Source: Entophlyctis helioformis | Lineage: Eukaryota; Chytridiomycota; Chytridiomycetes; Chytridiales; Chytriomycetaceae | Direction of reading: 5' to 3' | NCBI GenBank assembly: GCA_025526915.1 | Contig: JAHLKH010000125.1 | Location: forward strand, 18,245-82,244 | Length of the DNA stretch: 64,000 nucleotides | In this document: positions 1-64,000 of the stretch, one piece after another | How positions within the stretch are numbered: the stretch's first letter is position 1 | Layout of the letters: each line of letters begins with the position of its first letter | The notes under the pieces: generated by a model | What the model was told of the DNA's origin: nothing | Databases searched by the model: none | Seen by the model: only the letters and a program-made list of their open reading frames with translations | Program-made: the position numbers and the translations under genes

Positions 1-115
1 TCGTGACATACAACTCGTGTGACTCGCCTGACTTACATCCGCTCATCTCGGCTCCGTCGCGTCGCACCTGTCTCCGCACCACCATTGTCTTTTCATCCAC
101 ACCGGCATCTGTCAG

Positions 116-3100
116 TTTGCGCGCAAGCTCCACATCGAGCCAATCAACAGTGCCCACTTTTCAGTCCACGGCTGGAAAAACGACTCGCTCAACTCGGGCA
201 AGGTCGCTCCCGGCATGGAGATCCCGTTCATTGTCAAGTTCAAGCCAGAAGAAAACATCGACTATGTCTATAACCTCGTCTGCGTAACCGAGCGTGAAAA
301 GTTCCTTCTCCCCATCAAGGCTATTGGCGCTCGAGGTTAGCCGCGTCTCACGGGCTGTCCGGACAGGCATTGACACGCACACTGACTGACTGGTCGCTGA
401 TCGCATCCGGCGTCACGCTGAACAGGTGTTCTGGATCTGCCCGACGAGGTTGCCTTTCCAGTGTCGCATGTGCGCTACACCAACACGGTCATCAAGTATG
501 TCCGCAACATTGGCAACGCTCCAGCAAAGTTTACAGTGGCTGCTTTGCCGCCCTTTTCAGTCTCTCCAAGCAACGGCTTCTTGGAGATTGGCAAGTCCAT
601 CCAGATGGAAGTCAGCTTTTCACCAAAGGTACGTCCGTCAGATGCTCGCCGATTTCAATAGACTGGAATACAATGCAACCCGCAGCTGATTGCCGAGCCT
701 GTCGCTCAACAGCAATCCGGCAGCTTCGAATCAAGCCTGCTCTTCACGTATGACACGGGCGAAACCATCTCGGTTCGTGCCGTAGGCATTGCCGAGGACG
801 CGCACGTCAGACTCGACAAGAAATCCATTCACATGGAAAGCACGCCCATCACTCTGATTTCCTCAAAGACTGTCAAGCTCATGAACCGCACAGACATTCC
901 AGTGAGCCCCTTCATCTCCTGCACTGCACCGATCCTTCACGAATGCCCGCCCGCTCATGGCACTGACATGGTGGCGGCGTTTAGGTCAGGTTCAAGTGGA
1001 AGCAGTTTGCCAATGAGATGGAGGAGGAGCATCATCGCGCCAAACAGCTTCTCCTGGCTGTGCGCGAGGAACAGGAAGAGCGCGAATCGTTCAACAAGCC
1101 AGCGTCAAAGGCTGCGCAGCAAACTGACCTCATTGACTTTTCGCTCCTCGCCCAAAAGTACAAGGTAACGCCTATCCCAATCGCTGCGATTTTCCCGTCT
1201 GACTTGCAGCTCACATGTCGCATCCATGTATCTCCTGCGTGGATGGTCTGGCAGTCCAAGAGCCGCATCATCCACGACCAGGAGTTCGAGTTCAACGACC
1301 CCGTCTTCCAGATCGAGCCGCTCGAGTATCTCGTGTCGTCCAACAGCGAAAAGGAAATCACGATCCATTTCTCGCCAGTCAAGGCCGGCGAGCACGCCCG
1401 TGTCGCCTACTGCGAGGTCGATGGACGCGAGATGCGACTTGCGCTGCAGCTGAAGGGAGAAGCGCTTGGTCCCCGTGCACGCTTTTCGTACGACCTGCTC
1501 GACATGGAAAGCATCTTCATCAACACGTCGCACACGTACGAGGTCGTGCTCGAAAACAAGGGAGACATCCCCACACATTTCTCGCTCGCCGAGCCCAAGA
1601 CGCTGTTTGGCCCCAAGTTCTCGTTCAGTCCTCGTGAAGGGTCGATTGGCGTTGGAGAGCAGCGAGTGATCGAGATTGCGTTCTGCTCAGACATCCTGGG
1701 CGACTTTACAGAAGAGTTCCAGTGGGATCTCAAGGGAACATCAGAGCCGCTCATTCTGTCCTTCAGAGGCACCGTTGTCGGACCCACGTTCCACTTTGCG
1801 CCGTCGTCCCTCGACTTCCAAAGCATCTCGTATGGCTTTCCGGTCACGCACAAACTCAGCCTCATCAACACCTCGCACATTCCCATGGTGTACTCACTCC
1901 GCATCGACAATCCCGTCGATGTGGCTCATGCTGTTGATTTCAGCTTGACGCCCGATCGTGGCGTCGTGCCGGAGATGTCGCAGTCAGACATTACCGTGTT
2001 CATGAAGCCTCAGACACTGCAAGATGTCGCTTTTGAAATTGTCGTGGATGTCGAGAATGTCGGCAAGGACATGCTCAGACTGCCAGTTCACGCTGAAAGT
2101 GTTGTCCCCGAGGTCAGTAGCCGTTCCTTGTACTTGGATCGGCTCTCCACTGACGATATGACGCTTACAACCGCAACGGCGGCATCATCAGATTCATGTC
2201 CTGTCGACCCTGCTTGATCTGGGCGATTGCTACCTGTGCTACAGCTACCACGGCATCATCGAGCTTGTCAACGACTCGGACTTTCCTGCTCGGTTCATGT
2301 TGCTGCCGCAGGAAGAAAACGCCAAGGCAGTGTTCACCTACACGACCGACGCCTTTTCTGGCGTCATCGAGCCTCGATCGCACAAACCCATTGACTTGGA
2401 TGTCCAGATCAAGCGACTCGGTCAGGTCAACTTTCCAGTCTTTATCAAGATCGTCGGCAAGGAGCAGTCGCCCATCGCCGTCGACATTTCCGCCAACGGA
2501 ATGGGCCCAAACATCCAGCTCTTGTCGACAGAGCTCAACTGGGGCAAGATCGCCGTGCTCAAGAAGACGCCGCTGTCCCTCACGCTGACCAACGACTCGC
2601 CCATTGTCGCGCATTTCAACTGCATGACGCTGTCCGAGCCATCCGTGTTCAAGGTGCACCCAAGCCAGGGCACCATCCAGCCAGGCACAAAGACCGAGGT
2701 GATTGTCACGGCCTATCTCGACGACACCCTCAAATTCACGGACATCCTGAAAGTAGGCGTCCAGTCAGATGGCATCCATGAAGTGCAGCTCGTTGCGCGC
2801 GGACAAGGCACCACAATCGTGTTTGCAGACGTTCTGCGCCACGTCGACTTCAAGGACGTCTTCAGCAACTGCCAGTGTGCAGCAGACTTTGTGCTGAGCA
2901 ACATGGGACGCCGAGCGCAGACCATTCACTGGACGCGCGACGAGGCACGCGTTGCTGCCGGCAAGGACCCAGACTCGGGATCCAGCCAGGTGTTTGAGGT
3001 GATCCCGTCACGCTTCACGCTCAAGCCTGGCACGCACCAAACCATCTTCATCCGCGGCTTCTCCAACAAGGCTGCTGTTCTGCGCGAGAAGCTCGTGTGC

Positions 3101-6100
3101 CAGACCATGATCGACAAGGAGCCGACGCGCAAGGTTGTCGTGGAAACCGTCGTGACGGCAAACTTTATCAATCCCCTCATCGAGCTCACACCCAACGCAC
3201 TCAAGTTCGAGTCGACCCACACGACCGACGACAGCTTTGAGGCTCTCGAGCAGCTGCTCACGCTGCGCAACACCACGTCGCTTGCACTCAACCTTGCGTT
3301 CAAGTGTCCAGCGCCGTTCAGTGTGGATGTCAACTCGATCGTCAACGCCGATGGCACCATCGCCGACAGTCACGGACGCGAGCTGTGTCTTGGCCCGCAG
3401 GAATCGGTTGTTGTGCCTCTGCGCTACGATCCTTCATTCAACATGAACCGCATCTCGTCGCGGGAGCATGCCAAGCTCGTCATCTCGTACCGCGAGCACC
3501 CGCAACGTGACATTGTCGAGCTGTCGAGCGAGATCTCGTTCCCCAATCTCACTTTTTCAGCCAACTCGATCAAGTTTGGATGCATCGAAAAGGACCAGGA
3601 GCAGCGGCGTACGCTCTGGATCACCAACACCTCGTCGCTGCCAGTCAGCTACCAGTGGTACTTCCTCGAGGACTCGCATGCCGTGACATCCGTCAATGCC
3701 GCACATGCGGACACGGATGTGCATCGTGGAAGCAACGCGAATGCATTGGTAAACGCGGGATCGTCGACGCAGGGTGGGCTGAGCATCGACCAGATTGCCC
3801 AAGTGTTTGACATCCAGCCGCTGCGAGGCGTGCTCGAGCCTGGCGAGAAACAAGAGGTCGATGTCTACTTTTACGGCCAGATTGGCAACCGCTTTGACAT
3901 CAAGGCGCTCTGCGATGTTGCTGGCGGACCAAAGTACGAGGTCGCGCTCCAGGGCGAGGCGTCTACCATCGAGCACGCCTTTGACCGTGTCAATCTCGAC
4001 TTTGGAACGCTGCTCTACCAAAACATTGCCGAGCAGGAGATTGTGCTCTCCAACACGGGGCTGGTGACGTTTGACTATTCGACCATCATTTTCCCTTCGA
4101 CCCAGCTTGCTGCCAAGCTCATGGTGTCGCCGGCGCAAGGCACGATTGGACCCAAGGGACGCCAAAGGATCCTTGTGCGATTCTGTCCGTGCGTCCCCGA
4201 AGTCGTCAACGACCGCTTCTACATCCAGATTGCCCACTACGAGCCGACCGAGATCCACGTGACAGGCAATGGCGTTTTCCCTCGGCTGTCGGTCGACATT
4301 CCACGCATCCCCGAGTCCAAGTACGACCAGTTTCTGGCAGAGGCCGTTCGACGCAAGGGACGTGCCTCTGATGCGGCCGACGCAGAGTCAGAGGCAGAGC
4401 GCCTGCTCCTGATTGACAAGACGCGCGAGTACATTGCGCGTCTCACGGATGATGCTCGCCAAAAGATGACCCCCGCCGATCTTCAAAAAGCGCGGTTTGC
4501 AGGATCCCTTGTGCTGTACAACAAGGGTGTCCAGCACAAGACAACCAAGGAGAAGCGCGTCATGAACATGAGCGAGAGCTCGCATGTCAAGCTTGCAAAG
4601 TACATGTGTGATTTCGGCACCATTGTCCGCAACACAACAGCCAAACGCACGTTCCGTATCTACAACAGCGGGCTGCTGGCCGTGTCGTTTTCGCTCGACA
4701 AGAGCATTCTGGCGGGGTCGGGCTTCTCGATTGATCCTGACAAGATCAAGGCGCTGCCGCCCGGAGAGGGCATCGAGTTTAGTGTGACGCTCAATGCGCG
4801 ACACCATGTCATGGACGCGATCGATGTGGAGCTTCCCATTGCGGTCTCGGGCGGACCAACGATCGTCATGTGCCTCAAGGCAGCGGTGACGGTTCCCGAG
4901 ATCAAGTTTTCGGACGACCGCATTGAGTTTGGCGAAGTGCTGTGCGGATACCGCAAGACGGTGTTTGTGCAGGTCATGAACCCCAATGCCGTTGGCTGCG
5001 AATGGACGGCGCATGTTGCGGGAACATTGGCAAGCGGAGCCGAGTCAGACGCTGCTCACAAAAAGGCAAAGAAGCGCACCGGCGGGCCGACACAGATGCG
5101 CGAGTTTGAGGTTGTGCCTGCGAGCGGCACTCTCCAGCCGTTTGAAAAGACGTACATCATGGCGCGGTTTGCACCGCTCGACGAGCGCGATTATGATGTG
5201 ACGCTGCCCATCAAGGTCGCCATGAACAGCCGCTCGTTTGTGCTGCATCTGATTGGAAAGGGCATCCGTCCGTCGATCTCGTTTGAGCCAGACTCCATCT
5301 CTGTTGGCCCCATCCTGCCCTACTCGGAGGGCATCGAGGCTCGGTTTGCGATCCACAACACCATCAAGTACCCGCTGGAGATCTACTCGGTCGACTTTGA
5401 CCAGCAGTACCTCGAGGAAGAAGAGATTCTGCGCCAGATTGGCACGCACGAGACATCGCCTATTTTCCTGCCGCCACGCGAGCCTGGCGCTGCCCTGCCC
5501 GACTATGTGGTCGAGTATGTGTCTCGCAAGGCCAAGATCGAGTACCAGCTGCAGCAACACACACTGATGCAGCAGCAGGCACACCACCATGCTCATCATG
5601 GGCACGCGCACCATGGCGCCCACGCTCATGGTCATCTACCAGGAACGCAGCACACGCCTCGCAATGTTCGGCAGTCGCCGATACCGCAGTCGCATTTGCC
5701 GGGCTCGCAGCACGTCGTGCCTCAAATCATCACTCAAGGCACGGTTCCGTCATTGTCTGCTTCTATGGTTGCAACTCACGGACAGCTGTCAATGTCGCCG
5801 TTGCCAGCGACACAGGCTTCGCAGGGTCTGTCGCCTCAGCACAGGGTCAGAATGCACATGCTGCTCAGGCTATACCGACCAACACCACTCAAGGGCGGCA
5901 CAACTCCAGCAGTCGTCCATGTCTGCAGTGCACCAGAACCTGGGCGGGCTTGTCGGAACCAGCCAGCAGGATCAGCAACAGCTGCAGATGCTGGTACAGA
6001 CTGCCTCGAATGTGCCAGTGCAGGCCATGATGCAGCAAGGTAAGCAGCGATGGAGTCAGTCTTTCAGATCTCGACGCGTTTATTCTGACCGTTTGCATTG

Positions 6101-9100
6101 ATCCATGCAGACACTGGTGCGCATCCAAGCATGATGCCCAGCCAACTCTCGGTGCGGCCAATGCAGGAAACAACGCAATGGCAAATGCACATGGCGGCCA
6201 TGCAGTAAGCAGCGACATTGCCACGCGCATCGCCAAGGCACAGGCAGCCGCTGCAGGCATGATGCCGACTCTTCTGTTAAACGGAACGACGCTTGGAGCG
6301 ACGATGGCTGCGCAGACCATGAACGCAGCCGCTGCAGCCGTTGCAGCCGCCGCTGCGTCCATCGTGCCTGGCGTCTTCCTTCCCAGCGTCCTTGACCTCA
6401 ACCCACAGAGCGGCTCAGGAGGCATCACGGCTGATCCGGTCTTCAGCATCATCCTTCACGGCCCGCCGTTCTGCGGACGCACCACCCAGGCGCGTCGCAT
6501 CGCCCAGCATTTTGGCAAGCGGTACATCCACATTGACGAGGTCATTGAGTCTGCTGCGCCGTTCAATGCGGGCAATGGCGTTGCAGGCGTCGGCGGCACA
6601 GCTGGTGCCAACGGTGGGATCAGCGGCGCTGGCATCGACGCTCTCTCGGGAAGTGGCAGCGGATCCAACGGTGGTGTAAATGCCGGTATGGGTCTTGGCG
6701 GTCCGGTCGGCCTTGGTCTAGGCGGCGGATTGAACGGTATCGACATGATCAGCGGCGGTGCGAATGGCGGCATGGCTAGTGGCAATGCTCTCAATGGCAC
6801 TGCGATGGGTGCCATGGGCGGCAATGCTGGAGGACTTGGTGCCAATGCCAGCATGGGAGGTGCAGCTGGAGGCGGCGCGAATGCGGCTGGCGATCACGCG
6901 GCCAACCGCAAGGATCTCATGTCTGCGCGTGGACTGTCCATGGCTGATGACGACGATGCCGGGCCGCTGATGCAGACGTCACAGTCGCAGCAGGCCCAGA
7001 TGCAGCAGCAGCAGCAGACACAGCAAGTCCAACAGCAGCAGTCCCAGCAGCAGCAGCCTGCTAGCCAGCAGCAACAAGGAAGTCAGCCGCAGCAAAACGT
7101 GCAGAATGCGCAGCAGCAGGCATCCCAAATGCAGCAACAACAACAACAACAACAGCAGCAGCAGCAGCAGCAGCAAGGAGGTCAGCAGGGTCAAGGGCCG
7201 ATGCTTCAGGGCCAGCAAGGCAGCAGCAGCCGCAGACTCTCCCTCGTGAAAAGACAGCTGCCGGCCACGGCAAAGAAGGCAAGGATCTCAAGGGCGACGC
7301 GTCAAAGGACGACGACAACGATCTCAAGGCTCACGAGACACTGGAAGAGGGACGCAGCACCATTTCCGAGGAGGCTCTGCTGGAGATTATTCGTCACCGT
7401 CTGCATCGCGACGATCACCGCGGCTACGTAGTTGATGGGCTCGAGTCCAAGTACATTCCCAACATGACGCTGCTTGCCAAAACACTGCTCAAGGTGCTGA
7501 GCGAAAAGGGCCGACGTGTCGCAGTGTTCCATCTGAGCCTTGAAATCCCCAAGATTCGCGAGCGCGAAGTCATGATCCAGCGTATCCTCGCCGACAAGGA
7601 GCTCGAGTCACTGCAGATCAAGGAGCTGTCCGAAGAAGAGTATGATGCTCTGACCGAGTCGGACCGTGCGGCCTACGATGCGTCCATGTGGCGATACAAG
7701 AAACGCGCCAAAGAGATCGAGGACCGCAGACGGCTGAGCGTCGTCACCTGGAAGAGGAAGTCGCCAACCGATCTGGCGAGCGCAAGGCTGAAGAGGACCC
7801 AAAGGCCAAGGGGCGCAAGGCACGCAAGGTTGCCACGGGCCGCCCTGTGCCCGAAAAGCCGGAAAAGACGCCAAATTCGAACAAGAACGAGCCCAAGGGT
7901 GGTGCCAAGGGAGCCGCAAAAGCACCAGGCTCGCCCAAGCCGGCTCGAAAGGCAGCAGGCGACCGTGCCGAGCGCGCCAACGACAAGGATGTCCGCGCAG
8001 CAGAAAAGGCTGACCGCGGTAATGCCGGCAACGCAGAAAAGGAGGCGGGCGACGATGTTGTGGGCCGCTTTGGCATCTGCGAGGACACGTTCTTAAGCGA
8101 GGTCACGTACAAACGCGTCGAGTCGTACTTTGCCAGCCTGGAGTCGTTCCTGGCTGTGATGAAGGACAGCGACAAGAGCCTGGCTGCCGCCGCTGCCAAG
8201 GCGGCTGCCGCGTCCACTGTAGCTGGCCCGGGCGAAAAGAAGCCCAAGGCACCAAAGGGTGCGACGGGTGCGGATGCTGCAGGAGCTGGGGCTGGGGCTG
8301 GGGCTGCTGGCGGCGGCATTGGAGGTGCTGCGGGAGCGGCGGCGGCTGATGCGGACGCACACCTGGCCGAAGATTCTGGGGTGTTCTACTACGAGATCAA
8401 TGCCAACAGCCACGACGAAGAGGGCGTGTACAAGTCTGTTGTCGAGCATGTTCCGCACCCTGCCAAAGACGACGATGCACGCAGTCTGAGCGACCACAAG
8501 CCCCAGCCGCTGCTCGAGCAGATCTACTTTGCGTCTCACGACCGCGACGTGATGGCCAGCCAGAAACACTTTACACTGCTGCCTCCCGTGTCCGGAGCCG
8601 ATGACGACGAGACGGCCGGATGCGACGGCATGCCGTCTGCGCCGTCCACGTCAGCCCTTCCCGCAGGTGTATCGCCCGCGGCTGGTGCACAGGGGAGCGG
8701 CAAGCCCGAATCAGCAGCGTCGCGTCTGACCGCCCAGCAGCAGCAACAGCAGGGCCAAAGCCAGGCACAGGGCCAGCAGCAGGGACAAACTGCGCAGCAA
8801 ACCCAAGCACAGCAGCTGCTTCAACAACAGACGCAGGCACAGCAGCAACTGCTGTCTCAGCAGGCTCAGCAGAGCCAGCAAGATGGCGGCAAGGCCGATC
8901 CCAAAAAAGCCAAGCCCGTGATCAAGGTTCTCGACGAAGCCAAGCCCGTCGTTCCAGCCGAGACTGACGAAGAGGTTGAAAAGGAGGGCCAGACCAAGTT
9001 CCGCTGGGTGTTCCAGCCCGGCGAGCGGAAAGAGCTGTGCATCAAATTCAACCCAACCGATGTCGGCAAGTTTGAGCAGGTGCTCAACTTTGAAGTCGTT

Positions 9101-12100
9101 GGCTGGCGCGGCCGTTTCTCTCTGCCGTGCGCAGGCATCTGCCAGTACAACCAGATCGTCAACGATTTCCGCAAGATCTACTCCAAGTGGCGCCGCCACA
9201 AGGAGGACAAGGTGGCCGTGCATGGCGAGTACATTGTGTCCACTGGCACATACGAGTTTGGGCCGCTGCTGTACAACAAGCCGCGAGAAAAGTACCTGGA
9301 GCGGTTCCCTGAAAACCGCGCCAACTTCAACATCACCAATCCCGGCTCGAGCGAGATCAAAGTGACGTTTGCGCTTCGCAGCGACGTCAAGGGCGAAGTG
9401 TTCTTCTTTGAGCCGCAATCCATGGATCTTGCGCCTGGACAGACGCAGAGCGTGTCGGTGTGGGCATATCCGCGCACAAACAACCATTTTGAGGATCTGT
9501 TTGTTATCAGCGTCAAGGACAATCCCGAGCCGTACTCGTTCAAGGTCAGCTGCATTGGCGTCAAGCCCGAGCTAGAGATCGACAAGAAGCATCTGAGCTT
9601 TGACAAGCTGCTTCTTGGACGCAGCGAGCGACGCGAGATCAAGCTCAAGAATCAGACGCACATGCCGGTCGCGTGGAAGCTGGCTGGAATCGACTCGCTG
9701 GGCGAAGAGTTTACCGTGACGCCCGTCGAAGGGATTGTCGACAGTTTCCAGGAAGCGACCGTGACGGCCGAGTTCCGGGGCATCAAGGCGATTGTCGTCA
9801 AGCGTGTCATGCGTCTCGAAGTCGGCGACGTTGAAAAGATTGGCGGCATTGTCCAGGATGTGCCGATTCTCGTGACCGCCGAGGCGTATGACATTGCCAT
9901 GGACCTCCACTTCCCGAAAGGATTCGAGGGCGGCCTAGACTTTGCTGTTCTCAAGGTGTTTGAAGAGGGCAAGCAGCTGTGCACGCTCAAGAACAAGGGC
10001 AAGTACGAGGTTGGATTCCGGTTCCTGTTTGATACGGTGGACATCACCGAGTACTTTACCATCACACCGACGCAAGGCGTGATCCAGCCGTCAGACAAGC
10101 CATTCTTTGTGCAAGTCGTTTCAAGACCAATGTGGAGATGACGATCCGAGACAATACGTCGCTCAAGTGCGTCGTGTTTGAGCCAACGACGGGTGAGGTC
10201 ACGGCATCGATCCCGATCAAAGTCAGTGCCCGCGCCGTGTTCAGCAAGTTCAACGTGCTGCCGGTGCGGGATCTCAACTTTGGCGCACTCGTCCACGGCA
10301 CCAAAGCGACGAGACAGTTCACCATTGAGAACTTGGGCGAGTTTGATTTCCGGTACACAATCTACAAGCTAGTCGCACGTGTTGCCGAGCCGAAGGGCGG
10401 AAGCAAGCCGCGCACCACATCGCGTCCGGGCGGCAAGCCGTCGCGGGCAGCATCGCCTCCGCCTGCATCCAAGGTTGTCAGCAACAAGAAGGAGGTTGTC
10501 AAGCAGGCGGACACGATGAGCTTTGGCGCATTCACGCTGTTCCCGACGAGCAGCGTCATTCCACCGGGCACCAAGCAGCCCATCACGGTCGAGTTCCACG
10601 CCGACAGCCCCGGCAGTTACGAAGAGATTATCGGCATTGATGTGTCTGATCGATCGCCCGTGGACAGCTCAGATGTGCTCGAGTACCGACTTGTTGGCGA
10701 GAGTTGCGTCCCAGGAATCAACACAAGCGACTACGCGTCCATCTTTGAGGAGCAGAGCGTGTGCAAGCGGCTGGAGCTGTTCAACACGCAGAGCAATGTC
10801 TACGCCGAGGAAGATCGCGTGTTCTATTTTGGCGCGTACCTTGCTGGCCAGCAGATCCAGGTGCATTTCAAGATCTCCAACCCGTTCAAGGTTTCGTGCG
10901 ACATTGCGCTGTCAACCAAGCCGCGAGGAAAGAGCAAGTCGGACAGTACTGACTTTGCCTTTGATGTCGAGCCCAAGAAGTTGACGATCCCGAGCCACGA
11001 GTATCGGTACATTTCCGTCACGTTCCACCCGACATCGATCCAGTCCTATGCGGGTATCTTTGAAGCGGTTGTGGAGAATGTGACCGAGGGCCGCAACAAG
11101 ACGCTCATGTTTGAGCTGCGTGGCGAAGGAACCCTCCCGCGCGTCATGGTGGAGAAACCAAGTCTCAAGTCCAAGACTGGACTCCCTCTTCTCAAGTTCA
11201 AGCGGCTGCTTGTCGGCACCTCGCAGACGCTGCCGATCGTGCTGCGCAACGACGGCATCATTCCCGCCAAATTCAAGCTCGAATGGGTATTCAAGGACTC
11301 TGAGGACATTGACTGTGCGCTCATGAACACATACCACAACCTCAAGCCGCAGGAGGTGCGGACGATCGACGTCAAGTGCCGGCCGTCGTCTGTGCGCAAG
11401 TTTGAGGGCGAGTTGAGACTCAAGGTGCTGGACAATTCGTTCGAGGACTCTTCGATCCAGGTGGTTGGCGAGGGATACGTGGACGACGTGACGTTTGAGG
11501 GGCTGCCGGACGACTCGGAGAACGAGATCAACTTTGCAGACTGCTTCATTGGCGAGAGCAAGCAGATCTCACTCAAGGTCCGCAACCACTCGCCTGACTG
11601 GGTCCGCCTTGCGATTGCCGACTCGGCCGACTTTGTCTTCTCTCCCGCACTGGCGCACATCAAGCCGCGCAACGACCGCGAAGTGACGGTCACGTTCTCG
11701 CCCAAGCAACCTGTCGAAGTCCAGCACACGCCGGCTGCAATCCGCATCACCAAGATGCGGCTGACCGTCCCGCAGGATATCGAGTGGGACGACCGCATGA
11801 AGATTGTGCGCTGGGTTGGGCTGGACGGGCCGGGCGGACGCAATGCAGCGCCAGCACGCAAGGTGATTGAGCACCTTGCCGAGCCGGGATACGAGAGTAT
11901 CGCAGCAACAACCGAGTACTCGCTGCAACTGTCTGCCTTTGCAGACTTCTCGACCTACGAGTGCGACGTCACAAATGTCAACTTCAAGAGCACACTGATG
12001 TTCCAGAGCCGCGCGTTCCGCTTCTCTCTGCGCAATCCAGGCAAGATTGCATTGCGGTTCGCGTTCCTGATCTGCTCCGAAGACGGCACGCCACTCGACA

Positions 12101-15100
12101 CATCCACAGACGAGGGACCATTCGCGCTGTCGCCGTCGTCGGGCACCATTTTGGGCAACGAGACCCTGATGGTCACGCTGCGGTTCTCTCCGCTCGACGT
12201 GGGCGAGTACCGCAACATCATTGCGTGCAGCATGCCCAATCTCGCACGCGACATGAAGCCGCTTGTCATCCAGGTGCACGGTGTGTCGTTGCGGCCGCTC
12301 TGCCACTTTGAGCTGGAAGACAGCGACTACATTACCAGCGAGCGCCGCAATCCCGATCGCGGCGTCGCAGATGGCATCCCACCGATCCTTGAGCCCAACA
12401 CCAAGGTCATCGAGTTCAGCTCGTGCGGTGTGCGCAGCAAGAATACCAAGCGGTTCTATATCGTCAACCCGACCAACATGAGCTATGAGTTTGTGTGGGC
12501 ACTCGAGTCGAATGGAGAGTCCAAGAATTTCAAGTGCTACACGCCGCGTGGAGTCGTTGCTCCCAACAAGAAAACCGAGGTCATTTTCGAGTTTAACCCA
12601 GAGACCATCGACATCAAGGTGAGCAGCTTGCTGCGGTTTGCATCTGGTGGTCACCGTGTGCGTGCGTCTGTTGACCGGTGGTGCTTGGCTTGCAGGAATC
12701 CCTGTGGTCGTTCACAATTGTCGAGCACGGCATCCGCATTCCGTTCCTGTTGGTCGGCCAGGCGCTGGAGCCCAACGTGTATGTGGATCATTCGGGCGTC
12801 AACTTCAAGTCTGTGCTTGTTGGTCGGCAAGTCAAGGAGATTGTCAAGCTGTCCAACGACGAGCTTGTGCCATTCAGCTTTGCGTTCAACGAGACTTCTG
12901 TCGAGATGGGTCCCGACGGCACGCCAGTCCTGCGGTTCTCTCCGACGACCGGCGTCATTGGTCCGCAGTCCGAGGTGCCTGTCGAGATCATATTCTCGCC
13001 ATCGTCGGAGAAGACGTTCAACTTCAACCTTGTGTGCAACATCCGCAAGAAGCCTACTCCCGTCACCATCAACGTCAAGGGCGAGGGCTATGAGATCCAC
13101 GACGCGCTGCAGACGGAGCTCCAGGACGGCGTGATCTTTGAACTGGCGGCCGGACAGACTGTGGAGAACCTGCTCGACTTTGGCCAGGTGCAGATCAACG
13201 AGAAACGCGTCAAGCGGATGTACATTATCAATGCGGGCAAGTTCAACTTTGACTTTGCGTGGAAGTTTTCCAACAAGAGCAGCGGCGGCATGGTGTCGAT
13301 CACGCCCGAGATTGGCACGGTGTCCAAGGGCGAGCGCATCTTTTGCGAGATTGCATTCATGCCCACGTCGGCCACGGTCATGAAGAACATGAGGGCCGTC
13401 TGCCACATCATCAACGGCCGCACGTATCCTGTGACGATCATGGGAGTTGGATCAAGACCGCTTCTCAAGTTTTCGGAGACGAGCATTGACTTTGGCACGC
13501 ACTTTGTGTACAAGGCGGGCATGACTCCGGCGACGGCAACCCTGCAGGTTGTCAACTCGGATGTCAAGGACATCTCGTTTGATATTGTGACGCCAGACGT
13601 GCCGTGGATGGAGATCCAGCGCGGCCTCAACACGCTTGCGCCAGCCGAGGCCACGTCGTTTGTGTTTACATTCTTCCCGCGCGACCAGGCCGTCTACGCT
13701 GGCTTGGTCAAGTTTGAGGTCAACGGCCTGTCGACGGTGGACGTCCCCGTCCGCGGCGAAGGCGTCGAGTACCGCATTGAGGCAGATCAGCGGCAGTTCA
13801 ACTTTGGCGCACTGAGAATAAGTCACACGTCGGTGCGCACTCTGCGGATCATGAACAAGAGCAAGCTGACGGCGCATTTCAGCCTCGGGCCCATGTCTGC
13901 CATCGAGAACCTGTCAAGCTACGGCGTGCATCTGTCGCAGTTTGAGGACATTACGCTGCGGCCCAAGTCGAGTGTGGGCATTGATCTCAAGTTTGCGCCG
14001 CACCGCCGCATTCCGCCGTTTGCGGAAGAGCTGTTTGTCGAAGCGCCTGGCGTGTCGAGATCACTTGCAATGATTGCCGGCGCATGCCAGGGCATTGAAG
14101 TGCGTCTTGAGAATGACACGCTGCCGTTTGGCGCGGTCGTCCAAAAGAGCAGCACGACGCGGCGCATGCAGCTGCAAAACATTGGCGACATTGGCACCAA
14201 GTTCTACTGGGACATGTCGCAGTTCCTTCCCGACTTTTCCATCTCGCCGACAGAGGGCTACATCTCGCCTGGCATGGAAATCCCGCTCGAGATCACATTC
14301 CATCCGACCGAGCTGAACCCAGACATCCGCTACGAAAACATTCCATGCGAGATTGACGGAGCGCAAGGGCTGTATCTGACGCTGACGGGCATGTGCATCC
14401 CGCAACCGCCGCAGAACGACGCCATCAAGTTTGCTGCCCCTGTCCGATTGCCCGACACCAAGAGCATCTCGCTGTCCAACAAGACCAGCACAACATGGCA
14501 CATCCGGCCCATTATTGATAACGACTACTGGAGCGGGCCAGAGACGATCGACATTGACCCCGGACAAACCAAGTCGTACGACATTACGTTTGTTCCACTC
14601 GAGTCGAATGGAATGGGCGAAGGCGGGCGGCACGAAGGCTCGGTCTTCTTCCCACTCCCTGATGGCAGCGGAATTCTGTACAAGCTCAACGGCATGGCAG
14701 ACAAGCCGCTGACGGCAGGCAACGTCAACCGCGAAATCCCGTGCAAGACATCGTTCACCGAGGTGCTTGGCGTCACCAACTGGCTCAAGCGATCGCAGCG
14801 ATTCAAGGTCGTGACCGAGGTTGCCAAAGCGGATCCGAGCGTTGTGATCAAGGGTCACGACTTTATCGACGTGTCGCCACTGATGACCAAAGACTACAAG
14901 CTCACGTTCTATGCGTACAAGGAAGGCGTGACGAACCTCAAGGTGGTGTTCAAGAACGAGACGACACAAGAGTACATTTTCTACAACCTGGTGTACAAGA
15001 GCACTCCGCCTGGCGTGATTTCGAGCCATGAGATGACAACGACCGTGCGACAGCTCGTTACACGCGAGGTTGTGCTCAGCAACCCACTTCTGGTACCCGC

Positions 15101-16121
15101 AACGTTCAGCGGCACGAGCAACAATGCCGATGTGACTGTGCCACACTCGCTCACAATCCAACCAAAGTGAGTGCCACACGTGCATGCAACTCCGTTTGAC
15201 GTTTGACGTTTCTGACCATCATTGCGGCGTCCAGGTCTGAGGGCAGCTTTGCGATCGAGTTTCTGCCACTGCAACCCAAAGAGTCGCTGGCACGCGTGAC
15301 TCTTATTCGCCAGATCTGGGCACATACCAGTATGACCTGAAGCTGACGGCTGTGCTAGCAGGGCCTGAGAGAAGCCTGCACTTCAAGGTTGGCCTTGGCG
15401 GCAGCCAAGTGCAAACGTTCCGCTTCACGAGCTTCGCCAAGACGCGGACAGACTACCTGTGCAAGATTGACAGTACCGACTTTGCCGTCGAGAAGAGCGT
15501 GTCGGCCTCTGCAGCCCCGGCTGGTGGCGTTGAAGTGTCGGTTGATATCACGTACGAGCCATCCAAGCTTGGTGACACACGGACGCAGTTGATTGTGTCT
15601 TCCACGAGTGGCGGCGACTATGTGTGTCCACTCTATGGCCACTGTGTGGCGCCACGACCGCAGGGCCCGATCCTGATCAAGCCGGGATCCACATCGACGC
15701 TTCCTTTCAAGAATGTGTTTGGCGCATCAGCCACATTCAACTTTGTAGTGGTAAGTGGCGTGGCTGATTCTGTGAAGGAGACGGCTGATGCCGAGGCCGA
15801 AACTAATGCTCGCACTCGAAACAGGACAATCCCGCGTTCATTGTCAAGGCAGCGGAGACGATTGCTCCCAAGAAGACCATTCAGCTGTCGATTGGATACA
15901 AGCAGCCTGCAGCTGGCCCGACATCAGGTACTGGCGGCGCAGGTGCCGGCGGTGGAAATGCAGCAGGACAGGGCCAGCAGACAGGACAGGGTGCATCCGC
16001 CGCGGCCGCTGCCGCAGCAGCAGCAGCCAAGGTCAATGCATCCAAGATCGGCAAGCTGACTATCACGCATGCAAGCAGCAGTATGATGTGGATCTATTAC
16101 CTGCGATACTCGACCAACTGA
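116..16121 (+). CDS. HYDIN: HYDIN, ciliary central-pair protein (5' end outside window)
   Basis: Giant protein of the axonemal central apparatus, built from tandem ASH/MSP-like Ig domains. About 5,120 residues lie in the window, close to the whole human protein, so only the N-terminus is missing. Exons: 116-335, 426-628, 686-901, 985-1164, 1210-2112, 2192-6039, 6111-12618, 12696-15166, 15235-15750, 15825-16121; all introns are GT-AG and 45-90 nt. Repeated Ig signatures of the type 'F.i.P..G.i.PG...i.V.F.P' run throughout. The family hallmark FKWKQFANE is at ~994. An adenylate-kinase-like P-loop (HGPPFCGRTTQARRI, ~6457) matches the Hydin_ADK domain. It is flanked by long Q-, G- and A-rich linkers. 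Seven 1-nt losses (near 5843, 5903, 6195, 7220, 7735, 10118, 15305) must be corrected to keep frame. The 45-nt intron 1165-1209 is in frame and could be retained. Positions 1-115 are intron. Identification is very secure. Confidence 0.95.
6990..7180 (+). repeat. Polyglutamine (CAG/CAA) tract inside HYDIN
   Basis: A CAG/CAA-rich stretch encodes a long glutamine-rich linker just after the adenylate-kinase-like segment; its purest part is at about 7131-7175. Two of the HYDIN frame breaks (near 7220 and 7735) follow it closely, and three more lie in the preceding low-complexity linker. Confidence 0.85.
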
Positions 16122-16126
16122 GCCAC

Positions 16127-16132
16127 AATAAA
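16127..16132 (+). terminator. AATAAA poly(A) signal of HYDIN
   Basis: AATAAA lies 5 bp after the HYDIN stop (16119-16121) and 67 bp before the next ATG. It fits a 3'-end signal squeezed into a very short intergenic gap. Assigned by motif and position only. Confidence 0.4.
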
Positions 16133-16199
16133 AGAACGCGAATGTCGCGACGCGAGCTGTTGCCAACAACAATCACAACTCCGAGACAGCAGGCAGTCC

Positions 16200-17302
16200 A
16201 TGATGCTCAGCACTCCCACAGCCGGCACGCCAACCAACTTGACCAACACGTGAGTGGAGCATGGACGAGACAAAGACACATGGTGTCGACACGGCCGACT
16301 TACAGGCCAGCACACCTGTCCAGGCAACAACACAATGTGTATGCGCAACGCACCGTCAACATGACAGGTGCGTACCCCCATGCCACATCCACCATTTGGA
16401 TAGACAGACAGACGGGCAGAGCCTTACCAGCTGTTTACTCGTTCAGAGCAAAACTATGGCATTCTTAACGCCACGATACAGGCATATCTGCGCAACAGCG
16501 AGCGCATGAGGAAAAAGTCGCTCAAGCTTGCCAGCGTTGTCGCCATCATGGCAGAGAACGAGACGCCGGCAGCAGCAGCCATGCTGGTGTCCGTCGCCAA
16601 ATGTCTGCGCGAACGCGAAACAGTGCGGTCGGCATTGCAGCTGCGTGTTGACCGACACTCGCTTGGCCCATTGAGTCTCTATCCAGTAAGCCAGCTGTGC
16701 TGCGCCGACAATAGGCGGATGGGGAGCTGAAGCAGAGAGCAACAGGCATTGTGCGGCAGAGTCCTTGGCGAAGTGCGAGCACATCGCACAGCCATTGATG
16801 TTGAGCGCAAGAAGCGAAGCGTGCTTGATAATGCGATTGTCAAGGAAGGCACGGATCCGATTGCGCGAGCCAAGATTGTGTGTCGCAAACAAGGCTTGGC
16901 CAGTGCCGTGTGTTGATGGGATGTCTAACGACCATGCGGGCTGTGTGTGCAGATGCAGGGACAGAGCGAGTTGGACAACGCGTCAAAGTCTGTTGTGCAG
17001 ACCCACGAAACGCTCAACAAGTCCATCATGGCGTTTGAGCAGAAGCGGCGGCTTGACCTTCAAGTAAGATAGGACGCGCTTGCTGATACAGACTGCGCGA
17101 TTAACCAACGTGCTGCTGCTCAACAGGCATCATTGAGCGAGCTGATCTACTCCGAGATGCAATTGTGTGCACGGAGCCTGGAGCTGCTGACAGAGGCACA
17201 CCAAGCCATACACCAAGCCGGCTTTGACAGCGACATTGACGTGAGCGACTGATGATGCTGTTGCTATTGTCTCTTGCGTTCTAACAGGCCAGGGCTGACT
17301 GA
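16200..17302 (+). CDS. CIBAR1: CIBAR1/FAM92-like BAR-domain protein
   Basis: Predicted membrane-curving BAR protein of the ciliary base; in animals CIBAR1/FAM92A works with CBY1. Seven exons: 16200-16249, 16306-16367, 16447-16685, 16746-16877, 16953-17063, 17127-17240, 17288-17302, giving about 240 aa. The phases join without correction. Helix 1 contains ILNATIQAYLRNSERMRKKS. Later come AIDVERKKRSVLDNAIV, ELDNASKSVVQTHETLNK, and FEQKRRLDLQ followed by ELIYSEMQLCARSLEL. These line up in order with human CIBAR1 (the 'FERQKMKDI..IFSEFI..EM' block is especially clear). The last 15-nt exon is optional: reading through the final donor gives a stop at 17252. It starts 79 bp after the HYDIN stop on the same strand, so two ciliary genes are adjacent. 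Confidence 0.82.
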
Positions 17303-17425
17303 CTTGCTGGACGCGATGGAATGGCAGAAGATACGCTTGCTGCTGGAAAATGCGTATCTCGTCTGACGCACAGCAGTGGAAAGAGAGGTCAATGAGAAGC
17401 GGCGGTTGTATTTCCAACGACAGGT

Positions 17426-18464
17426 TTACATAGTGAGCTCCTGCAGAATTGGCAAAGCAAGCTGTGTCAGAAGTCGAGCAGAAAGGAAACGACAGGAATA
17501 AACAAGCCCGTACCATGATGGCGTTGACAATGTCGTTGTTGTTGGCCTGTGGATGGCAGCCATTCATACAAGTAAGTTATCAGGACGGAAACGAGCCATC
17601 GGCATCCAATCAACGTACCTTGAGGGCCTTGATGGCCTTGGAGCGCGAGACGTTGGCCTGCGAGACGACAAGGTCAATGTCCTTGGCCTCGACACCCTCG
17701 GCGTCAACCTCCTCGTCGTCCTCGTCGGCGGCGACGGCGGCAGCGGGGGCCGCAGCGGCAGCCTCGGCAAGAGCGCGCTGGATGTCGGGGTTCTGGGCCT
17801 GGAGCTTCTGGAAAGCGGCGGCAGCCTGGGCCTGCTGGGCCTGCTCGTTGGCACCGGCGATCTCACCAAAGACAATGTAGGTGTCGCTGTTGCTGGACTT
17901 GTAGACATCGGGGTTGGCGATGACGATCATCGACTGTTGTCCCAACGCAGGCTGTTAGTTGGCTGCAGTGATCGGCAAGGGGCAAGCCTGCACAGACGTA
18001 CCGTCTTTGACCGGCGGAAGACGACGCGGTTGAAGTCGGGGAGGTGCTTGAGGCCGAGCTTGGAGAGGGCCTTGCGGGCCTTCTTCTCGCCACGGCTGAT
18101 AACACGGCCAGAGGCAGACTCCTCGATTCCCTCAGTCTCCTCAATGTCGGACTCGACGGCAGGCTGTTTGGGACCATGCAGGCGTGAGCGTTAGCCACTG
18201 TGCATCTTGGCTGCTGCTGCCACGGCTGAGTGCGCTCAGCTGATGCGACTGCTCGGCTGACGCCGCCCGCTGGCTCCGATCGCATTGCAGCACAAGCCGG
18301 ACCCCAGCCAGGCCCGATCTGCAGAATCCAGATGTGCAGCCGACGCAGACGCCGGGCCGAGCGGGAGGGGGCAGCATCTGCACCACATCCAGCAGCACCA
18401 CATCCAGCAGCCGTGCACCAGTGCGTATCGTTGGCGGTCGCACCTTCTCAACGATCTCAGGCAT
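17426..18464 (-). CDS. EGD2: Nascent polypeptide-associated complex subunit alpha (NAC-alpha)
   Basis: Ribosome-bound chaperone subunit that pairs with NAC-beta at the nascent-chain exit tunnel. Five exons on the minus strand: 18444-18464 (7 codons, MPEIVEK), 18002-18163, 17619-17933, 17514-17546, 17426-17440, giving 181 aa with all introns in phase 0. The NAC domain is seen as [18 protein letters not shown] and [19 protein letters not shown]. The C-terminal UBA domain is [20 protein letters not shown] followed by NDIVNAIM and ELTM-stop. The last two exons are only 33 and 15 nt but reproduce the family's invariant C-terminus exactly, which fixes the model. The first intron (280 nt) is long for this genome. 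Confidence 0.95.
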
Positions 18465-19071
18465 GTTGTCTGTCGTGGGGCAGAGAGCGTCAGTTCAAAT
18501 ATCTGGCGGCAGCAAGCGGCAAGGCGAAAGCGTGCGGCAGCAGTTGAAGCAGCGGTAGTTGTGCAGCAGCAGCTGGTGCAGTTGGCGATGCTGTTGCACC
18601 CAGCGACTGTTCCGGTCGCCTGCTGGGCCTGGCTGGCTTGGTTGCCGAATCGAGTCGGAAACAGCGATCTCCCGCGCACACCAGCTGCATCCATCCCGTT
18701 CATCCCATCCACTCGGGGGCAAGGGTGCCATCCCATCCATCGTGCATAGGTCGCCCCTAGATTCGGCTGCCTTCTGGATGCGTCTGCTGTTGTGCTGCCC
18801 GCCGTCGCCACTGCTCCTGCTGCTGCTGCTACTCCTGCGACTGCTGCTCCTGCCACGCGCACGCTCAGTCGTCACGGACCTGTTCTGTTTTGCTCTGGGC
18901 AACAGGATCGCTTGGCCGCCCAACACAAAGTGAATACAGTCACGTGACCAGATCGAAATCTACGCGGCGGTCGCCGTCAACTTGGCGCCGCTCTGGCCAG
19001 CCCTCGCCGACAGCAGCCAGCCTCAGCATAGCAACAGCAACAGCCCCAGCAGCAGCAGTATCGCCATCATC
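18465..19071. promoter_or_regulatory. Divergent promoter between NAC-alpha and syntaxin-16, with a CACGTG box
   Basis: 607 bp between two divergent start codons. No coding exon is supported here; it is CAG/CTG-rich with short trinucleotide runs around 18535-18600 and 18810-18855. A perfect 10-bp palindrome GTCACGTGAC lies at 18939-18948, 124 bp upstream of the syntaxin ATG. It is a candidate bHLH/Cbf1-type site. Function is inferred from sequence only. Confidence 0.5.
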
Positions 19072-20704
19072 ATGGCAACCAGAAGCAGAACGCTCCTCTT
19101 TCTCAACTTCCGCAACTCGTTTGCCCGCAACAACAGCCAGTTCAGGGCAACAACGCAAGGACCAAGCGGCGGCCGCGACTTTTACGACACATCCGAGCAT
19201 GCAGGACTCATTGCGAACCAGGGCCATGCCGGCGAAGTAGCCGTCGAGCTCTCCGTCCTGCCACCACGATGGTGCGTTGCCGTGTCTCGCATCTATGCCA
19301 ATCTGCCTCTGCATCTGGATATCTGCCGCATGCTGCTGCCAATGAAGGCATGCAGCCTTTGCGCTGCGATGCGATGCGATGCTCTGGGAGTGGCTCAGCA
19401 TCGCAGACGCGGCGATCCAGACTTGTGTGGAATCAAAGCTGCTCACCAGACTTTCTCGTGTCTCTGGCCCATGCGCGCTGCCATGCGCGTCTCAGGGTTG
19501 ACATTGTGGACGAGGTGAGCGATTGCGTCCCGATCAACTGCGGCACTGTGCCATCTTGTGGCGGACACTGACTCTGACGCCGACATGCCTCGCCCTGCTG
19601 AATGCTGTACTCAGATCGAAGAAGATATCGGGTCATTGCAGCACAAGAGTACGACCATGTTTGCCCTGCATTCACACGCGTATCCATGCAATGGCCGGCT
19701 GACGGACCAGCTTGCCATGCGTTTTTGCAGTCACCTCTCTTGAAAGCGCCTACAAGAAACACGTGCTGCCAGGCTTTGACGATCGGATTGGTGACGAGCA
19801 GTCGATTGAAAGACTGACAGACGATGTCACGCGGGTCAGTTGCCTCGCTCGCCTTTCTCTTTGCTGCCCAGCAAAGCAGCGTGTTCAAGTGGCAACTAAC
19901 GGCATTCATGGGTTCGACTTGCAGACCTTTCAAATGATCCAGCACAAGATCAAGCGCGTTCACATGGAGAGCCGCAACACAGACCAACGGCAGACCAAGT
20001 CGCTGAGTAAAAACATCCAGACATCACTGGCCACAAAATTGCAAGAATTGTCCTCGTCCTTTCGCAAGACGCAGTCGACATATTTGCGAAGTACGTGATG
20101 CACGGAGCTCTTTCAGTTGCTGCCGCTACTGGCGCTACTTGCGCTACGGGTACTGCAGACGATGTTGATACTGACTATGCTGCAACTGCCAACGCCATCC
20201 TGCGTGCATCTTATCCAACACAGAGCTTCGGGGGCGAGAGGCGGCCACAAACCCGACCAAGTATGGCGCAGTTGAAAGTCCAGACGAGGAGGATCTTGAT
20301 GCCGTATTCACAGACGCGCAGCTTGCGACCGTCATCAACAATGAGCGGGCGATATCGGAGCGTGAGCGAGAGATTAATGAGATTGCAAAGTCCATCCTTG
20401 GTCTGGCGGAAGTCTTCAAGGACCTCAACACCATGGTGATTGACCAAGGCACCGTGCTCGACCGCATTGACTACAATGTGGAGCAGACCAATATTGCGCT
20501 CGAAGATGCGCACAAGGAGCTTGTCAAGGCAAGTGCGCGTCGCTCTTGTTTTGGGCAGCGTGCCGTACTGACCTGCTTGCGGCGGGATTCCAGGCATCGA
20601 CATATCAAAGCACAACGCCGGCCAAATATTGCATAGCCGTGCTGCTCGTCATGGTTGTGATCATGATCTTTGTTCTTTGGTGGAAGATTGCACACAGGCG
20701 ATGA
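19072..20704 (+). CDS. TLG2: Syntaxin-16/Tlg2-type Qa-SNARE
   Basis: Endosome-to-TGN t-SNARE. Seven exons: 19072-19271, 19496-19514 (19-nt micro-exon), 19615-19648, 19731-19834, 19925-20090, 20224-20528, 20594-20704, giving 312 aa. The N-terminus MATRSRTLLFLNFRNSFAR resembles STX16. PPRW from exon 1 joins VDIVDE in the micro-exon to recreate the family motif PPKWVD.VDE. Helices IEEDIGSLQHK and LQELSSSFRKTQSTYL form the Habc region. The SNARE helix has the Qa zero-layer glutamine in VIDQGTVLDRIDYNVEQT. A C-terminal anchor (~YCIAVLLVMVVIMIFVLWW) ends in basic residues. Intron 6 has a GC donor (20529, AAG|GCAAGT). Frame is intact throughout. Confidence 0.95.
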
Positions 20705-21075
20705 TAGACTGCTCTGGACGAATGACCGACGACAAGGGCGTGGCATTGACCCAACCTCTAAAATGCATCGATTAGAGCGAATCTTGTTGCTGTTCTTGAA
20801 GCAATGCTGCATTGGCAAGGTGGCTGGAACGCGCGACTTTGGGAGGTGTCTGCCAGCCATTCCATCGCCGCGTGCAGAGATGCAGCGAGTGGACGGTTTG
20901 GCTTGTGGGCAGGTGTTGCAGAAGCGGTCGACGCCAACAGCAAGTCACGTGCTCTATCACGTGATCCAACAGACTTTTTGTTGAGCGAACGATGAGGGGC
21001 AGGCAATTCTGTGTTTCCCCGTAGAGCACCCTGTGCCGGCACCTGATTGGTCGGCTGGTTTGCCTCGAATTTTGT
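20705..21075. promoter_or_regulatory. Intergenic gap with two CACGTG boxes
   Basis: 371 bp between the 3' ends of the syntaxin gene and the unknown minus-strand gene. No ORF is supported. CACGTG occurs at 20946-20951 and 20958-20963, in the arrangement GTCACGTG-n6-CACGTGAT. Paired boxes are odd between two convergent genes. They may mark an unannotated transcript or simply be chance. Confidence 0.35.
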
Positions 21076-22870
21076 TCAATTTGGCATCCAATTTTCAGAC
21101 TTTTTGAATCCAATTTCATATTCTTGTCCAGATTCCCAGTCACTCTGAGCAGCCTGCAGCCGATGCCTTCTCAAGTCGTGGTCGCTTTGGCGCTTGCTTG
21201 TGGACTGCCGAGCCTGTCCAAGGGGCAGCAGTTGGTTGCGTGTTGGTAGTGTCACGAAGGACTGTCTGCCACTGCCTGTTGCGGCTGCTGTCCCTCTGCA
21301 TCCAGTTGGCGCACTTGTGTGTGCTGCTGGGGCGGCCTGCTGCAATGTCCGAACGGCCGGTGTCACAGCCGGCACAGACGCACTGGCATCAGCTGCTGCT
21401 CTCTTCCGCTTGCTTGACGCTCTTTGGCGGCTGGCTGTTGGTGTGGCAGCTACAGCAACGGCTGGCTGTCCATGCTCGTCCACAAGGTACTTGTCGTCGT
21501 CAAGATAGTCAAGGCACACAGTGTCAACAGAGTCGCAACTGTTGACAGCCATCGCACAAGAGGCAGTCGAGCTCACCAACAAGGACATGGATGGATCACT
21601 CGGCGTATTGTTGAGCTGCCGCGTATCATCAAGCTGCTGTAAGGCATCGCGCTTGGCTTGATCTGACTTTGAGAACTGTCGAGGCGATACACACAGCAAT
21701 CCTGCTCACACATGCCAACCTCTCCTGGCTGCCTTTGTGTAGACAGCATACTCTTTCCAGACGGGATTGCTGATGGATCCCCATACAAAGATGTTGTATG
21801 ATCTGTCGTAGGATGGGTATGTGCTGTTTGTGCAGTTAGTCTGCTGTGCGATCAGTGCATACACATCCTATGAGAGTATCCTACCGGCATTTGAATGATG
21901 GCTCAACAAGGAATCCGTGCTGCTTGACGTCCATCGACCTGATCTTGAAGATGAGTTGCATCTGTCGCGCGACTGACATGAACTCTTCCAGGTCTGACTT
22001 GTCATTCCGGCCCTTTCCAGTCCGTCGTAAACTGTCTCGCCATGCGTTAAACAGCTGTGTCCCATGCAATGGTTAGTGCTGATCGTCAAGGAGAGTGTGT
22101 TGTCTGCATGCTTGTAAGCTTACTTGCTCCACGGGATAGGACGTAAGCGCGCGACCATGCAGGTGCGTAAAGGTAGCTCCTTCTGGGACTGCAAACTCTA
22201 CATCTGGATCAAGTGTCGCAAGCATGCCCAGATTCTGGTTGTTGGCTGCTGCAAAGACACTCGTCTCGGCAAACTGCCGTGTGAGGTTTGGAGTGATTGC
22301 CCTGCTTATTGTGCGTTGTGGGTGATCAGACTTACCTTGTGATGATCGCGGTACTTTGCATAGTGCTCAAGGAGTTGGAGGACGCTGTCCTTGAACAAGG
22401 GATCAGGATGCAATGCCATGCATCACGATGTCAGGATTGCTGGGATCTACGAGGCATGGGAGCTTGACGAGAAGCTTGTCAATGTCTTTGAGAAGCACCA
22501 CCTATACTTCACGGCCGCCAAGTTTCACCTTGATGGCAAGAGCATGGACGTTGTTGTTAAGTCGTCTTGGCACAAAGCTTGTCAGAACCAAGGGGAGTCG
22601 AGACGGCTGGATGCATATGACGCCTTTACGCGGGCCATCTGTGAGCTTGATGAGTGGCAGCAGCGAATGTATTTGGTTCTTCTCGTCCTCCAGTGTCATG
22701 CTTTCGAATGAACCATTGTCGCAGTGGAAGCACAAGCTGTTGTCCAGAAACTTCCCTGTTGGGTCGATGGCCTGTGGGTCTGCTTGACTGGGAGCTGGCT
22801 CTGTGGTGGCTGCTGCGTCCATGTCGTCCTGCTGGTGCACGGCGGCATGTGGTGGCTGTTGCTTGTCCAT
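21076..22870 (-). CDS. Unrecognised multi-exon protein, divergent to the XPG-Fanzor gene
   Basis: I do not recognise this family. A consistent six-exon model can be read on the minus strand. Exon 1 runs from the ATG at 22870 (MDKQQPPHAAVHQQDDMDAA; an upstream in-frame ATG is at 22969) to 22508. Exon 2 is 22336-22389, exon 3 22124-22273, exon 4 21885-22054; two further exons end at the stop at 21076. Readable segments include FLDNSLCFHCDNGSFESMTL, FAETSVFAAANNQNLG, LFNAWRDSLRRTGKGRND and YNIFVWGSISNPVWKEY. The C-terminal third is low-complexity with a basic RQRASSKRKRAAAD stretch that could be a nuclear signal. The penultimate intron would be only 36 nt. Its position next to the Fanzor gene makes a mobile-element cargo or partner possible, but nothing in the sequence proves it. 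Confidence 0.5.
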
Positions 22871-23196
22871 TCCAACTCTGTCGCCAGAGCACCACTGCCA
22901 CTGGTGGTGGGATTGCTGTGATTGGTCGAGCCCAGATTGTGTCGCGGCACTTGCCCAAATGCGCGCCATCAACAGCAAGCACAACACGGGCGACAACACA
23001 AGGCAGATGATGGGCGGATGGTTCCGACGGGCCAATCGGGAAGCGGGCGAACAAAGGCCGACCGACAAGCTGGCGAAAAATGGGCCAAGCTGCCACTGGC
23101 AGGTGGATCTGATGGTGCCATAATATGGATATGGGCGTTCTGTTTTCCACCCATCCGACAAACCTCATTGCACTTCGCACCACCACGGCCGCTGAC

Positions 23197-23302
23197 AGGT
23201 GTGCCTGTGTTTCTGTGTGCCTGCGTGTGCTTGCGTGTGCGTGTGCGTGTGCGTGGCGTGTGTGGTGTGGTGTGTGTGTGTGTGGGCGTGTGTGTGTTGG
23301 TG
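23197..23302. repeat. GT/TG-rich microsatellite
   Basis: Imperfect (GT)n/(TGTGCG)n run upstream of the XPG-Fanzor gene, visible as repeated gtgtgcgtgtgcgtgtg and tgtgtgtgtgtgg blocks. Confidence 0.85.
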
Positions 23303-23529
23303 GAGAGGGACGTGTGCATGCAGGCGCAACTGAGCGGCAGACGGCAGGCTGCACCGATGCACTGCTGGAAGTAGAAGTGCTTGCTGGTACTGACCGTCAC
23401 GCTGTTCTATGCCCCTGCCTGCCACGCTCTTCACAGCCCAAGACCTCATCAGTCCACAACTACCGCCTCCCAAGACAACCAGCCCACAACTACCGCCTGC
23501 CCAAGACTGTAAGTCCCCCTGCCGCACGC

Positions 23530-23598
23530 TCTGTTTCGCCGCTGCCGCCCATTCTGTTTCGCTGCTGCCGCCCATTCTGTTTCGCCGCTGCCACGTGC
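23530..23598. repeat. Three tandem copies of a 23-bp unit
   Basis: Copies begin at 23530, 23553 and 23576. Each starts TCTGTTTCGC(C/T)GCTGCC; copy 2 differs from copy 1 by one base, and copy 3 decays at its end into CCACGTGC. Confidence 0.8.
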
Positions 23599-23676
23599 TT
23601 TCTTGCCGCGTGTTTTCTTGCAGACACACTCTTCACTGCCACATGCTGACGCCACCGCCACTCGCCTTGACACAGC

Positions 23677-26600
23677 ATGGGAATCACCGGGTTCGGCCAA
23701 GTATCCAAGAAGGGGTATTGCAGCGTCGCAATACCCCCCGACGACAAGGTGTCCGGCGCATTGGACGTGGCATTCGGAGCCACCCAGCCGCACCAGCCTC
23801 ATCAACCACCAGCCTCACCCCGCCCACCAGCCACCTCATCAACAGCACCAGCCTCATCAACCAGCCGCACCTCATCAACAGCACCAGCCTCATCAGCCAG
23901 CCGCACCCAGCATCATCATCGTCCTTGTTGATGTGCTGAGTGTGTTCTACCCTCAGCTCGCGGCAGCAGCCGCACTTCAGCCGCCATCGTCCATTGGTGA
24001 GTGGCTGGAGATCGTCGCACCCATCCTTGAGGCATTCCTCAAGTCGGTCGGCGACGGCCGGGTCATCATCTTCCACGTCGACGGCCAGCACGGCGACTCT
24101 GGCATCAAGCAGCAGGCGCATACCAGCCGCGCCTTGAGCGTCTTGCGCGCAGCGGCCAAGGTCCAGCAGTTCTTTGCCAAACGTGCAACCAATCAAGGGT
24201 TTAGACAGCTAGAAATGCAAGTTCCCTGCTTTGTGTTGCATGATGCGATCCTAACTAACAGTCGATGTTGCAGAAAAGAGCTGCAAGCCCTCCTCCATTC
24301 ATTCACGTTGACACGCGACCATAAGGGCCACATTGCCGAGGCTCTCAAGATGCTGCTTGGACCCACTTCCCCGCATAGGGTCTGTTGGTGTGCCCACGAG
24401 GCCGACGTTTGCATTGCACGCGACGCTGCCGAGTATGCAAGCCAGCCAAGGTACAGATAGCCATGACATCCGTCTGTTGTGATTGATGGCTGACAATCTG
24501 CATCTCACAACAGCGACATTCCCATGGCGGTGATCGCCAACGACTCGGACGTCATTTTCCACTGCGCCGGACGTTGTCCTGTGATCACGACACGCATGTA
24601 CCGCGGCCGCGCCACCAACATCCACACATACAATCACCAGGGCATTGCGACCATTGCAGCCGCCCTGGGATTGCGCAATTTCCCAGGCGCTTGCCAACTG
24701 GTCGCCGCCCTTGCAAAAAACGACTATCACGATTGTTACGGGCGAGGTATGTGCGATTCCTGGCTTCATGCTCTGTGTTGTCATCGATCCTGTGGTGTTG
24801 ACTAACTCGCGTTGCCACTCACATCATCTTGCAGGCATTGCTGCTGCCGTCAAGTTCGTTAACAAGCAGTTTGACGCCGCGGCAAAGAAGCGCGGCTTCA
24901 ACAACCCGGCCGACTTCTGTGCGCTCCTTCAAGATCCTACGGAGGCCATGGATTTCGCGTACACTGTCGGATTCGCGTACTACAACGACCTGCTGAAGGT
25001 TGGAGGCGTGGCTCTTGCCAAAACTTTCCTGAACGCCTTTGCCGTTTTCATCCTTCACGAGGAATCCGGGGCTTTCGCCAACATGGTCGTCGCCCAGACT
25101 GGCGACAGCAGTCAATCCACCGCGCCAGTGCCGAGGCAAGTCTTTGCTTGACCGTTCGAGGACACTGCATTGTAGATGCATTTGGATGCATAGCACCATA
25201 CTGACCATCCATTGCTACGTGGAAATGACAGCAGCCAGGCTGCCAACACGACCACCACGCCCCAAGAACGGTATGTATGCATGTGATCTCTGCAGGTTCT
25301 CACATTACTGACTTATGCTCCTATTTTGATGTCATTGTTGGATCGTGATGCAGATGCCAGCTGCATGACGGCTGCGTTCTTGTTCACCCCAAGTCGCAGA
25401 AACACAACCCCAACTCGATCGCCGTACATCTGACTCTGGAGGACGTTGAACGGCTTGGCATCGACATTCTCAACACGAGGGAGATGGATGCAACTTTGGA
25501 CAGATCAAGAACTGCCCAATTGCTCTCGACGGTGTCCTCAAGCACGCGGCAGATCGCCTCGCTGGCATGCCAGACAGTGTTGCTGCCCGTGATCTTCTGG
25601 CCGAGATCAGCAGGTCGGCGAGCTCGAAACTGTTACAGATTGTCCACGAGCAGTCTCAAGCAGCGACAGTACGCGCGACGCTCGAGCCAGTCGATCAGGC
25701 TGTTTGGGATGGACATGTAAGTTGCTGCATGTCTCTGATGCATGTGCACTCCTTGCCTGGACGTGTCAAACTCAATCCACTGCTCATTGTACAGGGCGCT
25801 GCCGAAAGGATGAAGAAGCAGTTGGGCAAGATTGTCAATCGTCCATGCAAACCACACCGCCACCTATCGACACCGCGTACGTACTGCTTGCATTGGGATC
25901 ATGCCAACTCGTTACTGACAGCACCTTCTTTGCTGAACGTTGCTATTCCAGAAACAGATGCGCAGAAGGACTCACAGAAAGACCCACAGCAAGCCACGCA
26001 GCAAGTCAAGCATCAAGGCAAGGCCATCACCCGAGGCGGTTCCCCATTGACCGCTGCCGACATCTGCAACAAGGCCGTGGACAGGCTGAACAAACTGAGA
26101 AGCCTCACGGATGGCCAACCAGTGACACACCGCGAGCAGCTGAAAGCGGCCATCGACTTGCTAGAGTCCATCATCAAGCAAGCCACGGTGCGTCTTCATC
26201 TTCACTGGCTGTGTGTGCATGCCATGACTTGGCACGATCACTCATTGCTCCACTTGACAGGAGGCTCAAGTGCCCAAGCTGCCCGAGCAAGAACCGCCAT
26301 CCGCCGACAGCCAGGCTGATCAAGCAGACCGCAAGATCTTGTATCTCAATCAAGATGCAGACATCCGGACGACGGTCAGTTCTGGTGTTCCATTGCTGCT
26401 TGCGTGTGCATTGTGTGCACTTGGAATGCATTGCTGATCATGCATCCAACCTCTACAGGCGCGACGCCGAATCACCAAGCAACAGGAGGCTGCGAACAAG
26501 CAGAAGCGCGAAAAGCAAGCTGCCAAGGCCGCGGCAGACAAGGCCATCGACAGGAACAAGGAGAGTGCACGCCGGCAAGACCGCCGGAAGAAACCAGGGA

Positions 26601-29600
26601 GCAAAAAGAAGCAGACGTACGTGTTGTACACTGTGCCATGTGCCTTGGGCATGCTTGCTGACATCTGTGGGGTTTGCAGACGCAAAGCTGGAGCACGAGT
26701 GACACAACGTCGGGTTGACAGAAATGGGGGACGCCTCTTCTCAGGGGCACCCATGACGCTCCCTGCGGCCACCGCCAGCGACAATCAACAGCCTGCTACA
26801 GTCACCAGCGGCAATGATCAACAGCCAGCCGCGGATGCACCCGACCATCCCACCACCGACGCACCTGATCCACCCGCTGCAGACGCACCCGACCATCGTA
26901 GCATGAGAGTGGAGCTGGAGGTACGATTTAGGATCACCATTCTGCCTGTCTACATGCATGTATGACTTTGCATTTACTGACATGTTGGCTGGCATGGTGC
27001 TCAGGACATGCTGTCCAGTGGCCCGCAGAGTGCCCCGATCTTTGGCGTTCATGCCATCAGGTCATTGGCAGATTGGACGCGTCCTCTGCTCTCCCAGGAC
27101 GTCGTCACAAGGGTGCACTCGTTTACCGTCGGTGCGCGACATGCCGGCCTCGTCATCATCGGCGCCATCCTCGAAGAGCTGCTTGAGCTGGACCAAGACG
27201 CACCCCTACCGCACAAGTACCATGTCTACGGCTGGCTTGATGGCCAGACAACGCGGTACTGCTTCCTGGATGTCGACTTCAAGCGACTCGACGACCTCGG
27301 CGACAAGGACATCATCAAGGGCCTCGGCGCTGTCACGAAAGCGGAGCTCCTGTCTGGCCGATTCACGCTTCGCGAGGGCATCACTGCGCGGGCCATGTAC
27401 GGACGGAGTCAATACAACCACACAAGCAAGGAACGTTGCTTTGGGCACCCAGTGAAACTGGCGAAGGGTACAACACTCGAGTGCTGTACATTCGAGTCGC
27501 CTGAGTCGCCCGAGCATGACACCGCCAAGCAGCCCGACGATCAACAAGTTGCACCCCAGCCAGCTGTGCCCGATGATCACGGCAAGCCTGAGCAGCCAGC
27601 AGCAGCAGCACTGGCAGCACCAGCACTGGCAGTGCCAACACCAGATGACATTCTCTCGATCATCACGACGGATGAGTCGTCCATGGCATCCCTCTTCCGG
27701 CACGTGTCGTATGTGTTGACTGGAAGCGGGATGGAGCAGCCGCAGTCCACCATGCTCCAGCTCAATGCTTGGCTTGTGACCATCGCCCAGCTCATGATCC
27801 ATCGTTGCTGGACGCCGAGCACGTTGCAGGCCAATGCGACCAAGAGAGCCAACGCGACCAAGAACAACGCGCGGCAGAAGGGCACAACCAAGAACGACGC
27901 GCGGAAGGCCGAGTGGAAGGCAGGCGCGCGGCATCCGACCAGATGGTGGTCGAGCTCACACCCAGACAACGCACAACGGGCTGATGCACAGCAGGCAGCT
28001 GTGCCCTATCGGCTTGTCAACACCCTGCTGACCGCAAGCGGCGACATATTTGACAACTTGGCGAGGGAGGTGAGCGCCACACTCGCCAAGCACTTCATCG
28101 AGAACCGGTCAAAGCTTGCATTGGTCGCAGCCCAGAGAGCAATGCCTGCTGTGACTCCGAGCAGATTGCAGCGTGGGTCGATGCCATATTCAAGCCGCTC
28201 AAGACCACCAAGGTTGCCAGGCGTGCCTCCACTCAGGACGCTGCTCAGGACGCCCCATTGCCGGCCATCGAGGACATCACCATGGACGCCGCTCAGGACG
28301 CCACTCAGGATGTCGCTCCTCCCGCCCCAACTCTCAAGCGGACTGTGTCACAGCTTCTGCTGGCCACTGATGGCAGTGCATCCAAGAGGCAAAGGGACGA
28401 GACTACTGCCCCTGTTGCCACAGATGCCATGCAGGCCACACCACCAGCCGCACAGGACGGGGACGCCATCGAGATCCCGCAAGAGCTGCATCCGATTCAG
28501 GCGATTGTGCGCAGCATGTCAACATCGGACGTTGGACGGTTCTACCAACTCCTCAAGCTCGCTGGCACTTCGGTGATGAAGCTCTGCCCGCAACCAGCAA
28601 GCCGCGATCCTTTTGTCCTCATCACCGAGGCCACGCTCTTTTGGGCGGTGGTGGGGCAGCAAAGGGATCGCATCCAGGGCAAGCGCGATCCTGTCCTCCA
28701 GGCATTGCGAGAGGAGCTCCTGGCCGCAGTTGGTAAGTTGCATGTGTCTATGCCACGTCAATGCTATTTGATGCTGACACTCCACTTTTATCCAAAACTA
28801 CAAAGATGGCACGTTGACTCTCGAGTCGACTAACAACGACATCCAAAGGGCCTTCAGCAATAGCAAGGAGCTGGTCATCCTCGACATCCTCCTGCCCGGC
28901 CTCCGCCCCAAGAATCGACGCCTTCCAACACAGGCTGAAGGTGATGAGGCTGCAGTTGATTCTCAGCCTCTGGTGGCTTCAAAGCAAGTGATCAGACAAG
29001 GCAGCATCATGACGGATGGATACACGGTCTATCAGCTGGCACTGGACTGCCGCACAGACCGTCCAGAGTCGCCTCGCAGTATGTGCCATGCTTGGATGCT
29101 GTGGTGCACGCATTGATTCTGACTGCCGCCTTGATCTGCAGGTCCCAACGCGGCGTCTCCAGCCCAGCAGCCCAGTCTTGCTGATGCTGCTGTTGGCATC
29201 CTTAATGCCTTGAATGGTCAATTTATTGAGCCTGACCACATGGACGGCACATGTGAGTTGCTGTGCCAATCCAGACGCACACTTGTTGTCCACACCAACT
29301 GACATGCCATCCACAGCCGCCGATCCAGCCAACCCGTCAGCCACCAAGCCAAAAGCACCCAATCCTGTAAGCCACTTGCATGCCAACCTCGCGCATTGGT
29401 GCACATGCATTGCACATCCCTCACTCATTCCATGGCATGGCAGGCTCAGCGCAACTTTAATGCATCCCAGCGACTGCCCAATGTTGCTGATGCCAACAAG
29501 CTGCTCGCCGACAAGGACTATGGACTGTTCGCATTGTCAGCTTTGATTGGGGCGAAAGGTACCTGTTTGGCGCGTCCAGCATGCTAGTCAATGTCAAGGA

Positions 29601-30667
29601 GGAGACATACACGATGGAGTCCAACTACGTGCTCTCCTCTGGCATGGCACATGCCGAGGGCATCTTTCTGCGATGGTATGTATGCAATGACTCTGTGCCA
29701 CTCTTGACCAGATCAACTCACAGTGCCTGTCTCTTGTGCCAGGTTCAACAATCGATATGCTAAGGCAACCGACGTCCACGAGGTTATTGCATTCAAGACA
29801 GCAAAGCATGCCGATCCAAACGCCACAGCAGGCGAGAGAGCCTTTTGGGATCTGCGCTGCCATGCGTACTGCACGCCATTCCTCAATGCACGGGTACGTT
29901 TTCTCTGTTTCTGAATGCCCATTGACATGACCGCCATGCTGCTTGATTGCCTGCTGATCACACTGCATGGCATGGCATGACATGGCATTCCACAGAAGGT
30001 CAAAGCCAAGCGGTTCACCAAGCGCAGCAACCGCACGTCTGATCGCGGAAACGCTCTTGAGAGCATCATGAAGCTGGCAGGATCGACCACTGGCAAGCGC
30101 GCATCTGCTGCGTCTCAAGGCCGCTGTGACGAGCCAACAGAGAAGGACATTCCCGTTGTGTGGGCATTTGGCATCGACTTTACAGGCCAAGGTGGCCGGC
30201 ATGCAGTGTTTGAGAAGTTTCTCATCAGGCATCTGCGGTCGTCTGGATATGCCTATGTGCGTCTGATGCCACGCTGTCCATCCATCCATCTATCCATCTG
30301 TGCACCAACTGACCACACGATCATGCACACACACACACAGATCTACCGCTGCAACGAGAACCTGACCAGCCAGATGTGCCCGCAGTGCAAGCAGCGGATC
30401 CCATACGAGAACCACACCAACCTGCGACGCTACGAGTGCACAGACTGCGAGACTGTCTACCACCGCGACGTGCTTGGAGCCACCAACATCGGGATGGTCG
30501 CACAGGGACATCTACTCTTTGGACACCGGCCGCTCTACTTGACGCACACGCCAGCCGGTCAGCCTGTCAACAGCATCGCAGCAGTGTCCTCCACAGACAC
30601 TCCACGTGCTCTGACTTCCAGCACAACCACCAACACTTTGAATCGGGGCACCTCCCGATCGACCTAA
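23677..30667 (+). CDS. XPG/FEN-like nuclease fused to a Fanzor (TnpB-like RuvC) nuclease
   Basis: Nineteen exons give about 1,865 aa. Exons: 23677-24198, 24274-24450, 24514-24746, 24835-25135, 25232-25270, 25354-25716, 25795-25876, 25952-26187, 26261-26374, 26459-26616, 26680-26920, 27005-28732, 28806-29078, 29142-29252, 29317-29366, 29444-29675, 29743-29893, 29996-30256, 30341-30667. N-terminus: MGITGF, an acidic strand (IIIVLVDVLSVFYP), FHVDG, then the XPG-I block HEADVCIARDAAEYA and VIANDSDVIF, then a helix-hairpin-like LVAALAKNDYHDCYGRGIAA. Middle: a basic coil (RRRITKQQEAANKQKREKQA). C-terminus: TDGYTVYQLALD; RuvC-I IVSFDWGERYLFGAS (Asp codon 29545); NENLTSQMCPQC (Glu 30356); a C4 zinc finger ending YECTDC; RuvC-III HRDVLGATNI (Asp 30467). 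Intron 4 has a GC donor. Four 1-nt frame corrections are needed (near 23800, 25493, 28130, 29520). Both enzymatic cores keep their acidic residues. That it is one gene is inferred from in-frame exon chaining. Confidence 0.8.
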
Positions 30668-31055
30668 CGGGTCACTTCAATAGAAGGTGAGATGCTTGTT
30701 GGATGTGCCTCGCCCGCCTGTCGTCGCATGCTTGTTGCTGACTCGAACCTTCCATCGTGTGATGTGCTGGCTTGCATTCGTCGCCTCTCGGGTTGAATCC
30801 AATTCCAAATCGCTTGGTAATTGTTTGAATGTCGGGCCATTTGCCGGCGGTTTGCCGGCATTCCCTCGCCCTATTGCCCACCCCTCGCTAAAGACCGCAC
30901 ACGTCACAAACATGTATGTGGCATGCGCCTGGCTGTGTGCCGTTCACTGGCCGTCCATGCAGCCTGCTGACTCTCTAGGGCCGTGCTCCGATATGCTGCA
31001 CTTACCTCCTTGGTTGCGCCGCTATGCCTGGGCTCGCCATTCCTCTTGACAGCCG
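30668..31055. other. Fanzor 3' flank / COX5 upstream region; no ORF seen
   Basis: 388 bp. In Fanzor and TnpB systems the guide (omega) RNA usually overlaps or follows the 3' end of the nuclease gene, so the first ~200 bp here is the natural place to look. Two TTTGCCGGC copies sit at about 30839-30857 (each containing a GCCGGC palindrome). The region also contains the right copy of the bracketing repeat. No structure could be computed. Confidence 0.35.
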
Positions 31056-32002
31056 ATGCTCGCACCAGTTCGCTCCACCCTGCGCCGTGCCGTTGTGCAG
31101 CAGCAGCACCGTTTTGCCTCGACCGTCCCGGCTGTGTCCAACGCTGCCCTCACACAGCTCGAGACCCGCTGGTCCAAGCTCCCCGAGGCCGAGCAGGGCG
31201 CCATTGCCGACTACCTCGCCGAGGCACAGAAGGGTGACTGGAAGGCCATGACGCTCGAGCAGAAGCGTGCGGGTGAGTCGCTTGATGCTCAGACGATGGT
31301 GCCAGACCGCCTGTGTGGGGGTGCGAGGGGCGGCGGCGGGGAGACGAGCGGCACGGGTGCGGCGAGCTGGCAGCTGCCTGGCAGCCTGTCTGGCCGGCCG
31401 TGCGCAGGCACCTCTCAGCCCACGCACTCGGCAGCAGACCGCCCCAAGCCGCCCGCCCACGCCTACACGGCGGCCGCTCTCTTTGCTCGCTCGCCGGCTG
31501 TCCATGACGCAACACTGACTGACAGCGCAACACGCCGCTCGTTTGCTCGCACTCGATACGGCTGGCTGCCACTGCGGCCACCTCAACTGCTGCTGCGATA
31601 ACCACAACAACGGCATCTTGCACGGCATCTCATGCAACAAACAGCCTACTACATTGCCTACGGCTCGTACGGCGCCCGCACCCCCTCGGACCCCGTGCTC
31701 CGCACCAAGGTTGCCAGCTGGATTGCCGGCATCTCTGTCGTGTCGCTTGCCCTCTGGACCTACTGGGAGAAGAGTACGTCTGCCCTGCAATGTCCTGCAT
31801 GTATATGGGCAGCTCGGCGCTCTTGGTTGTGCAACATCTTGGATCTGACACTCGCCATGGCAACCCATCAACAGCCAAGATCCAGCCGTCGACCATGACC
31901 AAGGAGTGGCGGGAGGCTACCGAGAAGTGGTCGATCGAGAACAAGCTCAACCCCCACCTTGGCCCGTACGCCGAAGTGCGTGCCAAGAACCCCGACGCAT
32001 AA
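31056..32002 (+). CDS. COX5: Cytochrome c oxidase subunit 4/5 (Cox5/COX IV)
   Basis: Nuclear-encoded inner-membrane subunit of respiratory complex IV. Exons 31056-31272, 31645-31773 and 31875-32002. The N-terminus (MLAPVRSTLRRAVVQQQHRF) is a typical matrix-targeting peptide: basic, Arg-rich, no acidic residues. Then come LETRWSKLPEAEQGAIADYL and DWKAMTLEQKRAAYYIAYG, the family core. One membrane helix lies around WIAGISVVSLALWTYWE, and the intermembrane tail is TKEWREATEKWSIENKLNP. The first intron (372 nt) is unusually long; the phases match and no frame correction is needed. Confidence 0.93.
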
Positions 32003-32314
32003 GCCGTCGTGGACCCTCCTCTGGCCGCCACCAATCTTGTCGGTCCCGTCAGCAGCAGTGCCAGTATCAGCAGCAGCCTTTTGAGCACGAGCACAGCCAG
32101 CATCACCCTACAACAGCCTCACCCGTCTCGACAGCACCCATGTCTGCAATGCGAACAAGCGGTGTGCTCTTGTCTGGAATGTGGCTGGTGTGCTCTGCTT
32201 CAACCGGCTCTTGTTGTGCCTGTCTTGCTGCCTGCTCTTCAATATCACCGTCGATCCATTCCGTCACATTCACACTTGCCCACAGTCTGAAGATCTGTTG
32301 CTTGTCTGCCAGCC
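32003..32314. other. COX5-NXT1 intergenic region
   Basis: 312 bp between the COX5 stop and the NXT1 ATG on the same strand. No ORF with family support was found, and no conspicuous motif. Confidence 0.4.
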
Positions 32315-33107
32315 ATGCAGTCGCAGGTGTGTCTTGGTTGAACAGCTCGTGGACACTTGGCCCGAGTGCCGTGCCGGGCCTGGCACTGCGCAGCAAGCAC
32401 CAGGCATACACTGCCACCCATGCTTTCTCGGCCGGTTGCTTACCTGCCAGCATCCACCCCGGACAGCTTCTGGACGTTTCGTCTCGAGCGGCAGACCTGT
32501 TCGTCTCCACCTTCTACTCGACGTTCGACCGCCAACGGCACCGGATCGGACAACTCTACGACGCATCGGCTGTGCTGCTGTGGAACGGCAACCCGCTGGC
32601 TGGCATCCAGGAGATCGAGAAGCGATACCTTGACTTTCCCATCACAGGTGCGTTGTCCGTCTGCCTGTCAATCCATGCCCGACTGTCTGTCCATGTCCAG
32701 ATCAGCATGTTGAGTCGTTTCCATGGACAGACCATGACATCATCTCGTACGATTGCCAGCCGCTGGTCGGCCACGGCGAAAGCGACTTGCTGGTGGTCGT
32801 CTCTGGTCAGTAGCATTCATGCGTGCATGCATGCAGATAGTCATGCACGATCGATCCATGGGGTTGCTGATCCGGCTTGCAGGCAACGTCAAGTACGCCA
32901 ACGAGCAGCGAGCCAAAGTGTTTTCACAGACGTTTATTCTGCGGCCAGTCGCCACGCAGGACGGAGCCAAGTCCAACTGTACGTGTGGCGGTCTCTCCCT
33001 GGCGCGGCATGCTGAGCCTCTCGTCGGTGGTGGCACGCACGCTAACGATCATGACACTGCTGGCCGGTTAAGACGCCATATCGGTCGATACCTTTCGTTT
33101 TGTCTGA
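32315..33107 (+). CDS. NXT1: NTF2-related mRNA export factor NXT1/p15
   Basis: Small NTF2-fold partner of the mRNA exporter NXF1/Mex67. Five exons: 32315-32326 (only four codons, MQSQ), 32467-32647, 32701-32805, 32883-32978, 33073-33107, giving 142 aa, the usual family length. Conserved blocks: AADLFVSTFYSTFDRQRHRI, LYDASAVLLWNGNPLAG, ISYDCQPL, DLLVVVSGNVKY, FSQTFILRP and the closing SVDTFRFV-stop, matching human '..VVDCQPV' and 'SDCFRFQ'. The tiny first exon was chosen because it is the only upstream ATG that joins in phase to a GACAG acceptor in front of LLDVSSR. The 3' end is clear. Confidence 0.9.
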
Positions 33108-33146
33108 AAATATATACCGGATTACCGACAAAAGTGTCGATTGGAG

Positions 33147-34992
33147 ATGACGGGCATCAAGGGAAAGGAGCATCTGACGTGGTCGGCATATCGAAGCACA
33201 TTGGGCTTCACAGATGGTACGCTGGCGGGTGCGCACACAGTGCCTCCGGCAGTGCTTTTCCGAGGCGGTCTCTTGGCTGCCGCCACAGGGCCGTCTCGCC
33301 TGTGAGCTGGTTCAGCTGCTGTTGGCTGACCCTGTCCACGTATGCGCCGCCTCCTGTCTTGCCCGTGGCAACATGCCGGATGTGGATGGATGGATGGATG
33401 GCGTGCGTTCAGACCTGCCCAGCGAGCCGCAGGCATCAGGCGCTTTTGGCATCCCCGTCAAAGAAGAAGTCGTCATTGTCAACTGCAGCGCCTGCTCGAG
33501 GCCGGTCCTCCAGAGCGGCTTTGCTCGTCACTTTGGTCCGTTGCTCGCCATGGTTGGCGCGGTGGCTCCCTTCTCCTGCATGTGCCTGCCTGGTCTGTGT
33601 CGACGTGCGGCTGACTGGCGATCCATCGCAGAGACCTGTCGGCAGCGATCGTCGCTCTCGGGCATCAAGGGCGGCATCAAGGCAAAGTCGTCATCCTCGT
33701 CGTCAGCAGCCAACAACAAGAAACGCAAGGGAGCGCCATCGTCGTCGTCGTCGACGCCGACTCCACTGGCATCGGGTGCATCCACGTCGTTGATGTCGTC
33801 TGGCAAGCCATCTGGCCAGCAGCGCACATCTGCCGCAGCGACGGCATCTGCATCTGCACCGACCGGATCTGTAGCAGCTGCGTCTGCCACGCCATGGCCA
33901 TCATCATCATCGGCGGGCCAGCAACAGCCAGATCTGCCACGCCGCAGCCCAGCGGACACGGCGATCTCGATGCTGGCGGTATGCTGCTTCATGCTGTTCA
34001 ACAGCACGCATGGCTGGCTGACGACTACGCGTCTGCCCACCAGGCACACCGTCCCGCACACCGAAACACGACCAAACCAATCCAGCCAAGCGTGTCAAGG
34101 GTAAGCCGGGCTGCACTGTATCCATCTCACTCGAGCGCATCTCGCTCCATCCCATCGTCGTGTCCCCCTCTACTACTACTGCGACTGATGCAATGATGCT
34201 GCATTCCCATCAGGCGGCCCAATCAACCTCGACCTGCAGTGCGGTGTCCAGCAAGACGGCAACCCGCCTTGTGCCCGCTCCATCACGTGCAAGATCCACT
34301 CCATGTCATCCAAACGCGCCGTTGTGGGCCGCACGCACAACTACGACACGCTCATCCAGGAGTACCAAGCCAAAGCCATGATTGCACGCTCAACACGAGG
34401 TATGACCGCGTTGCCATGGCGTTTCTCGGCCAGTGTGTCGTGCAGGAGACGCGCGCGTGGCGGGACTGGGGAATGACCGACTGGGTGGCTGACTGACTGA
34501 CGGACGGACGGACGGACGGACTCACGACTGATATCCGTGACAGATGGAAAGGGGATCGTGGGTACGGCCAAGAATGTGCCGAAGAACGCGCTGGCTCCCG
34601 GTGCAGCAGCCGCGACGGCGGCAGCGGCAGACGAGATAGTCAACCCAGAGGAAGAGGTGGCAAGAGTTCTCGCCGGTGTAAGCGCGTACTGGCCGACAAG
34701 CATTACAGGAGGACTGTCGAGTGGAGCATTGGGGCTTGGGTCGGCTGGTCCGGCGGCTGGTCCGGCGGCTGGCGGTTTGGGCTTGGGCATGGGGCTTGGC
34801 CTCGGTCTGGGCATGGGCATGGGCTTGGGAATGGGCATGGGAATGGGCATGGGATTGCTCGCTGGTGGGGCTGGAAACGGTGGCGGCGGGCTGGTGGTGG
34901 TGGACAGGCATCATGCAACATTCACATCATCGCTGGGCATGTGGGCCTCGTACAAGAGCCGCCTGGCGATGCAAGACGTGTTCCGACGCTAG
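33147..34992 (+). CDS. SGF73: SAGA subunit Sgf73 / ataxin-7 (SCA7 domain)
   Basis: Links the deubiquitinase module to the SAGA coactivator. Six exons: 33147-33216, 33413-33535, 33632-33978, 34044-34100, 34214-34399, 34544-34992. Exon 2 carries the N-terminal zinc-binding segment VNCSACSRPVLQSGFARHF, the type that docks the DUB module. Exon 5 is the SCA7 domain (LDLQCGV..GNPPCARSITCK then HSMSSKRAVVGRTHNYD), including the Cys/His zinc ligands. Between them lies a Ser/Thr/Ala-rich linker. The C-terminal exon encodes a striking GLGLGMGLGLGL-type tract followed by SYKSRLAMQDVFRR-stop. One missing base near 33940, inside the linker, must be assumed to join exon 3 to exon 4 in frame. It starts 40 bp after the NXT1 stop. 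Confidence 0.88.
34750..34870 (+). repeat. Gly-Leu/Gly-Met coding repeat in SGF73
   Basis: Imperfect hexanucleotide repeat (GGCTTG/GGCATG/GGCCTC) encoding an alternating Gly-Leu/Met tract in the last exon of SGF73. The bases are almost purely G plus pyrimidine at wobble positions, which suggests slippage expansion. Confidence 0.75.
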
Positions 34993-35195
34993 ATCGGCAA
35001 CAAGCAAACATCCTGTAATTGCAGCTGTGCAGTTGTCTTGTGAACATTCATTCGTTCATCGTGCAAGATTGGCATCACCAGAAGAGAGTAAAAGTAAAGA
35101 AAGTGAAGAAGAGAAACAGGCAACAGAGGATGGGTGGAGAACAGAAAGAAAACAGCTGATAGGCGCGCAGATATGCAGCATCTACTATCGGCGTG

Positions 35196-38100
35196 CTATT
35201 GCGGTGCGCGTGCCATGGAGTTGTTGATCGACTTGGCTGCGTTCTGGAACAGTCGCTCAATCTCTGGTGCGCCGCTGATGAAGCTCGAGTGCTCCCAGAA
35301 GTTGTAGTGCGGGTTGCGGATGAGCTCAATGAACGTGATGAGCAGGCCATACGGATGCGGCCGGTTGACAATCAGACGCTCGATAAGCACTCTGTCCAAT
35401 CGCATGTCAGTTTCGAGCATAGCCGGTGGCCGCATACAATCAGACAACAAGGACGCGACTCACCTCGTGATCTGCTCTTGAATAACCTCCTGGCTGGCCT
35501 CGGCAAAGAGGTACAACAGCACACAGCTAAAGTAGTGCGTGTGGCTGTTGGGATACCGCAACTGGTTGGCAATTGCGCTGAGGAACAGATACCGTCCTTC
35601 CAAGTCAAGATCGACGACAAGCTGCTGGAACAGGTCCATTGGCGGGCTGTGCGTGATGGACGAGCTGCCCTGGAGCTGCTGCTTGTGCTGTGCCTGCGCA
35701 ATCGCCTGCACGCCGACATAAAGCACCAGAGCGTTGATCATGGGCACGTTGTACTTTGACGAACCCACGCTCGGCTTCTGTGCCGGATCCAGCAGCAGAC
35801 GGCTCCGCAGGTCAGTCAGGAACGAGACTGGCCCACGCGTCTTGAGGTATGTGTCGACGTCGTGCTTGAAGTTGTTGACCATCAAGCTCGATGTGTAGTC
35901 GGACAGAACACGCGGCGACTGGTTGATCTCTGGCAGCAGCTCGACCTTGAGGTTGGGCGTGAAGGGATCCGGCAGACGCATGTTCCGAGGGAATGCGCTC
36001 AGAATCAGGTTGCGCAGCTGGATGCACGTGTGCGGGATGACGTCCACGAGGCTAAAGTGGTAGTCGCAGAGGAACTCGGGGAAGTCGTGCAGAAGCACCA
36101 GCATGATGCGCAGGCTACCGCGGTAGAGCAGACGCGTCGACTCTGCCAAATGGCCGTGGCGCAAGAACGGCCCAAGGAAGCGGAACAAGTCCACAAGCAG
36201 GCGCTGGAAGAACGGCCAAAACTGTTGCATTGCGGCAGTGCCAGAACGGATCTGGTTAGACAGCTGGCAACTGCAAGCTTGTGCGGCTGCAATGCAACCC
36301 GGCAGCCAAGACCGACCTTTTGGTTCTCAGACATGAGCAGACGCGGCATAAAGTAGCGGTGTGCAATCAGCTGCAGCCAGGCAAACGTGAAGCCAGGCAG
36401 GAACGTGGGCTGCAGTGTCAGGAACGTGTTGCTGATGGCCGACAGGATCTGGATGTAGATGGGCTGCAATTGGGCCTCGTATGCATGCAGGTCGTTGAGG
36501 AGGCTTGAGAACAGACGGTAGAACGGCCGTTGGTTGAAGCGGCCCTGTCCCTGCTCGTGAGCGTGCACCAGCACAAGCACGGTGATCGACAGGATCTTTG
36601 TGGTGAGGTTGAGACGCGAGAGATTGTGGTCCGCACCGGACGGATCCGTGTGTTGCGACACGAGCAGCACAATGAGACGCGCAAATGCGTCAACAGCGTG
36701 ATATGCCCGAACGGATGCGCCAGCCCCGCTCTTGATGATGGCTTGATGCGAATCGATGCTGATCTCTGTGCAGACGCGGAAGAAGAGCGGCGAGATCGCG
36801 TCGGCCTTCAGGATCGTCTGCAGCTGGTCCACAAAGGCCTTGTGCGTTTCTTCGTTGGACGAAGGGTGGTAGTAGATGTTAACCCATTCCTGGAACACCG
36901 TGCCAAGCTGCTCGCGAAGCACATTCTTGTCTGCGGGCTCGTTGCCAATCATGTTCTTGACCGCGACAATGGACGACATCTGCGACACATCCTCGAGAAG
37001 CCTGTCCACACTGCAACGCCGTCGAATGTCAGTGGGCATGGTGCCAAACGAATGGATTCATGCCAAGAAAAATGCACGCTAGCAGTACCTTGCGGTGGAC
37101 TTGCCCGCTGCTTGGAGCTTCTTGAGCGCCTGGATCGTGAACAGAGCGTCTGTATAGTAGAACTTTTTGTTCTCAAAGAACAGCGCCGACAAAAACGCCG
37201 TTGAAAAGTCAATCACAAACGGACGTGCTGTCTCGATCTGTCTTGCCAGCTGCATGTCGACCTCGGAAATGGACAGGAACTCGTTCTCGAGGAGAACGAC
37301 CGTCACGGCGGTATCATACTTGCGCTGGCATTCGCGATTCAGCAAGAGACAAGTGACGGCAGGACAAGGGTCAGACAACGGTCCCGACGATCCGTCAGCA
37401 AGAAGATGAATGCCACGGACGAACCTCGTCATCGTGGTAGAGGAACCACTCCTTCAGCTCCTTCAGAAGCGGCTTGGAAGCCTCGCAGAAGCGCTTGAGT
37501 GTGATCGCATAGACAGTCCGAGCAATGTGCGACGTGCTCTTGTACAGCAGCTGCACGACCTTTTGGGAAAACACGAGTGCAAAGTCGTCGACAGACGGCA
37601 GCTGCGTGAGGAGCAGCGGGATCTGAACCATGAGCGTGTGGACAACGTGCTGTGCGGGCAGCTCGACAAAGGCGATGCTGGCATTCTCCGCCAGCTGCTT
37701 GTCGAGCTCGGTGATGAGCTGGCTAAACTTTTCAATGATCTGCTGCGGCGAGGGGGCCGGCACAACCTCTTCCATGCCCATAGCCACGACACCGTTGCCG
37801 CCCATGTTGAACGGCATGTGCGGTTCGCCGCGAGCAGGAGCCGCGGGAAGACGTGCCTGGCGATCGATCGAGTGCGGGATATGCAAAAAGTCCTCGTACA
37901 CACGCATCTGCGAGAGCGACAGGCCGCCTGTGCGAAGACGCAGACTTTCGGGCAGAATGGATGGGTATCGCGACGACGAGTACACTGCAATGTCAAAGTA
38001 TGGCTGGCCGGTGCGCTCGCGGTGCTTGCGACGGTTGACGTATGCAGGTGCCAGGCTGTCGTCAATCTCTGGGATGGCCTTTTCAGCCGCGGCCTTTTCC

Positions 38101-41100
38101 ATGACCGAGCAGGCGAGGTCCAGGTTGTCAGAAACGATAATATACACGACCTGTTCCGGGACGGTCTGCTCGGTGAATCCATTCTGGATCAGCAGGTTGC
38201 GCAGGTTGGCGTTCATGGCCATGCGCAGAGGCTCGCGAGAAGACACGGACGCCAGGCTGCCGGCGAGGCTCTGGGCCATAAAGTGTGCCGACTTGCGCAT
38301 CTTGTCTTCGTTGGGCTCGAGCGCAAAGTCCTTGATAACCAGCTCGCGTGTGGCAACAACCGCAATGGTCACACTGCGCTCCACGACAGGCAGCATGATG
38401 ACCTCGCGGATCGAGCGGTCGATGGCAATGTGCACAATGCGCTTGAGCGACGGCTGCGTGGTGAAAATGGCGATGTTGGGGTTGAAAGTGATAAACGACG
38501 CGAGGTTGGGATATCCGACACCAGTGCCCTCGTCTCCTTGCTCCATGGCAGTGTGGAGGGCAGCCATGGGAGTGCTGGCTGTGGCGTAGCCAGTCATGGT
38601 GGATGGGTTGTGCATGCTGCTGTGCTCTGCGGCCTCTTCGGCAGCAAGGCGCTGCATCTGCATGCGCAGGATCTCGGTTGGCTGCACCTCTGTGATGTCC
38701 ATCTTGAGGTTCTTGCACAGCACCTCAATCTCAAACTTGAGGTTGAGCTTGAGCTCTGCAAAGTGGTAGAGCTCGACGAGGAGCCGCATGTTGGCCATGA
38801 GCCATGGGTTCGGCATGCGGAAGACGCGGCTCGAGCCACTCTGCTCGAGAACCTTGCAGACAAAGGGAATGACGACAATCAGCCGGCTGCTGCTGTAGCC
38901 CTCCATGAGGAGGTCCTTGACCGACAGGTGCTTGTGTCTGATGGGCTTGTTCTTGGCGAGCGTGATGCCGCCGAGCCAGGTGCCGAGGTTCTTGAGCAGC
39001 GTGCGCTCCTGCGACGACGTGACCGTCTTCTCCGAGTTGAGCAGCATGCTGATGTTGTGCAGGGTCTCGCGCAAAACGTGGTTGTACAGCTGAGGCGCTT
39101 CGAGCGAGTCCAAGAAGGAGATGTACAGCGAGTGGAAGTTGGGCTCGATGCTGGCTCGCTTGACCACGAGGTACTGGCTGAACCAAGCGTAGAACGACGG
39201 GTCGAGAATCTCGCGCATGTCGGCGACCTTGTTGTCAAAATTGGCAAACGACAGGTTGTTGATGATGAACAGGATCTTGTCTTGGATGGCTTCGGACGGG
39301 ACTTCGGCCGGAGTGTCGCCAGGAGAAAACTCGGGGCTGACAGCCTTGAAGACGGTGTCGTCTGCTCTGCCCTGGCCAAGAGAACCGCTGCCGCCAGAGC
39401 CCTTGAGAAGGCCATTGCCAGCGATGGCCTTGTGGCGAGCGGCGGCGTTCATGTCCATGGAGTCTGCGGGTCCTTGGCCCACGCCGCCGCCCATTGCGAG
39501 TGACGAGCCGGGGTTGGTCGCCTGCTTCTGCGCGTTCTTGATGGTCTGGATGATCTCGGGCTGAGCGTCGTGCAGATGATCGATCTGGAGCAGCAGGCCG
39601 CAATACTGCGGCCATTCAAACAGACGCGTCTGGAACTGCATGAGCGCCTGCAGGCCAAACTTGAACAGCTTGGAGCCAACCGGCTGGCGCAGAGCATCGA
39701 GAGCAAAGCGCAGCGCCATGCCGAGATCCATGGCCGTGACAATCTGCTTCTGGATGAGCAGACCAAAGAGAACGCTCGTCACGGCAAGCTCCTTCTCGGG
39801 GTAGTCCTTGAAGAACTTGTACTCGTCAAAGAGATTGTAGATGGTGCAGCGGTACACTTCCTGGTCGCGCTGGTTCTCCGAGACCTTGAGGCGCTGGAGC
39901 ATGTCGACGACTTGGTTGATGGACAGCTCGCCCTTGTAGATCTTTTCGTAGTACGAGTTGGCCTCCTCGTCCACGTCGGATGGGAAGGTGGTGCCCTCGA
40001 CAAAGGGCACGTCCTCGGCAGCGCCAGCCAGCCGCGGGTATGCCTGCGAGCACATGGCCAGCACTTCTCTGAAAATGTCGGCGTTCTGCGGCGACATGAT
40101 GGTGGCGCTCTCATGCAGGATGCGCAGGAAGATGGCGACAATCTCGACCGACAGGGGGACAGACTGCGCAACCATCTGGGTCGGGTCTTGACGGGCCAGC
40201 TGCAGCACAATCTTGGTGTTGAGAAACTCGAGGCACGAGCGGATAAAGTTGTTGCCATCGTCGCGGATGTGATCCTGCAGCCACTTTTCGAGGTTGAGGT
40301 ACTCACGACGCGATGCGAGAGACGCCAGGTCGATCGAGAACGAGTAAGGCTTTGCCTCGAGGATCTGCGCGAGAGCCTTCATCTCTTGGGCAATGTCGAG
40401 GATGCGCGAAAGACAGGAGGGGTCCTTGGAGTGCATGAGCACGAGGCCGGAGATGAACAGGCCAGGGGCGACCTGCCACACGCGCGGGAGCACGTATGGC
40501 GCGTGCGGGTGGCCGGCCAGGAAGATCATGACAAGGGTCGGGCCATACTCCTTGATGATGTTGCTCCACGACGTCAGCAGCTGGGCAAAGCCAAGAAGGA
40601 TCAGATCGGGGCTCTGCTGGATGCCAAGATCGACGAGGGCCTTGGCTTCGTCGGCAAAGGGCGAGTCGCCCAGCTCGATGATGCACTGCACGAGATCGAG
40701 CGAGTTCCAGGGCGAGACGGCGGCGGATCCAACGACGGAGCGGCCAACGTTTCCCGGCGGGGTGACGTCGAGCGGCACGACGCGGCGAGGAAGGGTTTTG
40801 ATCATGGTCAGCAGCTCTGCCGCCATCTGGACGGTGTAGCGCAGGAAGCTGAGCTGGGCACCCGAGTTGGACCATCGCTCGAGGAACACGTTGGTTGGGA
40901 AGAGGTAGATGTCCTGGCGGGGGGATCGACGGCAGAAGGGGCGTGAAGGGGGGTGTGAGACACACGAGCGACAAGATGAGATGAGACAGGCGAGACACGC
41001 GAGACACGCAGCAGCCAAGCGCACCTGCAGCACGGCCTTTGAGGCCTTGAGCACGAGGGCAAAGCTGTTTGGGTCGGGAAAGGCCATTTCGGGCGTGTCG

Positions 41101-41740
41101 AGGTTGCGCAGCACGTTGGTCCAGCTGATGCCGGGGTTCTGCGGGCGTGAGACATCGAGTGTGAATGCATCGAGTAATGCATCGAGTAATGGATCGAGTG
41201 ATGCATACATTGCATACATGGCATACAACCACACGAGTCAGTCAGTCAGTCAGTCAGCTTGAACAGGCACAGCAGCAACAGCAGCCACGGACGCACCAGC
41301 TTGACCAGCACCGGGAAGAAGAGGTCAATGTTCCACGTGTTCATGTTGCGCAGCATGTCGCACTCGGGCTCGCTGAGGATGCTTGCGGCCAGCGACTGCA
41401 GCGTGGCATTCTCGGGCAGCCCCGTGTGCGACAGCGCCATCATGGCCAGCAGGCGAGCCACGTCGGCCTCGCTGATCTTGGACGCTGCGTTGGACGGGTA
41501 GATGCCCACCTGCTCGAGCACGGCCAGGATGACGTTGGACGAGTACGTGGCGCCGTAGCCGAGCTCCTTGAAGAAGGCGGCGAGCTGGCCAGACTGGGCG
41601 TGTGCCTGCGCCTGCGCTTGGGCCTGCGCCTGTGCCTGTGCCTGGGCGTGTTGGCCAGGGCCTGCAGCGGACAGGGCAGCACCAGCAGAGCCATCCGCAG
41701 GACTGCCTGCGGCCGACGCCTTGGGCTGCTGTCCGCTCAT
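35196..41740 (-). CDS. NOT1: CCR4-NOT scaffold subunit NOT1
   Basis: Scaffold of the main cytoplasmic deadenylase complex. Seven exons on the minus strand: 41297-41740, 41025-41138, 37425-40913, 37089-37324, 36317-37010, 35464-36251, 35196-35391, giving 1,986 aa, normal for fungi; all junctions are in phase and no frame repair is needed. The N-terminus [12 protein letters not shown] is followed by an AQAQAQ repeat, then the helical N-terminal domain ([20 protein letters not shown]). The central MIF4G/CAF1-binding and DUF3819 (CNOT9-binding) regions lie in exon 3 ([20 protein letters not shown]). The C-terminal Not1 superfamily domain includes [38 protein letters not shown] and [20 protein letters not shown]. 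Long plus-strand ORFs here (e.g. 37410-39503) are shadows. Confidence 0.97.
41152..41256. repeat. Minisatellite and AGTC repeat in NOT1 intron 1
   Basis: Intron 1 of NOT1 (41139-41296) holds four decayed copies of an ATCGAGTRATGC unit (41153-41201) and a perfect (AGTC)5 run (~41236-41256). Confidence 0.75.
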
Positions 41741-42015
41741 GCTGGGACAGGGGGCTGGGCGGGGGCTGGGCAGGGGCTCTGCGTGCGGGTTGTGAGGTGG
41801 GAGGGAGGTGGGCAGAGACCGGGGGTGCGTCTGGCTGCCTGTGTGTGTGCCTGTGTGTGTGCCTGTGTGCGTCTGCCCAACTGGCAACCAGGCTCAGTGG
41901 AGATTGGCGGTTTGGGGCCAACACAAACGGGCGGGCTGCCGCTGATCTTGGCCTCGCACTGCTCACCACCCAACTCAGCTCAACACACACACACTCACAC
42001 ACACACACAGGCGAG
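41741..42015. promoter_or_regulatory. Divergent promoter between NOT1 and NAA10
   Basis: 275 bp between the two start codons. It has TG/CA dinucleotide runs at about 41835-41872 and 41983-42010, the latter ending right before the NAA10 ATG. No TATA box is evident on either side. Confidence 0.45.
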
Positions 42016-42741
42016 ATGAGCGTTACGATCCGGCAAGCGACGGTGGACGACCTGATGCAGATGCAGAACTGCAACCTGTCAAATCTGCCAGAGAACTACC
42101 AGATGAAGTACTACATGTACCACGCCCTCACCTGGCCGCAGCTGTCGCACGTTGCTATTGACCAGCACACCGGCAAGGTCGTTGGCTACGTCCTCGCCAA
42201 GATGTGAGTGTGCTCGGCGAGTCTGTCTGACTGCCTGCCTGTCTGCCTGCCTGCCAATCCATCCATCTGCCTGCTTGCTTGTCTGCCTGCCCACCATCCG
42301 ACCCACTTGAACCAGCCAACTCACGCCGTCTCCTGCCGCCGACATGCCCGCAGGGAAGAGGACGTCAACGAGCCGTTTGGCCACATCACATCGCTGGCCG
42401 TGATGCGCAACTGGCGGAGACTGGGCATTGCCGAGAAGCTCATGACGCAGGCACAAAAGGCCATGCACGACAACTTCTCGGCCAAGTACGTCACGCTGCA
42501 TGTGCGCAAGAGCAACCGCGCGGCGCTGCAGCTCTACAGAGACACGCTGCAGTTCACCGTGCGCGACATTGAGAAGGGATACTATGCCGACGGCGAGGAT
42601 GCCTACGCCATGCGCAAGAACCTCGGCCCGCAGCCCGAGGGCAAGGAGGGCAAGGATGCAAAGGATGCAAAGGATGCAAAGGAGGGCACAGACGCAAAGG
42701 AGCACAAGAAGGACGCGCAGGCGATCGAGCCGTCCAAGTAG
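42016..42741 (+). CDS. NAA10: N-terminal acetyltransferase NatA catalytic subunit NAA10/Ard1
   Basis: Co-translational acetylation of nascent N-termini, acting with NAA15 at the ribosome. Exons 42016-42203 and 42354-42741, 191 aa. The GNAT fold is clear: start [20 protein letters not shown], substrate loop [14 protein letters not shown], strand [19 protein letters not shown], the acetyl-CoA loop [10 protein letters not shown] (R-x-x-G-x-A), and [14 protein letters not shown]. The C-terminus is an acidic/basic Lys-Asp-Ala repeat (four near-copies of GATGCAAAG around 42654-42685), a fast-evolving tail common in this family. The intron (150 nt) has TGCC/TGTC tetranucleotide repeats. Confidence 0.96.
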
Positions 42742-42866
42742 TCGTCAACGTCCGCTTGGTGTTGGCTGTTGAATGAATGGCATATCTGTCGATTGTGCAA
42801 GGCGTGGTTCTAGTTTTTGCTTCAATTTGTGTCGAAATCCGTTCTTGCTCAACATCCACCGTCGTC

Positions 42867-43804
42867 ATGGCCACAACGCAGCAGAAGAGCAAGGCCGACA
42901 TGAGCGAGATTGAGCTCAAGGCTCTGGAGGAAGCCGAGTTCCAAACAGGCCCGCTCTCCGTCCTCACGCAGGTGCGTCTCTCTGCGCCTTCCCTCTTGCT
43001 GCCTCTTGCCTCCTGTGCTCTGCACGCTGCACTCTGCCGTTGGGCAGCACGCACCAGCACGGCATGATCGTGCCTGCCTGCGAGCCAGCCCCTTGCAACA
43101 CCACCCGACGCACTGGCATTGCGTCTCCGACTAACGCCGCCTGGCTGAGCACAGGCGGTCAAGAACGGCTCGCAGATTCTCATCATGTGCAGGTACACAT
43201 CCATCCACCTGTCCATCCATCCGTCCGGGTCCTGCATCTCCATCCTCGCACCGTTGGCCTGAACTGACTCGCTCTCTGCTCCGCTTGCACAGAAACAACC
43301 GCAAGCTGCTCGCCAGAGTCAAGGCCTTGTGCGTCCACTGGCATCTTGGCTGCTACTGTCCGACTGTGATGCATCTTGCTGACACGGCTTGTCTGCGTAT
43401 CCATCTGCATTCCGGCCCCGGATCTGGATCTGCTGGCCCAGTGATCGCCACTGCAACATGGTTCTGGAGAACGTCAAGGAGGTGAATGCATGCAACGTAC
43501 AGCATGCACTGTGCTGGCTGGCTGTTTGATGGCTGGCGGGATGGCGGTTGATGGCATCGCGACTGACGGGAATGGCACAACCTGGCGCAATCGGCAGATG
43601 TGGACAGAGACGCCAAAGACGAGCAAGGGTGTCAAGAAGGCCAAGCCGGTCAACAAGGACCGGTTCATCTCCAAGATGTTCTTGCGCGGCGACTCTGGTA
43701 TGCTCTTTTTCGGATGTTTGGCTGGCAAAGTCATGCTGAAGGCACTCTGACTGATCGTCTTGTCTGCGTAACCAGTTATTCTGGTCCTGAGAAACATTGT
43801 TTGA
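42867..43804 (+). CDS. SMD2: Spliceosomal Sm protein D2
   Basis: Core snRNP ring subunit. Six exons: 42867-42971, 43155-43192, 43293-43328, 43442-43481, 43598-43697, 43776-43804, giving 115 aa. Sm1 motif pieces: GPLSVLTQ, then [22 protein letters not shown] and [18 protein letters not shown]. The D2-specific insert [18 protein letters not shown] and the Sm2 strand VILVLRN are nearly identical to human SmD2. Three exons are 36-40 nt. All introns are GT-AG and in phase. A second Sm-ring gene (SmE) lies 3.4 kb away. Confidence 0.97.
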
Positions 43805-44003
43805 GCAGTGGCTGGTTGTTGGGATGATGAACAGACACGGGATGGTATGCAGCAGCAGCGAACTCACATTGAAAGAGCAGACGGGGATCTGGGTGCACAC
43901 GCAGTGATGGAGAAGGGCCTGGCGCCACACCACCGACACGGCGTCGCATCGGCATCCGTTTCAATGAAGACGCGCTTGAAAACAACAATCACTCTCGTTC
44001 ATT

Positions 44004-44048
44004 CCAAGTCCCTGTTGTCCAAGTCCCTATCGCCCAAGTCCCTGTTGT
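44004..44048. repeat. Three copies of a 15-bp unit
   Basis: CCAAGTCCCTGTTGT, CCAAGTCCCTATCGC and CCAAGTCCCTGTTGT in tandem, in the 259-bp gap between the convergent SmD2 and NAD synthetase genes, just beyond the latter's stop codon. Confidence 0.85.
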
Positions 44049-44063
44049 CCAAAGACATCCTTT

Positions 44064-47042
44064 CTAGGATTGCTGCTCGTGCTCCTTAAGGGCTTGGTCG
44101 ATGCGGCCAAACTGCCAGGTCCATCCCGCATTGTACAGGAACGGACGCAGGTCAAACCGGTTGTCATCGGCCGAGTAGCTCGACATGTGGTACGCGGGCG
44201 GCAACACGGTGGTCTTGTGGCGGTTGATGGAGTAGAAAAAGAACATCTTCTTGACCTTGGCCGCAATCTGCACACAAACACAAACACACACACGATCCGA
44301 TGCAGTCCAGCAGTTGTGTGTAGGTTGTGGTTAGTGCACGGCCGCAGAGGATGGATGGTCCCACGAGAAAGCACTGGCTTGCCTCAGTTGGCGACAGGAT
44401 GCCGCTCCAGTCGACAAGCAGCCGTGAGAACATGGACACGGGCCCCATCTTGTAGATCTTGCGAAGTGTTCCAAAAACAGACAGCTCGCGGTATGTCATG
44501 CCCATATCGACCTTTGCGTGCGACAGCCACTGTCAGGCATGTCTTGTCGGTGCACACGCACCGCCATCCCAAGACTCACCTCGTCCGTCTGCGTGTGCGA
44601 GGCTGTGATGGGCTCAAGTTCGGCAGTCGGCGGCGCGTCCAAGAAGGTGGCGAGAATGTCCAGATGAGGCACGGACTCGCACATGTGGCGCACACACTTG
44701 TTGAGGTCGACCTTGCTGATGCCGCCAATCGGATTGATATCGGCGCTTGAGCAGTCATACTTGGTCAGATAGCCGCGGAGTCTGTTTGGAGGTACAGACG
44801 GTGAGCCTTTGCAGAAGACAAAGAGGAACGGATAGAGCGACATACGTCTCGTCGATGTTGGCGCTGCCGAGCACCAGCAACGAGGCGCGACGGTCGCGTG
44901 TCCAAAGCATCAGCTGCGCAAACAGGTAGGCAAGGACCATTCGGAGCCGTGCCTGTCGTCCAGCACGGCACACATCAGCCACAAAGTCTTGCACAATGCA
45001 TGGTGATCCGACTGCTCGCGGGCCAACAGCTAACCTGGACATTCTGCAGAGCGAGGTTTTCGCGGTCCGAGCCGCCATGGACGCGGAACATGGGGGACTT
45101 GCCAGTCGCAAGACGGAAGATGCTCAGCATGGCATCCACACCAAGATCGATGTTGATGTTGGAGTGGTAGCTATGTATGCAGCAACAGCCCAATGGGGCT
45201 GCTTTCAGTCCCTGGCGGCCGCTGAGCACGAGCAAAGCACTCCGGCAGGACTGACCTGCCGATACGCTCAGACAGGAGCTGGGCACGACTGCGCGTCTCC
45301 TGGCTCGAGTTGACAGATCCCATGTAGCATGTGTGTAGAAGCATGCTGTATGCAGTCATGCGCTACGTGTCAGCAAATGCAAGCATGCCAAGATTGCTCG
45401 TTCATCAACCCACCCGCAAATGGACTGGGGCGTGACCGTTGCAACGTCAATCTTTTCGCCAACAATCGTCTCCAGGTCGCTCAGCACAAGAGCGTCTGGC
45501 TCTGATGGGTAGGCAGCACACGCAGAGTTAATCGAATTGCCTCTTAAGGCCCTCCAACAACGGCAGACAGGCAAGCCAGAACGCACCCGCAGCAACAAGA
45601 CGAGCGTGCACAAGCTCGCACATGGAATAGACAATGAGGGCAGACGCGCAACTGTCAATGCCACCACTCAGCGGCAGAAAGTAGCCGCCAGACTTGGTGC
45701 GGCGTAGATAGTCCCACAGCCAGCAGGCTGGGCCAAGACGGATCTCCTCGTCTGGTGTGTGGAACTTGACTGGACGCCCCTTGGCCAGAGTGCGGCCCTT
45801 TGGAAGCGTCTTGGAAACAAGCGTCGTGCCCACTGAAACCACGGGATAATGCATGTCCATGGTGGATGCCTGCAGAGCGCGACTGACCAGGCCGGCGCGG
45901 TAGGCACGGACATCTTGAAGATCGACTGTCGCCGTGATGACTTCCTGCACAGAGCAATCTTAGCCATGCTTGAACGGTGACCGATGGATCCCATTGGATG
46001 GCTGTGATTGAAGACCCACCACTTCAGAAAGGGAGAACTGGGCACCTTGGGCGACCACCTGGCCATTGACGACAATGAGCGGACAGCCGTCATAGTAGAC
46101 GCGCTCGCCGTCGCAGCCCTTTTGGTTTGCGTACAGGTAGACACCGCCACATTTTTCGGTCGCACCGGCAATCAGGTTGACGCGGTAGTTGAGTTTCTGG
46201 AACTGATGGTGGCTCGCACTGCCGTTGGTAAAGACATCAACACCGTCCAAAGACATCTGGATATGCGGGCTGTTGGGCGTAAACAGCTCTTCGCAAAGCT
46301 CTGTGCCAAACTTGATGCCCGCAAACGACACGATGCCATCACCAAAAGACACGCTGGTCTGGCCGTTGATGCTGCTGATGATGTCGGGCAGGTCAAACGC
46401 GTGGATCGTCTTGGTCTCTGTCCACGCAGTGAACCAGCGCATCTCGCGATAGTTGCCATCGTTTGCCATGAACCTCTTTGGGCGGATCAGCAGGATCTGG
46501 CCATCGCGGCAGATGACTCGGCAGTTGTACAGTATGCCACGGAATGCAACAGGCCTGCACACACGGAGCAAGCCACGGATTGCGTGAGCATGCATGCAGG
46601 CAAGCAAGCATGCCCATCGGACAGCGTCCATCGGTCTGGACCTGTGCTGCGGCCATGCGCCAACGCCGCTCAATACGGGCAGTGCAAGACACGTACATGC
46701 CAATATCGCAGACAATGCCGTGGTTGGTAGGGTCGGACAAGAGCGCCGCCAGCACCTCCCACGAGTGCTGCACGGTGTCATCTGGCATTGTCATGCGGGG
46801 TGAGCGGCAGCCTCTCGCACACACACGGACACACACGGACACGGATGCACGAGCGCATCCGCACCTTCGAGAAAGTGGTCGTTGCAGCCATAGCCGGGCA
46901 CCTCGAGCTCAGGCCCCAGACGGTACTGCGCGCCGGCGTCCTTGGCGAGACGGATGCTCTGCTGGATGCGGGCCAGGTTGCCCGTGAAGTCGAGCGCCCA
47001 CTGGTTGAGCGTGCATGTGGCCAGCGTCACAAACGCAGGCAT
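44064..47042 (-). CDS. QNS1: Glutamine-dependent NAD+ synthetase
   Basis: Last step of NAD+ synthesis: deamido-NAD+ amidation with ATP, using ammonia channelled from glutamine. Minus strand, about ten exons (first 46865-47042, then 46697-46781, 46020-46554, and so on). The N-terminal nitrilase-type glutaminase domain has its catalytic Glu in [14 protein letters not shown], Lys in [16 protein letters not shown] and Cys in [11 protein letters not shown]. The C-terminal synthetase domain has the ATP-pyrophosphatase loop [19 protein letters not shown], then [58 protein letters not shown] and [17 protein letters not shown]. The last intron uses a GC donor (44382 on the minus strand, GAG|GCAAGC). 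The junction before [12 protein letters not shown] needs a weak GTTGAT donor or one missing base. Confidence 0.96.
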
Positions 47043-47243
47043 CTCGCTTGGTGTTGGTGTTGGCCGCAGATCCGGAAACAGCGCCCGTTGGTCGTTTCGC
47101 TTGTGAGTGCGCTGCCCGCACCTGCCGCCGGCCTGCGTCGCGCCTTGAACTGACGCCCGCCTCTCCCCGCCTGCTGCCCGGCTGCCGTGCAGCCCATCCA
47201 GCCAGCCAGACATCTAGCCCAGCCAGCCAGCCAGCCCACAGCC
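47043..47243. promoter_or_regulatory. Divergent promoter between NAD synthetase and SmE
   Basis: 201 bp separating two start codons; (CAGC)n/(CCAG)n repeats fill the side next to SmE (about 47201-47240). No TATA box seen. Confidence 0.45.
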
Positions 47244-47802
47244 ATGTCGACCAAGGTGCAGCGGAGTATGGTGCAGCCCATCAACCTGATATTCAGGATG
47301 CTGCAGCAGGTACGCTGTCGCTGTTGCTGTCGCTGCTGTCGCCTGTCCGCCCGTCTGTCTGTCTGTCTCTCTTGCTACCTACCCGCATGCCCGCTATGCC
47401 CCGACTGACGCTGTCCCTGCCACCACCCGCACCGACCTCGGGCAACCCACGGCCGGCCATGCACGCTGCACCTTGAACACGAGCAGCGGTCTCGAGTGCA
47501 GATCTGGCTGTACGAGCAGACGGACATCAGAATAGAGGGCCAGATCATTGTCAGTGCATCTCGCCTGGCTTGCCGCCTGCCTGCCGCCGCTCTCGGTGGA
47601 TCCCGCATCTCCGCTGGCACCGACACTGACACACGCTGCCGTGCATCCCTACCAGGGCTTTGACGAGTTCATGAACTTGGTCGTGGACGACGCTGAAGAA
47701 GTCTCGGCCAAGAAGCAGACCCGCAAGTCTCTCGGACGCATCTTGCTCAAGGGAGACAACATCACGTTGCTCTGCAATGCGCCGGCGGCCGCAGAGACCT
47801 GA
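47244..47802 (+). CDS. SME1: Spliceosomal Sm protein E
   Basis: Core snRNP ring subunit. Three exons: 47244-47309, 47487-47549, 47656-47802, giving 91 aa. [55 protein letters not shown] and [16 protein letters not shown] follow human SmE almost residue for residue, covering both Sm motifs. The short N-terminus was set by the only ATG upstream in frame. Introns are GT-AG and in phase 0. Confidence 0.97.
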
Positions 47803-48220
47803 CATGGACGCAGTGCATTGCAGCAACTCTCTGTCCGTGGTTGATGGCTTGATGACGATGCGATGGCGGGCCTACCCTGTGTGGCAACATCTGGATCTGG
47901 ATCTGGATTGTGCGAGAATGAATGCAGACAGTGTCCATACGGATCGTTGCGTGCGAGACTTGCTTTTTTGAAGACGAGCCACAGACTGGTGTCTGTCGAA
48001 CTGCACGAGCAGCATTGCCTAGCAGAACAGACGTTGGAAGGCAGAGTGTTGGTATTGGTCTAAATGATCGGTCGATGGTCATTTGGGGAACATGTGTGAG
48101 CTGCGCGGTTTATACGTTGATTGGCATTCATTCGTTTGCTCAACACACGCAAGAAAGAAGGCAAGGCTGGACATGTTCTTTCATTCAATGGTTGTTGTTC
48201 ATCTTGAATCGGCCATTGTT
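47803..48220. other. Convergent gap after SmE; nothing coding seen
   Basis: 418 bp between the stop codons of SmE (+) and the unknown minus-strand gene. Only short, unsupported ORFs and no repeats of note. Confidence 0.45.
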
Positions 48221-49619
48221 CTAGAGATCTGGCTCGATTGGTGAGCTCGCCCATGCGTTGGCCATCCTACGGCCGTTGCTGCTCCAGTTCGTCTCCAACT
48301 GGCTGCAAAACCTTGCAGTTCTTGGGCTCATTGACAGAGGGCTGAGGCTGCCGTCTTCACAAGGTTCGTCATGGTCGCGCTCGGCTGATGGCGTTCCAGT
48401 CGCTGCATCAGCGATCATTCCTTCAAGTCAGCCACCGACATGGCAAAGGCACATGCAACATGCTGGTCTGGCGGTCGCTTACCTGCTTGCATTGGCGCCG
48501 TCACGCGCACAATGTAACAGTCGTTGTTAGCTGATGGGCTTGACGTCACCCGACGCTTGGCCTGACGCTCCTGCGAGTCGTCGTCTGGCTGGCCCGTGGT
48601 GTCCTCGAGCACGCGCTTGGTTCCACATGCGATGCTGACCGTGAATGGTACCGGCGACACTCGGTTGGGCGATCCCTTGGTGCCTTTGGCTGGCTGCCGT
48701 TGGCGTGTTCTTGGAATCGCCATTGGCCGATCGAGGGCCGCAGGCCGGTAGGGGACTGGGCGGTACAGTGGTAAACTGGCATTCGAGCCAGAGATTGCTG
48801 GCGCGAGTGCCGTAGTTGCAGGCACCAATGTCGCTGTATAGTCACAATGTCGTGGTGAGCGTGCCACAGACCGTCAGTGAGGCTGGATGGATGTGGATCT
48901 CATGGTAACTTACGCGGCTGCTGGCAAGGCATCCCCACAGTGACAGTCAGATCACAAGGAGCACCACTGGACAACGTCCAATTGGCACTCCACTCGATGC
49001 CAGCTGCATCGAGTGCTGCTGCAAACGCAGCAAACGCCTCCTGAACGGCAGCATTGTCACAAATGTGCTGGCATGGTTGTCGGATCAGGCGAGATGCCCG
49101 CGTTAGTTGAGAGGCAGAAAGCACACACAACCATGGAGGGAAGCAGACAAGCGGTAAAGGAGCCGACCATGAGACAGATTGGCAGGTTGCTTGTCACGAA
49201 GGGCAGGCTGCAGATTGCGAGTCGCGAGAGAGAGAATGAGAGAGTCTTACAGGAATAGACGGCATTATGCAGATGGGCGATGCTGTGCGGATTGGTTCGG
49301 TGCGGTTTGGGTAAGGATTGGCTGGCTGGCAGATGACTTGCTTGCCAGGTGGACAGCATGAGGAGCAGCCCGTTGTGGGCATGCCAGTCAATGGACATTC
49401 CAAGTCATGGTTAGCGGCGGATGCCTGGAGCAGAAAGGGTCGCGATGCCAAACGAACGAAACGCGTGCTGCGGACGTGGTCCACAGACACCACCAGCCAG
49501 CCACGCGCAGCCACGCGATGGAGGGCATATTGGCGCGGCATGGGAGCGGCGTCGGATGGCAAGACGGCAAAAGGAGCAGTTTGCAGACCAGAGAAAGCCA
49601 TTGCCCAGGCACCACTCAC
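48221..49619 (-). CDS. Unrecognised multi-exon protein
   Basis: Family not recognised. Exons that join in phase on the minus strand: 48914-49067, 48483-48833, 48221-48420 (stop). A probable upstream exon ends at a GTAAGA donor near 49250 and includes MPTTGCSSCCPPGKQVICQP. The 5' end is uncertain; ATGs at 49382, 49601 or 49619 are possible. Readable parts: HICDNAAVQEAFAAFAAALD, GIEWSANWTLSSGAPCDLTV, then a Pro/Arg-rich stretch and SIACGTKRVLEDTTGQPDDD with a basic RQAKRRV. The Cys-rich N-terminal half and NxT sites could suit an extracellular domain. The basic C-terminal half argues for a nuclear role instead. No function is assigned. Confidence 0.4.
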
Positions 49620-50122
49620 AGCTGCGTGTCGATTGTAGATGCTCGTGTCTGGCCTTTGGCGAGATTGCTGTGACAGAAACGGTCGATGAAGAACAATCGC
49701 GCAAGTCCAAGACGCCAGTCCCTATCACAACATGAGTTGCGGAATATCGGGACACCTCATTCACTCGGCTGCGCGTTCCATCGAGACGCGGATGTTCTTG
49801 ATGGCGAGGCATCTGCCAAGGCTGCCCGCTGTCTGGCCGCTTGCTCAGCCTGTTCCTCAATGACAACCTCAATCGCATCCCGAGATCAGCATCCACGCTG
49901 TGGCCAATGGTCATGGCAGCTGTGGACTGATACTTGCAGACGATGCAGTCATTCACGCAGAGTCGCATGCAGCCTTGCCCAAGTCATGGAGTGTGCTGAC
50001 ACAACTGAGGGGATCGACGCACGGCACAAAGCGTGCCAAGATGGACATGACCACCACGTCTTCATTCCAATGAGAGAGCCGTGGCTATCCACCACTTGGC
50101 CAGCCGCCCAGCACCACAATCA
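49620..50122. other. Unassigned stretch between two accessory genes
   Basis: 503 bp. On the minus strand a plausible helical segment (DAIEVVIEEQAEQAARQRAA, ~49790-49890) could be an upstream exon of the unknown gene. I could not find splice sites that connect it with confidence. Confidence 0.3.
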
Positions 50123-51792
50123 TCACTTGCGCTGCCTTTGCAGTTGCTTGACGGTCCATACGAGTCGCTCGATGGTGTCCTCGGTGGCGTTTCTTCGGTT
50201 CGCTTGGGCAAGCAGCGCTTGTGCCTGGTCCAGTGTAAGGCTGCCAAAGAGAATGTTGGCGAGTTTGAGTTTCCTGGCGCGATTGAGTGCTCCAAGTCCA
50301 ACCGCGTATCCACAATCCAGCAAGTACCGCAGCATCTCGATATTGTCCTCTCTAGCTGCATGCATAAGTGCGTTGTCTGATGCGCGGACGCCTTTGGAGT
50401 GCATGTACTTGACGACGTCCAAGCATCCCAAGCCGATGGCCTCATCCAGTGCGCGGGGTGTGCACTCTTCGCCGAGGGTCTCGTGCAACCACTGCACAAC
50501 ATGGAGTTGCCCCAACTGCGCAGCATGATACATTGCCTTCTCTGTGCATCCTTCCGTCCTGTTGGCATGCAACCACTTGACAACATGCAGATGTCCGTTG
50601 GCAGCCGCATAGTCCATGGCATCAACTGTGCATCCTTCCGTCCGGTTGGCATGAAACCACTGCACCATATCAAGGCGGCCCTTTACGGCAGCATGACACA
50701 TTGCTGACGTCGTGCATCCCTCCGTCCTGTTCTCGTGGAGCCACTTGACGACATGCATATGGCCGTTATTTGCCGCGCTGTCCATCGCATAAGTCGTGCA
50801 TCCTTCCGTCGTGTTCTCGTGGAGCCACTTGATGACAGGCAGGTGGCCGTTTTTGGCTGCGTTATCCATGGCCCACGCCGTGCACCCCTCACGCCAATGT
50901 CAAACAGGAACTGTACAACATCAAGATGACCATTTCCCGCTGCTTGATCAACGGCATCATGCCAGTACACGCTTGTCGGATCGCGTATCTCCATCCAGTC
51001 TTGGAGTATGTTGTACTTGTCGTCGAGATGCTTGAGCAGATCGACGCACCCCCAGTTGATGGACATACGAGCGAGTGTGATCGGATGCGAAAAGTCGAGC
51101 AGATCGAACCAGCTGTGCCGCATGGGAATGAGAAGCAGCCGGCGGCCGTTCCACTGAGTTGTACAAAACGATCCGTCGTAGTCGTTGATGCGTGCGTCGT
51201 GTCTCGCACAATAGGGCTCGGTGTAGTCAGGAAAGCGCTCGCACAGACGGTCGTACATGGAGCGAGAGTGTGCGAGGAGCAGTCCGTTGTCGGCCGACAG
51301 ATCAACGTCAGGCAGCAGCGCCAGATCGCCCTGCCAGTCCATCTTGAACGCATCGGTCCACAGCTCAAGCGTCGCCGTGTAGTCGATGCGGCGCTTGTCG
51401 CCGAGCAGGCCGCACAGGAAGCGAGTGAGCGGGCCGGCGTGCTTGAGGATCATGGCGTGGATCTCGGCGGGCTTGCCGTCCCAGTGGCTGCGTCCGTACG
51501 GAAGGTCGCCGGTGGCTGGCGGCACCACAGAGCGAGGCACCCCTGGCTGTGCGGTCGTTGCTGCTGCTGTCTTGAGTCGCTTGGCTGGCGGCTGTCCTGG
51601 CTGTCCTGGCTCGACGGCTTGGCTGCCGCTCGCTCCAATGACCTGCTCGACCACAGCCAGCACAATGTCGGTGCGGCCAAGGGCAACCAGCTGCTCGGCT
51701 GTGCTCTGCAGCTGGCTCTGCAGACGGTGCACATGCTCGTCGCTGCCTGCTGCTGCGTCTGCGTTGCCTGCCGTCTGTCGCTGCGTCTGCAT
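50123..51792 (-). CDS. F-box-like protein with ankyrin repeats of the 'NGHL.VVKWLH' type
   Basis: Start set at MQTQRQTAGNADAA (51792). An in-frame upstream ATG (51978) would run into retroelement-like sequence. An F-box-like start (WDGKPAEIHAMILKHAGPLT) precedes an acidic spacer with repeated Leu/Asp motifs. At least seven ankyrin-type repeats follow, of the form AAxNGHLxVVKWLHENRTEGCT; the last ones are degenerate (ALMHAAREDNIEMLRYLLDC). Such repeats are common in chytrid, amoebal and giant-virus ankyrin families. One base must be missing near 50893 to join the N-terminal half to the repeats; otherwise the protein stops early. The role is probably substrate recruitment for ubiquitylation, inferred only from the domain pairing. 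Confidence 0.7.
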
Positions 51793-51995
51793 CGCCACAG
51801 CCGCCTGCTCGCTTTGTGGTTGTCCGGACAACCACAACAAAAAGCGCGACCGCGTCCATTGCAGCACTCTTGGCTTTGCTGGTCTGCCCACTCGCTTGCT
51901 GTGCAGCGGTCTCAGCAGCAAGTGTCCAGGCCTGGCTGTCACGCTCAAGTCTGCCAGCAAGTGCGACACAGCTGCCATCCACGCTGTCTTCCAGA

Positions 51996-52274
51996 TGGCA
52001 CAAGACAGCCAACATCATACGCGATCCGGTCTTTGACTCGCGACGCTCGGAAGGTGCACGGTTTCTGATGCTCTCTCGTGTGGGCGGCATCTACACGGCT
52101 CGCCGCGCTATCAACGCCAACCTGCTCGACCTAGCCCACTCGTTTGGCAACGGTTCATGCTGCATCATGTGCGGCGAGGATCTGGGAAACACGCTGGGCA
52201 TTGCGCACTTTGCGCTCGAGTGCGCAGAGGAGCGGATCGTGGTTATTCGCACAGCGCATAATATTGATAAGTAA
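51996..52274 (+). mobile_element. Fragment of a retroelement ORF C-terminus (zinc-finger region)
   Basis: An open frame ends LSRVGGIYTARRAINANLLD, CCIMCGEDLGNTLGIAHFAL and ECAEERIVVIR before the stop at 52272-52274. The C-x2-C-xn-H-x4-C spacing, with a trailing Arg, matches the C-terminal zinc finger found after the reverse transcriptase/RNase H of many non-LTR retrotransposons. No upstream reverse transcriptase is present, so it is a 5'-truncated remnant. The stop lies 25 bp before tRNA-Arg. Confidence 0.5.
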
Positions 52275-52299
52275 CATGACATTTTTCGAGTCGTGAAGT

Positions 52300-52372
52300 G
52301 GGCTTATGGCGCAATGGATAGCGCGTCTGACTACGAATCAGGAGGTTCCAGGTTCGACCCCTGGTAAGCTCG
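52300..52372 (+). tRNA. tRNA-Arg (anticodon ACG)
   Basis: 73-nt cloverleaf without intron. Acceptor stem GGGCTTA/TAAGCTC (one G-T wobble), D arm GCGCAATGGATAGCGC, anticodon stem TCTGA/TCAGG with loop CTACGAA (anticodon ACG), short variable loop, T arm CCAGGTTCGACCCCTGG, discriminator G. The A box (TGGCGCAATGG) and B box (GGTTCGACCCC) are intact. A T5 run at 52377-52381 supplies the Pol III terminator. Confidence 0.97.
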
Positions 52373-52382
52373 TTTCTTTTTG
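52373..52382 (+). terminator. Pol III T-run terminator of tRNA-Arg
   Basis: TTTCTTTTTG immediately after the discriminator base; T5 is enough for RNA polymerase III termination. Confidence 0.8.
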
Positions 52383-52538
52383 CCCATTCAACCTTGCCCA
52401 CGCTGGATATCGACCTCCTCTGGAGATCCTGACGTCATTTTTCGACATTTTGTTGTTGCTGCCCTATTTGCAGAGTCCTGGCTTACTTGCCCGGCTTTAT
52501 TTTGCTTGATGCTCTGTGGAATGAGCATTGACATGCTG

Positions 52539-54185
52539 TCAAGGTATCCTTGTAGATACAAGATGCTTTGCGGCCTCCTGCTCGTCCTCAGAGCCAAAGA
52601 CACCACCTCGCAGCCACAGCATCGAGTACCTTCCATGCCGTCGCAGCTGATCGGTCGGCACACGGAAATGGTTCAAGAGCGCATCAGCGCGTGTAGCATC
52701 GACCTTGCCAAGGCCGCCAAGATGCGCAACGTTGGCAACTGATGCAAGCCTTGGCGGCAGTGAGCGACCTGGGTCAAAGACAATCAGATTCGTCTGTCCA
52801 TCTGGTTGCACCTCGAACCCAACAATTGTTCTGCTATGCCCTTGGTGCTGCAGATAAATCCTGTCATTCAAAGGGATATGTAAATCGCATCACATGAGCC
52901 TTGAATCAAGCGCAGAGACCCACGGCGCAAGTGTGTCTTGGATGTAGATCTGCACTCCAGAGTCTTGCGACGCGGCTACGGATGCAGGATCCAGTGAATG
53001 CTCAAAATACTCGCGAATGACTCGGACGAGTTGTGGATGTGTGCCGTTGGGTCCAGTTGGTGCGTGCACGTCATACAGCTTCGTCCTGAACCCCAGATTG
53101 TGCATCAGAGCCGCAACCTCTGTCGTGCCGATCCACTTGTGCGTGTTTCTCACCTTGTGCCTTAGCTGGAGCAACAGGCAGTCGCGTCAGTGGATGTTAA
53201 CTCTGGCAAATCCAGCCAAGAATCCCTTCTGCGCATACTTGCTTAGCCCCATCAACGTCAAAGCCGTTCTGCCATGCATTCTCAAGCGCGCTCTGAATCT
53301 GGCCAACCGTGGGCACATCCTGCAGCAGCGAGCGAAGGCGCTCATATCCAGGCATATTCAGCAGTGCTGAGCAGAGCATCTGTGTGTTCCTATATCCACA
53401 CGACCAGTTATCGCCGACACCTGACCGTTGGCGATGGGTGCAGGAGAGAGAGAGAGCGAGAGCGAGTCAGCCATCAGAGACCTGACGATCACTTCATGGC
53501 CATCGCCTTTACGGCACGCACCATTCGCATGAAAGCGAGTGGATGGGTTGCAAAACATGACGACATGTCTAGAGGTTGCAACAGCAGATCCAGCAGACGA
53601 TCTCCGAGGCAGGGTTGATGACCCGCTTTGGCCTGCCAATGCCAATGCCAATGATGATGAAGACGATGATGGTGATCGGCTATGGCTTGCAGGCGACGAT
53701 GCCGACGACGATGCCGACGACGATGTCGACCGGGATCTGAGCGACGATGCCGATGAGCGCGATCCAGACTGCAGCTCAAGCAGGCGAGCCAGGACACGGA
53801 TCCATCCTGGGTTGCGCTCGCCAGGGTTTAGAATCATCTCCGATGCAAAGGGAGCGCTTGTACTTGAACGGAGACCCAGAGAAATGCCCCATGCGCCTTC
53901 AGACAGCGTCCGTTGTCGCTTTGGAGCGCTGCTCTTTGGCACTTGATCCATCAACGGCCTCGCCGACTTGCTCTTGGAAGCTCTGTTTGCGCTGCTGTTG
54001 CTGTTGCTGCTGCTGCTCACGGATGCATGCGGCTCATCCAAAGCGCTGCTCGCCTCTGTTGGCGCGCTGTTGCTGGCCTGGTCAAAGTGCGAGTTGACAT
54101 GCGTCTCCAGCTCAGCAGCCGGGAACGGAAACTCGCAGACGGGGCAACCAGTCCAGCTGTCTTCGGCTGGTTCTGATTTCGGCAT
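52539..54185 (-). CDS. ZUP1: ZUP1/ZUFSP-type deubiquitinase (peptidase C78)
   Basis: Lys63-specific deubiquitinase linked to genome maintenance. Start at 54185 (MPKSEPAEDSWTGCPVCEF); a C2H2-like zinc finger CPVCEFPFPAAELETHVNSH opens the protein and a long Ser-rich linker follows. The catalytic domain has its active-site Cys in NWSCGYRNTQML, then AWQNGFDVDGAKQ, WIGTTEVAALMHNLG, GPNGTHPQLVRVIREYF, and the His and Asp of IYLQHQGHSRTIVGFE and LIVFDPGRS, ending ..TRIP-stop. The order matches human ZUP1. The intron before YLQHQGH would be only 33 nt. The join to NWSCGYRN near 53405 is out of phase by one base (a missing nucleotide or an unrecognised splice). It shares a 53-bp divergent promoter with GPKOW. 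Confidence 0.88.
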
Positions 54186-54238
54186 TATTGGTCAAGATTT
54201 GCGATAATTTTTAACTGGGTTTGCGTCGAAATCAGTTC

Positions 54239-56566
54239 ATGAATCTGGCCCGACCCAAGCGGCCGTTGGCGCAGGCGTTTGGAGCCGGCGCTCACAGCGA
54301 CAGCGACAGCCATGGCAGCGACAGCGACGGCGACTATGGCGGCAAGCGGGCACGGCATGGCGGGAATGGAGCAGACGGCGGCATCCAGTACATTGCCGAA
54401 ATCGAGGGCACAGAGCTGCACAGGTGGGCGGAGCCGCGGTCGCTGCCCAGCCGTGGATTGGTGACGAGACGAGTGACTGACCAAGGTGGCCCGTTGGATG
54501 CCTCGCCGGCTGGCTGCGCTGCACAGCTCGTCGTCGAGGAAGAAGAAGGCACCGCTTGTCATCCCGCTCATTCGAGAAAACGTTTGGCGAGCGCAGCCTG
54601 GCCAGGACGGACAGCAGCAGGACCAGCAGCAGGACGAACAGCAGCAGGACCAGCAGCAGCAGGATCAGGATCAGAAGGCAGTGCGTGAGCTGTTCCCGTC
54701 AGAGAGACAGCCAGCGTTTGGGTTGCAGGTCTTCAAGCCCAAGGATGCATCGGCGGACGCGGCATCTCAAGAAGCCACGGCCGATGTCGACATGATGGAC
54801 GCCGTGCCTGAAGGGACGATCGAGGAGCAGGCGATGCGTGCACTCGTAGCAGAGGCCGACGGAACAGCACCAAAGGGACCCAAGACAGCCATCCACATGC
54901 CGTTGCTGGTGCAAAACGCCGTGCCTGGCCTCGACCATCTTGAGTCCGACGTGGACAAGTACCGGCACGATGTCGCGATGCGGCCAGAGGAGGTGCATAC
55001 ACTCTACTCTTTGCATCCTGTTGATGGCGACGGACGCGGTCAGAGCAGCATCAGTGGCAGCTATCTCGACGCGTGGTCCTGGATGCATGCGCAGGATCAT
55101 GAGTGGATGGACTGACACGGCCGTTCTGTCTGCACGTCTACACGATACCAATTACACAACACATACATCTACATCAACCATCACCGCCATGTGCAACGAA
55201 CATTGCAGAGCTCCCTAGACGACTACAAGCGTGTTCCGATTGAGGATTTTGGCGAAGCCATGCTGCGCGGGATGGGATGGGTCGAGGGCAAAGCGGTTGG
55301 CAAGAATGGAAAAGGGCAAGTACCCAGACGCGTGGATGTCGCTGACTGACGATGGACACTGACGATGAACGCTGACGATTGAAACCTTAGGCTTATTGCG
55401 CCGATTGTTGCCAAACCGCGACCCCGTCTGCTCGGTCTGGGTGCCAAGCCAGCACCAGAGGTCGAGGAGAAGAAGAAAAGGTTCATCAAGCCAGGAGAGA
55501 AGCGCAAGCCAAATGTGAGACAGTGGAGTGTTGTTGTTTGTGACACCAGAGTCTGCAGCTGATGCGACATCCTGCTGTTTGTTTATGAACAGCCGGTGGC
55601 TGCACGCCCTGCACAGCAGTCCACCGACGTGCCGCGCAACAAGGAAGACAGATCCGATAATGGGCGGAAAGCGTCTCCCTCTGGGCCATCAACTTCACAC
55701 AAAGGTTCGCTTGCATGCATTTGCCTTGCACACATGCACGCAACTGACTCTGTGCCACTCATACTGTCGAGATAGGCGATCTGCAACCGGGAACGCGCGT
55801 CAAGATCACCGAGGGCAGACACGCAGGCAAGACGGGTGTTGTCAGCAGCATTAAAAGCAAGCCTGACGGCGACGTTGTCGATGTGGTCCTCGACAAGAGC
55901 GGCGACAAGGCCCGTGTGTGGCTGCAGGATGTTGTTGAGATGAAAAGCACTTCGTCCAAGCCATCGGACTCGCCATCCAATGCGCCGTCCAGTGATGCAT
56001 CTAAGCGTTCATGGCTCCGGCCCCACCTTCGCGTGGTAAGTTGTGTTTGTCGCTTTGCTCACCAAAGGTGACGACTGACAGTCGACCGTGTGCAGCGAAT
56101 CATCAGCAAGTCGTACCGCTCTGGCCGGTTCTACAACACCAAGGGCCTCATTCAGGATGTGGTTCGCGCGGGCGAGTGTGTCGTGCGCATGGACAATGGC
56201 AGCGACGTCCTTGACGGTGAGCAGTGCGGCGTCCTTTTTGGTTTGTTGTTCTTGACCGATCCGCAGGCTGATCATTGTTGCAACAGATGTGAGACAACGA
56301 TATCTCGAGACGTACATTCCGGCTGCTGGCAAGCAAGTCATGGTTGTCGACCACAAGGACAGGGGCATGGTTGGCTGGATCGGCAAGATTCTGGAAAAGA
56401 ACAGCGACAAGAACCAGGCGATTGTCCAGTTTGACCACGACTTTTCGATTGAGGTGTGTCTGCCGTTCATTCTGTCTCTCATCGTTCACAAATGGAACTC
56501 GGCACTGACCCCCTTCTAATCTTACAGACCTTATCGTATGATGACATCTGCGAGTTTGTCGAGTGA
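54239..56566 (+). CDS. SPP2: G-patch/KOW splicing factor GPKOW (Spp2/MOS2)
   Basis: Activates the DEAH helicase Prp2/DHX16 during spliceosome remodelling. The N-terminus (MNLARPKRPLAQAFGAG) is followed by APLVIPLIRENVW, a Gln/Asp repeat (54606-54680), FGLQVFKPKD, and IHMPLLVQNAVPGLD. The G-patch is YKRVPIEDFGEAMLRGMGW and GKAVGKNGKG; LLGLGAKP follows. The first KOW domain is LQPGTRVKITEGRHAGKTG and the second VVDHKDRGMVGWIGKIL. It ends SYDDICEFVE-stop. The intron inside the G-patch uses a GC donor (55316). No frame repair is needed in the parts traced. Confidence 0.92.
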
Positions 56567-56616
56567 ACTGGACGCGCATCAATGAACGTTCAATACGCTT
56601 CACTGCCAGCCAATGC

Positions 56617-59600
56617 CTAGGACATCTGCAGGCACACATCCAGATCTTCGAGCGTGTCTTGTGCATGCTGCCGAGTGAGCGCGTCGGCATCGCTCGACTC
56701 TGTGATCACCAGTCGCTGGCGGATGGTCTGTAGCCGACGCACAGAAAGCACGCGCCGTGCATCGCCTTGCAGACTTCTCAGCAGCGACGAGATGGTAACC
56801 ACAGCACCTATATGCGCAACAGGTCAGTGGACTGCGCGTGCAAAACTCAGGAGTGCTCCGCTTGCCTCGTCGCATCACGGGTTCCTTGTCGAGCTGCAGC
56901 ACAGACAGCAGGTAGTCTGTGATCTGTTCAATGAACGGCAGCAGCGCCAGCGGAGCTACTTCGGCCACTCGCGACAGGAGCGACAGCGCACTCGATCGCA
57001 TTTCGTTGGACGAGTCGCGAAGCACGGCCATCAATGCAGGCATGACCACCGATGCTGTTCGCGCACCAGACGGACAGACCCGTGTTAGTCAACCACGCGC
57101 GGCAAACGCTGCCAGTGCCAGCGAGCCAGTCATACCGTGTTTGGGGAAGACTTGTCCGCATCGCTGGATGGTCTGCATGAGCGCCTCGCCAAGTCGCAGG
57201 CGGTAGTCCAGTGACAGATCATGCCCAGCATCCATGTACCGCGTGGCAAACCGCTTGAGCGTCTGCTGTGCAAACACGTCGGTGAGGGCACTCAGGCCTT
57301 TGATAGCGTTGAGGTAAATGTACGTATCCTCGTCGTCGAGCATATCAAGGAAGATGGTGATGATGCTTTCGAGGTGCTCGACGGCGATGGGATCCTGCGC
57401 AAGAACCAAGCGTCGCAGGATTGCCATGCCGCGTGCACGCACGGGGAGGAGCTCATCGCTGAGCTCTTTGAGTGCCTCGCGGAAATCTTGGAGAGACTGG
57501 GCCGAGGGCTGCAAGCCTGTGTCTGAAAATGGCGTGTTTGCTGCTGCGGCGTCGTCTGCGAGGCGGCTGATGATGAGCATGCGGATGTCGCGGCTGAGAC
57601 TGTGGATGGTGGCGTCAGAGTGCGACATGAGTGTCTGCAAGATGATGCGGATGTCGGCCACAATCGAGCGTGTCTCCTGGTCGAGCACGAGATCGTCTGT
57701 CATCTCGGTTAGCAAGCACTGCTTATTAACTTTGCCGACAAGACCACGTACCGCTGGAAAAGATGTCCTTGAGCAAGGTGAGGGCAAGATGCAGCCCCTC
57801 GCCATCGGCATCAACAAGCAGGCTTCGCACAAACTGCAGCACTTGGCGAGTGTTCTTGAGCAGTGCGTCGCCAAACCTGTTCATGAGTGCAAGAATCGTG
57901 GCCGCGTGCTGCATCTCCTCCCTGTGTTGCAACTGTCAGCCGCCTTGACACTGGCCATAGCGACTGGATGGCATTTGCGTACCTTTCACGGCGCGCAACA
58001 AGAACGGCGGCATCAACGCCTTGTCCACGTCCATCGTCATTGACTTTGCTGTTGTCGCCCTCCTCCTCCTCGTCATCGTCGTCGTCTTCGCCCTGTGATC
58101 TCTGCAGTCTCAGAGTGCCTTCCAGCACAGCCAAGAAGAACACGCCAACAAGCGTCGGATGTTGCAACTCGCCGAGAAACGCCACCAGCGCCTCAAGATC
58201 CGCGCAGCGTCCAGATTCAACGTCTGCTGCAGAGGGTTCACTGCCTCGGTCAAGCTTGAGAAAGTCGCAATCGCTGCGACTGCTCTTGTGGGAATGCAAA
58301 GCCGGATCGATCGTCTCTGGAACTCGCAGCTCAAGACTGCCTGAGCTGCTTGGATGAACATCTGCCGTCCTTTGGTGCAGCAGTCCAAAGCAGATCTTGC
58401 AGAGAACGCTGGAAGAGTCGGATGGATCAGAGAGTCTAAAGAATGCCGTAAGGATCTGCGATAGCGACGACCTGACGGCGAGCTTGGACAGGGTTGCTTG
58501 CTCAAGCATAAAGTAGATGGGCGGAATGGCTGCCGTTCAGCAAGCGAGTGTGAGCTAAACACGCACAAGCAGCACTGCGATTGCCACAAACAGCCTACCA
58601 TCAGCCATGGATTGCATCAGATTGTAGCTTGGCTCGTTGCCTGCAATCAGCCGCTCAATGGTCAAAATAGCCGACTGGATATCCGTGTCGCTTGAGATGA
58701 CTTCTCCAGGGGCTGAACATGCTGCGGCTGATGATGGTGTCAAACTTGATGGCAAATCCATGTAGAATCGCACCAACGGTGCAATGATGGGATTCACAAA
58801 CAAGGCGGCCGCGATCTTGGGTTTGCTGTTGGCGCAGCGCACGATAACAAAGCTGGCAGCCATGGTCGTCCTCTTGGAGTGCAACTCGGGCGACGCAAGA
58901 ATATCCCGCAGCTGTGCCGAGATGGCCGAGTAGTACACTTGCTTGGACATTTTGGACGGCGGAGCAAGCAGGAGACGCGCAATCTGCTCCATGTGCGTGA
59001 TGTTGGGCTGCGAGACCTCTGCCTCTTCTCCGTCCATGGGCAGCAGCACGGCACACAGCGACATGACTCCGTCTGGCCGCACGACAAGACGCGAAAGCTG
59101 CAGGCCAACTGCAGATCCGAGCCACGCTGGCATGGTCAGGCCGCGCGGCGGGCTGCTCAGCAGAAACAAGAGTGCTTCCATGCAGAGCCTTGTGCCAAAC
59201 CTGAGCATCCATGTCAGTTTATAGACTCTCCTTGATCGGCCGGTCAGCAAGAATCGCACAAACCTTGCTGGTGCATCCTCGATCATCACTGCACAGTTCG
59301 AAACGAGATCAGCAGACAGGCCGCCGGAGCCGGCCGACAGCAGCTGCTGACTCAAGACGCCCTCTTGCACAGACAGAGCGCACAACATGATCTGTGCTAG
59401 ATGCCGACGCCGCAGCAGATCCACCAGGAATAGCCCGTGGCTCGAAAGTGCCAGCTGCACGAGTCCGACAACGCAGTCTGTGAACAGCAGCGGATCGGTT
59501 ATCTTGGTTGGCACTCCAGCCTCTGCATCCGGCCCTTGCTGCTGCTGCTGCTGCTGCTGATCCTTTCCTGCAGATGCGGACGTCCTGCCCATGCGGAACC

Positions 59601-60024
59601 CTTGCACGGCCTTGGCTGATGCGAATGCGTCGAGGCCAGGTGCGATGCCCCAGCAAACGACAATCGGCAGCAGCGTCTCGAGTGCCAAGCGATCCCGAGC
59701 GCCGTCAACATCCTCGTCTGCATCTGCACCTTCACGATCGTCGGGAGCTGGAGCACCGCTGGCGTCCTGTGCAAGGGCCTCGATGGCCTGCTGCGTCTCG
59801 ATCAGGCAGTCCAGACAGGCACGGGCATATGCAGCCTTGACGGCATCCAGGTCCAGTTCATCCGGTGCCAGGTGCAGCTGCGACAGCCGAGCGACCAGCG
59901 TATCTGAAAACGACAGCGACTTGGTCTTGTCCAGCGATGCAGCGCCAGCGCCAGCGTCAGCCGAAGTTGCCGCCAGCACAGACGCTCGTGCAAGCGCCGA
60001 TGGCAGCCGACGATTCCCGGTCAT
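56617..60024 (-). CDS. RTP1: RNA polymerase II assembly factor Rtp1 / TANGO6
   Basis: HEAT-repeat protein needed for cytoplasmic assembly or nuclear import of RNA polymerase II. The first exon (60024 to ~58560) starts MTGNRRLPSALARASV and holds SSHGLFLVDLLRRRHLAQIM and PARFVRFLLTGRSRRVYKLT. Middle exons carry KNTRQVLQFVRSLLVDADGE and the acidic EDDDDDEEEEGD. The later RTP1_C1-type block is LPVRARGMAILRRLV, then LDDEDTYIYLNAIKGLSALT and SLDYRLRLGEALMQTIQRCG. The C-terminal part is RSSALSLLSRVAEVAPLALL and VVTISSLLRSLQGDARRVLS, stopping at 56617-56619. A (Q)n tract lies at 59536-59562. The first codons overlap the longest possible N-terminus of RRP17 on the other strand. Confidence 0.85.
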
Positions 60025-60047
60025 TTGTGGTTTGCGGCCAAACGGCA

Positions 60048-60709
60048 ATGGGCTACAATCAGCGGAAACCAAAGAAGGCCGGCAAGGACGCCAAGAGCAA
60101 GGCCGGCAAAGCCATTGGCGGCGGGTCCGGCCGTCGCAGCACACCGGCCGTCGAGCTCATCACATACGACGACAAGGCCCGCCAGTGAGCCAGCCTGCAT
60201 CCCGCACTCTTGATCCAGCCAGGCCCGGCAGACTGCCACGGCTGCCCAGCCCAGGCCAGTCGCTGACCCAAAGTTTTTTCGACAGCGAGTTCCTGACAGG
60301 CTTCCACAAGCGCAAGGTGGCCGAGAAGAAGAAGCGCGTCGAAAAGGCCATCAACCGGGCCAAGGAAGAGAAGCGAGAGCACCGCCGCGAGAAGTCGAGC
60401 AGACTCACGACCGCATACCCTGCGCTCGAGCGCATCGAGGCCATCAGTCGCGGTGCTGCGGCTGCCAAGGCCCGCGCCGAGGCAGCAGCCCTGTCTGGCG
60501 GCAGCGCGGACAATGACGATCTCGACGATGCAGTCGCTGCCGGATCGGACGGAGCAGAGGACGACGGCGCCGGTGCTCGTGGCCTCCGTGGGCGTGGCCC
60601 GCTTGCGCCGTCCAAAGTGGCTGCAAACAAGGCGTCCGTGTCGACGATCAAGACCAAGAAGAAGCTGACAACCGTCACAGTCACAGAGATGGACACGGAC
60701 GACTTGTGA
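60048..60709 (+). CDS. RRP17: Nucleolar 5'-3' exonuclease Rrp17/NOL12
   Basis: Ribosome biogenesis factor. Exons 60048-60184 and 60286-60709, 186 aa. VELITYDDKARH from exon 1 joins EFLTGFHKRKVAEKKKR across an intron, recreating the family signature 'R.EFLTGFHKRK..RKK'. A long Lys/Glu/Arg helix (AINRAKEEKREHRREKS) and an Ala/Asp-rich tail follow, ending TVTEMDTDDL. The start MGYNQRKPKKAG is chosen. An in-frame ATG at 60000 would overlap the 5' end of the divergent RTP1 gene. Confidence 0.85.
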
Positions 60710-60832
60710 TGGGCTATGGCAATGGGAAGGGGCAGCCATTGTGGATGACAGAGTGGGATGCAATGAGGTGCTATGCGGTGCAGATATTGGGGATGGACGC
60801 ATGGGGGCGGGCCACGGCGTATAAAGAAACCA

Positions 60833-62189
60833 TTATGTATTCGCAAAGATGCCGCTGAATGCAGACGAAAGAGCGCGCTGCTGCGCAATCGATGGCTGGA
60901 ACCCGCCTGCACGCAGCACCACGGCCTTGTCTTCCGAGCGAAAAGCCTGTGTCATGCTGTGTTGGCAAGGGGGATGTTTGTTGGCGGGGTGACGGTTCAG
61001 CATGAGCGCATGCACAGGGCGTGACGCACGACATGGATAGGCACGTACGGATCTGTAAAGTTTGTTCCCTGTGCGTAGTAGATGGGATCATAGTAGAGGC
61101 CGTCAAATGGCTCAAACGGACCGTCGTCAGCAAGCATGTCCATGTTCTCCATGTCATTGTCCATGATATCGTCGATCTGGAATGTGGGCAGTTCAACTGG
61201 CCGCAATCCAAGCTGCGTCCGCTTTGACTTTGACTCTTTGACAATGCTCTTGACGTCGGCTTCGCCCGACGCCTGTCGAGGCAAGCCACACACGGAACGG
61301 CGCAGTGAGTGCACTTGTCAGAGACGCGCGAGCGTGCAGCGTGCATCGTACCAGCTTGTTGATAATGTCTGCCTGCTCCTGCTTCTTTGCTTTGGCTTCT
61401 TCCTCGACCTGTGCAATGTACGCCTCTTTGCGCAGCTGCTTCTCTCGCTTCTCTCGCTCCAACCGCAGAGACGCCATCTTGTCTTCTGTCATCTGACGCG
61501 ACATGTTGGCAGCAATAATGTCCTTGTTTTCAAGCCGAAACCGCTCGATGCGCTCCTGCGTCTGCTGCACATCGACGTCTTCGATGAGGTTGAACACTGG
61601 ATGCGACAGAGCAAAGTGTCAGGCAGGCAGGCAGGCATGTGCGATCCAAGGAGAGCAAGGTGCGCACTAATCTCCTCGACTTCTTCCAGATAGTCGTTGT
61701 AAGCGCGAAGGTTGCCGCCCAAAGTCCTCGAGACGCTTGTTGAAGCTATGCATTTGCGTCGGGGGCGAAAGAAGCCAGGCACGCGAGGGTCGGTGAGACT
61801 CGATGCGGCTCTGCATGAGCAGGTGGGCATCCGCAGCCACTTACTAGCGACCGACTTTCTTGCGGATCTGGATCTCCTTCTCGACATGGAGATCCTCAAA
61901 GGTCTGAGCGACAAAGTTGCTCTTGCGCAGTGTGACTTTGCAGATGGGGCACGGTGCAGGGCCAGACAAGAACAGGCGGTTGATGCACGACTCGCACCTG
62001 GGACCAGGCAGCCGGTCAGCCAGGCAGCCGGCGGAGCGTTTCGTCCAGTGAGCAGCGTCCCAAGACCCAGCCAGCATGGACCACTCACATCTTGTGGAAG
62101 CAGGGCGAGACAAGCAGCCGCATGGTGGGGTTGAGGTAGCGGTCCGACTTGCAGACTGGACACCGCTCGTTGTCGATGTCCAGCTCCAT
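60833..62189 (-). CDS. TFB3: TFIIH/CAK assembly factor MAT1 (Tfb3), RING-finger protein
   Basis: Holds the Cdk7/Kin28-cyclin kinase module to TFIIH. Exon 1 (62089-62189) starts MELDIDNERCPVCKSDRYLN and, with exon 2, builds the RING: LLVSPCFHK, MCESCINRLFLSGPAPCPIC and KVTLRKSNFVAQTFED. Then come FNKRLEDF, GNLRAYNDYLEEVEEI, a charged coiled coil (RQMTEDKMASLRLEREKREK), and the C-terminal exon GGFQPSIAQQRALSSAFSGI, matching the human end 'SLACHRALQDAFSGLF'. One extra G in a GGG run (near 61725) breaks the frame between LEDF and GNLRAY. An in-frame upstream ATG at 62267 is an alternative start. Confidence 0.92.
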
Positions 62190-62610
62190 CAGCGCCGAGC
62201 CGGCCGGCTTTGTCGTCGCGGTGGTTTGTCGTTGTCGCCATCTGGACTCGCTGGGCCTGGATAACATGCCAGCACATGCGAGTCAGCAGCCAGCATGGAC
62301 GGCCAGCGGCCGGCGCACATCCGCGAGCATGGCACCAACAAGAGTGGGACGGTTGAGGTCAGTCGAGCATGCCCAGATTGGCTCAACCAGCGGATCTGTC
62401 CAGTCACGTGCTTTCCACGTGACCATCCAGCCACGTCCAGCCACGTCCGTTGGGTCTGAGTGCCCTTCGGCTTGACCGGCCACAGCGCAATCGAGGTAGA
62501 TGGCAGGACCCGCTCGCCGATGTGCGCCGCCCGCGGTCGCCTGTGCTGGCTGCTGACCCGTGCGCCACGGCAGGATTCGCAGACGCCCAGCAGTGTTGCA
62601 GCAGGCACAT
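62190..62610. promoter_or_regulatory. Divergent promoter with paired CACGTG boxes
   Basis: 421 bp between MAT1 (-) and the NT-C2 gene (+). CACGTG occurs at 62405-62410 and 62416-62421 as GTCACGTG-n5-CACGTGAC. Two CCACGTCC half-like sites follow at about 62431 and 62441. The pair closely resembles the one at 20944-20965. Confidence 0.5.
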
Positions 62611-64000
62611 ATGGACTTGTTCGTTCCGTCCGAGCCGCAAAGCCAAGTTCCACTGCCGCTGCACCATCCACGACCTGTCCAACCTGCCGTATGTGTCTGG
62701 ACTCTACTACGCCAAGTGGAGGCTCGTTGCCGGCGGCTCGTCCAAGGGCGTCTCGCACAAGTACGTTTGCCGTTTGCCGCCTGCCGTGTGCTGTCAGCCA
62801 TCAGCCATCAGCCATCAGCCATAAGCCGACGTCTCGCCCGCTGCCCAGCATAGCCACCAGACGACGCTGTGTTGCAGCAGCACGGCAGTACAGCAGCACA
62901 GCAGCACAGCAGCGCAGTCGCAAGCCATGCAAGCCATGCAAGCCATGCATGCATCGATCCCTTCTGCGCTGCTCTGCACGGCTGCCTCTGCCAACCAGCC
63001 GCTCTGCCACATAACTGCCCAGAGACGTCACACTGACGAGTTGTCTGCCTCTGCTTCCAACCAATCCGACACTGCCTCGTGCGTCTGGCACGTCCGCATG
63101 ATCATCCGTCCTTTGTGCCGCGGGCCATTTTCCCGCATCTTCGTGACTGCACGGCACTGCACGGCCCATCTGCCTGCCAACCGTATCGGCCGGGACGCCC
63201 TGCCACACTCGGCCCTCGGCCACTCGACCCTCGCGATGCTGTCGCAGAGCAACAGTCAAAGACCACCAGGTCTTTTGGAACACTGCTGCCGAGTTCGACG
63301 TCGTGATGGTCATTGGCAAGGACGACTCGGTGCTGCAACCAACGCCGCTCCGCATCAGCATCAAGCAGGCATGCTGCATACCCCTTGGCTGACTGTGCTC
63401 TATCCGTTCGACTAACGGCTCTCGTGGCTGGACATGTACACTGCAGGAGATCAATGGCGCACGGCATTCTGAAAAGGTCGGCGCAATAGAGATCAACTTG
63501 GCAGAAGCCGTTGGCCAGCAAGGACTCTCCAGACGCATGCTCCTCCAGGAAACCAAAGTCAACTCGCTGTTGAGAGTGCGTCTCGTTTGGAAGCAGCACG
63601 TCAATGCAGCCCTCTGATGAACAGACTCACTGACCATACGCCCCTTACTGATACTTGACAGATATCTGTTGAAATGACGCTTGTCAAGGGCGATGTGTCT
63701 TCCTTCAAAGTGTACGTCTGGCACCTCGGCATGGATGCCGTTGGCACCAGACGACTGACTATTCCGTCCAACAGACCCGCTTCAAGCACAAGGACTGGCT
63801 TCGAGTCACCGCTGGATGCCGTCCGCGGAGACTCTTTAGAACGGCCCAACGTGTCTGGCGCGAATCAGCACTTGAATGGATACGAGCCGGTAAGCCCACG
63901 ATCGTGGTAGCTGGGTCCTGACATGCACGACAGTCTCTGACACGAGCCTCGCTAGTCTTCGATTCTGTCGCGGTTGAGTACGGTTGGCGGCAGCTCTGAA
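62611..64000 (+). CDS. NT-C2 (EEIG1/EHBP1 N-terminal C2) domain protein, 3' end outside window
   Basis: Membrane- or actin-linked C2 domain found at the N-terminus of EEIG1, EHBP1 and many fungal proteins. MDLFVPS is followed, after one extra base near 62630, by RKAKFHCRCTIHDLSNLPYV, YYAKWRLVAGGSSKGVSHK, VKDHQVFWNTAAEFDVVM, LRISIKQEINGARHSEKVG, IEINLAEAVGQ and ISVEMTLVKGD. These are the NT-C2 strands in order. Exons: 62611-62760, 63248-63368, 63447-63575, 63662-63711, 63775-63889, 63956 onward. Intron 1 (487 nt) is long and repeat-rich; intron 2 has a GC donor (63369, CAG|GCATGC). The Ser-rich part after the C2 domain continues past the window. Confidence 0.75.
62795..62955. repeat. Cluster of short tandem repeats in NT-C2 gene intron 1
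   Basis: CAGCCAT units (62795-62822), an (AGCAGCAC)n run (~62877-62922) and AAGCCATGC units (62925-62953) follow one another inside the intron. Confidence 0.8.

Follow-up and report, generated by a model that had tools for sequence, protein, structure and literature searches.

A transposon family of Entophlyctis helioformis with a predicted fusion of an XPG-type 5'-nuclease domain and a Fanzor-like RuvC nuclease

Introduction

Does a single gene of the chytrid Entophlyctis helioformis encode both a nuclease of the XPG/FEN type and a nuclease of the TnpB/Fanzor type? The question is raised by a 64,000-nucleotide stretch of contig JAHLKH010000125.1, termed here the window, to which all positions refer. 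A preliminary description of this DNA had proposed that nineteen exons between 23677 and 30667 run in phase from an XPG-like N-terminus to a Fanzor-like C-terminus. The locus was analyzed by comparison with the whole genome (29.6 Mb in 482 contigs), in which the copies are named by contig (C38, C53 and so on).

Results

The locus belongs to a high-copy transposon family

Not recognised in the preliminary description, the gene sits within a high-copy transposon family of E. helioformis with terminal inverted repeats (TIRs), and this copy is broken. DNA identity between the window copy and its sister copies begins at 20994 and stops at 30886, which delimits a TIR-bounded element of 9.9 kb (20994-30886) with both ends common to other copies. 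The left TIR is GAGGGGCAGGCAAT (20994-21007, plus strand) and the right TIR ATTGCCCACCCCTC (30873-30886, plus strand); the ends of the family are GAGGGGYRGGCAAT ends. With up to 3 mismatches allowed, a 19-nt pattern of the right end matched the genome 104 times (41 + 63), compared with 1 + 0 for the pattern read backwards, and the 301 bp of the left end were found at at least 40 places among the matches listed.

Target duplications were assessed in 11 copies of which both ends were read. In 6 of them, at least 7 of the 9 bases on each side of the element agreed, compared with 2 of 110 mismatched left/right flank pairs used as a control, and agreement at lengths 7, 8, 10 or 11 was found in none of the 11; for this count, the left boundary of C22 was placed by hand at a variant base of the repeat. 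Two copies carry perfect 9-bp duplications, the flanks of C16, C169, C1 and C18 carry none and those of the window copy agree at only 6 of 9 positions. By eye, no target-adjacent motif was seen in a few flanks. Two pairs of copies (C235 with C398, and C22 with C169) each have identical flanking target sequence, which suggests either that a segment was duplicated or that one site was used repeatedly. A second type of right end was observed at loci L007-L013, L016, L017, L019, L021-L024 and L085, where homology ends in ...TATCGGGCC (or a close variant) and directly abuts unrelated flank without the GAGGGG repeat; these copies possibly represent a second transposon family with the same RuvC module.

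On the minus strand the element carries a second, divergent gene, termed A (21076-22870; a DP gene model of 8 predicted exons and 373 residues including the stop), for which a Pfam profile search gave no match. Its 3' part overlaps a homogeneous left module (20994-21740), the identity of which to C53, C16, C169 and C103 is 0.85-0.96 per 100-bp bin. Beside the element, a probable cellular gene with a mitochondrial-type leader is present at 31050-32000, and we take it to resemble a cytochrome oxidase subunit; elsewhere in the window, an 84-bp tandem repeat of 2.2 copies (50709-50890) is possibly an ankyrin-like coding repeat.

TIRs and 9-bp target duplications are both hallmarks of the MuDr/MULE superfamily, without being exclusive to it. 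No transposase domain was found in the parts of the element scanned against Pfam, and a six-frame exon search of the genome for the MULE transposase PF10551 gave 0 matches. The MuDr-type Fanzor1 elements ROr-4, PBl-3 and MCi-4 likewise combine TIRs and 9-bp target duplications with the lack of a MuDR transposase of their own and differ in having no described XPG fusion (PMC3627910, in the parts available).

Alternatively, the XPG domain might be the nuclease linked to transposition, as in those Academ elements that carry XPG, with the RuvC half as a passenger that the fusion only co-expresses; we consider this unlikely. AcademX resembles the present family in being a DNA transposon with an XPG-type nuclease, and we know of no RuvC half in it. 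The 9-bp duplications bear on this alternative, as the length of the duplication in Academ elements is tied to the encoded enzyme, with 9-10 bp for the helicase of AcademH and 3-4 bp for the nuclease of AcademX (available text of PMC10045372). The length observed here is not that of AcademX, and the lack of a transposase domain in the scanned parts and of a MULE match in the genome also argues against a role of this kind.

An XPG-type half precedes a Fanzor-like half

Comparison between copies also yielded nineteen exons on the plus strand (23677-30667), in agreement with the number first proposed, and the order is as described: the XPG-type acidic motifs come first and the D-E-D residues with a C4 zinc ribbon follow, all in one direction and joined by GT/GC-AG introns. 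Exon 1 (23677-24216), defined by copy comparison, comprises an MG... start, a low-complexity repeat whose frame is broken in the window copy, and the VDV and HVDG motifs. Sequence motifs identify exon 2 (24274-24450; HEADV, codons 24395-24409) and exon 3 (24514-24746; NDSD at 24539-24550, and NDYHDCYGR), and the XPG domain ends in exon 4 (24835-25135; sequence and copy comparison). Exons 5-11 with their introns (25235-26920) form a linker. Exons 12-15 with their introns (27005-29366) are presumed from their position to be the recognition part of the TnpB/Fanzor half, and a Pfam search of this region returned no family. Exon 16 (29444-29675) holds the RuvC-I motif SFDWG with its Asp codon at 29545-29547, exons 17-18 (29743-30256, intron 29894-29995) the RuvC insert region, and exon 19 (30341-30667), which is matched by PF07282, the RuvC-II Glu (30356-30358), the C4 zinc ribbon (30377-30448), the RuvC-III RD (30464-30469) and the stop. 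In five sister copies, all 90 donor cells at the 18 introns of the window copy hold GT or GC, and 83 of the 90 acceptor cells hold AG.

The acidic residues reported for the XPG part are conserved, since VDV, HVDG, HEAD, NDSD and DY are invariant in the three copies aligned; variants occur in public protein models (GDSD in P0001, YEAD and TDFF in P0002). We take these motifs to map to the metal ligands of FEN1. The assignment to XPG/FEN is upheld for the fold by structure prediction and found no backing in profile searches: Pfam XPG_N and XPG_I matched 0 of 3 copies at E<=5, a stray Alpha_kinase row appeared in one of the three (E 0.008), a PDB profile search gave nothing useful and the four PF00867 matches of the genome are all at loci other than the element. 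The AlphaFold model, built with a 19-row alignment (a single-sequence model reached a pLDDT of only 40.6), supports an Exo1/FEN1/XPG 5'-nuclease superfamily fold for this half. It would share with these nucleases the fold and the acidic motif blocks, and differs from them in forming half of a transposon protein and in being too divergent for the Pfam XPG models.

In the other half, the D-E-D residues and C4 zinc finger are retained as well, spread over exons 16-19. PF07282 matches the window copy above its cut-off (E=1.1e-11) and also 3 of 3 aligned members, and NF040570 matches sister copies with E values down to 4.9e-7, below its 100-bit cut-off. The first aligned row contains the motif of Bao and Jurka, D-X(125,275)-[TS][TS]XX-[C4]-X(5,50)-RD, as a spacing of 187, TSQM, CPQC...CTAC, 5 and RD. 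In all three aligned copies, the RuvC-II glutamate is located six residues before the first zinc-finger Cys (E-NLTSQM-C), which is the alternative position (Ealt), and RuvC-I reads SFDWG; GIDWG is found in P0006, P0007 and C239, and DPG was not encountered. Fanzors have the glutamate at the alternative position and a RuvC-I that is near exclusively DPG (PMC10711439, in the parts available). The name Fanzor is therefore borne out by the alternative glutamate and the zinc-finger motif but not by DPG, and because Ealt is combined with DWG, the protein falls into the Ealt/D-hydrophobic-G group and is called here Fanzor-like rather than Fanzor. TnpB-family proteins of that group share the Ealt and DWG fingerprint, a match at the level of motifs (same parts of PMC10711439). 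When the RuvC part was used for a PDB profile search, nothing matched at E<=0.001; the seven rows up to E 1 include LaTranC and an AI-designed RNA-guided nuclease, these two on the zinc ribbon.

The reading frame is open in C38 and broken in the window copy

The preliminary description had the exons of the window copy chain in phase with no stop. This does not hold: compared with its sisters, the window copy has frameshifts near 25.50 kb in the linker, near 28.16 kb in exons 12-15 and near 29.52 kb in exon 16, just upstream of the RuvC-I Asp codon, together with a change of frame in the repeat at 23.8-23.9 kb. The fixed 19-exon chain from 23677 contains 22 stops; a start at 23906 leaves its first 479 residues, which cover the XPG part, free of stops before it breaks, with 32 stops overall. 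An intact window copy was rejected on the basis of the frameshifts and the 22 stops. In contrast, projecting the 19 exon borders of the window by alignment onto C38 gave a single frame, in which each exon has the phase expected and the 1,893 projected codons contain just one stop, following residue 1,874. One projected acceptor of C38 reads AA; an AG three bases upstream preserves the frame, and the relative P0001 reads as if spliced at an AG three bases upstream of the projected acceptor. C38 is the only one of the six copies examined that is open under the fixed chain. The other sisters gave 35 (C53), 44 (C169), 18 (C16) and 27 (C103) stops, and these four are non-open through frameshifts or shifted exon borders. 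With starts picked by hand, C16, C169, C103 and C38 begin with MGL, MGV, MGV and MGI, respectively, and continue from there in the open frame of the core, the MG of the window copy and C53 sits in another frame, and the model of C239 begins with MKVQ.

A free gene finder produced stop-free chains in all six copies, with extra or odd introns needed in the window copy; its chain in C38 is 1,775 aa long, a few stretches being spliced out. Of 40 controls with a dinucleotide-shuffled middle, 39 gave a chain, none of which scored above 80.9, compared with 238.6 for the real C38. As shuffles also yield chains, an open chain obtained by free choice of introns proves little, and weight is given only to the score and to the outcome of the fixed chain. 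This control led us to reject the idea that a chain is evidence simply by being open.

The junction after exon 4 reads as an intron

Exon 4 ends with AG/GCAAGT in 6 of 6 copies, and reading on without splicing leads to a stop within a few codons (RQV[FIL]A-stop); a GC-AG intron would extend from 25136 to 25234 on the plus strand. At intron 1 (24217-24273), also GC-AG in the window, the donor is GC in the window copy and C53 and GT in C38, C16, C169 and C103. In the divergent copy C239, the equivalent junction is GCGAG/GTATGT...CAG, and the unspliced reading also stops early. The public model P0002, which belongs to C239, splices this junction and continues into the next exons until it ends, as judged by eye, at a repeat insertion. 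Because GC and GT are exchanged at intron 1 and the GT junction of C239 is spliced, the exon 4 junction is best read as a GC-AG intron. By eye, the XPG-linker region of C239 (L085) is broken after the ICKAASAQL codons by a unit of ~75 bp in about three repeats.

Two separate genes, an XPG-type nuclease closed by the stop just past 25135 and a TnpB/Fanzor-type gene with its own downstream start, would agree with the public models, among which P0001 ends with RQVLA at the exon 4 junction and P0005-P0007 cover the RuvC side only. None of 740 database candidates of 970-3,080 aa matched the RuvC part at E<=0.01, which indicates that public models split the gene, and the in-frame stop is present in all six copies if the intron is retained. 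This arrangement is nevertheless very improbable, as the full GC-AG donor is found in 6 of 6 copies and its GT counterpart in C239 is joined by P0002, C38 is open in phase across the 19 exons, and the in-frame Met of exon 6 (the one examined) is missing in C38. Rather improbable too, though somewhat less so, is one gene with two products, in which retention of the intron would give a short XPG-only nuclease and splicing the fusion, in a tuned ratio. GC-AG introns are often alternatively spliced, and the stop right past exon 4 in the six copies, like the early stop in unspliced C239, would suit such a switch, but chance would be expected to place a stop in any retained intron. The main gene is thus predicted, with high confidence, to encode a single fused polypeptide. 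The fusion first proposed is sustained by the open frame of C38, by introns at matching places in the copies, by the junction spliced in P0002 and by the genome-wide co-linearity described below; what falls is the window copy as an example of it.

Both halves are co-linear across the genome

Exon matches in the genome numbered at least 221 for the RuvC/zinc-ribbon part and at least 228 for the XPG part. Using one exon of each, an XPG exon was found 3-9 kb upstream on the same strand at 71 of 150 zinc-ribbon loci, with a spacing of 5.4-6.3 kb at 62 of the 71. As controls, the same distance downstream gave 0 of 150 loci and the opposite strand 1 and 1. For 79 zinc-ribbon loci no XPG partner was listed; three of these were inspected, and all are damaged copies. 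C235 has an internal deletion that keeps the start of the XPG gene and C23 is a short remnant. In the third, C274 (L088), a Copia-like reverse transcriptase/RNase H frame was seen by eye at ~2600-3800, upstream of a divergent Fanzor-like half. Among the 32 plus-strand loci without a listed partner, 15 are less than 5.4 kb from the contig start.

Selection acts on the XPG half and the ends seem homogenised

The XPG half and exons 12-13 are under purifying selection, with dN/dS of 0.25-0.50 in the XPG exons and 0.23-0.59 in exons 12-13 (computed with the exon 1 border at 24219, 3 bases off the final 24216). The linker is weakly constrained (0.55-1.19). Values for the RuvC exons (0.41-1.35) are no demonstration of constraint, because divergence is low and some codons are misphased. 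These values bear on whether the family is a relic, old and decaying, with an inactive protein and ends moved only in trans. Five of six copies are non-open under the fixed chain, and the deletion in C235 and insertions in C239 and C274 fit decay, but the open frame of C38, the dN/dS of the XPG exons and the two perfect 9-bp duplications do not, and a relic has in our view a low probability.

Between copies, the outer modules (20994-21740 and ~29300-30886) are ~0.8-1.0 identical per 100-bp bin, apart from two bins of C53 at 0.77 and 0.71. The interior on the gene A side (21740-23600) is unrelated in C16, C103 and C169, and identity on the XPG side is ~0.5-0.87. For the XPG exons, synonymous divergence exceeds 1 in six pairs; for the RuvC exons, all nine pairs have values of 0.05-0.19. 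Judging from these sequences, the element ends seem to have been homogenised or swapped among lineages; a comparable pattern is reported for MCi-2 (PMC3627910, in the parts available). Between subfamilies, introns (24217-28805) have a higher identity (0.77-0.79) than exons 1-13 (0.63), apparently also higher than synonymous sites.

The conserved 3' region may encode a guide RNA

From the zinc ribbon to the right end, the sequence is conserved across 25 aligned copies, with short invariant hairpins and one hairpin of variable length. The part at 30640-30886 (plus strand) is suggestive of a guide RNA (omega RNA). Two of six variants of the hairpin fold clearly better than shuffles (z -5.4 and -3.5) and four do not; the 3' alignment has a covariation term of -0.16 with two-sided change in 2 of 40 pairs, the energy of the whole region has a z of -1.0, and an Rfam search gave no match at E<=0.1. 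A candidate guide RNA produced from this region is plausible.

Discussion

The best explanation overall, to which we assign a probability of about 0.6, is a TIR transposon family encoding one protein of ~1,800-1,900 aa, composed of a 5'-nuclease domain, a linker and a TnpB/Fanzor-type RuvC nuclease. Like Fanzor1 (SpuFz1 and relatives), this would be a eukaryotic RuvC nuclease borne by transposable elements, captured by TIR elements and having the general motif with the glutamate beside the zinc finger; unlike Fanzor1, it has an N-terminal Exo1/FEN1/XPG-type domain, DWG instead of DPG and a length of 1,874 aa in C38 compared with 633 aa in SPu-1-1p (PMC3627910 and PMC10432273, in the parts available).

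The seven database proteins that match either half at E<=0.01 are all from E. helioformis, and word- and pattern-limited searches found no homologue of either half outside this species. Weak searches with only two seed patterns per half found no relative of either half in viral contigs and, for the RuvC half, none in a prokaryote genome collection. The preliminary description knew of no described XPG-Fanzor fusion, and no paper with both Fanzor and XPG was found in the open-access literature searched; the word XPG is absent from the main text of PMC10711439, and papers pairing TnpB with flap endonuclease were off-topic by title and start of abstract. The family would thus be a Fanzor-like transposon of a known kind with a partner domain that was not found described in that literature.

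What could such a protein do? An RNA derived from the conserved 3' end would direct the RuvC half, which would cut an empty target or the excision site; the tethered XPG half would degrade or trim the 5' ends, by resection or flap removal, and this processing would steer repair toward copying the element back. We propose this division of labour between RNA-guided cutting and end trimming tentatively, as one possibility. A stronger version, in which a single polypeptide breaks the empty allele under RNA guidance, degrades the 5' ends at once and so forces homologous copying as a built-in form of homing, is doubtful. If it were true, terminal modules that are nearly identical next to divergent interiors would be the footprint of repeated copy-back and of module exchange between families.

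To our knowledge, RNA-guided TnpB/Fanzor nucleases leave the processing of breaks to the host. If one of them is naturally fused to a 5'-end nuclease and the fusion has multiplied within a single genome, this would illustrate a way in which transposons may govern the outcome of repair. Experiments could then address directly what Fanzors do for their elements, and engineered nuclease fusions meant to bias repair toward the homology-directed route would have a natural model.
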